This document shows positions 1-47,900 of a DNA stretch of 47,900 bases, piece after piece. How positions within the stretch are numbered: the first letter of the stretch is position 1; each line of letters begins with the position of its first letter. Position numbers and translations under genes: made by a program. The DNA comes from Lysinibacillus sp. FJAT-14745 (GTDB lineage Bacteria; Bacillota; Bacilli; Bacillales_A; Planococcaceae), in assembly GCF_001275675.1 (NCBI RefSeq), contig NZ_LITM01000016.1, positions 51,287 through 99,186 of the forward strand. Reading direction: 5' to 3'. A model generated the notes under the pieces. It was not told the origin of the DNA. It did not search any database and saw nothing but the letters and a program-made list of their open reading frames with translations.

Positions 1-90
1 ATTGGCAAAGTGGTAACGAAAAAATCCTTTTATCGCTCAATAATAAACTTATTTTTTCCTAATCAACACGCCTGGTCCAATAACTTATTG

Positions 91-1020
91 CTAGTAATGT
101 ATATAATTTGTAAGGTATAGCAATGAAAAAGCTATTGCAATACATAGTTGAACAACGGCACTTGCTACTAGGTAACCTCGGGGCTCACCTGCTTTTTTAC
201 GATAATAAATTTGCATAATAGAGTAGAGCGTAAATAAGCTGTATATAATCGTAGCGTGTATGGAATGCATCAGTAAATAAATTGCGTATAAAATACCTGC
301 AAACAAGACTAACATGATAGCGTTAGCGATAGCATGTTCAACTGTAGCCGCAACAAAACGTCGTTCAATATGAGGCATTCTTTTTTTTGCAAGCCATAGT
401 GTTACATGACTAAGTGATATAAAGATATACATAAAAATGAACTTGGTTAATTGTTTATCATCAAAGTAATACATTAGTGAATCAAATGCATTGTCGAATT
501 GAATTGCTTGTTCTGTTACGACATTAAGGAAAATATCATTATTAAGCACCTTCCATTTCTCGTGAGTACCATCAGAATAGACAATCAACACATCATGAGG
601 TGAGTTACTGTTAGCTTCCCACTGCTGAGCGGTTAATGAAATTGAAGGTGCATGTTCCATTTGTTCTTGTAGCTGACTTAAAAGTTGCTTATTTGTATAG
701 CATTCCTGAGGTACATAAAGGCATGAAGCTTTTGCGATGAACGTTTCTTTGTTTTCATTACTGTGTACATAGACTTTTGCAATTGTTTTGTTTGTATCTG
801 TTGTTAGTGGAGAGTTAGTCGGCCCTTGGATAAAGGACAAAATTAAAATAGAAAGAACTATGATAAATAGCAAAGATACTGCAGGCAATTTCCAAGACCT
901 TTTAATTGGTCGTTTTTCTATTGTAGTAGGTGTAGTAATATTGAGCAGTATTTTTTCCTGCTGCTGCTTAGTTAATCTGAGATCGCGTAAATGTTGCCAG
1001 GATTCTTCATTGTTCTTCAT
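91..1020 (-). CDS. Putative membrane anti-sigma factor paired with the upstream ECF sigma factor
   Basis: A 309-residue membrane protein of no family I recognise by sequence. It has a cytoplasmic N-terminus of about 40 residues, one hydrophobic segment (about 41-63), a predicted outside domain to about residue 195, and then four more hydrophobic segments to the C-terminus. The start at 1020 is chosen because a strong GGAGGTG ribosome site precedes this ATG; an in-frame ATG five codons upstream lacks one. The gene begins inside the end of the sigma gene, overlapping it by 14 bases, which indicates coupled translation. Position and topology suggest it holds the sigma factor at the membrane, but no zinc-binding anti-sigma motif is visible and the role is inferred from context. 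The four-segment C-terminal bundle is unusual for an anti-sigma factor. Confidence 0.6.
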   Translation of the reverse strand: MKNNEESWQHLRDLRLTKQQQEKILLNITTPTTIEKRPIKRSWKLPAVSLLFIIVLSILILSFIQGPTNSPLTTDTNKTIAKVYVHSNENKETFIAKASCLYVPQECYTNKQLLSQLQEQMEHAPSISLTAQQWEANSNSPHDVLIVYSDGTHEKWKVLNNDIFLNVVTEQAIQFDNAFDSLMYYFDDKQLTKFIFMYIFISLSHVTLWLAKKRMPHIERRFVAATVEHAIANAIMLVLFAGILYAIYLLMHSIHATIIYSLFTLYSIMQIYYRKKAGEPRGYLVASAVVQLCIAIAFSLLYLTNYIHY

Positions 1021-1504
1021 CAAATTCACCTCCAAGCTGCTTTTTTAATGCAACAAGTGCACGTTTTAATGTGTTTTTTACTTTTCCTTCATTCCAGCCT
1101 AGAACATCACAAGTTTCCTGAATGGATAAACCCTCGATTTTACGTAAAATAATGACATCTCGATAAGTGAGCTTAAGTCTACTAATGGCAAGATAAAGCG
1201 TCTTTGCATCTTCTCGCTGGATGAGCCATTGGTGTGGTGATGTTGGTTCAAGCTCTTCATGTTTGTTTAAAAACGGTACAAATTGAATAAGTCTTTTCCG
1301 GCGGTAATGATCGTAAGCTAGATTACGTGCAGTACTCCTAAGCCAAGCGAGCTCTGCACCTTCTTTGATTGTCTGCTGATATTTTAAATAGCGGGCAAAT
1401 GTCTCCTGTGTGAAATCCTCCGCTAATTTCTCATCATTGAGTAAGTAGTATAAGTATTTAAAAATGGTTTGATTATGTAAGTAAAACAGCTCTTCAATCG
1501 TCAA
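1007..1504 (-). CDS. ECF-type RNA polymerase sigma factor
   Basis: A 165-residue sigma-70 family protein of extracytoplasmic-function size. Region 2 spans about residues 8-75 (contains KLAEDFTQETFARYLKY and the aromatic-rich segment before RNLAYDHYRRKR). Region 4 spans about 105-155, with the helix-turn-helix in LSIQETCDVLGWNEGKVKN. There is no region 1 or 3, as expected for this class. The start is a TTG at 1504, nine bases after an AAAGGAGGTG ribosome site. The reading frame stays open to 1801, but that extension runs through a repeat element and has no ribosome site. The gene is followed, with overlap, by a membrane protein that is probably its anti-sigma factor. Target promoters cannot be inferred here. 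Confidence 0.9.
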   Translation of the reverse strand: MTIEELFYLHNQTIFKYLYYLLNDEKLAEDFTQETFARYLKYQQTIKEGAELAWLRSTARNLAYDHYRRKRLIQFVPFLNKHEELEPTSPHQWLIQREDAKTLYLAISRLKLTYRDVIILRKIEGLSIQETCDVLGWNEGKVKNTLKRALVALKKQLGGEFDEEQ

Positions 1505-1623
1505 AATGTGCACCTCCTTTATCTTAAAGACGAGTGACTTTCTGAAAAGTATCATTTTACCAAAAAAAAGCTTCTCATTAAAAATTAGGTATGGCATTGT
1601 TGAAACGTATACTATGTATATAA

Positions 1624-1802
1624 GTTGATTGGAGTGAAGGCTGGGCGACTCCTTGGGGATCATCGGACGCCCCCAGGAAGCTCTGCTCTGTGCGAAAGCG
1701 AAGCGACAGCAACAATGTTTTATCTGTGCGAAAGCGTAGCGACAGCAACAACAAATGTTTTCTGTAGCGAAAGCAAAGCGCCCAGTCGGAACGGAAATCA
1801 AC
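1624..1802. repeat. MITE-like Bacillaceae repeat with terminal inverted repeats
   Basis: The 179-bp element starts with GTTGATT and ends with AATCAAC. Inside these ends, CTGGGCG (1641-1647) pairs with CGCCCAG (1779-1785). The interior has about three imperfect copies of a unit around GCGAAAGCGAAGCG, roughly 36-38 bp apart. From memory, elements with GTTGATTGGAG and GGAACGGAAATCAAC ends are common in Bacillaceae genomes. It lies between the sigma gene and the end of serA. Two overlapping reading frames through it are not genes. Confidence 0.7.
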
Positions 1803-1836
1803 CCTACGTTAAGATGATAATCTCAAAAATAAAAAA

Positions 1837-1860
1837 GCAGAGAGTATTTGTACTCCCTGC
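1837..1860 (-). terminator. serA intrinsic terminator
   Basis: On the minus strand, GCAGGGAGTA, a four-base loop and TACTCTCTGC form a 10-bp stem with one mismatch, followed by six T. It sits 16 bases after the serA stop codon. Confidence 0.85.
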
Positions 1861-1875
1861 TTATAAATCAATATA

Positions 1876-3489
1876 TTATAGGTTAATCGCTTTTACTTCA
1901 TCAATATTTTCAAGCTGTGCAACGAATGTTAGATCTTCTTCTGTTACAGCGTTGTCGATTGTTAGCATCATGACAGCTGTACCGCCAACTTGTGCACGAC
2001 CAACTTGCATTGTTGCGATGTTTACTTCTTTTTCTGCTAGCTTTGTTGCTACGCGACCGATTGCACCTGGTTTGTCAGTATTTTTAATGTAAAGAAGGTG
2101 ACCTTGTGGAATAACGTCAACAACATAGTCTTCTACTTTAACAATACGTGCACCTAAACCATTTAATAATGTACCAGCAACTGTGTGTGTTTCGTTCACT
2201 GTTTTAATTTCAATCGTAATTAAGCTTGTGAAACCTTTAGCAGTTGTTGTTTTATGCTCATTAATTTTCATGCCGATACGTTCAGATAGGTAGCGAGCGT
2301 TTACGTCATTAACATGATTACCGTGGTTTTTAGATAATAAGCCTTTTAACGCGTTTGACGTTAATGGACGAACATCATAATTTGCTACTTCACCAGCATA
2401 AGATAAGTTGATTTCTTTTACAGGCTCAGTTGTAAGCTGAGATAAGAATGAACCTAGTTTTTCAGCTAATTCAAAGAATGGCTCGACTTGTGCAAGCAAC
2501 TCTTTTGGAATAGATGGCATGTTCACTGGGTTAGTTACAGTACCTGTTTTATAGAATTTAATGATGTCGTTTGAAACGTCAACAGCTACAGACTCTTGTG
2601 CTTCAATTGTAGATGCACCTAAGTGAGGTGTTGCGATTACTTGTGGTAAAGTAAGTAGCTTGTGATCTGTTGCAGGCTCAGTTACGAATACGTCAAGAGC
2701 AGCACCTGCTACTTTACCTTCTACGATTGCATCGTATAAATCATCCTCATTGATAATACCGCCACGTGCACAGTTAATGATACGCACGCCATCTTTCATC
2801 ATAGCGAATTTTTCTTTGTTAATAAGGTTGCGTGTTTCAGGAAGAAGTGGTGTGTGTACTGTAATGAAATCTGCAGCTGCACAAATTTCTTCAACTGTTG
2901 ATTTTGTTACCCCTAACTCTTTAGCGCGTTCATCTGTTAGGAATGGATCGTATGCCATAACGTTCATACGTTGACCTTTTGCACGATAAGCAACTTCAAC
3001 ACCGATACGACCGAAGCCTACAACACCTAGCGTTTTATTTTTAAGCTCAACGCCAACATAAGATTTACGATCCCATTTACCATTTTTAAGTGTATTGAAT
3101 GCTTGTGGGATGTGACGAGCAAGTGAAGTCATCATGGCAATAGTGTGCTCAGCAGCAGAGTTCGTGTTACCGTCTGGTGCATTTACAACGATAATGCCAT
3201 GTTCAGTTGCAGCAGTTAGATCGATGTTGTCTACACCTACACCTGCACGTCCGATAAGCTTTAAGTTTTTAGCTGCTTCGATTACTTCGCGTGTTACCGT
3301 TGTTTGAGAACGTACTAGTAAAACATCTACATCCGCAATTTTTGCGATTAATTCTTCTGGTGCAAGACCAGTATCGACAATGATATTTAAGTCTAAATCT
3401 TGTTCTTGTCGTAGTGGGAAAATACCATCTTCACTTAGTGGGTCAGCGATAAATACGTTAATTGTTTTTGTTTTTGTTGCAGTAGTCAT
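1876..3489 (-). CDS. serA: D-3-phosphoglycerate dehydrogenase
   Basis: Oxidises 3-phosphoglycerate to 3-phosphohydroxypyruvate with NAD, the first committed step of serine synthesis in the cytoplasm. The 537-residue length fits the long bacterial form (about 525 residues). The N-terminal substrate domain carries [12 protein letters not shown]. The NAD-binding fold shows GFGRIG near residue 158, and ATPHLGAST near residue 290 holds the catalytic histidine. An intervening ASB domain follows from about 330, and a C-terminal ACT domain starts near 465 ([12 protein letters not shown]), usually a serine-sensing module. The ATG at 3489 has AAAAGGAG upstream. The gene stands alone behind a T-box leader, so transcription probably rises when tRNA-Ser is uncharged. 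Identity is secure. Confidence 0.97.
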
Positions 3490-3569
3490 TTGTAATTAGC
3501 TCCTTTTAAAAAAAATTGTTAGTGTTCTTTATATACGAAACAGTCAGAATTTTGTAAAACCAGTACATC

Positions 3570-3594
3570 TTACAGCATACAAACAATCTCCTTT
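3570..3594 (-). other. Two-codon upstream reading frame with a strong ribosome site
   Basis: Between the T-box terminator and serA, the minus strand has AAAGGAG (3588-3594), nine bases, then ATG CTG TAA (3578-3570). This is a well-spaced ribosome site feeding a Met-Leu-stop frame about 80 bases before serA. Whether ribosomes use it is unknown; it is reported because its spacing is better than many real starts. Confidence 0.35.
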
Positions 3595-3617
3595 CTGATA
3601 ATGAGAACAATATAAAA

Positions 3618-3669
3618 AGCCTTCCGCGCCTTACAAACACAAAGATTGTGTTGTAAGGGGCGAAAGGCT
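3618..3669 (-). terminator. T-box regulated terminator hairpin
   Basis: On the minus strand a long stem runs from AGCCTTTCGCCCCTTACAA to TTGTAAGGCGCGGAAGGCT and is followed by five T. It lies directly after the T-box sequence and is the conditional terminator of the serA leader. Confidence 0.88.
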
Positions 3670-3905
3670 GAATAAACTTTGGTTCGCGGTACCACCCTTA
3701 ATCACTGCTTGAAAGATTTCTTGCAGTCTTAGCTATATGCGTAACGTGCATGTGACGGATAAGCTTACTTTGGGAGTGTTCGGCTTATCTATTCAGGAGT
3801 GGAACTATTATCGTAGAAATCGCTGATTTACACCAACCATCAGCTCTCTTTAGATTTTCTTGCGACTAGCATGTCTCCGTCGTTATATTTTCGTGTGATT
3901 AAATT
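3618..3905 (-). promoter_or_regulatory. T-box leader of serA, probably serine-specific
   Basis: The minus strand carries the conserved T-box AGGGTGGTACCGCG (3698-3685), just before the terminator hairpin. A Stem I region upstream (about 3870-3775) contains the AGAGAGCTGATGGTTGG-type distal loop. The best specifier candidate is TCC (3798-3796), a serine codon, in the segment TTCCACTCCTGAA. It was chosen partly because serA follows. Uncharged tRNA would pair with the specifier and the T-box, form the antiterminator and allow serA transcription. T-box identity is certain; the exact specifier frame is inferred. Confidence 0.93.
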
Positions 3906-3912
3906 TGTTACC

Positions 3913-3942
3913 ATCATAATCCCTATTGTTCACCTTTGTCAA
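3913..3942 (-). promoter_or_regulatory. serA leader promoter (SigA type)
   Basis: On the minus strand, TTGACA (3942-3937) and TATGAT (3918-3913) are separated by 18 bases. Transcription would start near 3905, at the 5' edge of the T-box leader. Confidence 0.75.
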
Positions 3943-4291
3943 CAATATTTCTGAAAAAGATTAAAAAACGTGACTTCAAAAGTCCGAAAAATACCCAAAC
4001 ACGAATATTATCGTGTTTTATATTTCGTATTGTTCGTCTTTTTGGGAAGGACAATGAAAGCGCTACCGATAGATGTTAAGTCAGATTACATGGGCATTCA
4101 ACAAATATTTGAGGGCGAAAATTATACGGGAATGCATTGGTATTAAATGGATAATATAAATACGAACTTTCGTTGTTTAGTGGAGGAAAGCGAACGTTTT
4201 TTTCTTGTCACATTTTCGTCAAATTTAGAAGGTGAATGATCCCTTAGAGAAGAATGTAAGTAATGAAAGATTGATTTTTAGGGGGTATAGA

Positions 4292-5944
4292 ATGATGTAT
4301 GATGTAGCAATTGTCGGTGCAGGACTGGCAGGATTAGTAGCTGCCTGTGAGTTAGCGGATGCAAAGAAAAAAATTGTTTTAGTAGATCAAGAACCTGAAA
4401 ATTCAATGGGAGGACAGGCATTCTGGTCCTTTGGCGGTATCTTTTTAGTGAATTCACCCGAGCAAAGAAGGCTCGGTATTAAGGATAGTAAAGAGCTTGC
4501 ATGGCAAGATTGGCAAGGAACGGCTGGCTTCGATCGCTTGGAGGATGAAGATTCGTGGGCGTATAAATGGGCCAAGGCTTATGTAGATTTTGCAGCTGGT
4601 GAAAAATATAGATGGTTAAAGTCTATGAGGATTAAGTTTTTTCCAGTCGTCGGTTGGGCAGAGCGTGGGGGATCATTAGCAGGCGGCCACGGTAATTCGG
4701 TACCTAGATTTCATGTTGTTTGGGGAACTGGGCCAGGGATTGTAAAGCCGTTTGCTGAAAAAGTGAAAAAGGCCATAAAGGATGGTTATATAGATTTTAA
4801 ACCAAGACAGCGTGTAGATGAGTTTATTCTACAAGATGGAAGAATAACAGGGATTAGTGGAACAGTTTTGGCTCAAAGCTATGCAAATCGTGGTGAAAAA
4901 AGCTCAAGGCTGGGCATTGGAGAATTTTCTTATGAAGCTGAAGCGGTTATTGTGGCTAGCGGTGGAATAGGTGCAAATTTTGATTTAATCAGAAAAAATT
5001 GGCCAGCGCGACTTGGTTCACCACCTAAAAATATGGTCAGTGGTGTACCTGCTTATGTAGATGGAAGAATGTTAGAAATTACTGAGCATGCGGGAGGACG
5101 TATCGTTAATCGAGACCGCATGTGGCATTATACAGAAGGCTTGAAAAATTGGGACCCTATTTGGCCAAATCACGGCATTCGAATTTTACCAGGCCCTTCG
5201 TCATTATGGTTTGATGCAGAAGGCAATCGATTTGGAGCACCAAATTTTCCTGGTTTTGATACGTTAAGCACATTAGAGGCAATTCAAAAAACAGGTTATG
5301 ATTACTCGTGGTTTATTTTAACTGAAAAAATTATTGAAAAAGAATTTGCATTATCAGGCTCTGAGCAAAATCCTGATTTAACAAATAAAAGTATTAGTGA
5401 TGTTCTAAAACGTGTTTTGCCAGGAGCACCGGGTCCAATTCAGGCATTTAAAAATCATGGTGAGGATTTTGTGATTGCTAATGATTTAAAGGAGTTAGTC
5501 GAAGGAATGAACAAGTTGGCTGGCAATGACCTACTTGATTTTATCAAAATAAAAGAGCAAATTTTAGCAAGGGATCGCGAAATGGACAATAAATTTACAA
5601 AGGACTTACAGGTTAATGCTATTCATGGTGCAAGAAACTATGTTGGTGATAAATTTGTGCGCGTTGCGAAGCCCCATAAAATATTAGATCCCCAAAATTG
5701 GCCACTTATTGCGGTACGCTTAAATATTTTAACGCGTAAAACATTAGGAGGCTTACAGACAAATTTGAATGGTGCTGTGTTAGGAATAGACGGTCAACCT
5801 GTACCGGGTTTATTTGCAGCTGGAGAAGTTAGTGGTTTTGGTGGTGGTGGTGTACACGGTTACCGTGCTTTAGAAGGGACATTTGTTGGTGGGTGTTTAT
5901 TTAGTGGTCGACAGGTAGGGCGTTACTTGGCAAAAAGAGAATGA
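4292..5944 (+). CDS. FAD-dependent dehydrogenase, ketosteroid dehydrogenase / fumarate reductase-like
   Basis: A 550-residue flavoprotein. The N-terminal dinucleotide fold (VAIVGAGLAGLVAACELA) binds FAD, and the C-terminal AAGEVSGFGGGGVHGYRALE closes the FAD site, as in the fumarate reductase / 3-ketosteroid dehydrogenase superfamily. No signal peptide or haem motif is present, so it is expected in the cytoplasm. The start at 4292 is set by GGGGG six bases upstream; a second ATG follows immediately, and an in-frame ATG 20 codons earlier lacks a ribosome site. The substrate cannot be read from the sequence, and steroid chemistry should not be assumed. It is a single gene, convergent with trhO across a 21-bp repeat array. 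Confidence 0.88.
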   Translation: MMYDVAIVGAGLAGLVAACELADAKKKIVLVDQEPENSMGGQAFWSFGGIFLVNSPEQRRLGIKDSKELAWQDWQGTAGFDRLEDEDSWAYKWAKAYVDFAAGEKYRWLKSMRIKFFPVVGWAERGGSLAGGHGNSVPRFHVVWGTGPGIVKPFAEKVKKAIKDGYIDFKPRQRVDEFILQDGRITGISGTVLAQSYANRGEKSSRLGIGEFSYEAEAVIVASGGIGANFDLIRKNWPARLGSPPKNMVSGVPAYVDGRMLEITEHAGGRIVNRDRMWHYTEGLKNWDPIWPNHGIRILPGPSSLWFDAEGNRFGAPNFPGFDTLSTLEAIQKTGYDYSWFILTEKIIEKEFALSGSEQNPDLTNKSISDVLKRVLPGAPGPIQAFKNHGEDFVIANDLKELVEGMNKLAGNDLLDFIKIKEQILARDREMDNKFTKDLQVNAIHGARNYVGDKFVRVAKPHKILDPQNWPLIAVRLNILTRKTLGGLQTNLNGAVLGIDGQPVPGLFAAGEVSGFGGGGVHGYRALEGTFVGGCLFSGRQVGRYLAKRE

Positions 5945-5983
5945 AGAAAAATTTAAGTGAGATTTAGCAAGCTCTAGTGAGAG

Positions 5984-6227
5984 AGGAAACGCTCGGGTCC
6001 CGAGGAAAATCGCTCGGGTAAGCCGAAAAAGTGATCGGGTCCCGAGGAAAATCGCTCGGGTAGGCCGGGAAAGTGATCGGGTCCCGAGGAAAATCGCTCG
6101 GGTAGGCCGGAAAAGTGATCGGGTCCCGCGGAAAATCGCTCGGGTAGGCCTAGAAAGTGATCGGGTCCCCTAGAAAATCGCTCAGGTACCAAAAATATCT
6201 GCTCAGGTAAACGCGCAATCGCTCGCC
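5984..6227. repeat. 21-bp tandem array A (CTCGGGT core)
   Basis: About 11 units with CGGGT recurring every 21 bases (5994, 6015, 6036, 6057 and on), decaying to CAGGT at the right edge. Two unit types alternate, giving a 42-bp higher period: GATCGGGTCCCGAGGAAAAT and CGCTCGGGTAGGCCGGAAAA, each plus a base or so. It fills the gap between the convergent FAD dehydrogenase and trhO. There are no unique spacers, so it is not CRISPR. Confidence 0.92.
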
Positions 6228-6259
6228 CTTTACAGACAAGGAAGAGTAACTCGAAAAAA

Positions 6260-6288
6260 AGAGCATCACCAAAAATGGATGATGCTCT
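6260..6288. terminator. Terminator between array A and trhO
   Basis: AGAGCATC and GATGCTCT form a hairpin with seven A on its left flank, so it is a good terminator for trhO on the minus strand. T-rich sequence on the right may let it also stop plus-strand transcripts. Confidence 0.8.
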
Positions 6289-6294
6289 CTTTTC

Positions 6295-7272
6295 TTATAA
6301 AGAAGGATTTTGAAGTTCAGCGATTTTAGCGATTTGTTCCTCAATCTGCTCTTTTGTCCAACCATTCTCTTCAACAAAGAAGTTGCGTTCTGCGCGGCGG
6401 CATTCGTCTGAACAGCTACGCATATAGAAGGACTCATGCTTTTCCTCGCAAAGCATTAATTTATGGCATTCAGGATTTGCGCAGTTTGTATAACGTTCTG
6501 TCGGTTCACCAGTGAAGAAATCCTTGCCGACAATAACATGCTCAACCTGATTAATCGGTACACTACGGCGTCGATCAAAGACAAACATTTGTCCATCCCA
6601 TAGTTGACCTTTTACCTCAGGGTCTTTAGCATACGTGGCAATTCCACCGTGTAACTGACCAACACTTTCTCCATAGCCTTCACGTTTTAACCAGCCAGAG
6701 AATTTTTCACAGCGAATACCACCTGTGCAGTAAGTCAAAATTTTCTTATCAGCAAAATCTTCTTTATGAGCTTCCATCCAAGCAGGTAGGTCACGGAAGT
6801 TTTCAATATCTGGACGCACGGCACCACGGAAATGTCCAAGGTCATATTCATAATCATTACGTGCATCAATAACTACTGTATTGTCCTCCTGCATACGTTC
6901 CATAAATTCTTTTGGTGATAAATAATCTCCTGTTATTTCTAAAGGATTAATATCATCGTTCAAACCAAGATGTACAATCTCTCGACGAGGGCGCACATGC
7001 ATTTTTTTAAAGGCATGCCCTTCAACTTCATCAATTTTCCACATAATATCGCTAAAACGAGGGTCTGCTTTCATATGTTTCATGTATGCATCAGTTTGCT
7101 CGACTGTACCTGAAACCGTTCCATTAATGCCCTCATATCCAACTAAAATTCGACCAAGAAGTCCGATTTCTTGACAAACTGCTAAATGTTCCTCTGCGAA
7201 TGCTACAGGGTCTTCAATAGCTATATATTTATAATAAAGTAATACACGATAGTCTTGCTGTGTCACAATCAT
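6295..7272 (-). CDS. trhO: tRNA uridine(34) hydroxylase, rhodanese domain
   Basis: A 325-residue UPF0176/YbfQ-type protein. This family hydroxylates uridine 34 of tRNA to 5-hydroxyuridine, the precursor of wobble mo5U in Gram-positives. An N-terminal acylphosphatase-like domain (about 1-95) is followed by a rhodanese domain (about 115-215). The active-site loop is [11 protein letters not shown], with Cys182 as the catalytic residue. The C-terminal part has a cysteine group (CANPEC, later CSDEC) that looks metal-binding. The ATG at 7272 follows AAAAGGTGG. It is transcribed alone. Confidence 0.93.
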
Positions 7273-7405
7273 TAACCACCTTTTAAATCGATATTCGACC
7301 TTAAATATAGCATATCAAGTGCTATTTTGCGTAGGATAGAAGGAGTTTTCTAAAAAAACGCGAATAGTACATAGTGAATGACTATTCATATTTGGGGGTG
7401 TTGGG

Positions 7406-8188
7406 ATGGAATTTTCAACGATTACATTAGAAAAATTAGAACGCCGTGCAACATTAACTTTAAATCGACCACATGCCATGAATGCTATGGACGGTATGAT
7501 GATGCGTGAACTAGCGGAATGCTTTGAGGCACTGCAGCAAGAACAAGACATACAAGTTCTCGTTATTCGTGGGGAAGGAAAAGTCTTTTCAGCAGGTGGC
7601 GATATTAAAGCGATGATGGATCCAGATAAGCCACTTGATATTAATGAGGCAATGGTTTATTTAACACGTATTGTCAAAGCATATTATCAGTTACCGATGA
7701 TCGTCATTGCAGCAGTTCATGGAGCATCAGCTGGATTAGGCTTTAGTCTAGCGCTAGGGGCAGACATAGTTGTGGCATGTGAAAATAGTAAGCTTGCTAT
7801 GAATTTCATAGGCATAGGGCTCATCCCTGATGGTGGCGGTCATTTCTTTATGAAGGAACGTGTGGGTACTGTCAAAGCTAAACAAATGATTTGGGAAGGT
7901 AAAGTATTAACTGCATCGGAAGCACATGATGAAGGGTTAATTGACTACGTTGCACCAGATGGAACTGTTTTTGCAATTACGGACCAACTAGTTGGAAAAA
8001 TGCTTGCTTCTCCAATTGCATCGATGATTACGACTAAAAAAATTCTACATGCTCAAAATTTACCGCAATTAGAGAGTATTTTATCAATGGAAGCAGAGGG
8101 GCAAGCGGCGATGCGTAAAACGGCCGATCATTTAGAGGGAATCCATGCGTTTGTAGAGAAAAGAGCACCTGCCTTTGTAGGAAAATGA
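7406..8188 (+). CDS. yhaR: Enoyl-CoA hydratase/isomerase family protein (YhaR-like)
   Basis: A 260-residue crotonase-fold protein that would act on an acyl-CoA thioester. The oxyanion-hole segments are visible: SAGGDIKAM (about residues 63-71) and HGASAGLGFSLALGADIV (about 109-126). IPDGGGHFFM follows at about 144, where hydratases usually place a catalytic Glu; a Gly-rich Asp/Gly stretch is seen instead. The precise reaction is therefore uncertain. GGGGGTG lies upstream of the ATG at 7406. In B. subtilis yhaR sits close to yhaO, and the same order here supports the name. Confidence 0.85.
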   Translation: MEFSTITLEKLERRATLTLNRPHAMNAMDGMMMRELAECFEALQQEQDIQVLVIRGEGKVFSAGGDIKAMMDPDKPLDINEAMVYLTRIVKAYYQLPMIVIAAVHGASAGLGFSLALGADIVVACENSKLAMNFIGIGLIPDGGGHFFMKERVGTVKAKQMIWEGKVLTASEAHDEGLIDYVAPDGTVFAITDQLVGKMLASPIASMITTKKILHAQNLPQLESILSMEAEGQAAMRKTADHLEGIHAFVEKRAPAFVGK

Positions 8189-8192
8189 AGGA

Positions 8193-8287
8193 ACTCAGTC
8201 TAAGAACGCCACGTCCTGTGGCAACGACTGAGTGACCAACATCATGCCGCTGACGCTACGCTTTCGCGCAAAAAACATCTGTTGGTC
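8193..8287. repeat. Partial copy of the structured GCCACGTCCTGTGGC repeat
   Basis: An outer stem ACTCAGTC/GACTGAGT (8193-8200/8226-8233) encloses the invariant GCCAC-GTCCT-GTGGC hairpin (8208-8222). A second stem GACCAACA/TGTTGGTC (8234-8241/8280-8287) encloses a CGCTACGCTTTCGCGC segment that resembles, inverted, the repeat at 1624-1802. About 55 bp are nearly identical to 8920-8976. The element begins four bases after the yhaR stop codon. Confidence 0.8.
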
Positions 8288-8288
8288 T

Positions 8289-8323
8289 AAAAGGCACGTA
8301 GTAAAGTTTACTACGTGCCTTTT
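8289..8323. terminator. Bidirectional terminator between yhaR and the YhzD-like gene
   Basis: A perfect 17-bp stem (AAAAGGCACGTAGTAAA and its complement) with a one-base centre, and A/T runs on both sides. It serves two convergent genes. Confidence 0.85.
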
Positions 8324-8334
8324 ATTAGCCATGT

Positions 8335-8520
8335 TTAGACATGGAATAAAATTAATTTACCTGAGGAGTTCACAAGGCGATGAGTTTTGTTGGCAACACC
8401 TTTTTCTTCGATTTGTTGTAGACCGTTGATTTTTGCAGCCTCATCGTTTTCGAATTTCCATGTTTCATCAAACAAAGTTTCCCCAGTTTTTTCAAAAGCT
8501 GTAAAACGATAATTCTCCAT
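8335..8520 (-). CDS. Small YhzD-like protein
   Basis: A 61-residue soluble protein beginning MENYRFTAFEKTGETLFDET and ending THRLVNSSGKLILFHV. The Phe-Glu-Lys start and the GKLxLFHV end resemble the YhzD-like small protein family of Bacillus, which has no established function. The ribosome site GGGTGGGG precedes the ATG at 8520. It is convergent with yhaR across a strong hairpin. The family assignment is from memory and moderately sure; that it is a real gene is well supported by start signal and position. Confidence 0.75.
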   Translation of the reverse strand: MENYRFTAFEKTGETLFDETWKFENDEAAKINGLQQIEEKGVANKTHRLVNSSGKLILFHV

Positions 8521-8924
8521 ACAAACCCCACCCTTTACTTAAATATATATCTATTATACATAGAAGGTTTATAAACTTCACGGTAAAACTAGCGAATATT
8601 TCGATAAATTATGAAAGTTGTGGAAAATTTAAGGCAATACTATTCATGAACATTCTTTGAATACATTTCTCAACAAGCGTGAAGTATGATAAAATAGAAC
8701 AAATATTCGGTTCTAGCGTGATTCACGAATGTCTCATTAGAGAAATGAGACGAATAGCAGTTAGTAAATTATTGAAGTAGCAATTCTAATGTACTGAATT
8801 AATGACTGCATTACGAGTGATGAAAGAATGACGACAAGGTATAGATTATTGAACTTCTTTCAGCAAATGAATGTGAATTTAAGTTACTTTTCAGTAGGTG
8901 TTCAAACACAGCTGAAAAAGAGGA
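8521..8924. other. Intergenic stretch with hairpins, no gene found
   Basis: No credible coding frame is seen. GTCTCATT/AATGAGAC (about 8733-8753) and CTTTTCAG/CTGAAAAAG (about 8888-8921) form hairpins. A weak promoter-like TTCTCA-N17-TAAAAT occurs near 8667-8695. It could be the distal leader of the yhaONM transcript. Confidence 0.4.
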
Positions 8925-9260
8925 ACTCAGTCTAAGAACGCCACGTCCTGTGGCAACGACTGAGTGACCAACATCATGTTGGCCTAAAGCCTCCGGCGGA
9001 TGTCACGGAATCGGAAAGGAGTTCAATATAGGATGTTAGCCTAAAATCATCGCATCCATGCGATAACGGCAAACTGACCTGCATCGGTAAAAACGCCACG
9101 TCCTGTGGCATTACCGAAATGACCGACATCGTGTTGGCCCTCGGTAAAAACGCCACGTCCTGTGGCATTACCGAAATGACCGACGTCGTGTCGGCCCTCG
9201 GCAGGCCTAAGCACAAAGCCGATTCTGGACGCAATTATGCCGAGGAATAATTGATTATTT
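8925..9260 (+). promoter_or_regulatory. Structured repeat leader upstream of yhaO
   Basis: In order: an ACTCAGTC/GACTGAGT stem around the GCCAC-GTCCT-GTGGC hairpin; a CCAACA-TCA-TGTTGG hairpin (8968-8982); a module starting AAAGCCTCCGGCGGATGTCA (8986-9009); a TCGCAT/ATGCGA hairpin; two tandem units of TCGGTAA...GCCAC-GTCCT-GTGGC...TTACCGA (9084-9117 and 9141-9174), each followed by a CCGAC hairpin; and CAATTAT/ATAATTG ending about 20 bases before the yhaO start. From 8986 onward it matches the element ahead of lcfB. It may be a cis-acting RNA or an inserted repeat. Confidence 0.65.
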
Positions 9261-9271
9261 GAGGTGATTGG

Positions 9272-10486
9272 ATGTCAGCAATTCGTTTTTTCCATATGGC
9301 GGATTTACATTTAGATAGTCCATTTAAGGGCTTATTTGGTTTACCAGAGCAAAACTTTAAAAAGATTCGAACAAGTACTTTTGAAGCTTTTGATAAAATT
9401 ATTCAAAAAGCTATTCAGGAGAAACCTGATTTTTTACTGATTGTCGGTGATATATATGATGGTGAAAATCGTAGCTTACAGGCACAAAGACGATTTCAAG
9501 AAGCAATGGAGAAACTCTTTCAGCATAATATCCCGGTCATTTTAAGCTATGGTAATCACGATCACTTAAATGGTGCTTGGACACGCTTTGCTTTACCGAG
9601 CAACGTTTATGAATTACCAGCTGAAACAAGTGTTGTGCAACTAAAAATACGTGGTCAGCAAGTTAATATTTATGGTTTCAGCTATAGTGACCGTCATATA
9701 ACGAAATCAATGATTGATAGTTATCCTGTTGCACAGGACCAGCATGTTATTCATATTGGTATGCTTCATGGTAGTGAGGCTAGCGATACCTCGCATGCTG
9801 TTTATGCCCCTTTCACAAAAGATCAACTTCTTGAAAAAAACTATCATTACTGGGCTTTAGGACATATTCATAAACGTCAACTTTTACATCAAAATCCACC
9901 GATTGTTTATCCCGGCAATATTCAAAGCCGACATCGGAAAGAGCAGGGAATAAAGGGCTTCTATGACGTAACCTTGTCACAAACCTCAACTGACCTGGAA
10001 TTTGTGCCGACATCTACTGTTGTTTATAACAAGGTAGAGGTGGATTGTACGAATGTGTTTCATGCAAATGAACTACTAAAAAAATGTGAAGAAGTACTAA
10101 TGCTTAATCGCGGGGAGTATGGGGCATCTGTTATTGAACTCCATTTAAAAAATATAGATGAACAATCACAATCTTTATTTGAACATGCTACAGTTGATGC
10201 ATGGTTAGAAACTATTCGAGAAGCCGAGGATGGGATTGAACCGATGTGCTGGGTACAAAAGCTCGTGTTACATCAATCGGCAATATTGTATGAGCATACT
10301 GCTGCGACTGAATCGGTGATGAATTTAATGGAGCAATGGGATATTTCTGAATGGAAGGATATTTTAAAGGAATTGTACCAACATGCTGGTGGTGCAAGAC
10401 TGATTGAACCTTTAACAGAACAGGACATTAAAAATTTAATGCACAACGCGCAAGAATTATTAGCAGAAGAAATTCAAAGGGCGTGA
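9272..10486 (+). CDS. yhaO: DNA exonuclease of the SbcD/Mre11 type (YhaO)
   Basis: A 404-residue calcineurin-like metallophosphoesterase. The metal-binding motifs appear in order: ADLHLDSP (residue 10), VGDIYDG (about 58), GNHDH (about 91), GMLHGSE (about 166) and ALGHIHKRQ (about 196). These are the two-metal nuclease signatures of SbcD/Mre11. The family works with an SMC-like ATPase on broken or structured DNA ends, and the partner here is YhaN directly downstream. The ATG at 9272 has GAGGTGATT upstream. It is the first gene of the tightly packed yhaO-yhaN-yhaM operon and lies behind the structured repeat leader. Confidence 0.93.
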   Translation: MSAIRFFHMADLHLDSPFKGLFGLPEQNFKKIRTSTFEAFDKIIQKAIQEKPDFLLIVGDIYDGENRSLQAQRRFQEAMEKLFQHNIPVILSYGNHDHLNGAWTRFALPSNVYELPAETSVVQLKIRGQQVNIYGFSYSDRHITKSMIDSYPVAQDQHVIHIGMLHGSEASDTSHAVYAPFTKDQLLEKNYHYWALGHIHKRQLLHQNPPIVYPGNIQSRHRKEQGIKGFYDVTLSQTSTDLEFVPTSTVVYNKVEVDCTNVFHANELLKKCEEVLMLNRGEYGASVIELHLKNIDEQSQSLFEHATVDAWLETIREAEDGIEPMCWVQKLVLHQSAILYEHTAATESVMNLMEQWDISEWKDILKELYQHAGGARLIEPLTEQDIKNLMHNAQELLAEEIQRA

Positions 10487-10491
10487 ATAAC

Positions 10492-13383
10492 ATGCTAACG
10501 ATACAAAAAATCCAAATTTATGGCTTTGGCAAGCATGAAAATATCACCATTACTTTACATGAAGGTGTTACCATTTTTTATGGTATGAATGAAGCGGGTA
10601 AAACGACCATTCAACAGTTTATTTTACAAATGCTTTTCGGATTTCCTACGAGGCAGCAGACACAACGTAAATATGAGCCGAAAGTATCGACTAAATTCGG
10701 TGGTCAGCTTACGATTTGGCATCCAACGTATGGGCAATGCTCGATAGAACGTATTAAAGGCAAGGCAGCTGGAGATGTCACAGTTTATCTAGAAGACGGA
10801 ACAATGGGGCATGAGGAGCTGTTAGCAAAACTATTATATGGTTATTCAAAAGCCTCCTTTGAGTCCATTTTCTCCTTTTCATTACATGAGCTACAGGGCA
10901 TTGAAAAAATGTCAGAGGAAGAGTTAACACATTTGTTGCTTGCCTCTGGGACAACAGGGATTCAACAGCTATCGTCTGTAGAAAAGAAATTGGACAAAGA
11001 TGCTAGTGAGCTTTTTAAAAAAGCCGGCAAAGTGCCACTTATTAATCAAAAATTGGAGCATTTAAAAAGGCTGGAACGCACCATTAAACAAGAGCAAGGT
11101 AATATTCAGACCTTTGAGGATAAATTATTACAATTACAAAAGCTCGATCAAAGGCTAGAGGGGTTATATAGTCAGCAAAAAACACAGCAGCAACATTGGC
11201 AGCAGCTCACAATTCTTAAGCAGGCTATGCCACTTATCAAACAGCAAAAAGTTTTCGAACAGGCGCAAAAAAGCTATGAACATGTTCAGTTTCCACCAGA
11301 AGGGATTCGACGTTATGAGCAATTAAAAGATCGGCTTATGCATGAAACACTACAAATGGAGCAGCTGAAGGAGCAGTATCAGGCACTACAACATAAGCTA
11401 CAATTAACAATGGACGAGCAAGCTATTACTGAAATGGCTCGTCTTGTGAATAAGGAAGCAACATGGAATCAGTTAGTTGTTAAGGAACAGAACTTAATGG
11501 ATGAGCTGTATTTAATCGAGCAAGAAATAGAAGCTCAGTTCCGTTTATTAGGTGTTCAGGAAAAAACAGCGCAGGATATTTTGCTTGAAGAAACAGTATC
11601 ATTACAGCAAGAGGAACAATTCCAACAACAGTTAAGCCTATTAGAAGAAGCAGAAGACGAGCTGAAATTTCATTTGCGTTCGTTGGAGCAACTACATGCA
11701 GAATTAGATACAATCGCTCAACTGAAACAACAGCTTCAACAGGAGTCATTATCTACAGAGGAAGAACATATTTTAGCAGAGTGGCCTCAACGTAAGCGAA
11801 AGCTTGAACAATTGCGTTTTGGAAGGTCACAACGCTCGAAACAACAACAACCAAGTGTTTTTATATTTATTGTGTTAGCCATAAGTGTACTTTCGTTTAT
11901 CTATGGTGTTATGGAAAAGAATATAGCTGTAATCGTTGTAGGAGTGGTTATGTCACTGATCATAATTTTATATTTGAAATTTGCTAGACAAGCACATGAA
12001 GCGCCGAGTAAACAACAGAATCAGCAAATACGTGAGTTAGAGCAGGAGGAAAATATGGCTCAAGCCATCCTGCTAAAAAAACAAAAACTTGAAGATCGCT
12101 GGTTACATGTAAATGAGCAACAACAAGAAAAAGAACGTCAATATGTGAAACTTGAATATAAAATTCAGCGGGCTGAGCAGGTCAATGAAGAGACCACTCA
12201 GTCGCTTCAACATTTTTTAGGACGCTATCGGCTAGAGGGGAATATACCGAAAACATTATTACCAGAGCTGTTTATGCGCATTCGTGGTGCTCAAGAATTG
12301 GCAGCCAAAAAGAAGAGCACATTTACGCTGCTACAAACAGTACAAACGGAGAAAATCGAGCTCCTAGAACAAGCACAGCGAGTCTTAAAGGCAGAGTATA
12401 GTGAGCAAGAAATCTTTATGCATGTTCGTAATACATTTCTTACTTTACAGCAGGAGCAACAGATATCCCAACAAGCAAAAGAGCAGTTGACTAGCCTTCA
12501 GACCAAAATTCAAGGAGTGCAATCATATATAGACAGCTATGAGTCTGAAATTACTCAGTTATTTAAGGCCGCGAATGTTCAATCAGAGAAGGTTTATTAT
12601 GAAACTCATGAACAATTTGAGCAACAACAAAAAATAACAACAGAACTTCAAGCCATTCAGAGTCAGCTAGCCTCGCTGAATGTAGACAACGAACAGACAT
12701 TGATAGATGAGGAACAGTTTAATGAAAAACTACTTACTTTAGAAGAAGAGCGGGGCGTAATGCAGGTTGCAATAGATCATTGCTTAGAACAACGCGCGAC
12801 ACTACAAATTCAAAAGGAGAATCTTCTAAATGACGAGAAATATGGTCAGTTGCTTCAACAGTTTGAAGAAGAGAAATCAGTGTTGCAACAGCTCATAGGA
12901 CAATGGGCTACGAAAAAGGCATTGGCTACTGCGATTCATGAAACATTGTTCCGCCTAAGAGAAGAAAAACTACCATATGTTTTGACAGAGGTTAATGCAA
13001 TATTTAATTTGTTAACAGGTGGACGTTACGATAAGCTTTTCATTAATGATGAAGGCTATTTTGTTACACAGGATGTTTCTGGAATACGTTATCAAATGGC
13101 GGAATTATCACAGGCAACGAAGGAGCAAGCTTATATTTCGTTGCGCATGGCATTAGCAAAAACGCTTACAACTTCTGCTCCATTTCCATTTATTATGGAC
13201 GATCCTTTTGTCCATTTTGATCGAAACCGTACAGACAAAATGGTACAATTAATGAAAGAAGTAGGATATGAACGTCAAATTTTATATTTTACTTGCCATG
13301 ACGTGATGCTCGAACATTGGCAGAAAGAGCAAATTGTCGATGTAGGAGTACTAGCAAATGAAAGGGGAGTGGCGTCAACATGA
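10492..13383 (+). CDS. yhaN: SbcC/Rad50-like ATPase with central membrane hairpin (YhaN)
   Basis: A 963-residue ATPase, partner of the YhaO nuclease. Walker A (GMNEAGKTT) is near residue 34, and Walker B ([11 protein letters not shown]) near residue 900, at the opposite ends of a long Gln/Glu-rich coiled coil, as in Rad50/SbcC. Two hydrophobic segments lie in the middle (about residues 453-495, [17 protein letters not shown] and onward), so it is probably membrane-tethered. The chosen ATG at 10492 lies ten bases after AAAGGG. A GTG at 10483 overlaps the yhaO stop but has only one base of spacing. Its end overlaps yhaM by four bases. Confidence 0.92.
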
Positions 13384-14315
13384 AGGGTATTACGACGCTC
13401 CAGGTTGGAGAATCAGTTGATCAATTTTTATTAATTAAACAGGCGATAAAAGGGGTTACTACAGTTGGAAAGCCATTTATGTCACTGTTATTACAAGATA
13501 AAAGTGGAGATATTGAGGCAAAGCTATGGGATACAAATGAAGAGCATGAAAAAATGTATCACGCTGAGGCGATTGTCCGTGTAGGTGGAGAAATTCATGA
13601 CTACCGCGGCAAAAATCAACTGCGTATAAAATCAATCCGTGTAGCAAAACCAGAGGAGGGAATTGCAATTAATGATTTAGTTCCTTCCTCAGCAACTCCA
13701 AAAGAAGAATTATATGAAGAATTGACGCAATTTTTCTTTGATATTAAAAATCCGAATATATCACGAATTACACGTGCAACTATTAAAAAACATCAGGATG
13801 CTATTTTAGTATATCCAGCTGCAACGAAAAATCATCATGATTATGCGTCTGGTCTATTGGATCATATGGTGTCAATGTTAAGACTCGGAAAAGCAATTGC
13901 TGATTTATATCCTACATTAAATCGAGATCTGTTATATGCAGGGATTATTCTGCATGATATCGGCAAGGTAGTTGAGCTATCAGGGCCAGTTGCAACAATG
14001 TATACTGTTGAAGGAAATTTACTCGGTCATATTACTATTATGGTCAATGAAATTGCCAAAATTGCTAGTGAACTAGAAATCGAGGGCGAGGAAGTCATGC
14101 TATTGCAACATATGGTGCTATCTCATCACGGTAAAGAAGAATGGGGCAGCCCGAAAAAACCGATGATTCAAGAAGCGGAAATCTTGCATTATATTGATAA
14201 TATTGATGCAAAGATGAATATGCTAACACGAGCATTAGGCAAAACTGCGCCAGGTGAATTTACTGAGCGACTATTCCCACTTGATAATCGATCGTTTTAT
14301 AAGCCGACTATTTAG
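13380..14315 (+). CDS. yhaM: 3'-5' exoribonuclease YhaM
   Basis: A 311-residue nuclease; the B. subtilis protein has 314. An N-terminal OB-fold domain (about 10-100, [22 protein letters not shown]) binds nucleic acid. A C-terminal HD domain (about 160-290) shows [20 protein letters not shown] and LSHHG, which coordinate metal. The family trims RNA, and to some extent single-stranded DNA, from the 3' end. Its ATG overlaps the yhaN stop (ATGA), so translation is coupled, and a terminator follows. Grouping with the YhaO/YhaN pair suggests joint nucleic-acid end processing; that link is inferred. Confidence 0.95.
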
Positions 14316-14379
14316 TAAATGTGAAAAAGATGTAAGCTTTATCCCTTAAATCAAAAAATGAAATAGCATGTAAAAAGAA

Positions 14380-14422
14380 AGAGGATTCATTTTGACAAAA
14401 ATTTATTCAAAATGAATCCTCT
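14380..14422 (+). terminator. yhaONM operon terminator
   Basis: A 16-bp perfect stem, AGAGGATTCATTTTGA and its complement, followed by TCTTTTG. Confidence 0.85.
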
Positions 14423-14490
14423 TCTTTTGCATTACATACGTGTTTTTAAGATACTTTTGATCAATATTATTTCAAAGCGGCAATATAGAA

Positions 14491-14520
14491 AAGGGATACG
14501 CCTGTATAAGCGTATCCCTT
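14491..14520 (-). terminator. prsA terminator
   Basis: AAGGGATACG and CGTATCCCTT form a 10-bp stem; on the minus strand it is followed by TTTTC. It lies 30 bases after the prsA stop codon. Confidence 0.8.
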
Positions 14521-14550
14521 CTTCATATAGTAAAATAACAACTGTTTAGA

Positions 14551-15525
14551 TTATTTCTTTTCAGTATCTTTAGCTTTGTCGTCTTTACTTTCTTTATTAG
14601 CTTTTTCTTCAGCTTTTTTAGCTGCTTCTTCAGCAGCTTTAGCTTGCTCTTCACTTGTTGTTGTAAGGGCCTTGATAGCTGGTTCTAATTCTTTATCAGA
14701 TGTTTTTACATCAGCATCTTTAGCCATTTTTGCAACGATATCTTTAAGAACTTGTTGTTCTTGACCTGTTTGCACTAATTTTTGTAGCATTTGTGAACGG
14801 ATGTTTGCTTCTTCGTCTTTGAATGAGCCAACACCTTTTACATCACGCTTGTCCGTAACTTCAATAACGTGGTAACCAAAGTTTGTTTTAACTGGTTCAC
14901 TTAATGTATTTACAGGAAGGGCATAAGCAGCATCATTAAATTCATCTACCATTGCACCAACAGAGAACCAACCAAGCTCTCCACCTTTTTGAGCAGAGCC
15001 AGTATCAGTTGAGTATTCTTTTGCTACATCTGCAAATTTAGCGCCGCCTTTGATTTTGGCAATAACTTCTTTAGCTGTTTTCTCATCTGCTACTAAAATA
15101 TGACGAGCATTTAACTCTGTTTTCATTTGCTCATAATGTTTTTTTACATCTTTTTCTGTAAATGCTTTATCTTTTAAAGCCTTTTCTGAAAGAAGCTGAA
15201 TACGTAAAGCATCTTTATAGCCTTCCTCAGTCAAGCCGTTCTGAGCAAGTGTTTCGGCAAAGTTAGCACCGAATTGTGAAGCAGTTGCGTCATATGCTTC
15301 TTTGATTTCTTTATCTGATACTTTATATTTGTCCGCTAATACTTTTTCAGTCAACATTTGTTCAAGTATCTTAGAACCTGCTAAAGATTTTGATGTTTTG
15401 TTAAAGTCAGCAACTGTAATGTCGCCCACTTTTGAAGTTGCAATCGTTTTGTTGTCCCCTCCGCTACAAGCACCAAGCGCTAATACCGAAGCAGCTAATG
15501 TTAAAGATAAAACTGTCTTTTTCAT
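14551..15525 (-). CDS. prsA: Foldase lipoprotein PrsA (peptidyl-prolyl isomerase)
   Basis: A 324-residue lipoprotein that folds exported proteins at the outer face of the membrane. The signal peptide ends in the lipobox LGAC (Cys20), to be lipid-modified. A chaperone-like region follows. A parvulin/PPIC domain spans about 135-225 (NARHILVADEKTA, GGELGWFSVGAMV, VKTNFGYHVIEV). The C-terminal tail, from about 280, is a Lys/Glu/Ala-rich segment with low complexity, longer than in B. subtilis PrsA. AAGGAGAG precedes the ATG at 15525. Its location beside yhaM and hpr matches B. subtilis. It is a single-gene transcript. Confidence 0.97.
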   Translation of the reverse strand: MKKTVLSLTLAASVLALGACSGGDNKTIATSKVGDITVADFNKTSKSLAGSKILEQMLTEKVLADKYKVSDKEIKEAYDATASQFGANFAETLAQNGLTEEGYKDALRIQLLSEKALKDKAFTEKDVKKHYEQMKTELNARHILVADEKTAKEVIAKIKGGAKFADVAKEYSTDTGSAQKGGELGWFSVGAMVDEFNDAAYALPVNTLSEPVKTNFGYHVIEVTDKRDVKGVGSFKDEEANIRSQMLQKLVQTGQEQQVLKDIVAKMAKDADVKTSDKELEPAIKALTTTSEEQAKAAEEAAKKAEEKANKESKDDKAKDTEKK

Positions 15526-15669
15526 AGTGGATATTCTCTCCTTACAATGGTTTCGTCCATTTTTTACTATAACATAAACGTTTTAAAAACAAAATGGTTC
15601 CCCCTTGAGTATAGCCTATATTTCAAATTTTCAAGCGCATAGGATATAGAAAAGAAAGGGGGTGAAGTT

Positions 15670-15774
15670 ATGAGCAGCGGAGGATACGGTGGCGGTGGCT
15701 ACGGCTCAGGCTTTGCTTTATTAGTTGTGTTATTTATTTTATTAATTATTGTTGGTGCAGCGTTCCTATACTAA
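15670..15774 (+). CDS. YjcZ-family small sporulation-type peptide
   Basis: A 34-residue peptide: a Gly/Tyr/Ser-rich head ([17 protein letters not shown]) followed by a single hydrophobic helix to the C-terminus ([14 protein letters not shown]). This is the typical layout of the YjcZ/SscA family, small proteins linked to spores in Bacillales. AAAGGGGGTG, an excellent ribosome site, precedes the ATG, and a terminator follows 15 bases after the stop. The gene is easily missed by length cut-offs. Confidence 0.9.
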
Positions 15775-15788
15775 TTAATAAAAATGGC

Positions 15789-15821
15789 GAAAAGCTAAGG
15801 GTTTAACGTCCTTAGCTTTTC
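15789..15821 (+). terminator. Terminator of the YjcZ-family gene
   Basis: GAAAAGCTAAGG and CCTTAGCTTTTC form a perfect 12-bp stem with a nine-base loop, then TTT. Confidence 0.85.
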
Positions 15822-15948
15822 TTTACAATGTAAGCATTCGCGCAGTATGCTTGAGATCACGTCCGCAATAATATGATTGGTCAGGCTGAGTTGTCACATA
15901 AGGTGTACAATTTATCTCTATACGTGCGAGATGCACTTTTCTTTTTAA

Positions 15949-16134
15949 CTATACTGCATATAAAACTTCAATATAAAATGAGACAAGTAAAATTGTAATA
16001 AGTATATTTATAGTTCGGAATACTTTTGGTTGTTTTTCTTCGGGAATCTCACGTCGCATGCACAGCGCATAAGTCATGCGGTTTATTTGAAATAAATAGA
16101 ATACCGAGAATAGAACTACAATCATTAAAAGCAA
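15949..16134 (-). CDS. Small two-helix membrane protein, unknown function
   Basis: 61 residues with two hydrophobic segments (about 1-20 and 42-60) around a charged cytosolic-type loop (CMRREIPEEKQPKVFR). I do not recognise a family. The start is a TTG at 16134, six bases after GGGGAGGA; the next ATG is three codons later but too far from that site. It lies alone on the minus strand between the YjcZ-family gene and the DUF3267-like gene. Confidence 0.6.
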   Translation of the reverse strand: MLLMIVVLFSVFYLFQINRMTYALCMRREIPEEKQPKVFRTINILITILLVSFYIEVLYAV

Positions 16135-16204
16135 GTCTATTCCTCCCCTCTTTCAGTATTATTAGCATAACAAAAAACGTCAATAAAACACAAGTACAAG
16201 CAAT

Positions 16205-16750
16205 TTAGTGAACAGTAGGCGGCACTAAAATTTCATAACCTTTAGGCGTCTCCTCAATCTGGGAGTCTTTAGGTGAATTCAATAAATATTTCACATATAG
16301 AATATCAATTACACATAGACTACAATGGTAAGCTAAAAGTAACGTACCATAATGGGTATACGCAGGGAATAGTAGTGTACCTAATAAAATGCTTGTATTT
16401 AAAACAATAAATGGTGTGAGTAAAGCTAAAACATAACGATTTTTCGATAAAGGTTCACGGATACGCATGTGTAGAACCGGAATAACATAAAATTGAGTAC
16501 GCACACGCAATTTTAAATGTTGACGTAAATCATACAATGCTAGAAAGTGTAAGCATTTATGGATTGGATAGATTGCAAATATAGTAATAACAAATAACCA
16601 AAACAACTGATCATTATAGTGCTCGTCATTAAATAAATTTAATGTCACATAGGAAAGAGAAAAGACAGTAAAAAAAACAAATATAGACATGATCATAATA
16701 CGCGTTGTTCCGTAATGATGTTCAAGATTTAATATTTTCCAACAATGCAT
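16205..16750 (-). CDS. DUF3267-like integral membrane protein with a degenerate HExxH
   Basis: A 181-residue membrane protein with about four hydrophobic segments. The arrangement resembles the DUF3267 family of putative membrane zinc peptidases, which carry an HExxH near the second helix. Here the matching stretch reads IHKCLHFLALYD: both histidines are present but the glutamate is replaced by lysine, so peptidase activity is doubtful. The ATG at 16750 follows GGAG at good spacing; an in-frame ATG 21 codons earlier has none. It lies downstream of scoC, separated by a terminator. Family assignment is tentative. Confidence 0.6.
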   Translation of the reverse strand: MHCWKILNLEHHYGTTRIMIMSIFVFFTVFSLSYVTLNLFNDEHYNDQLFWLFVITIFAIYPIHKCLHFLALYDLRQHLKLRVRTQFYVIPVLHMRIREPLSKNRYVLALLTPFIVLNTSILLGTLLFPAYTHYGTLLLAYHCSLCVIDILYVKYLLNSPKDSQIEETPKGYEILVPPTVH

Positions 16751-16815
16751 GTTTATCAACTCCGTAATATGAATGGTCCTATTTAATGTAAATTGATTTA
16801 TGTTAGATTGCAAGA

Positions 16816-16856
16816 AAAAGGAGGTATCTCAGAAAAATTTCTGAAGTACCTCTTTT
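16816..16856 (-). terminator. scoC terminator
   Basis: On the minus strand, AAAAGAGGTA...CAG pairs with CTG...TACCTCCTTTT around an AAATTTTT loop, ending in a T run. It follows the scoC stop by about 80 bases. Confidence 0.75.
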
Positions 16857-16935
16857 AGCATGATTTTATAAGCTACTACGGCCATTAAGTTATAGTTTAC
16901 GAACAACTGACCCTAAATGCCTAATAGTTTCACTT

Positions 16936-17496
16936 TCATCCTTTTACAGCTGAACGTTCTTCTATCGTGTCAAAGGAATCACGGAAGTGCTGGAAGGAAC
17001 GTTCAAAAATGTCGATGAAGTCCTCTCCATAGATATTACGAATAACAGCCATAACATCTAAAAATTCTGGGAAGCGGCCGTATAGGTCTTTTAAAGCTAG
17101 TGAGCCTTCTAGCACAGAATGATACGTATTATGATAATTACTATTCATTTCAACAATAAGTTCTGTACCTGCTTCTGTTAACTCAACGTACGTATTACGC
17201 TTGTCGTCATCTCTCTTTGAAAACTTAAGGAATCCACGCTCTTCTAATTTCTTTGAAAAATTAAATGCTGTGGAAACGTGCATAACCCCGAATTTTGCCA
17301 CATCAGAAATTGAAGCCCCTTTTAAATGATACGAAATCCATAAAATATGATGTTCATTAATATTTAAATCGTAGGGTTTAATCCATTGCTGCCAATCTTT
17401 TTCAACTGCTTTCCATAAGGCTTTTGATAATTGCGCAATTCTTTGACTATAAAGCATCGCTTCTTTTTGAGTGTATAAGTCCTCTGACAAAGCCAT
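16936..17496 (-). CDS. scoC: MarR-type transition-state regulator ScoC (Hpr)
   Basis: A 186-residue DNA-binding protein very similar to B. subtilis Hpr/ScoC, which represses protease genes and other transition-phase functions. The segment from [19 protein letters not shown] through [19 protein letters not shown] and [20 protein letters not shown] is close to the known protein and covers the winged-helix domain (about 20-120). The wing carries [13 protein letters not shown]. The C-terminal tail is shorter than in B. subtilis (203 residues). Start choice is open: ATG 17496 and GTG 17499 sit too close to AGGTG, while TTG 17490 is better spaced. It is a single-gene unit. Confidence 0.95.
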
Positions 17497-17651
17497 CACC
17501 TACTGCTTTCTTTAACATTTTAAAAATATTATAGCAATAAAGGAAAAAAGTTTAAAGTTAGAAAAATTAAAAAATTGAAAAGTGGCTAAAAAATAATATT
17601 ATAGAGATTGAATTTGATGAAAATATGATTTTTTATCAGTGTGCAAGGACT

Positions 17652-18047
17652 TTAGTCGCCAATTTTTTCTTGCGGTTTTTTCTTTTTTTCTGTAAATTGT
17701 GCAACGTTTTTCTCGATTTCGCTTAATGAATTCTGTAATGCTTCTATTTCTTGTTGTAAGTTATTTTTTGATGGTTCGATTTCTTCAGTAAATGTAGTAA
17801 TAGTTTGTTTTAAATCATTTATTATTAGTGGTATATTATTTTTTATTTCATTTGTGAGTGAATCAACGGATTGTTTAACTGTGCCTGCTTGCTGTTTTAC
17901 ATCTAAAAGCTTGTCCTTTGTGCTTGCAGTATTTGCTCGCAAATTGGCACGTAATTGTTGTCCTGATTGAGGAGTTGAAAAAAGTACAGCGATTGTACCA
18001 CCGACAATCCCAGCTGTCAGTCCAAATAAAAATGGTTTTGCTTTCAT
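17652..18047 (-). CDS. yhaH: YtxH-domain protein (YhaH-like)
   Basis: 131 residues. The N-terminal Gly-rich membrane segment (FLFGLTAGIVGGTIAVLFSTP) followed by SGQQLR is the YtxH-domain signature. The rest is a long amphipathic, probably coiled-coil, stretch (about 40-125). These proteins are associated with general stress in Bacillus; no enzymatic role is known. GAGG precedes the ATG at 18047. It lies between scoC and trpP as yhaH does in B. subtilis, which supports the name. Confidence 0.88.
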   Translation of the reverse strand: MKAKPFLFGLTAGIVGGTIAVLFSTPQSGQQLRANLRANTASTKDKLLDVKQQAGTVKQSVDSLTNEIKNNIPLIINDLKQTITTFTEEIEPSKNNLQQEIEALQNSLSEIEKNVAQFTEKKKKPQEKIGD

Positions 18048-18124
18048 ATTGAATACCTCATTTCTGTAATGATCATTGTTACTTACTATTAAACCATGAA
18101 AAGCACATTTACAAAAAGAAAAAA

Positions 18125-18162
18125 GAAACTAAACGAGTGATTTTGTATCACGGTTTAGTTTC
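18125..18162 (-). terminator. trpP terminator
   Basis: GAAACTAAACgaGTGA and TCACgGTTTAGTTTC pair around a seven-base loop; on the minus strand the stem is followed by a T-rich run. It lies 47 bases after the trpP stop. Confidence 0.82.
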
Positions 18163-18208
18163 CTTTGAGATAAACGTGCATTTTCTAAACTTATGCACCT
18201 TTTAGAAG

Positions 18209-18739
18209 TTAAATTGAAATAGCTGTTTGGAATTTAGAACGTTTGACTAATTTTGCAACTATAGGATAAATAATTGCAAAAGCAATAACATTAAATGCTA
18301 CAGCAGGTAATACAACGCCTACAAACAGAACAGCGAATGTTGCACCAACATTTGCATTGAATACAAAAAGTGCCACTGCTAAAAAGACAATTCCAGATAA
18401 AATTGTTCCTAAACCAACTAAGACAGCAGATACTGCGAAATTGCTTGCCAATTTTTTCAATATCATGAAGGCAGCTAAAAAGACAAAGCCTGTTACTGCT
18501 TTATCGATCATATTTGGAACAAGGCCAGCTGGAAACGTTGTAAATAATCCTGAAAGTACACCTGTTGCTAAAGAAAGTAAGAACGTTTCTTTAATAGTAG
18601 GGAACAATAAAATGCCAATAAACATCATCGTTAGCATGAAATCAGGCTTCATGCCGTTTACCATACCTGGTGTGACCACATAAAGGGTAGCACCAACACC
18701 AACTAAAAGTGCCATTAATACTAAATTCTTTGTATTCAT
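18209..18739 (-). CDS. trpP: Tryptophan transporter TrpP
   Basis: A 176-residue integral membrane protein with about five or six hydrophobic segments, matching B. subtilis TrpP/YhaG (172 residues). Recognisable blocks are GMKPDFMLTMMFIGILLFP, FPAGLVPNMIDKAV, GTILSGIVFLAVAL and VLPAVAFNVIAFAIIYPIV. It imports tryptophan across the cell membrane. The ATG at 18739 uses the ribosome site GAGGAGAG. That site is embedded in a run of regularly spaced (G/T)AG triplets, so translation is probably blocked by tryptophan-bound TRAP. Position between yhaH and hit agrees with B. subtilis; serC, present there, is absent here. Confidence 0.94.
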   Translation of the reverse strand: MNTKNLVLMALLVGVGATLYVVTPGMVNGMKPDFMLTMMFIGILLFPTIKETFLLSLATGVLSGLFTTFPAGLVPNMIDKAVTGFVFLAAFMILKKLASNFAVSAVLVGLGTILSGIVFLAVALFVFNANVGATFAVLFVGVVLPAVAFNVIAFAIIYPIVAKLVKRSKFQTAISI

Positions 18740-18741
18740 TT

Positions 18742-18764
18742 CTAATCTCTCCTCGACTATGCTA
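18742..18764 (-). promoter_or_regulatory. TRAP-type binding site over the trpP ribosome site
   Basis: Reading the minus strand toward the start: TAG-ca-TAG-tc-GAG-ga-GAG-at-TAG-aa-ATG. These are five (G/T)AG triplets, each separated by exactly two bases, covering the Shine-Dalgarno GAGGAGAG. An AAG two bases upstream (18767-18769) and two more triplets near 18776-18781 could extend it. TRAP binds such triplet repeats and blocks trpP translation in B. subtilis. Confidence 0.75.
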
Positions 18765-18883
18765 ATCTTTTTTGTCTCCTAACGTGTCCTCATGACCGTT
18801 AGCGAAACTTATTTGTGATTGTACGCTATAAATTTGAAAATTGCAATAGACAATTCTGATAATTCGAGTGGTCAGAACATCGA

Positions 18884-19300
18884 TTATTTAAGGTTAGCTT
18901 TAATGCTTTCCGCAACTTCAGTTAATTGCTCTGATGAATATTTTTGTGTTTGCCAAATTAAGCCCAAGCCTTCTTTTTCATCGTAACGAGGAATAAAATG
19001 TAAGTGATAGTGGAAAACAGTTTGTCCAGCTGCAGCACCATTATTATTAATGGTATTCAGTCCAATTGGATTAAAAGCAGCCTTAATAGCATTTGCAATT
19101 TTCGGTGCTACTGCATATAAATTACGAGCTACATCCTCAGGCATTTCGAATATGTCTTTACAGTGATGTTTAGGAATTAATAGTGTATGACCTTTTGCCA
19201 CGGGCGAAATGTCAGTAAATGCATAGACATGCTCGTCTTCATAAATTTTTGTACTTGGAATAGATCCATCAATGATTTTGCAAAATAGGCAATCGCTCAT
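18884..19300 (-). CDS. hit: HIT-family nucleotide-binding protein
   Basis: A 138-residue histidine-triad protein, a nucleotidyl hydrolase/transferase acting on purine nucleotide conjugates in the cytoplasm. The catalytic triad HYHLHFIPR is near residues 98-106, and the N-terminal CxxC (CLFCKI) matches zinc-containing members. AAGGAGG precedes the ATG at 19300. It is divergent from ecsA, as in B. subtilis. Confidence 0.95.
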   Translation of the reverse strand: MSDCLFCKIIDGSIPSTKIYEDEHVYAFTDISPVAKGHTLLIPKHHCKDIFEMPEDVARNLYAVAPKIANAIKAAFNPIGLNTINNNGAAAGQTVFHYHLHFIPRYDEKEGLGLIWQTQKYSSEQLTEVAESIKANLK

Positions 19301-19404
19301 TTGAAAATTCCTCCTTATTTTATATGTAAGTACATTCTATCATACTCATAACTGTATCATTTGCTAATTTTTGATAAAATATAAACTAGAAGAGGAGTGA
19401 GGGC

Positions 19405-20154
19405 ATGACGGTATTAGAGGTACAACATGTGACAGGTGGTTATACAAGAAAGCCTGTTATTAAAGATTTATCATTTACGATTGGAAAAGGAGAGCTTGTT
19501 GGCTTAATAGGCTTGAACGGCGCTGGTAAAAGTACAACGATCAAGCATATCATCGGAACAATGCTTCCAAAAGAAGGAGACATTCGTTTAAATGGTGTGA
19601 CGTTAAAGGAAAATACAGACAAGTATCGTACGGCATTTTCCTATATTCCTGAAACACCTGTATTATACGATGAGCTAACATTACGTGAACATTTAGAATT
19701 AACCGCAATGGCTTACGGTCTTGATGAAGCAACACTTGCAGCTCGTTCACAAATATTATTAAAAGAATTTCGAATGGAAAAGAGACTTAATTGGTTCCCT
19801 TCGCATTTCTCAAAGGGGATGCGTCAAAAGGTTATGATTATGTGTGCCTTTTTAGTCAATCCAAGTCTTTACATTATTGATGAACCTTTTGTGGGGCTTG
19901 ATCCACTTGGGATTCAATCATTGCTTGATCAGATGGATGAAAAGAAAAAAGAGGGCGCCTCTATATTAATGTCCACGCACATTTTATCGACCGCAGAAAA
20001 GCATTGTGACCGCATCATTTTATTGCATGAAGGACGTGTGCGAGCACAAGGAACAATGGAGGATTTACGCAAGGCATTTGCGATGCCACATGCGACATTG
20101 GATGATTTATATATTGCCATGACAAAGGAGCGCGACCATGAAGAACTTGCGTGA
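19405..20154 (+). CDS. ecsA: ABC transporter ATP-binding protein EcsA
   Basis: A 249-residue ATPase subunit. Walker A (GLNGAGKST) is near residue 37, the Q-loop follows (AFSYIPE), the signature is FSKGMRQK near 137, Walker B is LYIIDEP near 156, and the H-loop is MSTHIL. With EcsB it forms the Ecs transporter, which in Bacillus affects protein secretion, competence and intramembrane proteolysis. GAGGAGTGAG lies before the ATG at 19405. The gene overlaps ecsB by 17 bases. The ecsC gene that follows in B. subtilis is missing. Confidence 0.95.
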   Translation: MTVLEVQHVTGGYTRKPVIKDLSFTIGKGELVGLIGLNGAGKSTTIKHIIGTMLPKEGDIRLNGVTLKENTDKYRTAFSYIPETPVLYDELTLREHLELTAMAYGLDEATLAARSQILLKEFRMEKRLNWFPSHFSKGMRQKVMIMCAFLVNPSLYIIDEPFVGLDPLGIQSLLDQMDEKKKEGASILMSTHILSTAEKHCDRIILLHEGRVRAQGTMEDLRKAFAMPHATLDDLYIAMTKERDHEELA

Positions 20155-21322
20155 TGTATGGTCCTCTCGCTTCATGCACTATATAGGTGAAGTACAAAAA
20201 TATATGCGATTTATTTTTACAGGGCATTTAGCGATTGTACTAGTATTTCTTATCGGAGCAGGGGGCTATCAATATAGTGAATGGCTGAAAATTGTACAGT
20301 CTGATTTTCCGGCAGAAGTATTAATCGCAGTGTTTGTGGGGATTTTACTTGCATTTAGTCGTCCAACTTCACTTTTGAGAGAGCCAGACCAAGTGTATTT
20401 ATTACCTTTAGAATCAAAAATGTCACAGTATTTTAAAAAGGCGTTAGCGTGGACATTTTGGTCACAGGTATGGATTGTGGCAATTGTTTATATTGTTAGT
20501 ATCCCTTTACTAAAGGCTGTTACTGAATTAACAACATTTGAAATTTGGTCAGTGTTTTTACTTATTATTATATTGAAGTATTTGAGCGTTCAGGGTGAAT
20601 TTAGTTATCGTTATAGTGAACGTGGTCAAATGATTTGGGTGGACAAGCTAATTCGAGCTGTTATCTTTAGTGTTGCTGTGTACATGGGGCTCAATATGCA
20701 ACTCATCTTAGCACTTGTTGCTGTTGTTATTGGCTGTGTGTATATTGTTATATTTAAGAAAAAATGTGCGGGTGAGCCTGTCCCATACGAGCATTTTGTG
20801 AAGCTGGAACAAAATCGCATGATGAGTTTCTATCGTTTCGCTAATTATTTCACAGACGTTCCGCATTTACGTGGTAGCATCCGTCGTCGTGGTTGGCTTG
20901 ACTGGCTTTACAAATCTGTGCCATACAACAAGGGCAATGCTCAAAAGTACTTGGTGTTCCGTACATTCGTCCGAACAGATGATCATTTTTATTTATGGCT
21001 CCGATTAACAGTGATTTCAGCTGTTATTGCAGCCTTTGTAGATATCCCAGTCGTTACATGGATTGTTGCAGGTGCATTAAGTTTTGCGACAACCATTCAA
21101 TTAAAGCAGGCTTTATTATCCAGCGGTGAATTCCGTATGGACATGCTGTATCCTTTACCTGATGAAGCTCGCAAGGTAGCAGTCAATCAAATTGTGCGTC
21201 TTGCGATGATCACTCAAGCTATTATAGTTGGTCTATGTGGTATCACACAGCCAATGTTTTATGTAATCTTTATTATCATACTAGTTGTAAGTGAATTGAC
21301 TGCTAAGGTCTCAAAATCTTGA
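20138..21322 (+). CDS. ecsB: ABC transporter permease EcsB
   Basis: A 394-residue membrane protein, the permease partner of EcsA. Hydrophobic segments lie near residues 25-45, 60-75, 105-150, 170-205 and in the last 110 residues. The short central hydrophilic loop carries RRRGWLDWLYKSVPYNKGNAQKY. The ATG at 20138 has AAAGGAG seven bases upstream, inside the ecsA coding end, so the two are co-translated. A terminator hairpin follows 11 bases after the stop. Identity rests on position and on resemblance to the EcsB family. Confidence 0.93.
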   Translation: MKNLRDVWSSRFMHYIGEVQKYMRFIFTGHLAIVLVFLIGAGGYQYSEWLKIVQSDFPAEVLIAVFVGILLAFSRPTSLLREPDQVYLLPLESKMSQYFKKALAWTFWSQVWIVAIVYIVSIPLLKAVTELTTFEIWSVFLLIIILKYLSVQGEFSYRYSERGQMIWVDKLIRAVIFSVAVYMGLNMQLILALVAVVIGCVYIVIFKKKCAGEPVPYEHFVKLEQNRMMSFYRFANYFTDVPHLRGSIRRRGWLDWLYKSVPYNKGNAQKYLVFRTFVRTDDHFYLWLRLTVISAVIAAFVDIPVVTWIVAGALSFATTIQLKQALLSSGEFRMDMLYPLPDEARKVAVNQIVRLAMITQAIIVGLCGITQPMFYVIFIIILVVSELTAKVSKS

Positions 21323-21333
21323 TAATGAAATCA

Positions 21334-21375
21334 AAAGCTCATTTCTCCGATAAAAGAATTGGAGAAATGAGCTTT
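21334..21375. terminator. Bidirectional terminator between ecsB and yhaA
   Basis: AAAGCTCATTTCTCC and GGAGAAATGAGCTTT form a perfect 15-bp stem with a T-rich tail on the right and A-rich sequence on the left. The two genes are convergent. Confidence 0.85.
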
Positions 21376-21380
21376 ATTTT

Positions 21381-22541
21381 TTATTCAACAAATTGATAGT
21401 CTAGTGCTGCTGTTAATAATACCTTTGCAGCAATGAGCATGCCTTTTTCATCTATATCGAATTTTGGATGATGATGTGGTGCATATTCAGTTGGTTCGGC
21501 TCCAGTAAAGAAGAATGTACCTGGCTTTTCTTCTAAATAGTAAGAGAAATCTTCAGCCCCCATAGTAGCTTCAACCTCAGCAACATCACAAATATCCTGT
21601 GCGATAGTACGCACAAATAATGTTTCCTTCTCATGATTGACAACTGCAGGGTAGCCACGACGATAATCAAGCTCAATTGTACAATCATGTGCAATTTCTG
21701 TACCTTGGATAACCCGTTTAAACTCACGCTCCATCGTTTCACGAACATCCTTATCAAATGTTCGAATCGTGCCATTTAAATAGGCTGTATCGGCAATAAT
21801 ATTGTCAGCATTAGATGCTACGAATGAACCAACCGATAACACAGCCGATTCGATTGGGTCAACACGACGTGCGACAAGTTGTTGTAAATTCATAACGAGC
21901 TGAGAGCCAATAACGATGGCATCCTTTGTTTGATGCGGATGAGCACCATGCCCACCCTGACCTTGGATTTTTATTTCAAAACTATCAACAGCGGCCATCA
22001 TCGGCCCTACGCGGTAGCCAATCATGCCTGTCGGATGGTTGGAAGATAGATGAGTACCAAAAATAGCATCGACGCCATTCAAAGCTCCAGCCTGTACCAT
22101 CCCAATTGCTCCACCTGGATCGACTTCTTCAGCATGCTGATGAATTAGTACATATTGTCCTGCTAATTCATCGCGCATTTCCCACAATAGTTTACCGATA
22201 ATTAACAAAGTAGCTGTATGCCCATCATGCCCGCAAGCATGCATAACGCCAGACACAGTTGATTTGTATGGTACGTCTTTTTCATCTTGTATAGGCAGTG
22301 CATCAAAGTCTGCGCGTAAGGCAATCGTTTTGCCAGGCTTGCTTCCTTTAATGCGGGCAATTAAACCGTAGCCACTGACATTCGCTTCAAGCGGTACGCC
22401 CAGATTTTTATAAAATTGAATAATATAGTTAGCAGTTTCTTGCTCCTGGAAGCTCAGCTCCGGATGCATATGTAGATGACGGCGAATCGCCACCATTTCA
22501 TCATAATGGGCATCAATCTTTTCAAGTAAATGTTGGTTCAA
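21381..22541 (-). CDS. yhaA: M20-family amidohydrolase (YhaA-like)
   Basis: A 386-residue metallopeptidase of the N-acyl-amino-acid amidohydrolase / hippurate hydrolase group. Zinc-ligand motifs are HACGHDGHTA (near 97-106), HQHAEEVDPGG (near 130) and the C-terminal HHHPKFDID. It would release acyl groups from N-acylated amino acids or peptides in the cytoplasm; the substrate is unknown. The start is a TTG at 22541, seven bases after GGAGG; this gives the canonical short N-terminus of the family. Position after ecsB matches yhaA of B. subtilis. Upstream it faces the largest repeat array in the window. Confidence 0.9.
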   Translation of the reverse strand: MNQHLLEKIDAHYDEMVAIRRHLHMHPELSFQEQETANYIIQFYKNLGVPLEANVSGYGLIARIKGSKPGKTIALRADFDALPIQDEKDVPYKSTVSGVMHACGHDGHTATLLIIGKLLWEMRDELAGQYVLIHQHAEEVDPGGAIGMVQAGALNGVDAIFGTHLSSNHPTGMIGYRVGPMMAAVDSFEIKIQGQGGHGAHPHQTKDAIVIGSQLVMNLQQLVARRVDPIESAVLSVGSFVASNADNIIADTAYLNGTIRTFDKDVRETMEREFKRVIQGTEIAHDCTIELDYRRGYPAVVNHEKETLFVRTIAQDICDVAEVEATMGAEDFSYYLEEKPGTFFFTGAEPTEYAPHHHPKFDIDEKGMLIAAKVLLTAALDYQFVE

Positions 22542-22687
22542 AGTAAAACCTCCTTAAACAGATTATCCTATATTTTTATTAACAACATAATAGTTTCACT
22601 AACTGGATAAACAGCGGGTCAGCACTCCTCACCATAAAATATTCTTGGCAAGAGTAATAAATTCCGCGCGTCCTGGGAGAGGAAATG

Positions 22688-23668
22688 GATACCTGCGGAA
22701 GGGCAGTAATATCCGCGGAAGAGCAGTGAATACCCGCGAAACCGAGTAGAATACCCGCGGAAGAGCAGCGAATACCCGCGAAACCGAGTAGAATACCCGC
22801 GGAAGAACAGTGAATACTCGCGAAACCGAGGAGAATACCCGCGGAAGGGCGGCGAATACCCGCGAAACCGAGGATATTACCCGCGGAAGAGCAGTAAATA
22901 CCCGCGCCCCCGGAGAATATCCGCGGAAGAGCAGTAAATACCCGCGCCCCCGGAGAATATCCGCGGAAGAGCAGTAAATACCCGCGAAACCGAGTAGAAT
23001 ACCCGCGGAAGAACAGTGAATACCCGCGAAACCGAGTAGAATACCCGCGGAAGGGCAGCGAATACCCGCGAAACCGAGGAGAATACCCGCGGAAGAACAG
23101 CGAATACCCGCGAAACCGAGGAGAATACCCGCGGAAGGGCAGTAAATACCCGCGAAACCGAGTAGAATACCCGCGGAAGAACAGTGAATACCCGCGAAAC
23201 CGAGTAGAATACCCGCGGAAGAGCAGTAAATACCCGCGAAACCGAGTAGAATACCCGGGGAAGAGCAGTAAATACCCGCGAAACTGAGTAGAATACCCGC
23301 GGAAGGGCAGTGAATACCCGCGCCCTCGGAGAATACCCGCGGAAGAACAGCGAATACCCGCGCCCCCGGAGAAATCCGCGGAAGAACAGTGAATACCCGC
23401 GAAACTGAGTAGAATACCCGTGGAAGAACAGCGAATACCCGCGAAACCGAGTAGAATACCCGCGGAAGGGCAGTGAATACCCGCGAAACCGAGTAGAATA
23501 CCCGCGAAACTGAGTAGAATACCCGCGGAAGGGCAGTGAATACCCGCGCCCTCGGAGAATACCCGCGGAAGAACAGCGAGTACCCGCGCCCTCGGAGAAT
23601 ACCCGCGGAAGAACAACAAATACCCGCGCCCCCGGAAGAATACCCGGAAAGCTAGTGAATCCCTGCCC
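22688..23668. repeat. 21-bp tandem array B (AATACCCGCGG core), about 1 kb
   Basis: Roughly 46 units. Two 21-bp unit types mostly alternate: AATACCCGCGGAAGARCAGY and AATACCCGCGAAACCGAGTA, each plus one base. A third, shorter type, AATACCCGCGCCCCCGGAG, is interspersed. CCGCGG palindromes recur every 42 bp. Edges are degenerate (GGATACCTGCGG at left, AATACCCGGAAAGC at right). Because 21 is a multiple of three, open frames run through the whole array, including a 363-codon one on the minus strand, but none has a ribosome site. Confidence 0.95.
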
Positions 23669-23675
23669 ACCCTAA

Positions 23676-24194
23676 CTAAGCTTCGTTTTCTTCTTTTGGA
23701 GCAGCGCTATAGGTTGTAACATAGGAAGCTGCTGAGAACATGTTTTGCTGATTCACACCAGTTGGTTCTTTACGTTCGGCATGTGCTGATGCAAAGGCCT
23801 TTGAGCTCTTCCATGCTTCGAATGAATGAGGACCGTTCCATTGTGTCATGACGATGTATGTTTCACTATTTATTGGACGAAGTAGTCGGAATGCTACGAA
23901 GCCTGGTTCATCTTCAATAGCACGTGCTCGATTTAAAAAGCGATGTTCAAAAACTGGTCGACCTTCATCTGTAACGGGAATATTGTTGAATACAAAGAAG
24001 CCACGTTCTTCTAAATCATTTACTGAATCTAGCACTTCAAATTTACGTGGTGTGGCAAAGACAGATTTTCTTTCGGTTTCATGTATAAGCACAGAGTTTC
24101 CTTCTCCGTGTATTAAAATCATTGCCTCGTTTGGATATTTATTCTTTAGTTGTTCTAAAAAATCACCTGTACCAGAAGTTAAATAAATATACAT
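23676..24194 (-). CDS. hmoB: Haem-degrading monooxygenase HmoB
   Basis: A 172-residue protein matching the HmoB (YhgC) group. An N-terminal extension of about 60 residues precedes an antibiotic-biosynthesis-monooxygenase (ABM) domain (about 65-165), seen in VFNNIPVTDEGRPVFEHRFL, PGFVAFRLLRP and TYIVMTQWNGPHSFEAW. Such enzymes open the haem ring to release iron. It stands divergently from hemE, as yhgC does near the hem genes of B. subtilis; pbpF, present there, is absent. AAGGAGG precedes the ATG at 24194, with a good promoter further upstream. Confidence 0.88.
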   Translation of the reverse strand: MYIYLTSGTGDFLEQLKNKYPNEAMILIHGEGNSVLIHETERKSVFATPRKFEVLDSVNDLEERGFFVFNNIPVTDEGRPVFEHRFLNRARAIEDEPGFVAFRLLRPINSETYIVMTQWNGPHSFEAWKSSKAFASAHAERKEPTGVNQQNMFSAASYVTTYSAAPKEENEA

Positions 24195-24241
24195 AAAATT
24201 GACCTCCTTATGGATTTTCGTACTATAGCGTGATTATCTCC

Positions 24242-24270
24242 ATTAAAATGAAAGTCTATAGCTTTGTCAA
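24242..24270 (-). promoter_or_regulatory. hmoB promoter candidate
   Basis: On the minus strand, TTGACA (24270-24265) is followed after 17 bases by TTTAAT (24247-24242), about 48 bases ahead of the hmoB start. Confidence 0.55.
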
Positions 24271-24348
24271 AAAGAAATCCCTTAGAAAGAACAATTTTAT
24301 GACATTTCCCTATGAAAACTATACAATAACAGAGGAAGCGTTTACTAT

Positions 24349-24363
24349 TGAAAACGGATATCA
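24349..24363. promoter_or_regulatory. Weak Fur-box-like inverted repeat
   Basis: TGAAAACGGATATCA matches 10 of the 14 arm positions of the 7-1-7 Fur consensus TGATAATNATTATCA. It lies between divergent hmoB and hemE, about 60 bases before hemE. The match is modest. Confidence 0.3.
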
Positions 24364-24426
24364 ATAATAACGAAATAAACAAAAGAATTTTACGATATGA
24401 ATTTTATTGAGGGGAAGGAATTATTC

Positions 24427-25476
24427 ATGACAACTTTTAATGATACTCTTCTACGTGCTGCACGAGGAGAAAGAACGGAACATACACCAGTTTGGTATAT
24501 GCGACAAGCAGGACGCTCTCAGCCTGAATATCGTGCGATTAAAGAAAAGTATTCTTTAGAGGAAATAACACTTCAACCTGAGCTATGTGCATATGTAACA
24601 CGATTGCCAGTAGAAAATTACAATGTTGATGCGGCAATTTTATACAAAGATATAGTAACTCCACTCCCTGGTATTGGGGTAGATGTAAAAATCAAAGCAG
24701 GCGTAGGTCCTGTCATTTCAAATCCTATTCGCTCAATCGCTGATATAGAAAAATTAGGCGAATTCAATGCGAAAGAACATACACCGTACGTTTTAGAAAC
24801 GATAAAAATGTTATCAGAGGAACAATTGAATGTACCTCTAATCGGCTTTGCAGGTGCGCCATTTACTCTTGCAAGCTATATGATTGAAGGTGGTCCTTCA
24901 AGAAACTATAATAAAACAAAGTCATTTATGGTATCAGAGCCTCAAGCTTGGTTTGCATTAATGGACAAGTTAGCTGACATGATTATTTCTGATATTTCTG
25001 CTCAAGTAGAAGCGGGGGCAAAAGCTATCCAAATATTTGACTCTTGGGTCGGTGCTTTAAATGTTGAAGACTATCGTGTTTTCATTAAACCGATTATGAC
25101 ACGTATTTTTGCGGAGCTGAGAAAAGAAAATGTGCCACTTATTCAGTTTGGCGTCGGTGCAAGTCATTTAGCGAAAGAGTGGAATGATTTACCGGTTGAT
25201 GTTGTTGGCTTAGATTGGCGTTTACCAATTAAAGAAGCACGTGCAAACGGTATAACTAAACCCGTACAAGGTAATTTAGATCCATCACTATTACTTGCGG
25301 ACTGGTCAATTATTGAAAAACGCACGAAAGATATTATCGATCAAGGCTTAGAAATGCCAGGGCATATCTTTAACCTAGGTCATGGTGTATTCCCAGAGGT
25401 AGACCCAGCGGTGTTAAAACGTTTAACAGCTCTTGTTCATGAGTATAGCGCTCAACAAATCCAAGCACGTTCTTAA
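24427..25476 (+). CDS. hemE: Uroporphyrinogen decarboxylase
   Basis: A 349-residue enzyme that removes four carboxyl groups from uroporphyrinogen III to give coproporphyrinogen III. Family blocks: [11 protein letters not shown] near residue 20, with the substrate-binding arginines; [17 protein letters not shown] near 142; and [12 protein letters not shown] near the end. The start at 24427 is set by GAGGGGAAGG upstream; an in-frame ATG ten codons earlier lies ahead of that site. Length fits B. subtilis HemE (353). It starts the haem gene group, but a terminator hairpin separates it from hemH. Confidence 0.97.
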
Positions 25477-25549
25477 TGTAGAAGTGAACAAGATATAAAT
25501 TTTCATATTCTTTTCTAGAATGATATCTCGATTTCATCCTAGAAAGGGT

Positions 25550-25583
25550 GCTGTCCAACCTAATGAATTGGACAGCTTCTTTT
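25550..25583 (+). terminator. Terminator between hemE and hemH
   Basis: GCTGTCCAA and TTGGACAGC form a 9-bp perfect stem followed by TTCTTTTTG. It implies partial or complete uncoupling of hemE from hemHY. Confidence 0.8.
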
Positions 25584-25641
25584 TGTCACATACTGTACGA
25601 TTAAAGATATATTTAACTATTATTTAGAGGTGAAAAGGTTA

Positions 25642-26562
25642 ATGAAAGAAGTTAAAGGCTTATTAGTTATGGCATACGGAACACCCTACAAAGAAGAAGA
25701 CATCGAACCTTACTATACGCATATTCGCCACGGTCGCAAACCTTCAGAAGAGCATTTAGAAGATTTACGCAGTCGTTATGAAGCGATCGGTGGATTATCG
25801 CCACTTGCTGCTGCTACGAAAGCGCAGGCTGAGGCTTTATGTGCACGTTTAAATGAAGTACAAGATAATGTGGAATACAAATTATTTATCGGATTAAAAC
25901 ATATTCACCCATTCATTGAAGATGCTGTAGAAGGAATGGTAGCGGAAGGTATTAAAGAAGCGGTTTCTATCGTATTAGCTCCTCACTTCTCAACATTCTC
26001 TATTAAATCATATAATGGTCGTGCAGCAGAAGCAGCTGGAGATCGATTAACAATTACTTCTGTAGAATCTTGGTATGATGAACCAAAATTCATTGAGTAT
26101 TGGAAAATCAAAGTGAATGAAACGTTTCATGCAATGTCTGATGAAGAACGTGAAAAAGCATGTTTAATCGTATCTGCACATTCACTTCCAGAGAAAATTA
26201 AAGAGCTGGGCGATCCATATGAAGATCAATTAATTGAGACGGCTCAACTAATCAAAGAAGCGACAGGTGTAAAGAATGTAGAAGTTGGCTGGCAGTCAGC
26301 AGGTCAAACACCTGAGCCATGGATTGGTCCAGATGTTCAGGACTTAACGCGTGAACTTTACGAGCAAAAGGGCTTCCGTTCATTCGTTTATACGCCAGTT
26401 GGCTTTGTAACAGAACATTTAGAAGTTTTATATGACAACGATTATGAATGTAAAGTTGTTTGTGATGAACTTGGCGCGAAATATTATCGTCCGGCAATGC
26501 CAAATACACACCCGTTATTTATCGATGCAATGGTGGATGCCATTCATAAAAAATTAAGCTAA
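25642..26562 (+). CDS. hemH: Coproporphyrin III ferrochelatase
   Basis: A 306-residue ferrochelatase; in Gram-positives this enzyme inserts iron into coproporphyrin III. Recognisable blocks include [20 protein letters not shown] at the N-terminus, [14 protein letters not shown] (metal-site histidine), SAHSLPEKI, and [17 protein letters not shown] with [11 protein letters not shown] (the conserved His/Glu region). The chosen ATG at 25642 is nine bases after AGAGGTG; a GTG four codons earlier overlaps that site. It is followed after 14 bases by hemY, so the two are co-transcribed. The product is a soluble monomer of typical length. Confidence 0.97.
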
Positions 26563-26576
26563 GCGAAAAGAAAGTG

Positions 26577-28004
26577 ATGATGTTGGTGACTCAGAAAAGA
26601 CGAAAGGTAGTTGTTGTAGGCGGTGGTATTACTGGCCTCACAGCTGCGTTCTATTTGCAAAAAGAAGCAAGCGCAAAAAAATTGCCGTTAGATATCGTAC
26701 TTGTCGAGTCGTCATTACGTCTTGGCGGAAAAATACAAACACTGAGAAAAGATGGCTTAATTATCGAGCGCGGGCCAGAATCTTTTTTTGATCGTGAGAA
26801 CTATGTATATGCTTTGGCAAAGGATTTAGGCATTGAGCAGGAAATGATTACAAGCAATACAGGACCGACTTACATTGCCGTTGGTAGTCAATTGTATCCA
26901 ATCCCGAGCAATCTTTTGTCCGGGGCAACACCACATGTCTCGTCATTTATTGCTTCAGGTTTGTTTTCACTTAGCGGGAAAGTTCGTGCAGCGGGGGATT
27001 TTTTCATTCCTCGCTCTGCACAGGATGATGATCAACCATTAGGGCAATTTTTTAGAAGAAGATTCGGTGCTGAAATCGTAGAAAATCTAGTAGAGCCATT
27101 ACTTGCAGGAACATTTGCTGGTGATATTGAGCAGTTAAGCATGCGCTCAACATTCCCACAGCTCTATGGATTAGAACAAAAATATCGTAGCCTACTAATT
27201 GGTATGAAAAAATCTGGTACGAATTTTTTAAGTAACAATCTCAAGACGAAAGATAAGGGGATTTTTCAAACATTTAATAATGGTCTGGAGACACTTATCG
27301 AAAAACTTGAAGAATCACTACTTCCCGGGACAGTTATGAAGGGTGTTAAAGTTGAGGAAATTGAGCATGGTAAGGATGGGGCTGTCCAAGTTGTGTTTAA
27401 CAATTTTACACAATTAAAAGCAGATGCTGTTATTATTGCTACACCATTTAATGTAGCAAGAAAAATGTTCAGTAAACACCAGTTATTAACGGAATTGAGT
27501 ACGATGAAGGCAGCTACTATTGCTACTGTGACAATGGCATTTAAAAAAGAACAGTTAGGCGATTTAGATGCGTTATCATTTTTTGTCTCTCGAAATAGTG
27601 ATTTTTCAATAACCTCTTGTACGTGGATTAATCGAAAGTGGCCTGGCACAACGCCAGATGATTACGTGCTGTTACGCAGTTATATTGGCCGAGTGGGCGA
27701 CGAAGCAATTGTAGCGTTATCTGATACAGAAATTGAAAAGACCGTATTGCAGGATTTAATGAAAACAATTGGTGTAGATGGAGAACCGTTAATGACAGTC
27801 GTTTCCCGCTGGAAAAATGCCATGCCACAGTATACGGTAGGACATGAGGCGAAGGTAGAGCGTGTAAAACAAGAATTACGTGAACATTTTCCGACTGTCA
27901 AGCTCTCGGGGAGTTCCTTCGAAGGAATATCAATACCTGAGTGCGTTGAGCAAGGCAAAAATGTTGCTGACGAAATAGTAAAGGAAATGTTTGCGGATTT
28001 GTAA
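26577..28004 (+). CDS. hemY: Coproporphyrinogen III oxidase, FAD-dependent (HemY/CgoX)
   Basis: A flavoenzyme of about 475 residues that oxidises coproporphyrinogen III to coproporphyrin III. The FAD-binding fold is at the N-terminus (VVVVGGGITGLTAAFYL), followed by ERGPESFFDR and the C-terminal GSSFEGISIPECVEQGKNVA that closes the cofactor site. The start is ambiguous: GTG 26574, ATG 26577, ATG 26580 and GTG 26586 are all in frame behind a weak AAAG site. The last would give the short N-terminus typical of the family. It lies 14 bases after hemH and ends in a strong terminator. HemQ, the final enzyme, is not in this window. Confidence 0.95.
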   Translation: MMLVTQKRRKVVVVGGGITGLTAAFYLQKEASAKKLPLDIVLVESSLRLGGKIQTLRKDGLIIERGPESFFDRENYVYALAKDLGIEQEMITSNTGPTYIAVGSQLYPIPSNLLSGATPHVSSFIASGLFSLSGKVRAAGDFFIPRSAQDDDQPLGQFFRRRFGAEIVENLVEPLLAGTFAGDIEQLSMRSTFPQLYGLEQKYRSLLIGMKKSGTNFLSNNLKTKDKGIFQTFNNGLETLIEKLEESLLPGTVMKGVKVEEIEHGKDGAVQVVFNNFTQLKADAVIIATPFNVARKMFSKHQLLTELSTMKAATIATVTMAFKKEQLGDLDALSFFVSRNSDFSITSCTWINRKWPGTTPDDYVLLRSYIGRVGDEAIVALSDTEIEKTVLQDLMKTIGVDGEPLMTVVSRWKNAMPQYTVGHEAKVERVKQELREHFPTVKLSGSSFEGISIPECVEQGKNVADEIVKEMFADL

Positions 28005-28023
28005 GGAATAAATGGTTACTAGT

Positions 28024-28066
28024 AAAGTAGTACAAACATGAAAATCAATGTTTGTACTACTTTTTT
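28024..28066 (+). terminator. hemHY terminator
   Basis: AAAGTAGTACAAACAT and its complement form a 16-bp stem with an eight-base loop, then a T run. Confidence 0.88.
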
Positions 28067-28286
28067 ATTGCTTATAGGAAATTCGGTAATGCTAGACATC
28101 TACCGACGACAACTTCTTCATTTCTCACATGCATACATAAGCTAATTGACAACATACTCCTTACTATAATCGATGCAGTAAATGTGCAACTAATTTGTTG
28201 GTTGAACAAATGCTCGTAGATGTAGCATAACATCATAATAATCGTGAAATTTGCTAGTTTTCTTTGTCATAAATTTACCTCTCAAG

Positions 28287-28312
28287 TTTCACTCGAATTT
28301 CACAATTGTGAA
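28287..28312 (+). promoter_or_regulatory. Candidate response-regulator site: direct repeats plus palindrome
   Basis: TTTCAC occurs at 28287-28292 and 28298-28303, an 11-base period typical of OmpR-family sites. The second copy is part of a perfect 14-bp palindrome, TTCACAATTGTGAA (28299-28312). TATAGT follows at 28315. It lies 30 bases ahead of the operon that encodes an OmpR-type regulator, so autoregulation is plausible. Confidence 0.45.
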
Positions 28313-28340
28313 GTATAGTTAAGAAACAGAGGTGATGATG

Positions 28341-29303
28341 TTGAAAAAATGGGTATTCTTCATTTTTGCTTTAGTACAGCTTTTATGGCTAGCAGGGTGT
28401 ACGGAGAAATCGTTTGAGCCTATTGAACGCGATCAGAATTTTATTGCGTCCTTAAATATACAAGAGCCTTCGCTAGATTTTATAGATGGACAAGGGAATG
28501 TGATGGCAACATGGTTATTTGACAAAGCTTACTCAGGGGCAATACTGCTCGAGAATGATCGTGTGTTATTGTATGGTCATCAATTAAATGAAATAGACGT
28601 CTATACACTTTCAACCGGAAAGAAGCTCTATTCCAAAAAAGTACAGCTTGGTACAACGAATGTATATTATGCTGAAAATAAAAAACAGTTTTTTATTACG
28701 AATAGCAAAACAAATACAGTGACAAGCTTTGATGAGAAGGGTAACGAACTGGCAACACAGAAGCTAGGTAATTATCCTATGTCAATGGCAGCCTATAAAG
28801 ATAAGCTATATGTGATTAATTATAAAGATACGAAATTATCGGTGTTAAATATAGAAAATCTAAAGGTTGAGCAAGAGTGGCCGATTCAAAAATCATCACA
28901 TGGAATAGCCATTCTTGAAGAGAAAAATGAACTATGGCTTGGCGGTCATGGAGAAGGAAGTAAACCGAATAGCTCTGTTAAAAAATATGATCTTATGACA
29001 GGCGTAAAAAAAGGGGAGATAAAAATGCCTTTAATGCCTGTTGGATTAACAAAAACAAAGGATGCAATCCTCGTTGTAAGTCATGGCCATAATGATTTGT
29101 ATGTTGCCGACTTTGATGGAAATGTGAAATGGCAGCAAGAGGTAGGAGCTAATCCATTTGCCGTTAATCAGTTTAAAGATTATATTGTTGTCGCTGGCTA
29201 TGATGACCATACTTTGTATTTCATAAAAGAAGGTCAGGTGAAGAAAACAGTTGATGTGGGGAAAGGTGCATTTCAACTGTTAGTGAGGGAGGAAAAAATG
29301 TGA
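28341..29303 (+). CDS. Lipoprotein with beta-propeller-like repeats (YncE-like)
   Basis: About 320 residues. The signal peptide ends in the lipobox LAGC, so it is anchored outside the cell membrane. The rest is beta-rich with repeating short blocks (RVLLYGHQLNEIDVYTLSTG, KLYVINYKDTKLSVLNIENL, DLYVADFDGNVKWQQEVG) like the blades of a YncE/quinoprotein-type propeller. No cofactor residues are evident. The start is probably TTG 28341, six bases after AGAGGTG; ATG 28338 and 28335 are alternatives. Its stop overlaps the response regulator start (GTGA), so it may be an external sensory or accessory component of the kinase system. The function is unknown. Confidence 0.75.
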   Translation: MKKWVFFIFALVQLLWLAGCTEKSFEPIERDQNFIASLNIQEPSLDFIDGQGNVMATWLFDKAYSGAILLENDRVLLYGHQLNEIDVYTLSTGKKLYSKKVQLGTTNVYYAENKKQFFITNSKTNTVTSFDEKGNELATQKLGNYPMSMAAYKDKLYVINYKDTKLSVLNIENLKVEQEWPIQKSSHGIAILEEKNELWLGGHGEGSKPNSSVKKYDLMTGVKKGEIKMPLMPVGLTKTKDAILVVSHGHNDLYVADFDGNVKWQQEVGANPFAVNQFKDYIVVAGYDDHTLYFIKEGQVKKTVDVGKGAFQLLVREEKM

Positions 29304-29983
29304 CAACTATATTAATTGTTGATGATGAGCAAGATATGCGTAATTTAATAGAAATGATGCTCCATAATGCAAAAATTGAGACTTTAACAGCAGCGAGTGG
29401 AACAGAAGCCTATGATATTATTGTACGTGAAAAAATCGATTTAGTACTACTTGATGTGATGATGCCGCATGAAGATGGCTTTGCAGTGTGTCAAAGTATA
29501 CGTGCGATGTCGAATATACCAATTATTTTCTTGACAGCACGTGATGCGAATGAGGATAAAGTTAAAGGCCTAACAATTGGCGGAGATGATTATATTGTAA
29601 AACCCTTTACAAACGATGAACTCGTTGCGCGAATCCAAGCTGTGTTAAGAAGAAGTGGTACTAATATTGAAGAGTTGCAGCAAAAATATGTGATGCTTGG
29701 CCCTATTAAAATAGATGAGACAGCACGCAAGGTATCTGTAGATGGAAAGAGTGTTCCGCTTACTTTAAAGGAATTTGAGTTATTACATTTATTTATGAAA
29801 AATCCTGGAAATGCTTATACGAGGGAGCAATTACTTGAACGCATTTGGGATATTGATTATGTAGGGGGCACAAGAACTGTTGACACTCATATAAAAACCT
29901 TGCGTATAAAGCTTGGAAAGGAAGCGGCAGGGCATATTCAAACCGTTTGGGGAGTGGGCTACCGTTTTGATCCTGGCGAATGA
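29300..29983 (+). CDS. OmpR-family response regulator
   Basis: 227 residues. The receiver domain (1-118) shows DDEQD at the acidic pocket, phospho-acceptor Asp52 in LLDVMMPHEDG, Thr in FLTARDA and Lys in GGDDYIVKPF. A winged-helix DNA-binding domain (about 130-225) ends GYRFDPGE. The start is the GTG at 29300, overlapping the lipoprotein stop, with GGGAGGAAAA before it. Its stop overlaps the kinase start (ATGA). It is expected to be phosphorylated by the following kinase. Confidence 0.93.
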   Translation: MTTILIVDDEQDMRNLIEMMLHNAKIETLTAASGTEAYDIIVREKIDLVLLDVMMPHEDGFAVCQSIRAMSNIPIIFLTARDANEDKVKGLTIGGDDYIVKPFTNDELVARIQAVLRRSGTNIEELQQKYVMLGPIKIDETARKVSVDGKSVPLTLKEFELLHLFMKNPGNAYTREQLLERIWDIDYVGGTRTVDTHIKTLRIKLGKEAAGHIQTVWGVGYRFDPGE

Positions 29984-31368
29984 AAAAGATTTCAACACGC
30001 ATTTGGCTATTAATCTTTGCATTTTTAATCATTACCGTTGTCTTTATGTATGTCCTAACTAATTATTTATATGAACGGTTATATGTAGAAGACACGGAAG
30101 AGATGATGGTAGAAGTAGGGACAAAGCTACAAACGATGTATACCGGTAGTAAGGTGAAGGATGAATTTATTGCAGACATTGAACATTTTGCTAATTATTC
30201 GAATTTGAATATTTTTGCAGTAAGAAATCCGCGAGAACTAAGTGCCTGTGTACCATTTGATATTGATTTCGAAACATTAATTGGCTCAGAAGAGCGCCAG
30301 CAATTACTTGCAGGTGAATACGTACAAAAAATTGGGTATGAACCCCGATTTGATAGACAGCTAATTTCGGTAGTACTTCCGCTAGTAGATCAAAATAGGC
30401 TTGAAGGGATTATTTATATTTACTTCCCTCTAGCAAAAATTAGTGAGTTAGCGAATAATGAAGTCATTTTCTTATTTGTCAGTGCCTTTATATTTTTAAT
30501 TGTCATCAGCTATTTAATTTATAAAGGAATTCGTCACATTATGCGACCATTAAGTAATTTACAAAGAGCCGTTGAGCAAATGTCATACGGAAACTATGAA
30601 ACACGTGTGCCAGTTCATTCAAAAGATGAAATCGGAAAGCTATCGAGCACCTTTAATCAAATGGCAGAGGCGATTCAACAAGAGGATGAAGCTCAAAAAA
30701 CGTTTTTAGCGACAGTTTCACATGAGCTACGGACACCCATTAGTTATGTAAAAGGGTATAGTGAAGCAATGCAGAATGGCATTATACCAGAAAACCAAAA
30801 AGAGGAAACGATCCAGCTGATTGTGCGTGAGGCAAATCGAATGGAACGCTTAACGAATGAATTACTTCAACTTGCTCGTATGGAAAATGAACAAACAGAA
30901 ATTACTTTATATCCAATTCCTCTTGCCGAAACATTACGTGAGGTTCAAAAAATATTAACGCATCAGGCAAAGAAGAAGAGCATTGCACTCCATTTGGATG
31001 CTGATGATGCATTAATCATCCAAGCTGATGAAGTAAAGCTGAAACAAATTTTTATTAATATTATTGAAAATGCCATTAATTACTCGTATGAGCTGTCAAA
31101 GGTTGAAATTACTGCTTTTGAGGACAATGGCAGTGCACAAATACTCATTAAGGATTATGGCATGGGTATCCCACAAGAGGATTTATCGCATGTAACGGAG
31201 CGCTTTTATCGTGTTAACAAAGCGCGGAGCCGAGCAGATGGTGGCAGTGGACTAGGCTTGTCGATTGTTGAACAATTGTTGAAGCAGTTACATGGCAAGA
31301 TAGAGATTGAGAGTGAAGTTGAAAAAGGCACAGTTGTAAAAATTACGTTGCCGTTAATGGAGGAATAA
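29980..31368 (+). CDS. Sensor histidine kinase
   Basis: 462 residues. The first membrane helix (about 8-28) and the second (about 165-185) flank an outside domain of about 135 residues. A HAMP linker follows (about 187-240). HisKA has His248 in FLATVSHELRTPISYVKGY. The ATPase domain has its N box at NIIENAINYS, then DYGMGIP and GGSGLGLSIV. It is coupled to the response regulator by a four-base overlap and followed five bases later by a YtkA-like lipoprotein. The signal is unknown; the two flanking lipoproteins suggest something at the outer membrane surface, possibly a metal or redox condition (inference). Confidence 0.93.
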   Translation: MKKISTRIWLLIFAFLIITVVFMYVLTNYLYERLYVEDTEEMMVEVGTKLQTMYTGSKVKDEFIADIEHFANYSNLNIFAVRNPRELSACVPFDIDFETLIGSEERQQLLAGEYVQKIGYEPRFDRQLISVVLPLVDQNRLEGIIYIYFPLAKISELANNEVIFLFVSAFIFLIVISYLIYKGIRHIMRPLSNLQRAVEQMSYGNYETRVPVHSKDEIGKLSSTFNQMAEAIQQEDEAQKTFLATVSHELRTPISYVKGYSEAMQNGIIPENQKEETIQLIVREANRMERLTNELLQLARMENEQTEITLYPIPLAETLREVQKILTHQAKKKSIALHLDADDALIIQADEVKLKQIFINIIENAINYSYELSKVEITAFEDNGSAQILIKDYGMGIPQEDLSHVTERFYRVNKARSRADGGSGLGLSIVEQLLKQLHGKIEIESEVEKGTVVKITLPLMEE

Positions 31369-31373
31369 AAAAC

Positions 31374-31886
31374 ATGAAAAAATGGTTATTGGCATTAGTC
31401 GCAGTACCTGCATTATTAGTAGGTTGCGGAGAAAAGAAAGAGCCAGCAGCTTTACCAGAGCCTGAGGTGGCTCAAATACCAGAAGTTGAAATTTTAACAC
31501 CGAAAGAAGTAGCGATCAATGAAACGATTGATCTTGCTGCGCAGGTTGAACAAGGTGGCAAAAAAGTTGATGATGCAGTTGTACAATTTGAGGTATGGGA
31601 ATCTGGTAAACGTGATCAAGGGCAAATGATTGACGGTAAATTAGAGAAAGATGGCGTTTATAAAGCGACGACTAAATTTGACCACGATGGGGTATATTAT
31701 ATGTATGCTCATACTACTACAGGCAATGGTGTTCATAGTATGCCGAAGCAACAAATTACTGCTGGTAGCCCTGATATGACGAAAGTTTTACCAGAGGATG
31801 AAAAAGCAAATAACAACAGCATGGATCATAATATGATGAATCACGGTAATGATAATTCTGAGCATAGTGATCATGAAAAAAAATAA
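31374..31886 (+). CDS. YtkA-like lipoprotein with a His/Met-rich tail
   Basis: 170 residues. The signal peptide ends in the lipobox LVGC. A beta-sandwich YtkA/FixH-like domain covers about 40-130 (VEILTPKEVAINETIDLAAQV, VQFEVWESG, DGVYYMYAHTTTGNG). The last 25 residues are rich in His, Met, Asn and Asp (MDHNMMNHG, EHSDHEKK), a pattern often seen in copper-handling proteins. GGAGG lies ten bases before the ATG. It is the last gene of the lipoprotein and two-component operon. Metal binding is inferred from composition only. Confidence 0.8.
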   Translation: MKKWLLALVAVPALLVGCGEKKEPAALPEPEVAQIPEVEILTPKEVAINETIDLAAQVEQGGKKVDDAVVQFEVWESGKRDQGQMIDGKLEKDGVYKATTKFDHDGVYYMYAHTTTGNGVHSMPKQQITAGSPDMTKVLPEDEKANNNSMDHNMMNHGNDNSEHSDHEKK

Positions 31887-31945
31887 AAAAAATACCCATT
31901 AAATGCTTGCATTATTTTTAAAATAGGAATATGATAATGACCAGA

Positions 31946-31968
31946 TGACCGAAATGGTTTTCTGGTCA
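31946..31968. promoter_or_regulatory. Putative YhgD operator 1
   Basis: TGACC-N13-GGTCA inverted repeat, 57 bases ahead of the yhgD start. It sits inside a longer 13-bp inverted repeat, GATAATGACCAGA and its complement, that could also form a hairpin ending the upstream operon. The same 23-bp pattern recurs ahead of yhgE. Confidence 0.6.
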
Positions 31969-32024
31969 TTATCGTTTTCGTGTACAAAGGCATGTACATA
32001 ACATAACAAGAAAGGATGTTACTA

Positions 32025-32597
32025 ATGGATCGTAGGCAGGAAATTCTTGAAGCAGCTGCAAAATCCTTTACATTGTTTGGTTACAAGGCAACAACGATGG
32101 AGCAAGTGGCTAAAATCGCCAATGTCGGTAAAGGGACGATTTACACATTCTTTGCGAATAAAGAAATTTTATTTCAAGAGATAGCTATGTCACTTATACG
32201 AGAGATGCAAGCAGAAGCAAATGCAGTGTTGGATGCATCAGCTAGCTTTATGGACAATGCGCACAATGCTTTAATGAAAATGCTACAGTTCCGTGAAAAA
32301 CATCTTTTATTTGCGAAGTTATTAGAGGAAGAAAAGGAGCTACGAACGCCGGCAGTTAAACAAGTTTTAGTTCGCATTGAGACTGAAATTTTATCCTACG
32401 TTACTGTATTAATTCAAAGACGTATCGATAAAGGAGAAATTAAAGATTGTGATGCAGAATTAGTAAGCTTTCTGTTGTTAAAGGCGTATCTAGCATTTGT
32501 CGTTGATTGGCATGAGCTACATGGCGACATTATTCCTGAAGAAAAGATACTAAATCTTTTCAAGGAAACAATTTTCCGTGGACTAGTTTTAACTTGA
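32025..32597 (+). CDS. yhgD: TetR-family repressor (YhgD-like)
   Basis: 190 residues. The N-terminal helix-turn-helix (about 5-50) shows RRQEILEAAAKSFTLFGYKA, TTMEQVAKIANVGKGTIYTFF and KEILFQ, the standard TetR pattern; the remainder is an all-helical ligand-binding and dimer domain. AAAGG lies nine bases before the ATG at 32025; an ATG three codons earlier overlaps that site. It lies directly upstream of yhgE, as in B. subtilis. Matching inverted repeats stand ahead of both genes, so it probably represses itself and yhgE. Its ligand is unknown. Confidence 0.9.
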   Translation: MDRRQEILEAAAKSFTLFGYKATTMEQVAKIANVGKGTIYTFFANKEILFQEIAMSLIREMQAEANAVLDASASFMDNAHNALMKMLQFREKHLLFAKLLEEEKELRTPAVKQVLVRIETEILSYVTVLIQRRIDKGEIKDCDAELVSFLLLKAYLAFVVDWHELHGDIIPEEKILNLFKETIFRGLVLT

Positions 32598-32663
32598 TTT
32601 GCTGAGCTAAAAGGTGAATCAAGGACAGTCTAGTGAGGATTTAGGTTTTTTTTTGAATAAAAA

Positions 32664-32686
32664 TGACCGACTGACGTTTTTGGTCA
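32664..32686. promoter_or_regulatory. Putative YhgD operator 2
   Basis: TGACC-N13-GGTCA, the same length and arms as operator 1, 25 bases ahead of the yhgE start. The two sites also share a GA after the left arm and a T-rich right half. Confidence 0.6.
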
Positions 32687-32711
32687 AATAGTATAGGAGT
32701 GAAGAAAACTT

Positions 32712-34901
32712 ATGATTAAAGCTGAGTGGCTGAATATCTTTAAAACAAGAAAAATGCTTGTTTCAATAATCGCTGTATTATTTATCCCAGTCATGTACGC
32801 AGGCATGTTTTTATGGGCGTTCTGGGATCCGTATGCAGGCCTGCCGAATTTACCAGTAGCAGTTGTCAACCAAGATAAGGGCGCTGAAATGGAAGGCGTT
32901 AAATTAGATATAGGGAAAGACTTGGTTAAAAATCTTGTCAAGAGTGAGCAATTTAAATTCGTTGAAGTATCCAAAGAAGAAGCTGAAAAAGGCCTAAATG
33001 GTCGAGAGTATTATATGACTCTAGAAATTCCAACAAATTTCTCTGAGCATGCGACTACGTTATTAGATGAAAAACCTTCTAAATTAGTCATGAATTATAT
33101 TCCTAATGAAGGATTAAACTTCCTGAGTGCACAAATTGGTGATTCAGCAATGGGAAAAATACGTGCGGAAGTGAATAAACAAGTTTCAACTACTTATGCT
33201 GAAAAATTATTTGATTCTATTACAAAACTTGGAAATGGTTTTACAGAGGCTGCTGATGGCTCGAATAAGCTAGATGAAGGTGCTAAGTCTGTAGCAAATG
33301 GAGCAAAAGATTTAAAAGGTTATCTTGCGCAACTAGCATCAAGTACAGTTGAATTGTCAAATGGTACAGATAAAATTACTAAAGGTGCTGGAGCCGCTGC
33401 AAAAGGTGCGAATGACTTATCTACTGGTCTAGTAAAAATACAAGACGGTACTGGACAGCTACACCAAGGTGCACAGCAAGCAGCATCTGGAGCAACATCT
33501 CTTGAGCAAGGTGTATCACAATATACACAGGGTGTATCAAAGGTTCAAGCAGGTTTAGCTACAATTAACGATAAACAACAACAAATTAGTGCAGGTGCAG
33601 CATCAATTGCTGATAATGCAGGTGCATTAAATGGTGCAGCCGGCCAACTAACAGCGGGTTCTGCAAAAGTAGAAGCAGGTATCACTGCTTTATCTAATCA
33701 ATTACAAGGCATGATGGCTTCATTGCCAGAAGAACAAGCTGCAGTATTAAAACAAACATTAGCAGAGCTACAAGCAGGAAGTGCAAGTGTGCATAATGGC
33801 TTAGGTTCTTTAACTGCTGGTACAGAAAAATTACAAGCTGGTGCTAAACAAGTAAGTTCTGGTGCATCACAAATTGCAGCAGGTCAATCACAAGTGTTAG
33901 CAGGTGCTAATGAGTTAACATCAAAAAGTGGTGCGTTAGTCCAAGGAGCAAAAGGTCTTCAAGCTGGTAACGCAACACTTGCTCAAAAATTAGGTGAATT
34001 AAATACTGGTGTTAAGACAGCCGTAACAGGTTCTAAAACATTGGCTTCAGGTTTAAATGAGCTAGCAAGTGGTTCAACAACATTAAATAAAGGTACATCA
34101 ACGCTTGCATCTAAATCAGGTGAATTAGCAGCAGGTTCTGCAACGCTTGCTGATGGTACAACTAAACTAGTAGATGGTACATCAACTTTATCTAGTAAAC
34201 TAGGTGAAGCTAGTGAAACAGCAAAAGGAGTTCATGCAGGTAAAGACACATATGATATGGTAGGTAGCCCGGTTGAGGTTGAGAAAGAATCTGTTAACCA
34301 TGTACCTAACTATGGAACAGGTTTCTCACCATACTTTATCTCTTTAGGCTTATTCGTTGGTGCTTTAATGATCTCTATCGTTTTCCCATTTGTGGAACCA
34401 GCGATTCGTCCAAAAAATGGGGCAGCTTGGTTTACAAGTAAAATCTCAGTTTTAGCAATAGTCGGCTTAATTCAAACTATATTAACAGTGATTATTGTAA
34501 AATGGGGCTTAGGCCTTGAAGTATACAGTTTAGGATACTTCTTCCTAACAGCATTATTAACAAGCTATGTTTTCTTAGCTTTAATTCAAATGTTAGTATC
34601 TATTTTCGGTGATCCAGGACGCTTCCTTGCGATAATTGTATTAATTTTACAACTTACAACAAGTGCGGGTACATTCCCACTTGAGTTAATCCCAACACCA
34701 TTACAATGGTTTAATAAAGGATTACCAATGACATATACTGTTTCAGCATTTAAAGCAAGTATCTCAACTGGTGATACATCATTCTTAATGCAAAACTACG
34801 GAATTCTAGCAGGCTTCCTAGTAGCATTCTTAGCTATTACTTTCGGTTATTTCATGTTACTACACACAAAACGTTACTCAAAAGTAGCCGAAGAAAACTA
34901 A
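32712..34901 (+). CDS. yhgE: YhgE/Pip membrane protein
   Basis: 729 residues. One N-terminal membrane helix (about 14-36) is followed by a large outside region. From about 170 to 510 it consists of heptad-like repeats with Gly and Leu/Ala in register (for example KITKGAGAAAKGANDLSTGL), typical of the YhgE/Pip/EsaA group and likely a long coiled coil. Five or six membrane helices of the ABC-2 type close the protein (from about 540). Relatives include the Lactococcus phage infection protein and EsaA of type VII secretion; the transported substrate is unknown. The ATG at 32712 has TAGGAGTG upstream. Probably controlled by YhgD through the inverted repeat just upstream. Confidence 0.9.
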   Translation: MIKAEWLNIFKTRKMLVSIIAVLFIPVMYAGMFLWAFWDPYAGLPNLPVAVVNQDKGAEMEGVKLDIGKDLVKNLVKSEQFKFVEVSKEEAEKGLNGREYYMTLEIPTNFSEHATTLLDEKPSKLVMNYIPNEGLNFLSAQIGDSAMGKIRAEVNKQVSTTYAEKLFDSITKLGNGFTEAADGSNKLDEGAKSVANGAKDLKGYLAQLASSTVELSNGTDKITKGAGAAAKGANDLSTGLVKIQDGTGQLHQGAQQAASGATSLEQGVSQYTQGVSKVQAGLATINDKQQQISAGAASIADNAGALNGAAGQLTAGSAKVEAGITALSNQLQGMMASLPEEQAAVLKQTLAELQAGSASVHNGLGSLTAGTEKLQAGAKQVSSGASQIAAGQSQVLAGANELTSKSGALVQGAKGLQAGNATLAQKLGELNTGVKTAVTGSKTLASGLNELASGSTTLNKGTSTLASKSGELAAGSATLADGTTKLVDGTSTLSSKLGEASETAKGVHAGKDTYDMVGSPVEVEKESVNHVPNYGTGFSPYFISLGLFVGALMISIVFPFVEPAIRPKNGAAWFTSKISVLAIVGLIQTILTVIIVKWGLGLEVYSLGYFFLTALLTSYVFLALIQMLVSIFGDPGRFLAIIVLILQLTTSAGTFPLELIPTPLQWFNKGLPMTYTVSAFKASISTGDTSFLMQNYGILAGFLVAFLAITFGYFMLLHTKRYSKVAEEN

Positions 34902-34918
34902 AAATAGGAATTTTTACG

Positions 34919-34943
34919 CCCACCAATATTGGTGGGTGTTTTT
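34919..34943 (+). terminator. yhgE terminator
   Basis: CCCACCAAT and ATTGGTGGG form a tight palindromic hairpin followed by TGTTTTTT. Confidence 0.8.
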
Positions 34944-34956
34944 TGTGGTTAAATGA

Positions 34957-35036
34957 GAACTGCTCGGGTATCCCCAAAAACTGCTCGGGTATCCCCGAAA
35001 ACTGATCAGGTGCCAGGAATAACTGCTCGCCTCCAA
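34957..35036. repeat. 21-bp tandem array C (short)
   Basis: About four units of ACTGCTCGGGTATCCCCAAA plus one base, the last two degenerate (CTGATCAGGTGCC, CTGCTCGCC). The opposite strand reads GGATACCCGAGCAG, giving the TACCCG core shared with the other arrays. It lies between yhgE and the convergent yhfH. Confidence 0.85.
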
Positions 35037-35070
35037 AAAAAATCGCCACTTACAAAAAAACATACAAAAA

Positions 35071-35104
35071 AACAGCAGCCGATATGAGCGTATCAGCTGC
35101 TGTT
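35071..35104 (-). terminator. yhfH-side terminator
   Basis: AACAGCAGC and GCTGCTGTT form a 9-bp stem; on the minus strand it is followed by eight T. Confidence 0.75.
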
Positions 35105-35154
35105 TTGTAAGTGTAAGAGATTTAATTAATGGTTCATCAAAATATGATGAGGGG

Positions 35155-35190
35155 TGTCATTATTAGTACGTGTGGGGCACGTATATGACA
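35155..35190. other. Hairpin downstream of yhfH
   Basis: TGTCAT...TACGTG pairs with CACGTA-T-ATGACA (6 bp, an asymmetric interior loop, then 6 bp). It lacks a T run, so termination is not implied. Confidence 0.4.
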
Positions 35191-35210
35191 ATTACAGAAT
35201 AGGCAAATGC

Positions 35211-35336
35211 TTATAGGTGGTTACATTTTTCACAAGTGTTGCTGTAGCATTCACTTTGTTCTTCAATTTTTTCACCGCATTCTGTGCATTGCTTTGCAGG
35301 TAGGTTCTTGAAAAATTCAACTACATTTTCTAACAT
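35211..35336 (-). CDS. yhfH: YhfH-family small zinc-ribbon-like protein
   Basis: 41 residues: MLENVVEFFKNLPAKQCTEC followed by a Glu-rich stretch and CEKC. Two CxxC-type pairs (CTEC and CEKC) plus one more Cys suggest a zinc knuckle. Length and pattern match the YhfH family of Bacillus, whose function is unknown. The ATG at 35336 has AGGAGGAG eight bases upstream; a longer frame to 35420 ignores this site. It is next to lplJ, as in B. subtilis. Confidence 0.85.
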   Translation of the reverse strand: MLENVVEFFKNLPAKQCTECGEKIEEQSECYSNTCEKCNHL

Positions 35337-35480
35337 TGTGGACTCCTCCTTTAAGTTCATCTGTACTATTACTGTTTTGATATTTCCTAGTGTATTATAA
35401 CAGAAGTATTTCGTCAACACAAAATGCCTAATTTACGTTAAAATAAATATGGATATTTTGTGAAGGAGGAAACGTATTTT

Positions 35481-36473
35481 ATGATATTCGTTGATAATAA
35501 AGGGATTCATGACCCACGCATTAACCTTGCCATTGAGGAGTATTTATTAAAAACGATGGATGTAGAGAAGGAGCCAGTGCTACTTTTTTACATTAATCAA
35601 CCTTCAATCATTATTGGTAAAAATCAAAATACTATCGAAGAGATTAATACAGATTACGTGGAGGATAATGGCATTATCGTTGTACGTCGTCTTTCTGGTG
35701 GAGGCGCAGTGTATCATGATTTAGGGAATCTTAACTACAGTTTTATTACTAAAGACGATGGCGATAGCTTTATGAATTATAAAAAATTCACGCAGCCTGT
35801 TGTAGATGCACTTGCAAAAATGGGCGTTCATGCTGAGCTTTCAGGCCGCAATGACATTTTAGCGGAAGGACGTAAAGTTTCGGGGAACGCACAGTTTTCT
35901 ACAAAGGGCCGTATGTTTAGCCATGGTACGTTACTGTTTGATACAGAAATTGATGCTGTTGTATCCGCATTAAAGGTGAAGAAAGATAAAATTGAATCAA
36001 AGGGCATTAAATCGATTCGTTCACGTGTAGCTAATATTTCTGAGTTTTTGAAGGATAAGATGACAGTCGAAGAATTCCGCTTAGAAATTTTAAAATCGAT
36101 TTTCGGTGGAGAAGAAAATATTCGCTATTATGAGCTGACGGAGGAAGATTGGGCTAATATTCACAAGCTTTCTGCTGAGCGTTATCAAGTATGGGAATGG
36201 AATTTTGGCAAATCACCACGCTTTAATATTCAAAAAACACATCGTTTCCCAACAGGAGGCATTGATATTCGCTTAGAGGTGAATCACGGAATTATAGAGG
36301 AAGCGCATATTTTTGGTGATTTCTTCGGTGTAGGCGACATGGCAGATGTTGAACAACGATTAGTTGGGACAAACTATGATCGAACTGCAATTGCTGAGGC
36401 ATTAACGGATATTGATATTCCAACATACTTTGGTGGAATTGCAACAGAAGAGTTTTTACAATTAATTTATTAA
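35481..36473 (+). CDS. lplJ: Lipoate-protein ligase LplJ
   Basis: A 330-residue ligase (B. subtilis LplJ 331) that activates free lipoate with ATP and attaches it to lipoyl domains such as those of GcvH and the dehydrogenase E2 subunits. Conserved segments: NLAIEEYLL at the N-terminus, FYINQPSIIIGKNQN, VVRRLSGGGAVYHDLGNLNY (substrate-binding loop) and GRNDILAEGRKVSGNAQ with the conserved lysine. A C-terminal accessory domain starts near 245. The start at 35481 is fixed by AAGGAGG; a GTG seven codons earlier overlaps it. It is a single gene with its own terminator. Confidence 0.96.
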   Translation: MIFVDNKGIHDPRINLAIEEYLLKTMDVEKEPVLLFYINQPSIIIGKNQNTIEEINTDYVEDNGIIVVRRLSGGGAVYHDLGNLNYSFITKDDGDSFMNYKKFTQPVVDALAKMGVHAELSGRNDILAEGRKVSGNAQFSTKGRMFSHGTLLFDTEIDAVVSALKVKKDKIESKGIKSIRSRVANISEFLKDKMTVEEFRLEILKSIFGGEENIRYYELTEEDWANIHKLSAERYQVWEWNFGKSPRFNIQKTHRFPTGGIDIRLEVNHGIIEEAHIFGDFFGVGDMADVEQRLVGTNYDRTAIAEALTDIDIPTYFGGIATEEFLQLIY

Positions 36474-36570
36474 GAAAAGCTTATGTAGAAACTGGCAAAT
36501 GTCCTTATTGAGGCAGGTATGTTTTGACACAAAAATCTCTAGCTGATGATTCGGGTTAACTTTTGCTACA

Positions 36571-36608
36571 AAAGGTTCGTTGACAGTTATGTCATCGAAC
36601 CTTTTTTT
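36571..36608 (+). terminator. lplJ terminator
   Basis: AAAGGTTCG-t-TGACA and TGTCA-t-CGAACCTTT form a 14-bp stem around GTTA, followed by a T run. It lies just ahead of the BceR-like gene. Confidence 0.88.
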
Positions 36609-36639
36609 GATACAATATAGGATAGAAAGGAGTGTTGGT

Positions 36640-37344
36640 ATGGAGAAGCATCGAATATTTATTGTCGAAGATGATGTAAAGATTGCGTCATTGCTCGCAG
36701 AAACGCTTAGAAAATATCAATACGAAGTTGAAACGATCAAAGAATTTGATCATCTCATTGAAGAATTTACAGCATTTAATCCACATATGGTGTTGCTTGA
36801 TATAAATTTACCTTCGTACGATGGCTACTATTGGTGTCGCCAACTACGTCAACATACAACTTGTCCAATTATTTTCATTTCCGCTCGTTCTGGGGAAATG
36901 GATCAAATTTTTGCGCTAGAAAATGGGGGCGACGATTTCATTACGAAACCATTTAATTACGAAATTGTACTGGCTAAAATCCGTAGTCACTTGCGTCGTA
37001 CATATGGCGAATATTCAGCAAGACAAGAGGAACGGACAATTAAACAAGGACAGCTTGTTCTTCATTTAGAAAGAATGGAACTTCATAAAAATGATTTAGA
37101 GATTCCACTTCAGAAAAAAGAATGTATCATTTTAGAACTATTAATGGGAAATGCGCCAAAAGTAGTGACGCGTGAGCAACTATTAGAAGAGCTTTGGGAC
37201 GATCAGGCATTTGTTGATGAAAATACATTGAACGTCAATATGACACGAGTACGTAAAAAACTAGCGGATTATCATATTACGTCATCAATTGAAACGGTGC
37301 GCGGGGCAGGATATCGCTTTATATTAAGCGCAGGTGAGTTATAG
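36640..37344 (+). CDS. BceR-type response regulator
   Basis: 234 residues of the OmpR family. The receiver has acidic residues in VEDDVKI, phospho-acceptor Asp54 in LLDINLPSYDG, and GGDDFITKPF. The winged helix covers about 140-232, ending GYRFILSAGEL. AAAGGAGTG sets the start at 36640. It is followed directly by an intramembrane-sensing kinase and, after one extra gene, a BceAB-type transporter. In Firmicutes such modules sense and resist cell-wall-active peptide antibiotics such as bacitracin, nisin or defensins; which ones apply here is not visible. Confidence 0.9.
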   Translation: MEKHRIFIVEDDVKIASLLAETLRKYQYEVETIKEFDHLIEEFTAFNPHMVLLDINLPSYDGYYWCRQLRQHTTCPIIFISARSGEMDQIFALENGGDDFITKPFNYEIVLAKIRSHLRRTYGEYSARQEERTIKQGQLVLHLERMELHKNDLEIPLQKKECIILELLMGNAPKVVTREQLLEELWDDQAFVDENTLNVNMTRVRKKLADYHITSSIETVRGAGYRFILSAGEL

Positions 37345-38327
37345 TGGACTGGAAATTATTTTTACGTGATTACGCATCGTTCATCGTTTTCCAGTTCTTT
37401 TTAGTCGGCTTCATCATGGTTCTATACTGGCTGGACGGCTTTCGAAATGTTGATACGGCTATTTATTCCTTCTGTATTAGTTTAGTGTTGCTAGCCTCGT
37501 TTTTACTTATCCGTTACTTAATGCGTCAACGTTATTTATTGAAAATATCGCAGCTTCCTAAAACTATGGAGGATGTGTTGCAAAAAAATGCTAAAACACC
37601 TGAGGCGACGCAGGTTGAGAAATATATGCATGAACTATATCGACTATATAAACATGAGCTGCAATCGTTATATGCAGGCCAAAAACGACATGATCAGTTT
37701 ATGAATCAATGGGTACATCAGATGAAAACACCAATTTCTGTTATTGAACTCTTATTACAGGATGAGCGTCCTCTTGATAAAAAGAATGTACAAGAGGAAA
37801 TTGATCGCTTGAGGAGAGGCTTGGATATGGTGTTGGTGAATGCTCGATTAGAAAATTTTGAAGAGGATATGCAAGTAGAACAGGTTGTTTTAAAAACGAT
37901 TGTGACTGCAACTGTTAATGAAAATAAACGTTTATTTATTACGAAACGTGTTTTCCCAGAAATCCATATTGAGGATGACATCATCGTAGCAAGTGATTCA
38001 AAATGGCTCCGCTTTATTATCGGGCAATTCGTTACGAATGCGGTAAAATATACGTTTGAGGCAAACAAAAAAATAATCATTTCCGCCATTAAAAAGAATG
38101 ACTACGTACAATTAGCCATTTGTGATGAAGGTATTGGTATTCCAGCTTCCGATCTTTCTCGTGTCACTAAAGCCTTTTTTACTGGTGAGAATGGCCGTAA
38201 AACTGGAGAATCCACAGGGATGGGCTTGTATTTAGCGAAAGAAATCTGTGGAAAGCTCGGTCACGAATTAAACATTACATCAGAGGTTGGTAAAGGAACT
38301 GTTGTTACAGTGACATTTACGAATTAG
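37344..38327 (+). CDS. BceS-type intramembrane-sensing histidine kinase
   Basis: 327 residues. Two N-terminal membrane helices (about 10-30 and 38-57) are separated by only a few residues, so there is no outside sensor domain; this is the hallmark of BceS-like kinases, which take their signal from the transporter. The phospho-acceptor is His125 in QWVHQMKTPISVIELLL. The ATPase part has FVTNAVKYT, CDEGIGIP and STGMGLYLAKEI. The GTG start at 37344 shares its first base with the regulator stop, so they are translated together. Confidence 0.92.
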   Translation: MDWKLFLRDYASFIVFQFFLVGFIMVLYWLDGFRNVDTAIYSFCISLVLLASFLLIRYLMRQRYLLKISQLPKTMEDVLQKNAKTPEATQVEKYMHELYRLYKHELQSLYAGQKRHDQFMNQWVHQMKTPISVIELLLQDERPLDKKNVQEEIDRLRRGLDMVLVNARLENFEEDMQVEQVVLKTIVTATVNENKRLFITKRVFPEIHIEDDIIVASDSKWLRFIIGQFVTNAVKYTFEANKKIIISAIKKNDYVQLAICDEGIGIPASDLSRVTKAFFTGENGRKTGESTGMGLYLAKEICGKLGHELNITSEVGKGTVVTVTFTN

Positions 38328-38338
38328 GGGGATTAGAA

Positions 38339-38773
38339 ATGACAGAAGTACGCTTGGATGAATGGGTTTTACATGTAGAGACAAAAAAAACAGAGGCATT
38401 ATACGAGTCGCATAACGATGTTTGTGATTGTTTATCTTGCAAAAATTTTCGTACAGCAAGTCTTTTGCTGAATGAAGAAGTAATGCATTTTTCGAATAAG
38501 CTTGGGCTAGACTTACATAAACCGACTTCACTTAATGCTTTTCCTGTAGAAGGTGAACAGGTGATGTACAGTGGGCATTATACGATTTGTGGAGAAGTAA
38601 TTGAAGGTGAAATGGATGCCTGGGATGTAATTATTGGGTCGCATTGCTTTAGTCTAGTGGAGGAGGATGGTAATCAGTCAGCTGAATCATTAACAGAGCC
38701 GCATTTTCAAATTGGCTTTGAGGTAGTATTGCAGTGGCTTTTGCCAGAATCCATGGAATTAATCAAGAAATAA
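38339..38773 (+). CDS. Unknown protein within the Bce-type operon
   Basis: 144 residues, soluble, acidic, no signal peptide or membrane segment. It has a CDCLSC motif near residue 29, a further Cys in YTICGEV, and one in GSHCFSL, so it could bind a metal or form disulphides. I do not recognise the family. GGGGGATT gives a good start at 38339. It lies 11 bases after the kinase and 12 before the ATPase gene, so it belongs to the operon. Typical bceRS-bceAB clusters lack a gene at this position. A role in signalling or transporter tuning is only inferred. Confidence 0.75.
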   Translation: MTEVRLDEWVLHVETKKTEALYESHNDVCDCLSCKNFRTASLLLNEEVMHFSNKLGLDLHKPTSLNAFPVEGEQVMYSGHYTICGEVIEGEMDAWDVIIGSHCFSLVEEDGNQSAESLTEPHFQIGFEVVLQWLLPESMELIKK

Positions 38774-38785
38774 GGTGAACAAGGT

Positions 38786-39562
38786 ATGCCTATTTTACAA
38801 ATAAAAGACGTGACGAAGGTGTATGAAGGTAAAGTAACTCATCGTGCGCTAAATCAACTAAGCTTTGACGTGGAGGAAGGTGAGTTTTTAGCAGTCATGG
38901 GTCCATCAGGAAGTGGAAAAACAACATTATTGAATATCATTTCTACGATTGATGAACCAACGAGTGGAGAAATCATTTTAGATGACATGAATCCTCATAC
39001 ACTGAAAGCAACTGAGCTTGCCTACTTTAGAAGAAGACAACTTGGTTTTATTTTTCAGGATTTTAATCTATTGCATATGCTGACAGTAGAAGAGAATATT
39101 GTGCTACCACTTACATTAGATCAACAACCGTTAGAAGTAATGGAGGAGCGTCTTGCAAGCATTGTGGAAAAGCTCGATTTAACCTCATTCTTGCATAAAC
39201 GCCCAAATGAAATATCAGGTGGACAAGCACAAAGAACAGCTATTGGTCGGGCACTTATTCATAATCCAAGTCTCATTTTAGCAGATGAGCCGACCGGAAA
39301 TTTGGATTCGAATTCTTCGCGTGATGTACTTGAACTTTTAACAAAAATCAATCAGGAAAAACGAACAACGATTGTCATGGTAACACATGATCCAATTGCA
39401 GCTAGCTACTGTGATCGCGTGTTATTTATTAAAGATGGGGAATTTTTCAATGAAATTTACAAAGATGACCGTCGTCAAATGTTTTTCCAGCGAATATTAA
39501 ATGTGTTGAGCTTACTAGGAGGAGGACAAGTAGGTGACCTTTCGACAATTCGCTTACCGTAA
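38786..39562 (+). CDS. BceA-type ABC transporter ATPase
   Basis: 258 residues. Walker A (GPSGSGKTTL) is near 38, the Q-loop is FIFQDFNLL, the signature is ISGGQAQR near 142, Walker B is LILADEPTGNLDS near 160, and the H-loop is MVTHDP. This is the MacB/BceA class that powers peptide detoxification and signal relay to the kinase. AAGGTGAAC precedes the ATG. Its 3' end overlaps the permease gene by 29 bases; the C-terminal tail (GGGQVGDLSTIRLP) is read through the permease start. Confidence 0.93.
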   Translation: MPILQIKDVTKVYEGKVTHRALNQLSFDVEEGEFLAVMGPSGSGKTTLLNIISTIDEPTSGEIILDDMNPHTLKATELAYFRRRQLGFIFQDFNLLHMLTVEENIVLPLTLDQQPLEVMEERLASIVEKLDLTSFLHKRPNEISGGQAQRTAIGRALIHNPSLILADEPTGNLDSNSSRDVLELLTKINQEKRTTIVMVTHDPIAASYCDRVLFIKDGEFFNEIYKDDRRQMFFQRILNVLSLLGGGQVGDLSTIRLP

Positions 39563-41468
39563 TGTCGTACGGAACAGCCGTATATACGGTGCCTTTTTCA
39601 TGGCAAGCTTTTTTTCTGTGGCTGTGTTTTTTATCTATTCAATGCTCATGTTTCACCCGGATATTGAACAAGGAATTTTAGGAGAGGCTTCGTTAATTGG
39701 GATGATAGGTGCGGAAATCGTACTTGTCCTTTTTACATTATTCTTTTTATATTATTCGATGAGTGCCTTTTTAGAGGCAAGATCACATGAGTTTGCAATT
39801 TTATTACATTTAGGAATGGAAAAACGCCAGATGAATAAACTTGTCTTTTTGGAGACAATGATTATTGGATCGGGTTCTATTTTTGTTGGGATTATATTTG
39901 GTTTCTCATTTTCGAAATTCTTTTTCATGATTGTTCGAGAAATTTTACATTTAGATAGTTTACCCTTATATGTCTCATGGCAGCCATTTCTACTAACGAT
40001 TGGTGTCTTTACAAGTGCTTTTGTGGTCATTTCCTTTATTAGTGTGTATTTCACACGTGAAAGAAAATTACGCGATCTCCTTAGGGGAAGTGAATATTTA
40101 AATAGTGTTTCAACCTATTCTAAAATCCGCGCAGTAGTTGGTATTGCTCTTATTTTATCAGCATACTTACTATCATTTATCGTACCGAAAACATCTTTCA
40201 TTGGTTTAACACTATTAATCCCGTTTTTAGCAACCTTTGGAACATATTATTTTTTCAGTGATTCTTTACCTTGTTTTTTGGATAAAGCACGGGGCAAACG
40301 TAAATTTCATTGGCAACGCTATCGCCTTCTTTCGTTAGCTGAGCAAACTCATATTATGATGGACAATGTGAAAATGTTTTTTGTAGTAACGATGGTGTCA
40401 ACATTGGCCTTTTTATCAGTCGGTGTTTTAGCAACGATGTCTTCCTATACAATACAATATGATCGTTTAAATCCACTAGGGCTTGTCTATAAGGGAGATG
40501 TCGACAATCCATATGAGCGAAATCATATCGCCTCTTTACGAATTGAATTAGAGGAAAAGGGCTTGTCCTATCATCTATCTCGTTTTGTTGTGATCAAGCA
40601 AACCTCTTCATATACTCACAATGAGGTTGAGGTTTTTAGGGAATCCGATATGAATGTATTGCTTTCTTCCTATAGCTACCCATTACTTGATTTGGCTTCA
40701 GGAGAGGCAGTATTTATACCATACTCGGAAGAATCTCTAAAAAAACTAAAAAATAAAGTTGTGCATACTGTACTAGAGGAAAACGCTATCCCGATAACAA
40801 TTGATAGCGTATATCCTAAAATAGTATTCCCAGGGTCTATCGTTAGTGTGAATTCTATAGTGATCAGCGATGAGGATTTTAGTAAGCTTAGAAAGCCGAT
40901 TGCTGATAAAGACGTTGCACAGCCAATCTATCATTTATTTACCTTCTATATTCCACAGTGGATGGAAACGAAAGATATTGGCAAAGACATAGACGAGTTA
41001 GCAGCAACTCAATATTTTAATAAGAAGGATAGATTTAGCCCATTTTACTTTGAAAATGCAGGATTAAATTATTCTTATATATTAGCTACCTACTCATTAT
41101 TCACATTAGTAGGGGTCTTAGTAGCAACGGTATTTTTATTAGCAGCAGGTAGCTTCGTTTACTTTAAACTGCATACCTCTCTAGAAAGAGAAAAGCGTAA
41201 ATTCGATGTCTTAAAGCGAATGGGCTTAACAGATACAGAGCTCAAAAAGCTTGTGAATCGTCATTTATTCCCACAATTTTTCTTGCCATGGGGTGTTGCA
41301 ATGATGCATAGTGCCTTTGCATTTCTTATGGTTCAAGGTATCTTGAAGGATATTGCTAATATTTCCATTGTCAAAGAAGTTGTCTTTGCTTTTGGATTTT
41401 TTGTTTTAATACAAGTGGTCTATTTTTATTTGATTCGTTGGCGATACATCTCGCATATTCGTTCGTGA
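39534..41468 (+). CDS. BceB-type ABC transporter permease
   Basis: 644 residues with about ten membrane helices. FtsX-like domains occupy both halves (helices near 18-40, 55-75, 105-130, 150-170, 200-240, 282-302; later 520-545, 580-600, 610-630). Between them lies a large outside domain of about 200 residues (about 310-510), the peptide-binding region that defines BceB proteins. The start is a GTG at 39534 with GGAGGAGGAC upstream. It is the last gene of the operon; no clear terminator follows before the repeat region at 41586. Confidence 0.92.
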   Translation: MTFRQFAYRNVVRNSRIYGAFFMASFFSVAVFFIYSMLMFHPDIEQGILGEASLIGMIGAEIVLVLFTLFFLYYSMSAFLEARSHEFAILLHLGMEKRQMNKLVFLETMIIGSGSIFVGIIFGFSFSKFFFMIVREILHLDSLPLYVSWQPFLLTIGVFTSAFVVISFISVYFTRERKLRDLLRGSEYLNSVSTYSKIRAVVGIALILSAYLLSFIVPKTSFIGLTLLIPFLATFGTYYFFSDSLPCFLDKARGKRKFHWQRYRLLSLAEQTHIMMDNVKMFFVVTMVSTLAFLSVGVLATMSSYTIQYDRLNPLGLVYKGDVDNPYERNHIASLRIELEEKGLSYHLSRFVVIKQTSSYTHNEVEVFRESDMNVLLSSYSYPLLDLASGEAVFIPYSEESLKKLKNKVVHTVLEENAIPITIDSVYPKIVFPGSIVSVNSIVISDEDFSKLRKPIADKDVAQPIYHLFTFYIPQWMETKDIGKDIDELAATQYFNKKDRFSPFYFENAGLNYSYILATYSLFTLVGVLVATVFLLAAGSFVYFKLHTSLEREKRKFDVLKRMGLTDTELKKLVNRHLFPQFFLPWGVAMMHSAFAFLMVQGILKDIANISIVKEVVFAFGFFVLIQVVYFYLIRWRYISHIRS

Positions 41469-41585
41469 TCAAAATGTACGAAAGAGAAAAAAATGAATTA
41501 TTTGACGTAATTTTAGACATGAAATAAAAAGTTTCGTTGTCTTTTACATATATTTCTTATATAATATTACTGAATAATGATTCAT

Positions 41586-41689
41586 TTTATCTCCATTCAG
41601 TAGAAGACTCCCACCTCTAAGGTGGTGAGGTGGATTCGGGTGTGATTCCTTTTTAAGGGATGTCCATATGTCTACTGAATGAAGATAAA
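41586..41689. repeat. 104-bp element with 19-bp terminal inverted repeats and an IS605-like hairpin
   Basis: The left end TTTATCTCCATTCAGTAGA (41586-41604) and the right end (41671-41689, inverted) match at 18 of 19 positions. Inside, CCACCT-CTA-AGGTGG (41611-41625) forms a hairpin like those near the ends of IS200/IS605 elements. No transposase gene is present. It is fused directly to the structured leader that starts at 41687. Confidence 0.6.
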
Positions 41690-41906
41690 GCCTCCGGCGG
41701 ATGTCACGGATTTTAAAAGGAATGCACAAAGGATGTTAGCCTAAAACCTTCGCATCCTGCGAAAACGGCTAACTGACCTGCATCGGTAAAAGCGCCACGT
41801 CCTGTGGCATTACCGAAATGACCGACATCGTGTCGGCCCTCGTGCAGGCCTGGACACAATTCAAAATCCGGACTTCAATTACGCCAAGGCGAAATTGATA
41901 CGATAA
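41687..41906 (+). promoter_or_regulatory. Structured repeat leader upstream of lcfB
   Basis: It opens with AAAGCCTCCGGCGGATGTCA, then GTTAGCC/GGCTAAC around a TTCGCA/TGCGAA hairpin, TCGGTAA...GCCAC-GTCCT-GTGGC...TTACCGA (41783-41815), CCGACA-TCG-TGTCGG (about 41821-41837), and TCAATT...GCC-AA-GGC...AATTGA ending about 20 bases before the lcfB start. Order, orientation and distance to the start match the element ahead of yhaO, with one GCCAC unit instead of two. Confidence 0.65.
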
Positions 41907-41920
41907 AGGGGATGGTGTAA

Positions 41921-43468
41921 TTGAATTTAGTTTCAAGTGTTCGTCAACAAGCATTAGAGCAACCGGATAAAATTGCGTATCATTTTATGGGGAAAGATAC
42001 GACGTACGGTGAGTTTGAACACACAGTTGGTCGCTTTGCAAAGGGGTTAGAAGATATAGGGGTAGAAAAAGGGGACCATGTGGCGTTTTTACTCGGCAAT
42101 ACACCACATTATTTAATTGCGTTATATGCAACAATGCGTTTAGGGGCAACGGCAATTCCGATTAATCCAATCTATACACCGGATGAAATTTCGTATATTT
42201 TGCATAATGGTGATGTAAAAGCTGTTATTGCACTTGATGCACTTCTTCCATTAGTAGAAATGGGTGTACATGCTTTTCCAAAAATAAAAACATTTGTTGT
42301 TTGTGAAACAACAGCAGATGTTGCTGAAAAAGTAACGACTTTATCCGAAGAGGCAAAGGCGAAAATTCATTTATTTTCACAAGTAATTGCTAGTGCATCG
42401 GACTCTGTACAACCAGTAGAAGTAGCTGACGATGATAATGCAATTATTTTATATACTTCAGGAACGACAGGTACTCCAAAGGGTGCAATGCTGACTCATA
42501 AAAATATCTATTCAAATGCACGAGATGTAGCACATTATTTAGGCTATCAAGCAGATGATCGTATTATTGCGACATTACCAGTTTTCCATGTATTTGCGTT
42601 AACTGTCGTTGTCAATGCACCTTTATTGAGTGGAGCAACGGTTTTACTTGAACCACGTTTTAGTCCAACTGAAATCTTTAAATTAACGAAGGAACAAAAG
42701 GCAACCGTCTTCGCTGGTGTGCCAACTATGTATAACTTCTTGTATCAATTACCTGAAAGTAATCCTGAAGATTTCTCAACAATACGTTTAGCGATTTCAG
42801 GTGGCGCGTCTCTACCTGTAGCACTATTACATAATTTCGAGAAGAAATTTAATGTGCGTGTTTCAGAGGGCTTTGGCTTATCGGAAGCTTCACCAGTAAC
42901 GTGCTTTAACCCGTTGGAACGTGAGCGTAAGGCAGGTTCTATTGGGACATCCATTTCCAATGTTAAAAATAAGGTGGTGGATGTTAATGGTCAAGAAGTG
43001 CCCGTTGGCGAAGTAGGGGAGCTGATTGTACGAGGGCCTAACGTTATGAAGGGCTATTATAAGTTACCTGAAGAAACAGCGATGGCGATACGTGATGGCT
43101 GGTTATACACAGGGGACTTAGCAAAAATGGACGAAGAAGGGTACTTTTACATCGTTGATCGGAAAAAAGATATGATTATTGTAGGCGGATTTAACGTCTA
43201 TCCAAGAGAGGTTGAAGAAGTACTCTTTGCTCATAATAATATCGTTGAAGCGGCAGTTGTAGGTTACCCAGACCCTAACTTAGGTGAGGCAGTTCATGCA
43301 TATGTTGTTTTAAAAGATACAGATGCAACTTCAGCAGAAGACCTTATCGCATACTGTGCAAAGCATATGGTGAAATACAAGGTGCCTAAAGTAATTGAGA
43401 TTATCGATGAATTACCAAAAAATACGACAGGAAAAATTTTACGTCGGTCATTAAAAGAAAAAGTATAA
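41921..43468 (+). CDS. lcfB: Long-chain fatty-acid-CoA ligase (LcfB)
   Basis: A 515-residue adenylate-forming enzyme very similar to B. subtilis LcfB/YhfL (513). It activates fatty acids to acyl-CoA for beta-oxidation. The AMP-binding motif YTSGTTGTPKG starts at residue 178; further blocks are FAGVPTMYN, GFGLSEASPV, GWLYTGDLAKMDEEGYFYIV and the hinge DRKKDMII. The catalytic lysine is in NTTGKILRR near the C-terminus. The start is a TTG (41921) behind AAAGGGGATGG; the residues that follow it (NLVSS) match the known N-terminus. A terminator follows after nine bases. It sits downstream of the structured repeat leader. Confidence 0.96.
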   Translation: MNLVSSVRQQALEQPDKIAYHFMGKDTTYGEFEHTVGRFAKGLEDIGVEKGDHVAFLLGNTPHYLIALYATMRLGATAIPINPIYTPDEISYILHNGDVKAVIALDALLPLVEMGVHAFPKIKTFVVCETTADVAEKVTTLSEEAKAKIHLFSQVIASASDSVQPVEVADDDNAIILYTSGTTGTPKGAMLTHKNIYSNARDVAHYLGYQADDRIIATLPVFHVFALTVVVNAPLLSGATVLLEPRFSPTEIFKLTKEQKATVFAGVPTMYNFLYQLPESNPEDFSTIRLAISGGASLPVALLHNFEKKFNVRVSEGFGLSEASPVTCFNPLERERKAGSIGTSISNVKNKVVDVNGQEVPVGEVGELIVRGPNVMKGYYKLPEETAMAIRDGWLYTGDLAKMDEEGYFYIVDRKKDMIIVGGFNVYPREVEEVLFAHNNIVEAAVVGYPDPNLGEAVHAYVVLKDTDATSAEDLIAYCAKHMVKYKVPKVIEIIDELPKNTTGKILRRSLKEKV

Positions 43469-43476
43469 GAAACTGT

Positions 43477-43507
43477 AGCTACTATTGAAAAATAGTAGCT
43501 TTTTTTA
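43477..43507 (+). terminator. lcfB terminator
   Basis: AGCTACTATT-GAAA-AATAGTAGCT, a perfect 10-bp stem, followed by six or more T. Confidence 0.9.
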
Positions 43508-43659
43508 TCCAGCATAAATGAACAGTTAGATTCACAGTTCAAGATTTAAGAGAATTCACTTGAGGCAAATATTACAGCAATGTAAAAAAACATGGCCTCT
43601 TATTTAAATAAGTTGAGTGTGTATGTCTGTAAGTGATAAAATCAAACTTGTGAAATCTA

Positions 43660-43791
43660 CATACTTTTTAAGGGCTTGTCATATAGTGAGGGAGAAGTAA
43701 CACTATAGACAGTAAACAAAAATGGAACCCTTTGGTGTCTAGCTACGTCAAAGCCTTTAGAAAATTCAATTGAAAGAGAGCATACGAAAAA
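43660..43791 (+). promoter_or_regulatory. Possible structured leader of the DedA gene
   Basis: TAGACA and TGTCTA pair across a 24-base loop (about 43707-43742), with GGAACCC inside. The rest of 43508-43660 shows no gene. It does not match a riboswitch class I know. The stem is short, so this is weak. Confidence 0.3.
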
Positions 43792-44442
43792 ATGATAGAA
43801 CTCATCAAGGAGTTAATAAATTTTATTATGCATATTGATGTGCATTTAGAGGAGATCATTCATAAATTTGGTAATTTGAGTTATCTCGTTTTATTTGCAA
43901 TTGTTTTTGTTGAAACAGGTGTCGTAATTTTCCCATTCCTACCAGGTGATTCATTGCTTTTTGCAAGTGGTACATTAGCAGCAGCAATGGGCGCATTTAA
44001 TATGTGGATATTAATTCCCGTGTTTTTAGCGGCTGCAATTTTAGGGGATACGATGAACTATCATATTGGTCAAAAAGTGGGAACATCCATTCCACCAAAG
44101 AGCTTTCTTGGTAGAGTCGTTAAAAAAGAGCGTATGGAAGCAGCAGAAAAGTTCTTTAATAAACACGGTGGAAAAACGATCGTCATCGCACGTTTTATGC
44201 CTTTCATCCGTACATTCATACCATTTGTTGCAGGGGCTAGTAAAATGAAGTATAGCTACTTCATCATGTATAATGTTGTAGGTGCAGTGTTATGGGTACT
44301 CAGCTGTACATTACTAGGTTATTTCTTTGGTAATATTCCTATTATTAAAAATAACTTCTCAACGGTTCTTATATTAATTATCTTGCTTTCAGTTGTACCA
44401 GCTGTTATTGGTGCTATTAAAGCAAAAACAAGTAGAAAATAA
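43792..44442 (+). CDS. DedA-family membrane protein
   Basis: 216 residues with several membrane segments. The DedA signatures are present: FVETGVVIFPFLPGDSLLFA near residue 40, with the conserved acidic residues, and GGKTIVIARFMPFIRTFIPF near 126, with the conserved Arg and Pro. Family members are proposed to move lipid carriers such as undecaprenyl phosphate or phospholipids across the membrane and are linked to envelope stress and pH. The ribosome site is weak (AAAGAGAG about 12 bases upstream). It is a single gene with a strong terminator. The exact paralogue is not assigned. Confidence 0.9.
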   Translation: MIELIKELINFIMHIDVHLEEIIHKFGNLSYLVLFAIVFVETGVVIFPFLPGDSLLFASGTLAAAMGAFNMWILIPVFLAAAILGDTMNYHIGQKVGTSIPPKSFLGRVVKKERMEAAEKFFNKHGGKTIVIARFMPFIRTFIPFVAGASKMKYSYFIMYNVVGAVLWVLSCTLLGYFFGNIPIIKNNFSTVLILIILLSVVPAVIGAIKAKTSRK

Positions 44443-44497
44443 AACAAGGACAGTCCAAATGTGATGAAAAATCACTTAGGACTGTCCTTGTTTTTTT
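44443..44497. terminator. Bidirectional terminator between dedA and the ABC operon
   Basis: AACAAGGACAGTCC and its complement form a 14-bp stem, with inner GTGAT/ATCAC. A T run lies on the right and an A run on the left, so it serves both convergent transcripts. Confidence 0.9.
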
Positions 44498-44502
44498 ACT
44501 AT

Positions 44503-45192
44503 CTAAAAAAGACCTTGGGAATCTTCCAGAACTGTACTTCGTGGAATGTCGATAACGATGACATTTGAATAGAACATTGCATATGGTTTATGCTCTATCT
44601 CACGATTCATATCTAAAATACCTAATGTTGCATTTATACGATAATAATTTATTTGTTGTTTAGAAAGAGCTTCAATAAATAATTGGTTTTGTGCCACGTA
44701 TACGTTCGGTAGCGGTACTTCGTCTGAAAGATCAATACCTTCTACAATGACAGGAAATTGATAATAGGTAACAAGAGCTTTTCCAGATTCAATATTGTCA
44801 TTATAACGCACTCGAAAATTAATGCTTGAACCACTGTCACCTTCATTTATAACAACAGGTAATGTATTTCCTTCATATTTCAAGTCCCATGTTTTCTTTT
44901 TGTACTCCTCTGTTAAATAAGAAGAATCGTCTTCTTGATCGTACTTTTGTATTTGATCTAATTTTATCTCAAGTTGTTTAATTTTAGAAAAGGAAAGTAA
45001 TGGTATTTTTGATTCTGAAAAAAAGCTAATATAAAGGAAAGCAATAAGTCCAAGTACGATATAGCTAGTAATGCCAATTATAATACGCTTAGGGGTCCAA
45101 ATTTTAATTTTTTTACTTAATTTACCAAGTAATAGAACAATAGCCGCTATGAATAGCAGTGGTATAAAAAATAAGAAGAATGTCGTTGTCAT
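44503..45192 (-). CDS. Unknown membrane-anchored protein of the GntR-ABC operon
   Basis: 229 residues. Two N-terminal hydrophobic segments (about 3-22 and 36-58) are followed by a soluble domain of about 165 residues, rich in beta strands, with no motif I recognise. CGGAGGTG precedes the ATG at 45192, which overlaps the permease stop by four bases. It is the last gene of the operon and ends at the shared terminator. It may be an accessory subunit of the transporter; this is inferred from linkage only. Confidence 0.7.
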   Translation of the reverse strand: MTTTFFLFFIPLLFIAAIVLLLGKLSKKIKIWTPKRIIIGITSYIVLGLIAFLYISFFSESKIPLLSFSKIKQLEIKLDQIQKYDQEDDSSYLTEEYKKKTWDLKYEGNTLPVVINEGDSGSSINFRVRYNDNIESGKALVTYYQFPVIVEGIDLSDEVPLPNVYVAQNQLFIEALSKQQINYYRINATLGILDMNREIEHKPYAMFYSNVIVIDIPRSTVLEDSQGLF

Positions 45193-45917
45193 TTGCGAGA
45201 CACCTCCGATTTATCAGCAATCCGAATAGTGAGGCTAAAGCATAATACAGCCACAAACAAATAAAGAACACTAATCATAAGATTGGATAACATTATTATT
45301 GGCAAAAGGTTAATAGACCCTGGTGACATAAAAATTAATATGAGGCCTAACAATATAAACATAGATACAAATATTTTTATAACTGCTGGTCCCTTGAAAA
45401 TGGTGCCTAGTAGTAAGCCCATTGCGCCAAATAAACAAATGCTACTGAAACATAATATTAATATTGATGGTGAAATAAATAGATTGTCTATTACTAAAGA
45501 ATTCTTTTCTGCTAATGCAATTCCTAATGCTTGTAAATAGTAAGTGGAAATCATAATGATGACTGCAAAAAAACTGTAAATAATTATGACAAATATATTT
45601 GCAATGGCGCTAGATGTCCGACTAGAAATAACGGATAAATCATCAATGCGATGCGCTTTTGTCGTAAAGAGAAGTGCTACAATAAATGCCCAAATTGCTG
45701 AAATTATAAGAATCATATCGAGTGAATAATTAGAGAACTGAACATTTAAACTTCCCTGCCCACTCCCAGAAGACCCACTCCCAGAGCCAAATGTTAAAAT
45801 GCCAAAAATGATTTGTACAATAACTAAGGAACTGAGGGCAGAAATATATAATTTTGCTTTCCATTTCACCTGTTTTATTACAATTGTTTTCAGTGAAATA
45901 TTAGTCAAAGATTGCAT
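45189..45917 (-). CDS. Probable ABC-2-type permease
   Basis: 242 residues with about six hydrophobic segments: near 25-45, 65-85, 105-130, 145-175, 180-200 and 205-230. The layout fits an ABC-2 permease. A Gly/Ser-rich loop (GSGSGSSGSGQGS) follows the first helix. The ATG at 45917 is about nine bases after AAGGAAG; a GTG at 45926 lies too close to that site. It overlaps the ATPase gene by 17 bases. The substrate is unknown. Confidence 0.75.
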   Translation of the reverse strand: MQSLTNISLKTIVIKQVKWKAKLYISALSSLVIVQIIFGILTFGSGSGSSGSGQGSLNVQFSNYSLDMILIISAIWAFIVALLFTTKAHRIDDLSVISSRTSSAIANIFVIIIYSFFAVIIMISTYYLQALGIALAEKNSLVIDNLFISPSILILCFSSICLFGAMGLLLGTIFKGPAVIKIFVSMFILLGLILIFMSPGSINLLPIIMLSNLMISVLYLFVAVLCFSLTIRIADKSEVSRK

Positions 45918-46794
45918 CAATATCACTTCCTTTTTTACTTGTTAAATACTTGCAGACTTCACTTGCGTTAAGGGATGATACCGTAATGCCTTTTGCTCGA
46001 AGTATTTCTTCTGAGACGAATAGTTTACTAGCATCTATTATTGCTGAGGTCATTCCTGCCATAATCTTTTGAGCGTATACTTCCGTCTCAGAGAGCAGAT
46101 CTGCAAGTGCATCACTTGGTCCGCTAAGTGATATGAGCTGTTCCTTAAATTCATCTAATGGCGCGTGGGCAATGACAGAGCCTTCATCCATCAATAATAT
46201 TTCTTCTAAAATAGATTCCATCTCTTGCAAATGGTGACTAGTAATTAAAAACGTTCGTGGAAAGGCTAGGTATTCCTTTAAAATCGCCCTGTAAAAATCT
46301 GTACGAATCACTTCGTCCATGCCATTCATCGGTTCGTCTAAAATCGTTAGTGCACAGCGGCTTACTAATCCGTAAACAAGGTTAAAGGTTGCCAATTGCC
46401 CCTTAGATAGTTGCTGATGCTTTGCTGTGAGATCTATCCCTGCATAATCGAGCATGCGATAAGCTAATTCATTTTGCCAATTAGGATAAAAATCGGCCCC
46501 CATCTTTAGAATATCTTCGAGCGATAAGTAATCAGAGAAACTTAATCGATCATCGATAAAAATCATATTGGCAGCAGTTTGAATATTATTAAAGGGATTT
46601 TCATTAAACACTTTGCATGACCCAGTTGTAGGCTTTATATAGCCTGCAAAAATATTAAGTAATGTCGACTTACCAGCACCATTGCGACCAATAATACCGA
46701 TAATTTTCTCTGCATCAATAGCGCAAGTTACGCGCTGTAGTGCATGACGACGTCCAAAGCTTTTAGATAACTCCTCACATTGAATAATATTCAT
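45901..46794 (-). CDS. ABC transporter ATPase (YtrB-like)
   Basis: 297 residues. Walker A (GRNGAGKST) is near 36; the signature region LSKGQLATFNLVYGL, near 130, departs from the LSGGQ consensus, as in YtrB-like ATPases; Walker B is LTILDEPMNGMDE near 150; the H-loop is LITSHHLQEM. A C-terminal extension of about 80 residues follows the core domain. AGGAGGG precedes the ATG at 46794, which overlaps the GntR stop (ATGA). GntR-ABC operons of this layout respond to cell-wall stress in B. subtilis (ytrABCDEF); the same role here is inferred. Confidence 0.9.
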   Translation of the reverse strand: MNIIQCEELSKSFGRRHALQRVTCAIDAEKIIGIIGRNGAGKSTLLNIFAGYIKPTTGSCKVFNENPFNNIQTAANMIFIDDRLSFSDYLSLEDILKMGADFYPNWQNELAYRMLDYAGIDLTAKHQQLSKGQLATFNLVYGLVSRCALTILDEPMNGMDEVIRTDFYRAILKEYLAFPRTFLITSHHLQEMESILEEILLMDEGSVIAHAPLDEFKEQLISLSGPSDALADLLSETEVYAQKIMAGMTSAIIDASKLFVSEEILRAKGITVSSLNASEVCKYLTSKKGSDIDAIFD

Positions 46795-47165
46795 GCCAAT
46801 CCCTCCTGTGTTTTTCGAATAAGCACTAGCAATTCTTCATCAGATACAAGTAAACGTTTTGCCTCTAATACGATTTCTTGTGCCATTTTCGTCAATATTT
46901 CGTTTCGACGTTTCATTAAAATTCGTTCCTTTGCATCCGTAGCGACAAACATACCTAACCCCCGTTTTTTATATAAAAGTTGCTCTTCAAGTAAAATTGT
47001 CAGCCCTTTACCAGCTGTAGCAGGATTTATATTGAATAATTCAGCTAGTTGATACTGTGAATAGACCTTCTCGTCAGCCTGTAATCGATCGGCAATGATT
47101 TCGTGCTGTAGCCATTCAGCAATTTGAATATAAATCGGTGTTGTACCATCTAGATGAACGTGCAT
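46791..47165 (-). CDS. GntR-family repressor (YtrA-like)
   Basis: 124 residues: an N-terminal winged helix (about 8-75; PIYIQIAEWLQHEIIADRL, YSQYQLAELFNINPATAGKG) and a short helical C-terminus for dimer formation, the YtrA subfamily layout. AAGGGGGG before the ATG at 47165 fixes the start. The frame extends upstream to 47726, but that part runs through the 21-bp array and is not coding. It is the first gene of the operon and probably represses it. Confidence 0.92.
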   Translation of the reverse strand: MHVHLDGTTPIYIQIAEWLQHEIIADRLQADEKVYSQYQLAELFNINPATAGKGLTILLEEQLLYKKRGLGMFVATDAKERILMKRRNEILTKMAQEIVLEAKRLLVSDEELLVLIRKTQEGLA

Positions 47166-47276
47166 CGAAAAACCCCCCTTCATTCCTACGTAACATAGTG
47201 CATTAGTGTTGTAATGTACTATAAGATGAAAATTGGTAAATGTCAATATAAAAAGAGAATATCTTACAAATCTACT

Positions 47277-47900
47277 TACCCTCGGAAGCAGGACGAATAC
47301 CCGCGGAAGCAGAGGAAATACCCGCGGAAGCAGGACGAATACCCGCGGAAGCAAGGTAAATGCCCGCGAAGCAAAGCAATACCCGCGGAAGCAGGACGAA
47401 TACCCGCGAAAGCAAGGCGAATACCCGCGGAAGCAAGGTAAATACCCGCGAAGCAAAGCAATACCCGCGGAAGCAGAGGAAATATCCGCGGAAACAGGAC
47501 GAATACCCGCGGAAGCAGAGGAAATACCCGCGGAAGCAGAGGAAATACCCGCGGAAGCAAGGCGAATACCCGCGAAGCAAAGCAATACCCGCGGAAGCAG
47601 GAGGAATACCCGCGGAAGCAGAGGAAATACCCGCGAAAGCAAGGCGAATACCCGCGGAAGCAAGGCGAATACCCGCGGAAGCAAGGCGAATACCCGCGGA
47701 AGCAGGACAAATACCCGCGGAAGCAAGGCAAATACCCGCGGAAGCAGAGGAAATACCCGCGGAGGCAGGACGAATACCCGCGAAGCAAAGCAATACCCGC
47801 GGAAGCAGGACGAATACCCGCGGAAGCAGAGGAAATACCCGCGAAAGCAGAGGAAATACCCGCGAAAGCAGAGGAAATACCCGCGAAAGCAGAGGAAATA
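47277..47900. repeat. 21-bp tandem array D, continues past the window
   Basis: About 30 units of AATACCCGCGGAAGC followed by six variable bases (AGAGGA, AGGACG or AAGGCG). A 19-bp short form, AATACCCGCGAAGCAAAGC, appears five times. The last three units are nearly identical, which suggests recent local duplication. It lies upstream of the GntR gene and runs to the window edge. Three long frames on the minus strand arise only because the unit is a multiple of three. Confidence 0.95.

Follow-up and report, generated by a model that had tools for sequence, protein, structure and literature searches.

Intergenic core-spacer repeat arrays with a dominant 21-bp unit and a replication-linked orientation in Lysinibacillus

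The four arrays and their neighbouring genes

The window, i.e. the whole stretch of DNA that was analysed, comprises 47,900 nucleotides (G000:C8:51287-99186, where G000 is the window's genome, other G numbers are the genomes of relatives, and L numbers are loci). Four arrays with a dominant 21-bp unit were found in it. The arrays, with the family letters explained below, and their flanking features are as follows.

4292-5944, plus strand: FAD-binding oxidoreductase gene, 3' end towards array 1
5983-6188, minus strand: array 1, family B; a 42-bp dimer with TACCCGAGC and GACCCGATC cores in alternation; lag-21 cluster at 5978-6170
6255-6293, no strand: inverted repeat with A/T tracts, between array 1 and the rhodanese-domain gene
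6295-7272, minus strand: UPF0176/rhodanese-domain gene, 3' end towards array 1
21381-22541, minus strand: M20 peptidase gene, downstream of array 2
22689-23646, plus strand: array 2, family A; core AATACCCGCG; 21-bp spacer types, two in alternation; 19-bp units also present
23676-24194, minus strand: ABM-domain gene, 3' end towards array 2
32712-34901, plus strand: ABC-2 membrane protein gene, 3' end towards array 3, followed by a terminator-like hairpin at 34916-34939
34958-35011, minus strand: array 3, family B; short, about 2.6 units, with TACCCGAGCAGTTTT on the minus strand; lag-21 cluster at 34933-35036
35211-35333, minus strand: YhfH gene, convergent with the gene at 32712-34901; terminator-like hairpin at 35069-35106
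46791-47165, minus strand: gene left of array 4, with a weak GntR match below the Pfam cut-off; the array lies upstream of it
47277-47900, plus strand: array 4, family A; core AATACCCGCG; units of 21 and 19 bp; extends past the window

Degenerate units extend array 1 to about 6220, and the last cores of array 4 lie near G000:C8:99,570, outside the window, as does its right-hand neighbour, a HDOD/EAL gene on the plus strand. Arrays 1 and 3 are located between convergent genes, which agrees with the original count of two such arrays; array 2 lies between tandem and array 4 between divergent genes. The inverted repeat at 6255-6293, which is missing from the computed terminator list, is probably a two-way terminator. 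In a scan of the regions around arrays 1 and 3, all inverted repeats of at least 10 nt were outside the arrays.

The window contains 76 TACCCG hexamers, with 54 pairs exactly 21 bp apart. In 100 first-order simulations of the window, the mean was 8.5 hexamers and no 21-bp pair occurred, so the four predicted arrays with a 21-bp unit do exist. Arrays 1 and 3 carry TACCCG on the minus strand, and arrays 2 and 4 carry it on the plus strand. The further claim that TACCCG is read once per unit was only partly borne out, since in array 1 it occurs every 42 bp, with GACCCG in between, and array 3 has only about 2.6 units. Long overlapping ORFs run through the arrays on both strands because 21 is divisible by 3; they were judged spurious, as the 19-bp units break the frame and the spacers drift. 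A 21-bp period was also seen at 14592-14653, within a predicted gene on the minus strand (14551-15525); it probably reflects a coded heptad repeat, without relation to the intergenic arrays.

Some separate repeats were recorded in the same genome. Five matches to Bacillaceae-1 RNA above the Rfam threshold are located in the window at 8184-8250, 8916-8982, 9025-9091, 9139-9194 and 41725-41790. Four of these lie within 1 kb, and the last two of the four overlap a 57-bp tandem repeat at 9084-9201. The C21 contig of G000 carries two-copy 78-bp tandem duplications with 98% match at 1114-1271, 34463-34618 and 34988-35143, all within 35 kb, which are possibly recent duplications or assembly effects.

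Period, core families and structure of the unit

The pattern TACCCGNG-N13-TACCCGNG had 269 matches in the whole genome, and the reversed control had none. Core-to-core gaps of up to 100 bp (n=578) were collected on strands with at least four cores in the window and in L031-L097, with L044, L058, L067, L082 and L092 excluded. The gap was 21 bp in 429 cases, 19 bp in 37, and 20 bp and 18 bp in 7 each. Of the array strands with two or more short gaps, all 53 had 21-bp gaps and 20 had 19-bp units. Furthermore, non-coding self-similarity was scanned blind to the core at lags of 12 to 45 in 800 kb of one G000 contig. Lag 21 gave 17 clusters in the first 400 kb and 9 in the second, lag 42 gave 13 and 7, and each other lag gave 0-5 in either half; some of the lag clusters are AT-rich and look like chance. 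The 21-bp period is thus dominant, although "exact", as it was first described, is too strong in view of the 19-, 20- and 18-bp gaps.

Several cores share this period. The family letters A-E and H are labels coined in this analysis.

Family A: core AATACCCGCG; window arrays 2 and 4
Family B: core ACC(C/T)GA(G/T)C, i.e. ACCYGAKC; window arrays 1 and 3
Family C: core CTATCCGTCG/TTTCCGTCG
Family D: core TTATCAGCGA
Family E: core ATTTATCAACCAACTTT
Family H: core TTTTCCGCCG

TACCCG covers only families A and B, which carry it on opposite strands relative to replication. The proposed TACCCG core therefore holds as a conserved core of a genome-wide family, but other 21-bp arrays carry CTATCCGTCG, TTATCAGCGA, ATTTATCAACCAACTTT or TTTTCCGCCG. 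Arrays without TACCCG or with an unrelated period had been named beforehand as evidence against the proposal, and both were found to some extent, as 21-bp arrays lacking this core and as a family with a 36/37-bp unit. The latter is intergenic, has the unit GTGCGAAAGCG(A/T)AGCGnCAGCAACAAATGTTTTA, is tandem in places, and occurs at 1687-1780 in the window and at 38359, 166561, 168657, 315194 and 380763 on G000 C21. Its unit was on the leading strand at 9 of 29 loci (4 of 10 among loci with at least two copies), so the polarity described below for the 21-bp arrays is absent from it.

The unit itself is composed of a core of about 10 bp and a drifting spacer of about 11 bp. In 60 family A chains with 318 inner units, adjacent units mismatched at 2-9% of core columns and at 24-57% of spacer columns. 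Because the core had served for detection, the test was redone on 22 arrays identified from self-similarity alone. A contiguous 10-column block of low mismatch was significant overall (combined p 6e-10) and individually in 10 of the 22 arrays; window arrays 2 and 4 were among these ten, and arrays 1 and 3 among the other 12. The same core is present at many unlinked loci and in several species. The spacers are partly homologous across species, and a GAAG-type spacer recurs, so core and spacer differ in degree. No isolated AATACCCGCG was found in 800 kb, where about 0.5 was expected, and the other cores had 2-6 isolated copies in 800 kb, close to permuted controls, and the core as a single regulatory site was rejected on these counts.

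The original prediction also placed every core on the same face of the DNA, 21 bp being two helical turns, and a phased protein-binding platform would follow from this. The unit length common to several different cores agrees with such a platform, as do the 21-bp gaps on all 53 strands. On the other hand, phase coherence at 10.5 bp was low in the window's long arrays because of the 19-bp units (R 0.21 for array 2 and 0.30 for array 4). The median coherence was 0.54 in 33 Lysinibacillus arrays with at least eight cores, with 21 of the 33 below 0.7. In three Siminovitchia arrays with the same core, the period is mostly 20 bp (33/41, 8/9 and 9/14 gaps) and coherence was 0.10-0.41. Adjacent cores are usually in phase, and entire arrays are out of phase. 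The one-face claim failed on these values, and a phased platform spanning whole arrays, very improbable in our judgement, is already largely refuted by the loss of coherence and by the 19-bp units on 20 of the 53 strands.

Location, spread and orientation of the arrays

Array locations were counted in gaps of at least 80 bp, classed by codon-usage gene calls made for this analysis. Contig-end arrays (22 of 77) and window array 4, whose gap is cut by the window edge, were excluded. The array's own strand served as the leading strand (plus in the window), a choice that affects the split into co-directed and opposed gaps but not the convergent and divergent classes. Array gaps were 18 convergent, 18 co-directed, 12 opposed and 2 divergent, against 31, 79, 44 and 55 in the background. 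The predicted location bias was confirmed in that convergent gaps were enriched (odds ratio 3.2, p 0.0012) and divergent gaps depleted (odds ratio 0.12, p 0.0002). Window array 4 is divergent, and the avoidance is therefore not absolute.

The enrichment in convergent gaps would suit a transcription buffer, a terminator or an RNA-level element at gene 3' ends. Moreover, on the TACCCGAG strand some units of family B look like small terminators, and array 3 sits between two terminator-like hairpins. However, co-directed and opposed gaps were used in proportion to the background, both strands of families D and E show hardly any folding, there was no Rfam match at the arrays, and array 4 lies in a divergent gap, so that such an element seems quite improbable. 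In single-strand folding, 10 of 12 arrays were about equal on both strands, and better folding of the leading-strand sequence was seen in array 1 and one family H array. A hairpin-driven orientation was rejected on account of this inconsistent strand difference.

When one genome per species was scanned, 67 stretches were obtained, namely 62 from Lysinibacillus, three from Siminovitchia thermophila, one from Bacillus massilionigeriensis and one from Thalassotalea; the last lies inside a predicted gene and is probably a chance match. Pairs of AATACCCGCG were present in 15 of 32 genomes of the genus, with counts from 0 to 216, and absent from 17. G001 has no family A pairs and contains family B and one family C-like array. 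In a class sample of 398 genomes, AATACCCGCG pairs occurred in three, the window's genome included, all within the genus, and TTATTCGCGAA pairs occurred in none of 250 genomes of the wider class. Twenty other genomes, sampled at up to 20 kb each and with one sample too short to use, gave two lag-21 clusters, of which one is AT-rich and probably due to chance. Outside Lysinibacillus, 21-bp arrays with further cores (TTATTCGCGAAA/AATACTCGCGAAA and TTCGGTCGCTAA) were noticed in L058 at 5592-5811 (Bacillus massilionigeriensis) and in L223 (another genus of the family). A phage origin was dismissed after zero pattern matches in viral_contigs for two core families, and a plasmid origin after zero megablast matches of array 2 among plasmids with the low-complexity filter on.

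The orthologous loci of arrays 1 and 2 were compared, 30 for each array. In the gap beside array 1, a family B array was detected by self-similarity in G000, G018, G007, G005, G001 and G006, and a few cores were left, by eye, in G003, G023, G045 and G011; the G016 locus is incomplete and could not be read. The core is kept in these orthologs and the spacers vary by species. In the gap beside array 2, an array was detected by self-similarity in G000, G018, G003, G047 and G007, and by eye in G045 and, degenerate, in G023; the other 23 loci had no lag-21 cluster within 1,500 bp. Array 2 spacer types can still be recognised in different species, which means that spacers drift and yet are not wholly free. 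Arrays thus persist at orthologous gene ends with drifted spacers. Within array 2, the core is altered in concert to TATCCGCG in G003 and to TACTCGCG in G047, and such concerted variants are a sign of homogenisation. A slipped-strand repeat family, another of the original suggestions, fits in part: changes of array length by slippage agree with the higher-order repeats, but slippage alone leaves the fixed core unexplained.

Comparison with replication direction, proposed as a check in the original prediction, yielded the main result of this work, the polarity of the arrays. It was determined in complete relatives with a located dnaA, with replication arms assigned by the midpoint rule and in part checked by GC skew. 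In tallies that pool orthologous arrays, so that their p-values come out too small and overstate the number of independent events, the AATACCCGCG strand of family A was the leading strand in 55 of 60 arrays from six complete relatives (G002 9/9, G015 13/14, G007 12/13, G019 6/7, G020 7/8, G022 8/9). The arrays of G015 and G007 were found with a four-unit pattern, the G015 count being from 100 of 104 places; a G015 array at 240 kb on the plus strand, outside the tally, fits the rule. The ACCYGAKC strand of family B was the lagging strand in 35 of 37 arrays by the midpoint rule (G001 17/17, G015 5/5, and G005 13/15 among the matches listed, of 101 places in all; the 294 places of G007 were excluded). 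In G005 the GC skew switches at 3.32-3.45 Mb, past the midpoint, so the misfit at 2,960 kb fits and that at 3,370 kb is unassignable, which brings family B to 36 of 36 assignable arrays. Family C followed the rule in 13 of 16 arrays, among the matches listed (in G015 the first 100 of 195 places, in G007 about 50 of 343). Relative to dnaA, the orientation is near-complete on both chromosome arms. This polarity is a hint that the arrays are produced, restricted or exploited by replication.

The exceptions occur in part at apparently the same loci, namely G015 359 kb with G007 372 kb, G015 443 kb with G007 433 kb, and G020 2,729 kb with G022 1,885 kb, the last of which was confirmed by local skew as a true exception. 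The remaining ones are G019 3,454 kb and G015 2,046 kb. One odd family A array with similar spacers, AATTGGAGACA included, was observed at G000:C2:43875 (L001), G015:C1:359 kb and G007:C2:372 kb; it breaks the rule in both complete genomes, and its G000 copy is upstream of a predicted gene encoded on the opposite strand. Judged from one to three spacers per array, the purine fraction of family A spacers was at most 0.58 in all five exceptions and at least 0.64 in all 55 followers. It follows that orientation tracks strand composition more than the core itself.

According to GC skew, the leading strand of G000 is the plus strand in the window and the minus strand in the C21 contig. In an unbiased sample (84 stretches with clear skew, 3 of 87 being set aside for weak skew), 22 of 24 arrays were purine-rich on the leading strand, with a median of 0.66; the misfits were window array 3 at 0.5 and L259, which runs against the rule. 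Two wrong-way arrays on C21 lie outside the 24, at 399,898 (family C-like) and 743,425 (family B), and the stretch of the latter is probably one of the three set aside. Ordinary gaps lean likewise (636 of 815 purine-rich on the leading strand, median 0.53), and part of the array polarity is therefore background. A leading-strand purine fraction of at least 0.57 was reached by 20 of 24 arrays vs 111 of 815 ordinary gaps. Since array gaps were 18 co-directed and 12 opposed vs 79 and 44 in the background, orientation tracks replication and not gene direction.

Such polarity could mean that the oriented cores are chromosome signals, read by a DNA translocase, a Chi-responsive nuclease or a polar fork-stop protein as the directional machine, and that orientation is itself the function. 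The near-complete orientation on both arms and its independence of gene direction agree with this reading. We nevertheless regard it as unlikely, because TACCCG is common to families A and B and yet is found on opposite strands relative to replication, and because orientation follows spacer purine content and not the core. Furthermore, 17 of 32 genomes of the genus have no family A pairs and the families vary among relatives, unlike one universal signal. The five family A exceptions also suggest that purine-neutral arrays whose cores are intact take either direction at random, contrary to this reading.

Origin of the arrays and comparison with known systems

We tentatively hypothesize that the arrays are intergenic core-spacer satellites, made by replication-driven tandem duplication, with a core that is kept by a DNA-binding factor. 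Tandem duplication in the course of replication would lengthen and shorten the arrays, which would survive or expand mainly when their purine-rich strand is the lagging-strand template. The core would be kept through recognition by a sequence-specific DNA-binding factor, which may be useful to the cell or part of the duplication process; strict helical phasing would not be required. Gene ends would be tolerated as array sites, and gaps with promoters only mostly would not. The link between polarity and purine content suggests the replication fork as the agent deciding which orientation survives, and we infer both this cause of the strand rule and the binding factor.

Neutral satellites, ranked close behind, are a possible alternative. 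Slippage and unequal exchange would make and homogenise the arrays, the core would be a microhomology for mispairing, and the orientation would arise because pyrimidine-rich sequence is generally avoided on the leading strand, with no factor and no function involved. The dimers and higher-order repeats, the concerted core variants in G003 and G047, and the variable presence of arrays among relatives are all consistent with this, as are the purine lean of ordinary gaps and the purine-poor exceptions to the polarity. However, mutation alone is not expected to leave ten columns fixed while adjacent spacers differ by up to 57%, and it does not explain the same core at unlinked loci. Folding, about equal on both strands in 10 of 12 arrays, also shows no consistent strand asymmetry that could drive slippage. 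A recognised core is favoured because slippage alone accounts for copy-number change, dimers and homogenisation, but not for ten fixed vs eleven drifting columns, and because the same ten columns recur at many unlinked loci. Beyond the replication-driven duplication with a recognised core that we prefer, the arrays could, with rather low probability, form a dispersed replication-polar element system. In this case several core dialects per genus, each with its own DNA-binding protein, would mark the leading direction at the ends of genes and influence forks or head-on transcription, and the arrays would be copied forward by replication itself.

With hundreds of copies, several parallel core types and a strong polarity, the function of such repeats becomes testable, the alternatives being that fork direction decides which tandem repeats the chromosome keeps or that a protein reads oriented cores. 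PMC3532100 assigns no function to intergenic repeats of the STAR type, in which the core is conserved and the spacers drift. The polarity of the arrays also bears on a puzzle concerning Firmicute genomes, in which the weak A-richness of leading-strand intergenic DNA "remains a mystery" despite mutation towards T (PMC3174206; S. aureus and B. anthracis). No published description of these arrays or of replication-oriented intergenic tandem repeats was found in a search to which subscription journals were mostly closed.

Chi, KOPS and SRS are scattered short single motifs with known readers that are oriented to replication on both chromosome arms. The arrays share the orientation tied to replication direction (55/60, and 36/36 assignable, with exceptions); they differ in being dense intergenic arrays with several cores and a reader that is only presumed. 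Enterobacterial REP/BIME elements are also intergenic, occur at gene 3' ends and avoid promoters, but REPs are palindromes, and the units found here are arranged as direct repeats. A CRISPR array was rejected, as unique spacers would be expected and the same few spacers recur within an array. Intrastrand triplex motifs in E. coli and others are likewise repeated intergenic motifs, tied to genome instability, and differ in having zero strand-orientation bias in E. coli MG1655 and in forming a folded triplex, not a direct-repeat array (PMC4666352). The TAACTGA repeats of Beggiatoaceae and other bacteria are abundant short intergenic direct repeats as well, with a patchy distribution by species, a function given as unknown and up to 43 copies per array in some species. 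They are, however, heptamers found mostly just upstream of start codons (PMC4679880), whereas the 21-bp core-spacer units are found mostly at gene 3' ends.

Staphylococcal STAR elements have a short GC-rich direct-repeat core in the intergenic DNA of a low-GC Firmicute, spacers that differ by locus, a copy number that varies within a locus, and a number of copies per genome unrelated to species relatedness; their function is described as unknown (PMC3532100). At S. aureus STAR loci a start signature sequence precedes the repeats, and the terms "orientation" and "leading strand" are absent from the main text of PMC3532100. The STAR core is 14 bp long (TDTGTTGKGGCCCM), with spacers of 40-44 bp and few copies (PMC3532100), whereas the arrays here have cores of about 10 bp and several types, spacers of about 11 bp and up to dozens of units. 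With up to two mismatches, TDTGTTGKGGCCCM had 2 matches in the window vs 1.94 expected, none of them in the arrays, and spacing of 40-44 bp is at variance with the 21-bp gaps that make up 429 of the 578. The trait in common is a conserved core with locus-specific spacers in intergenic direct repeats. By core sequence or spacer length the arrays are not STARs, and, judged from the sequence features compared here, STAR elements are their closest known kind.
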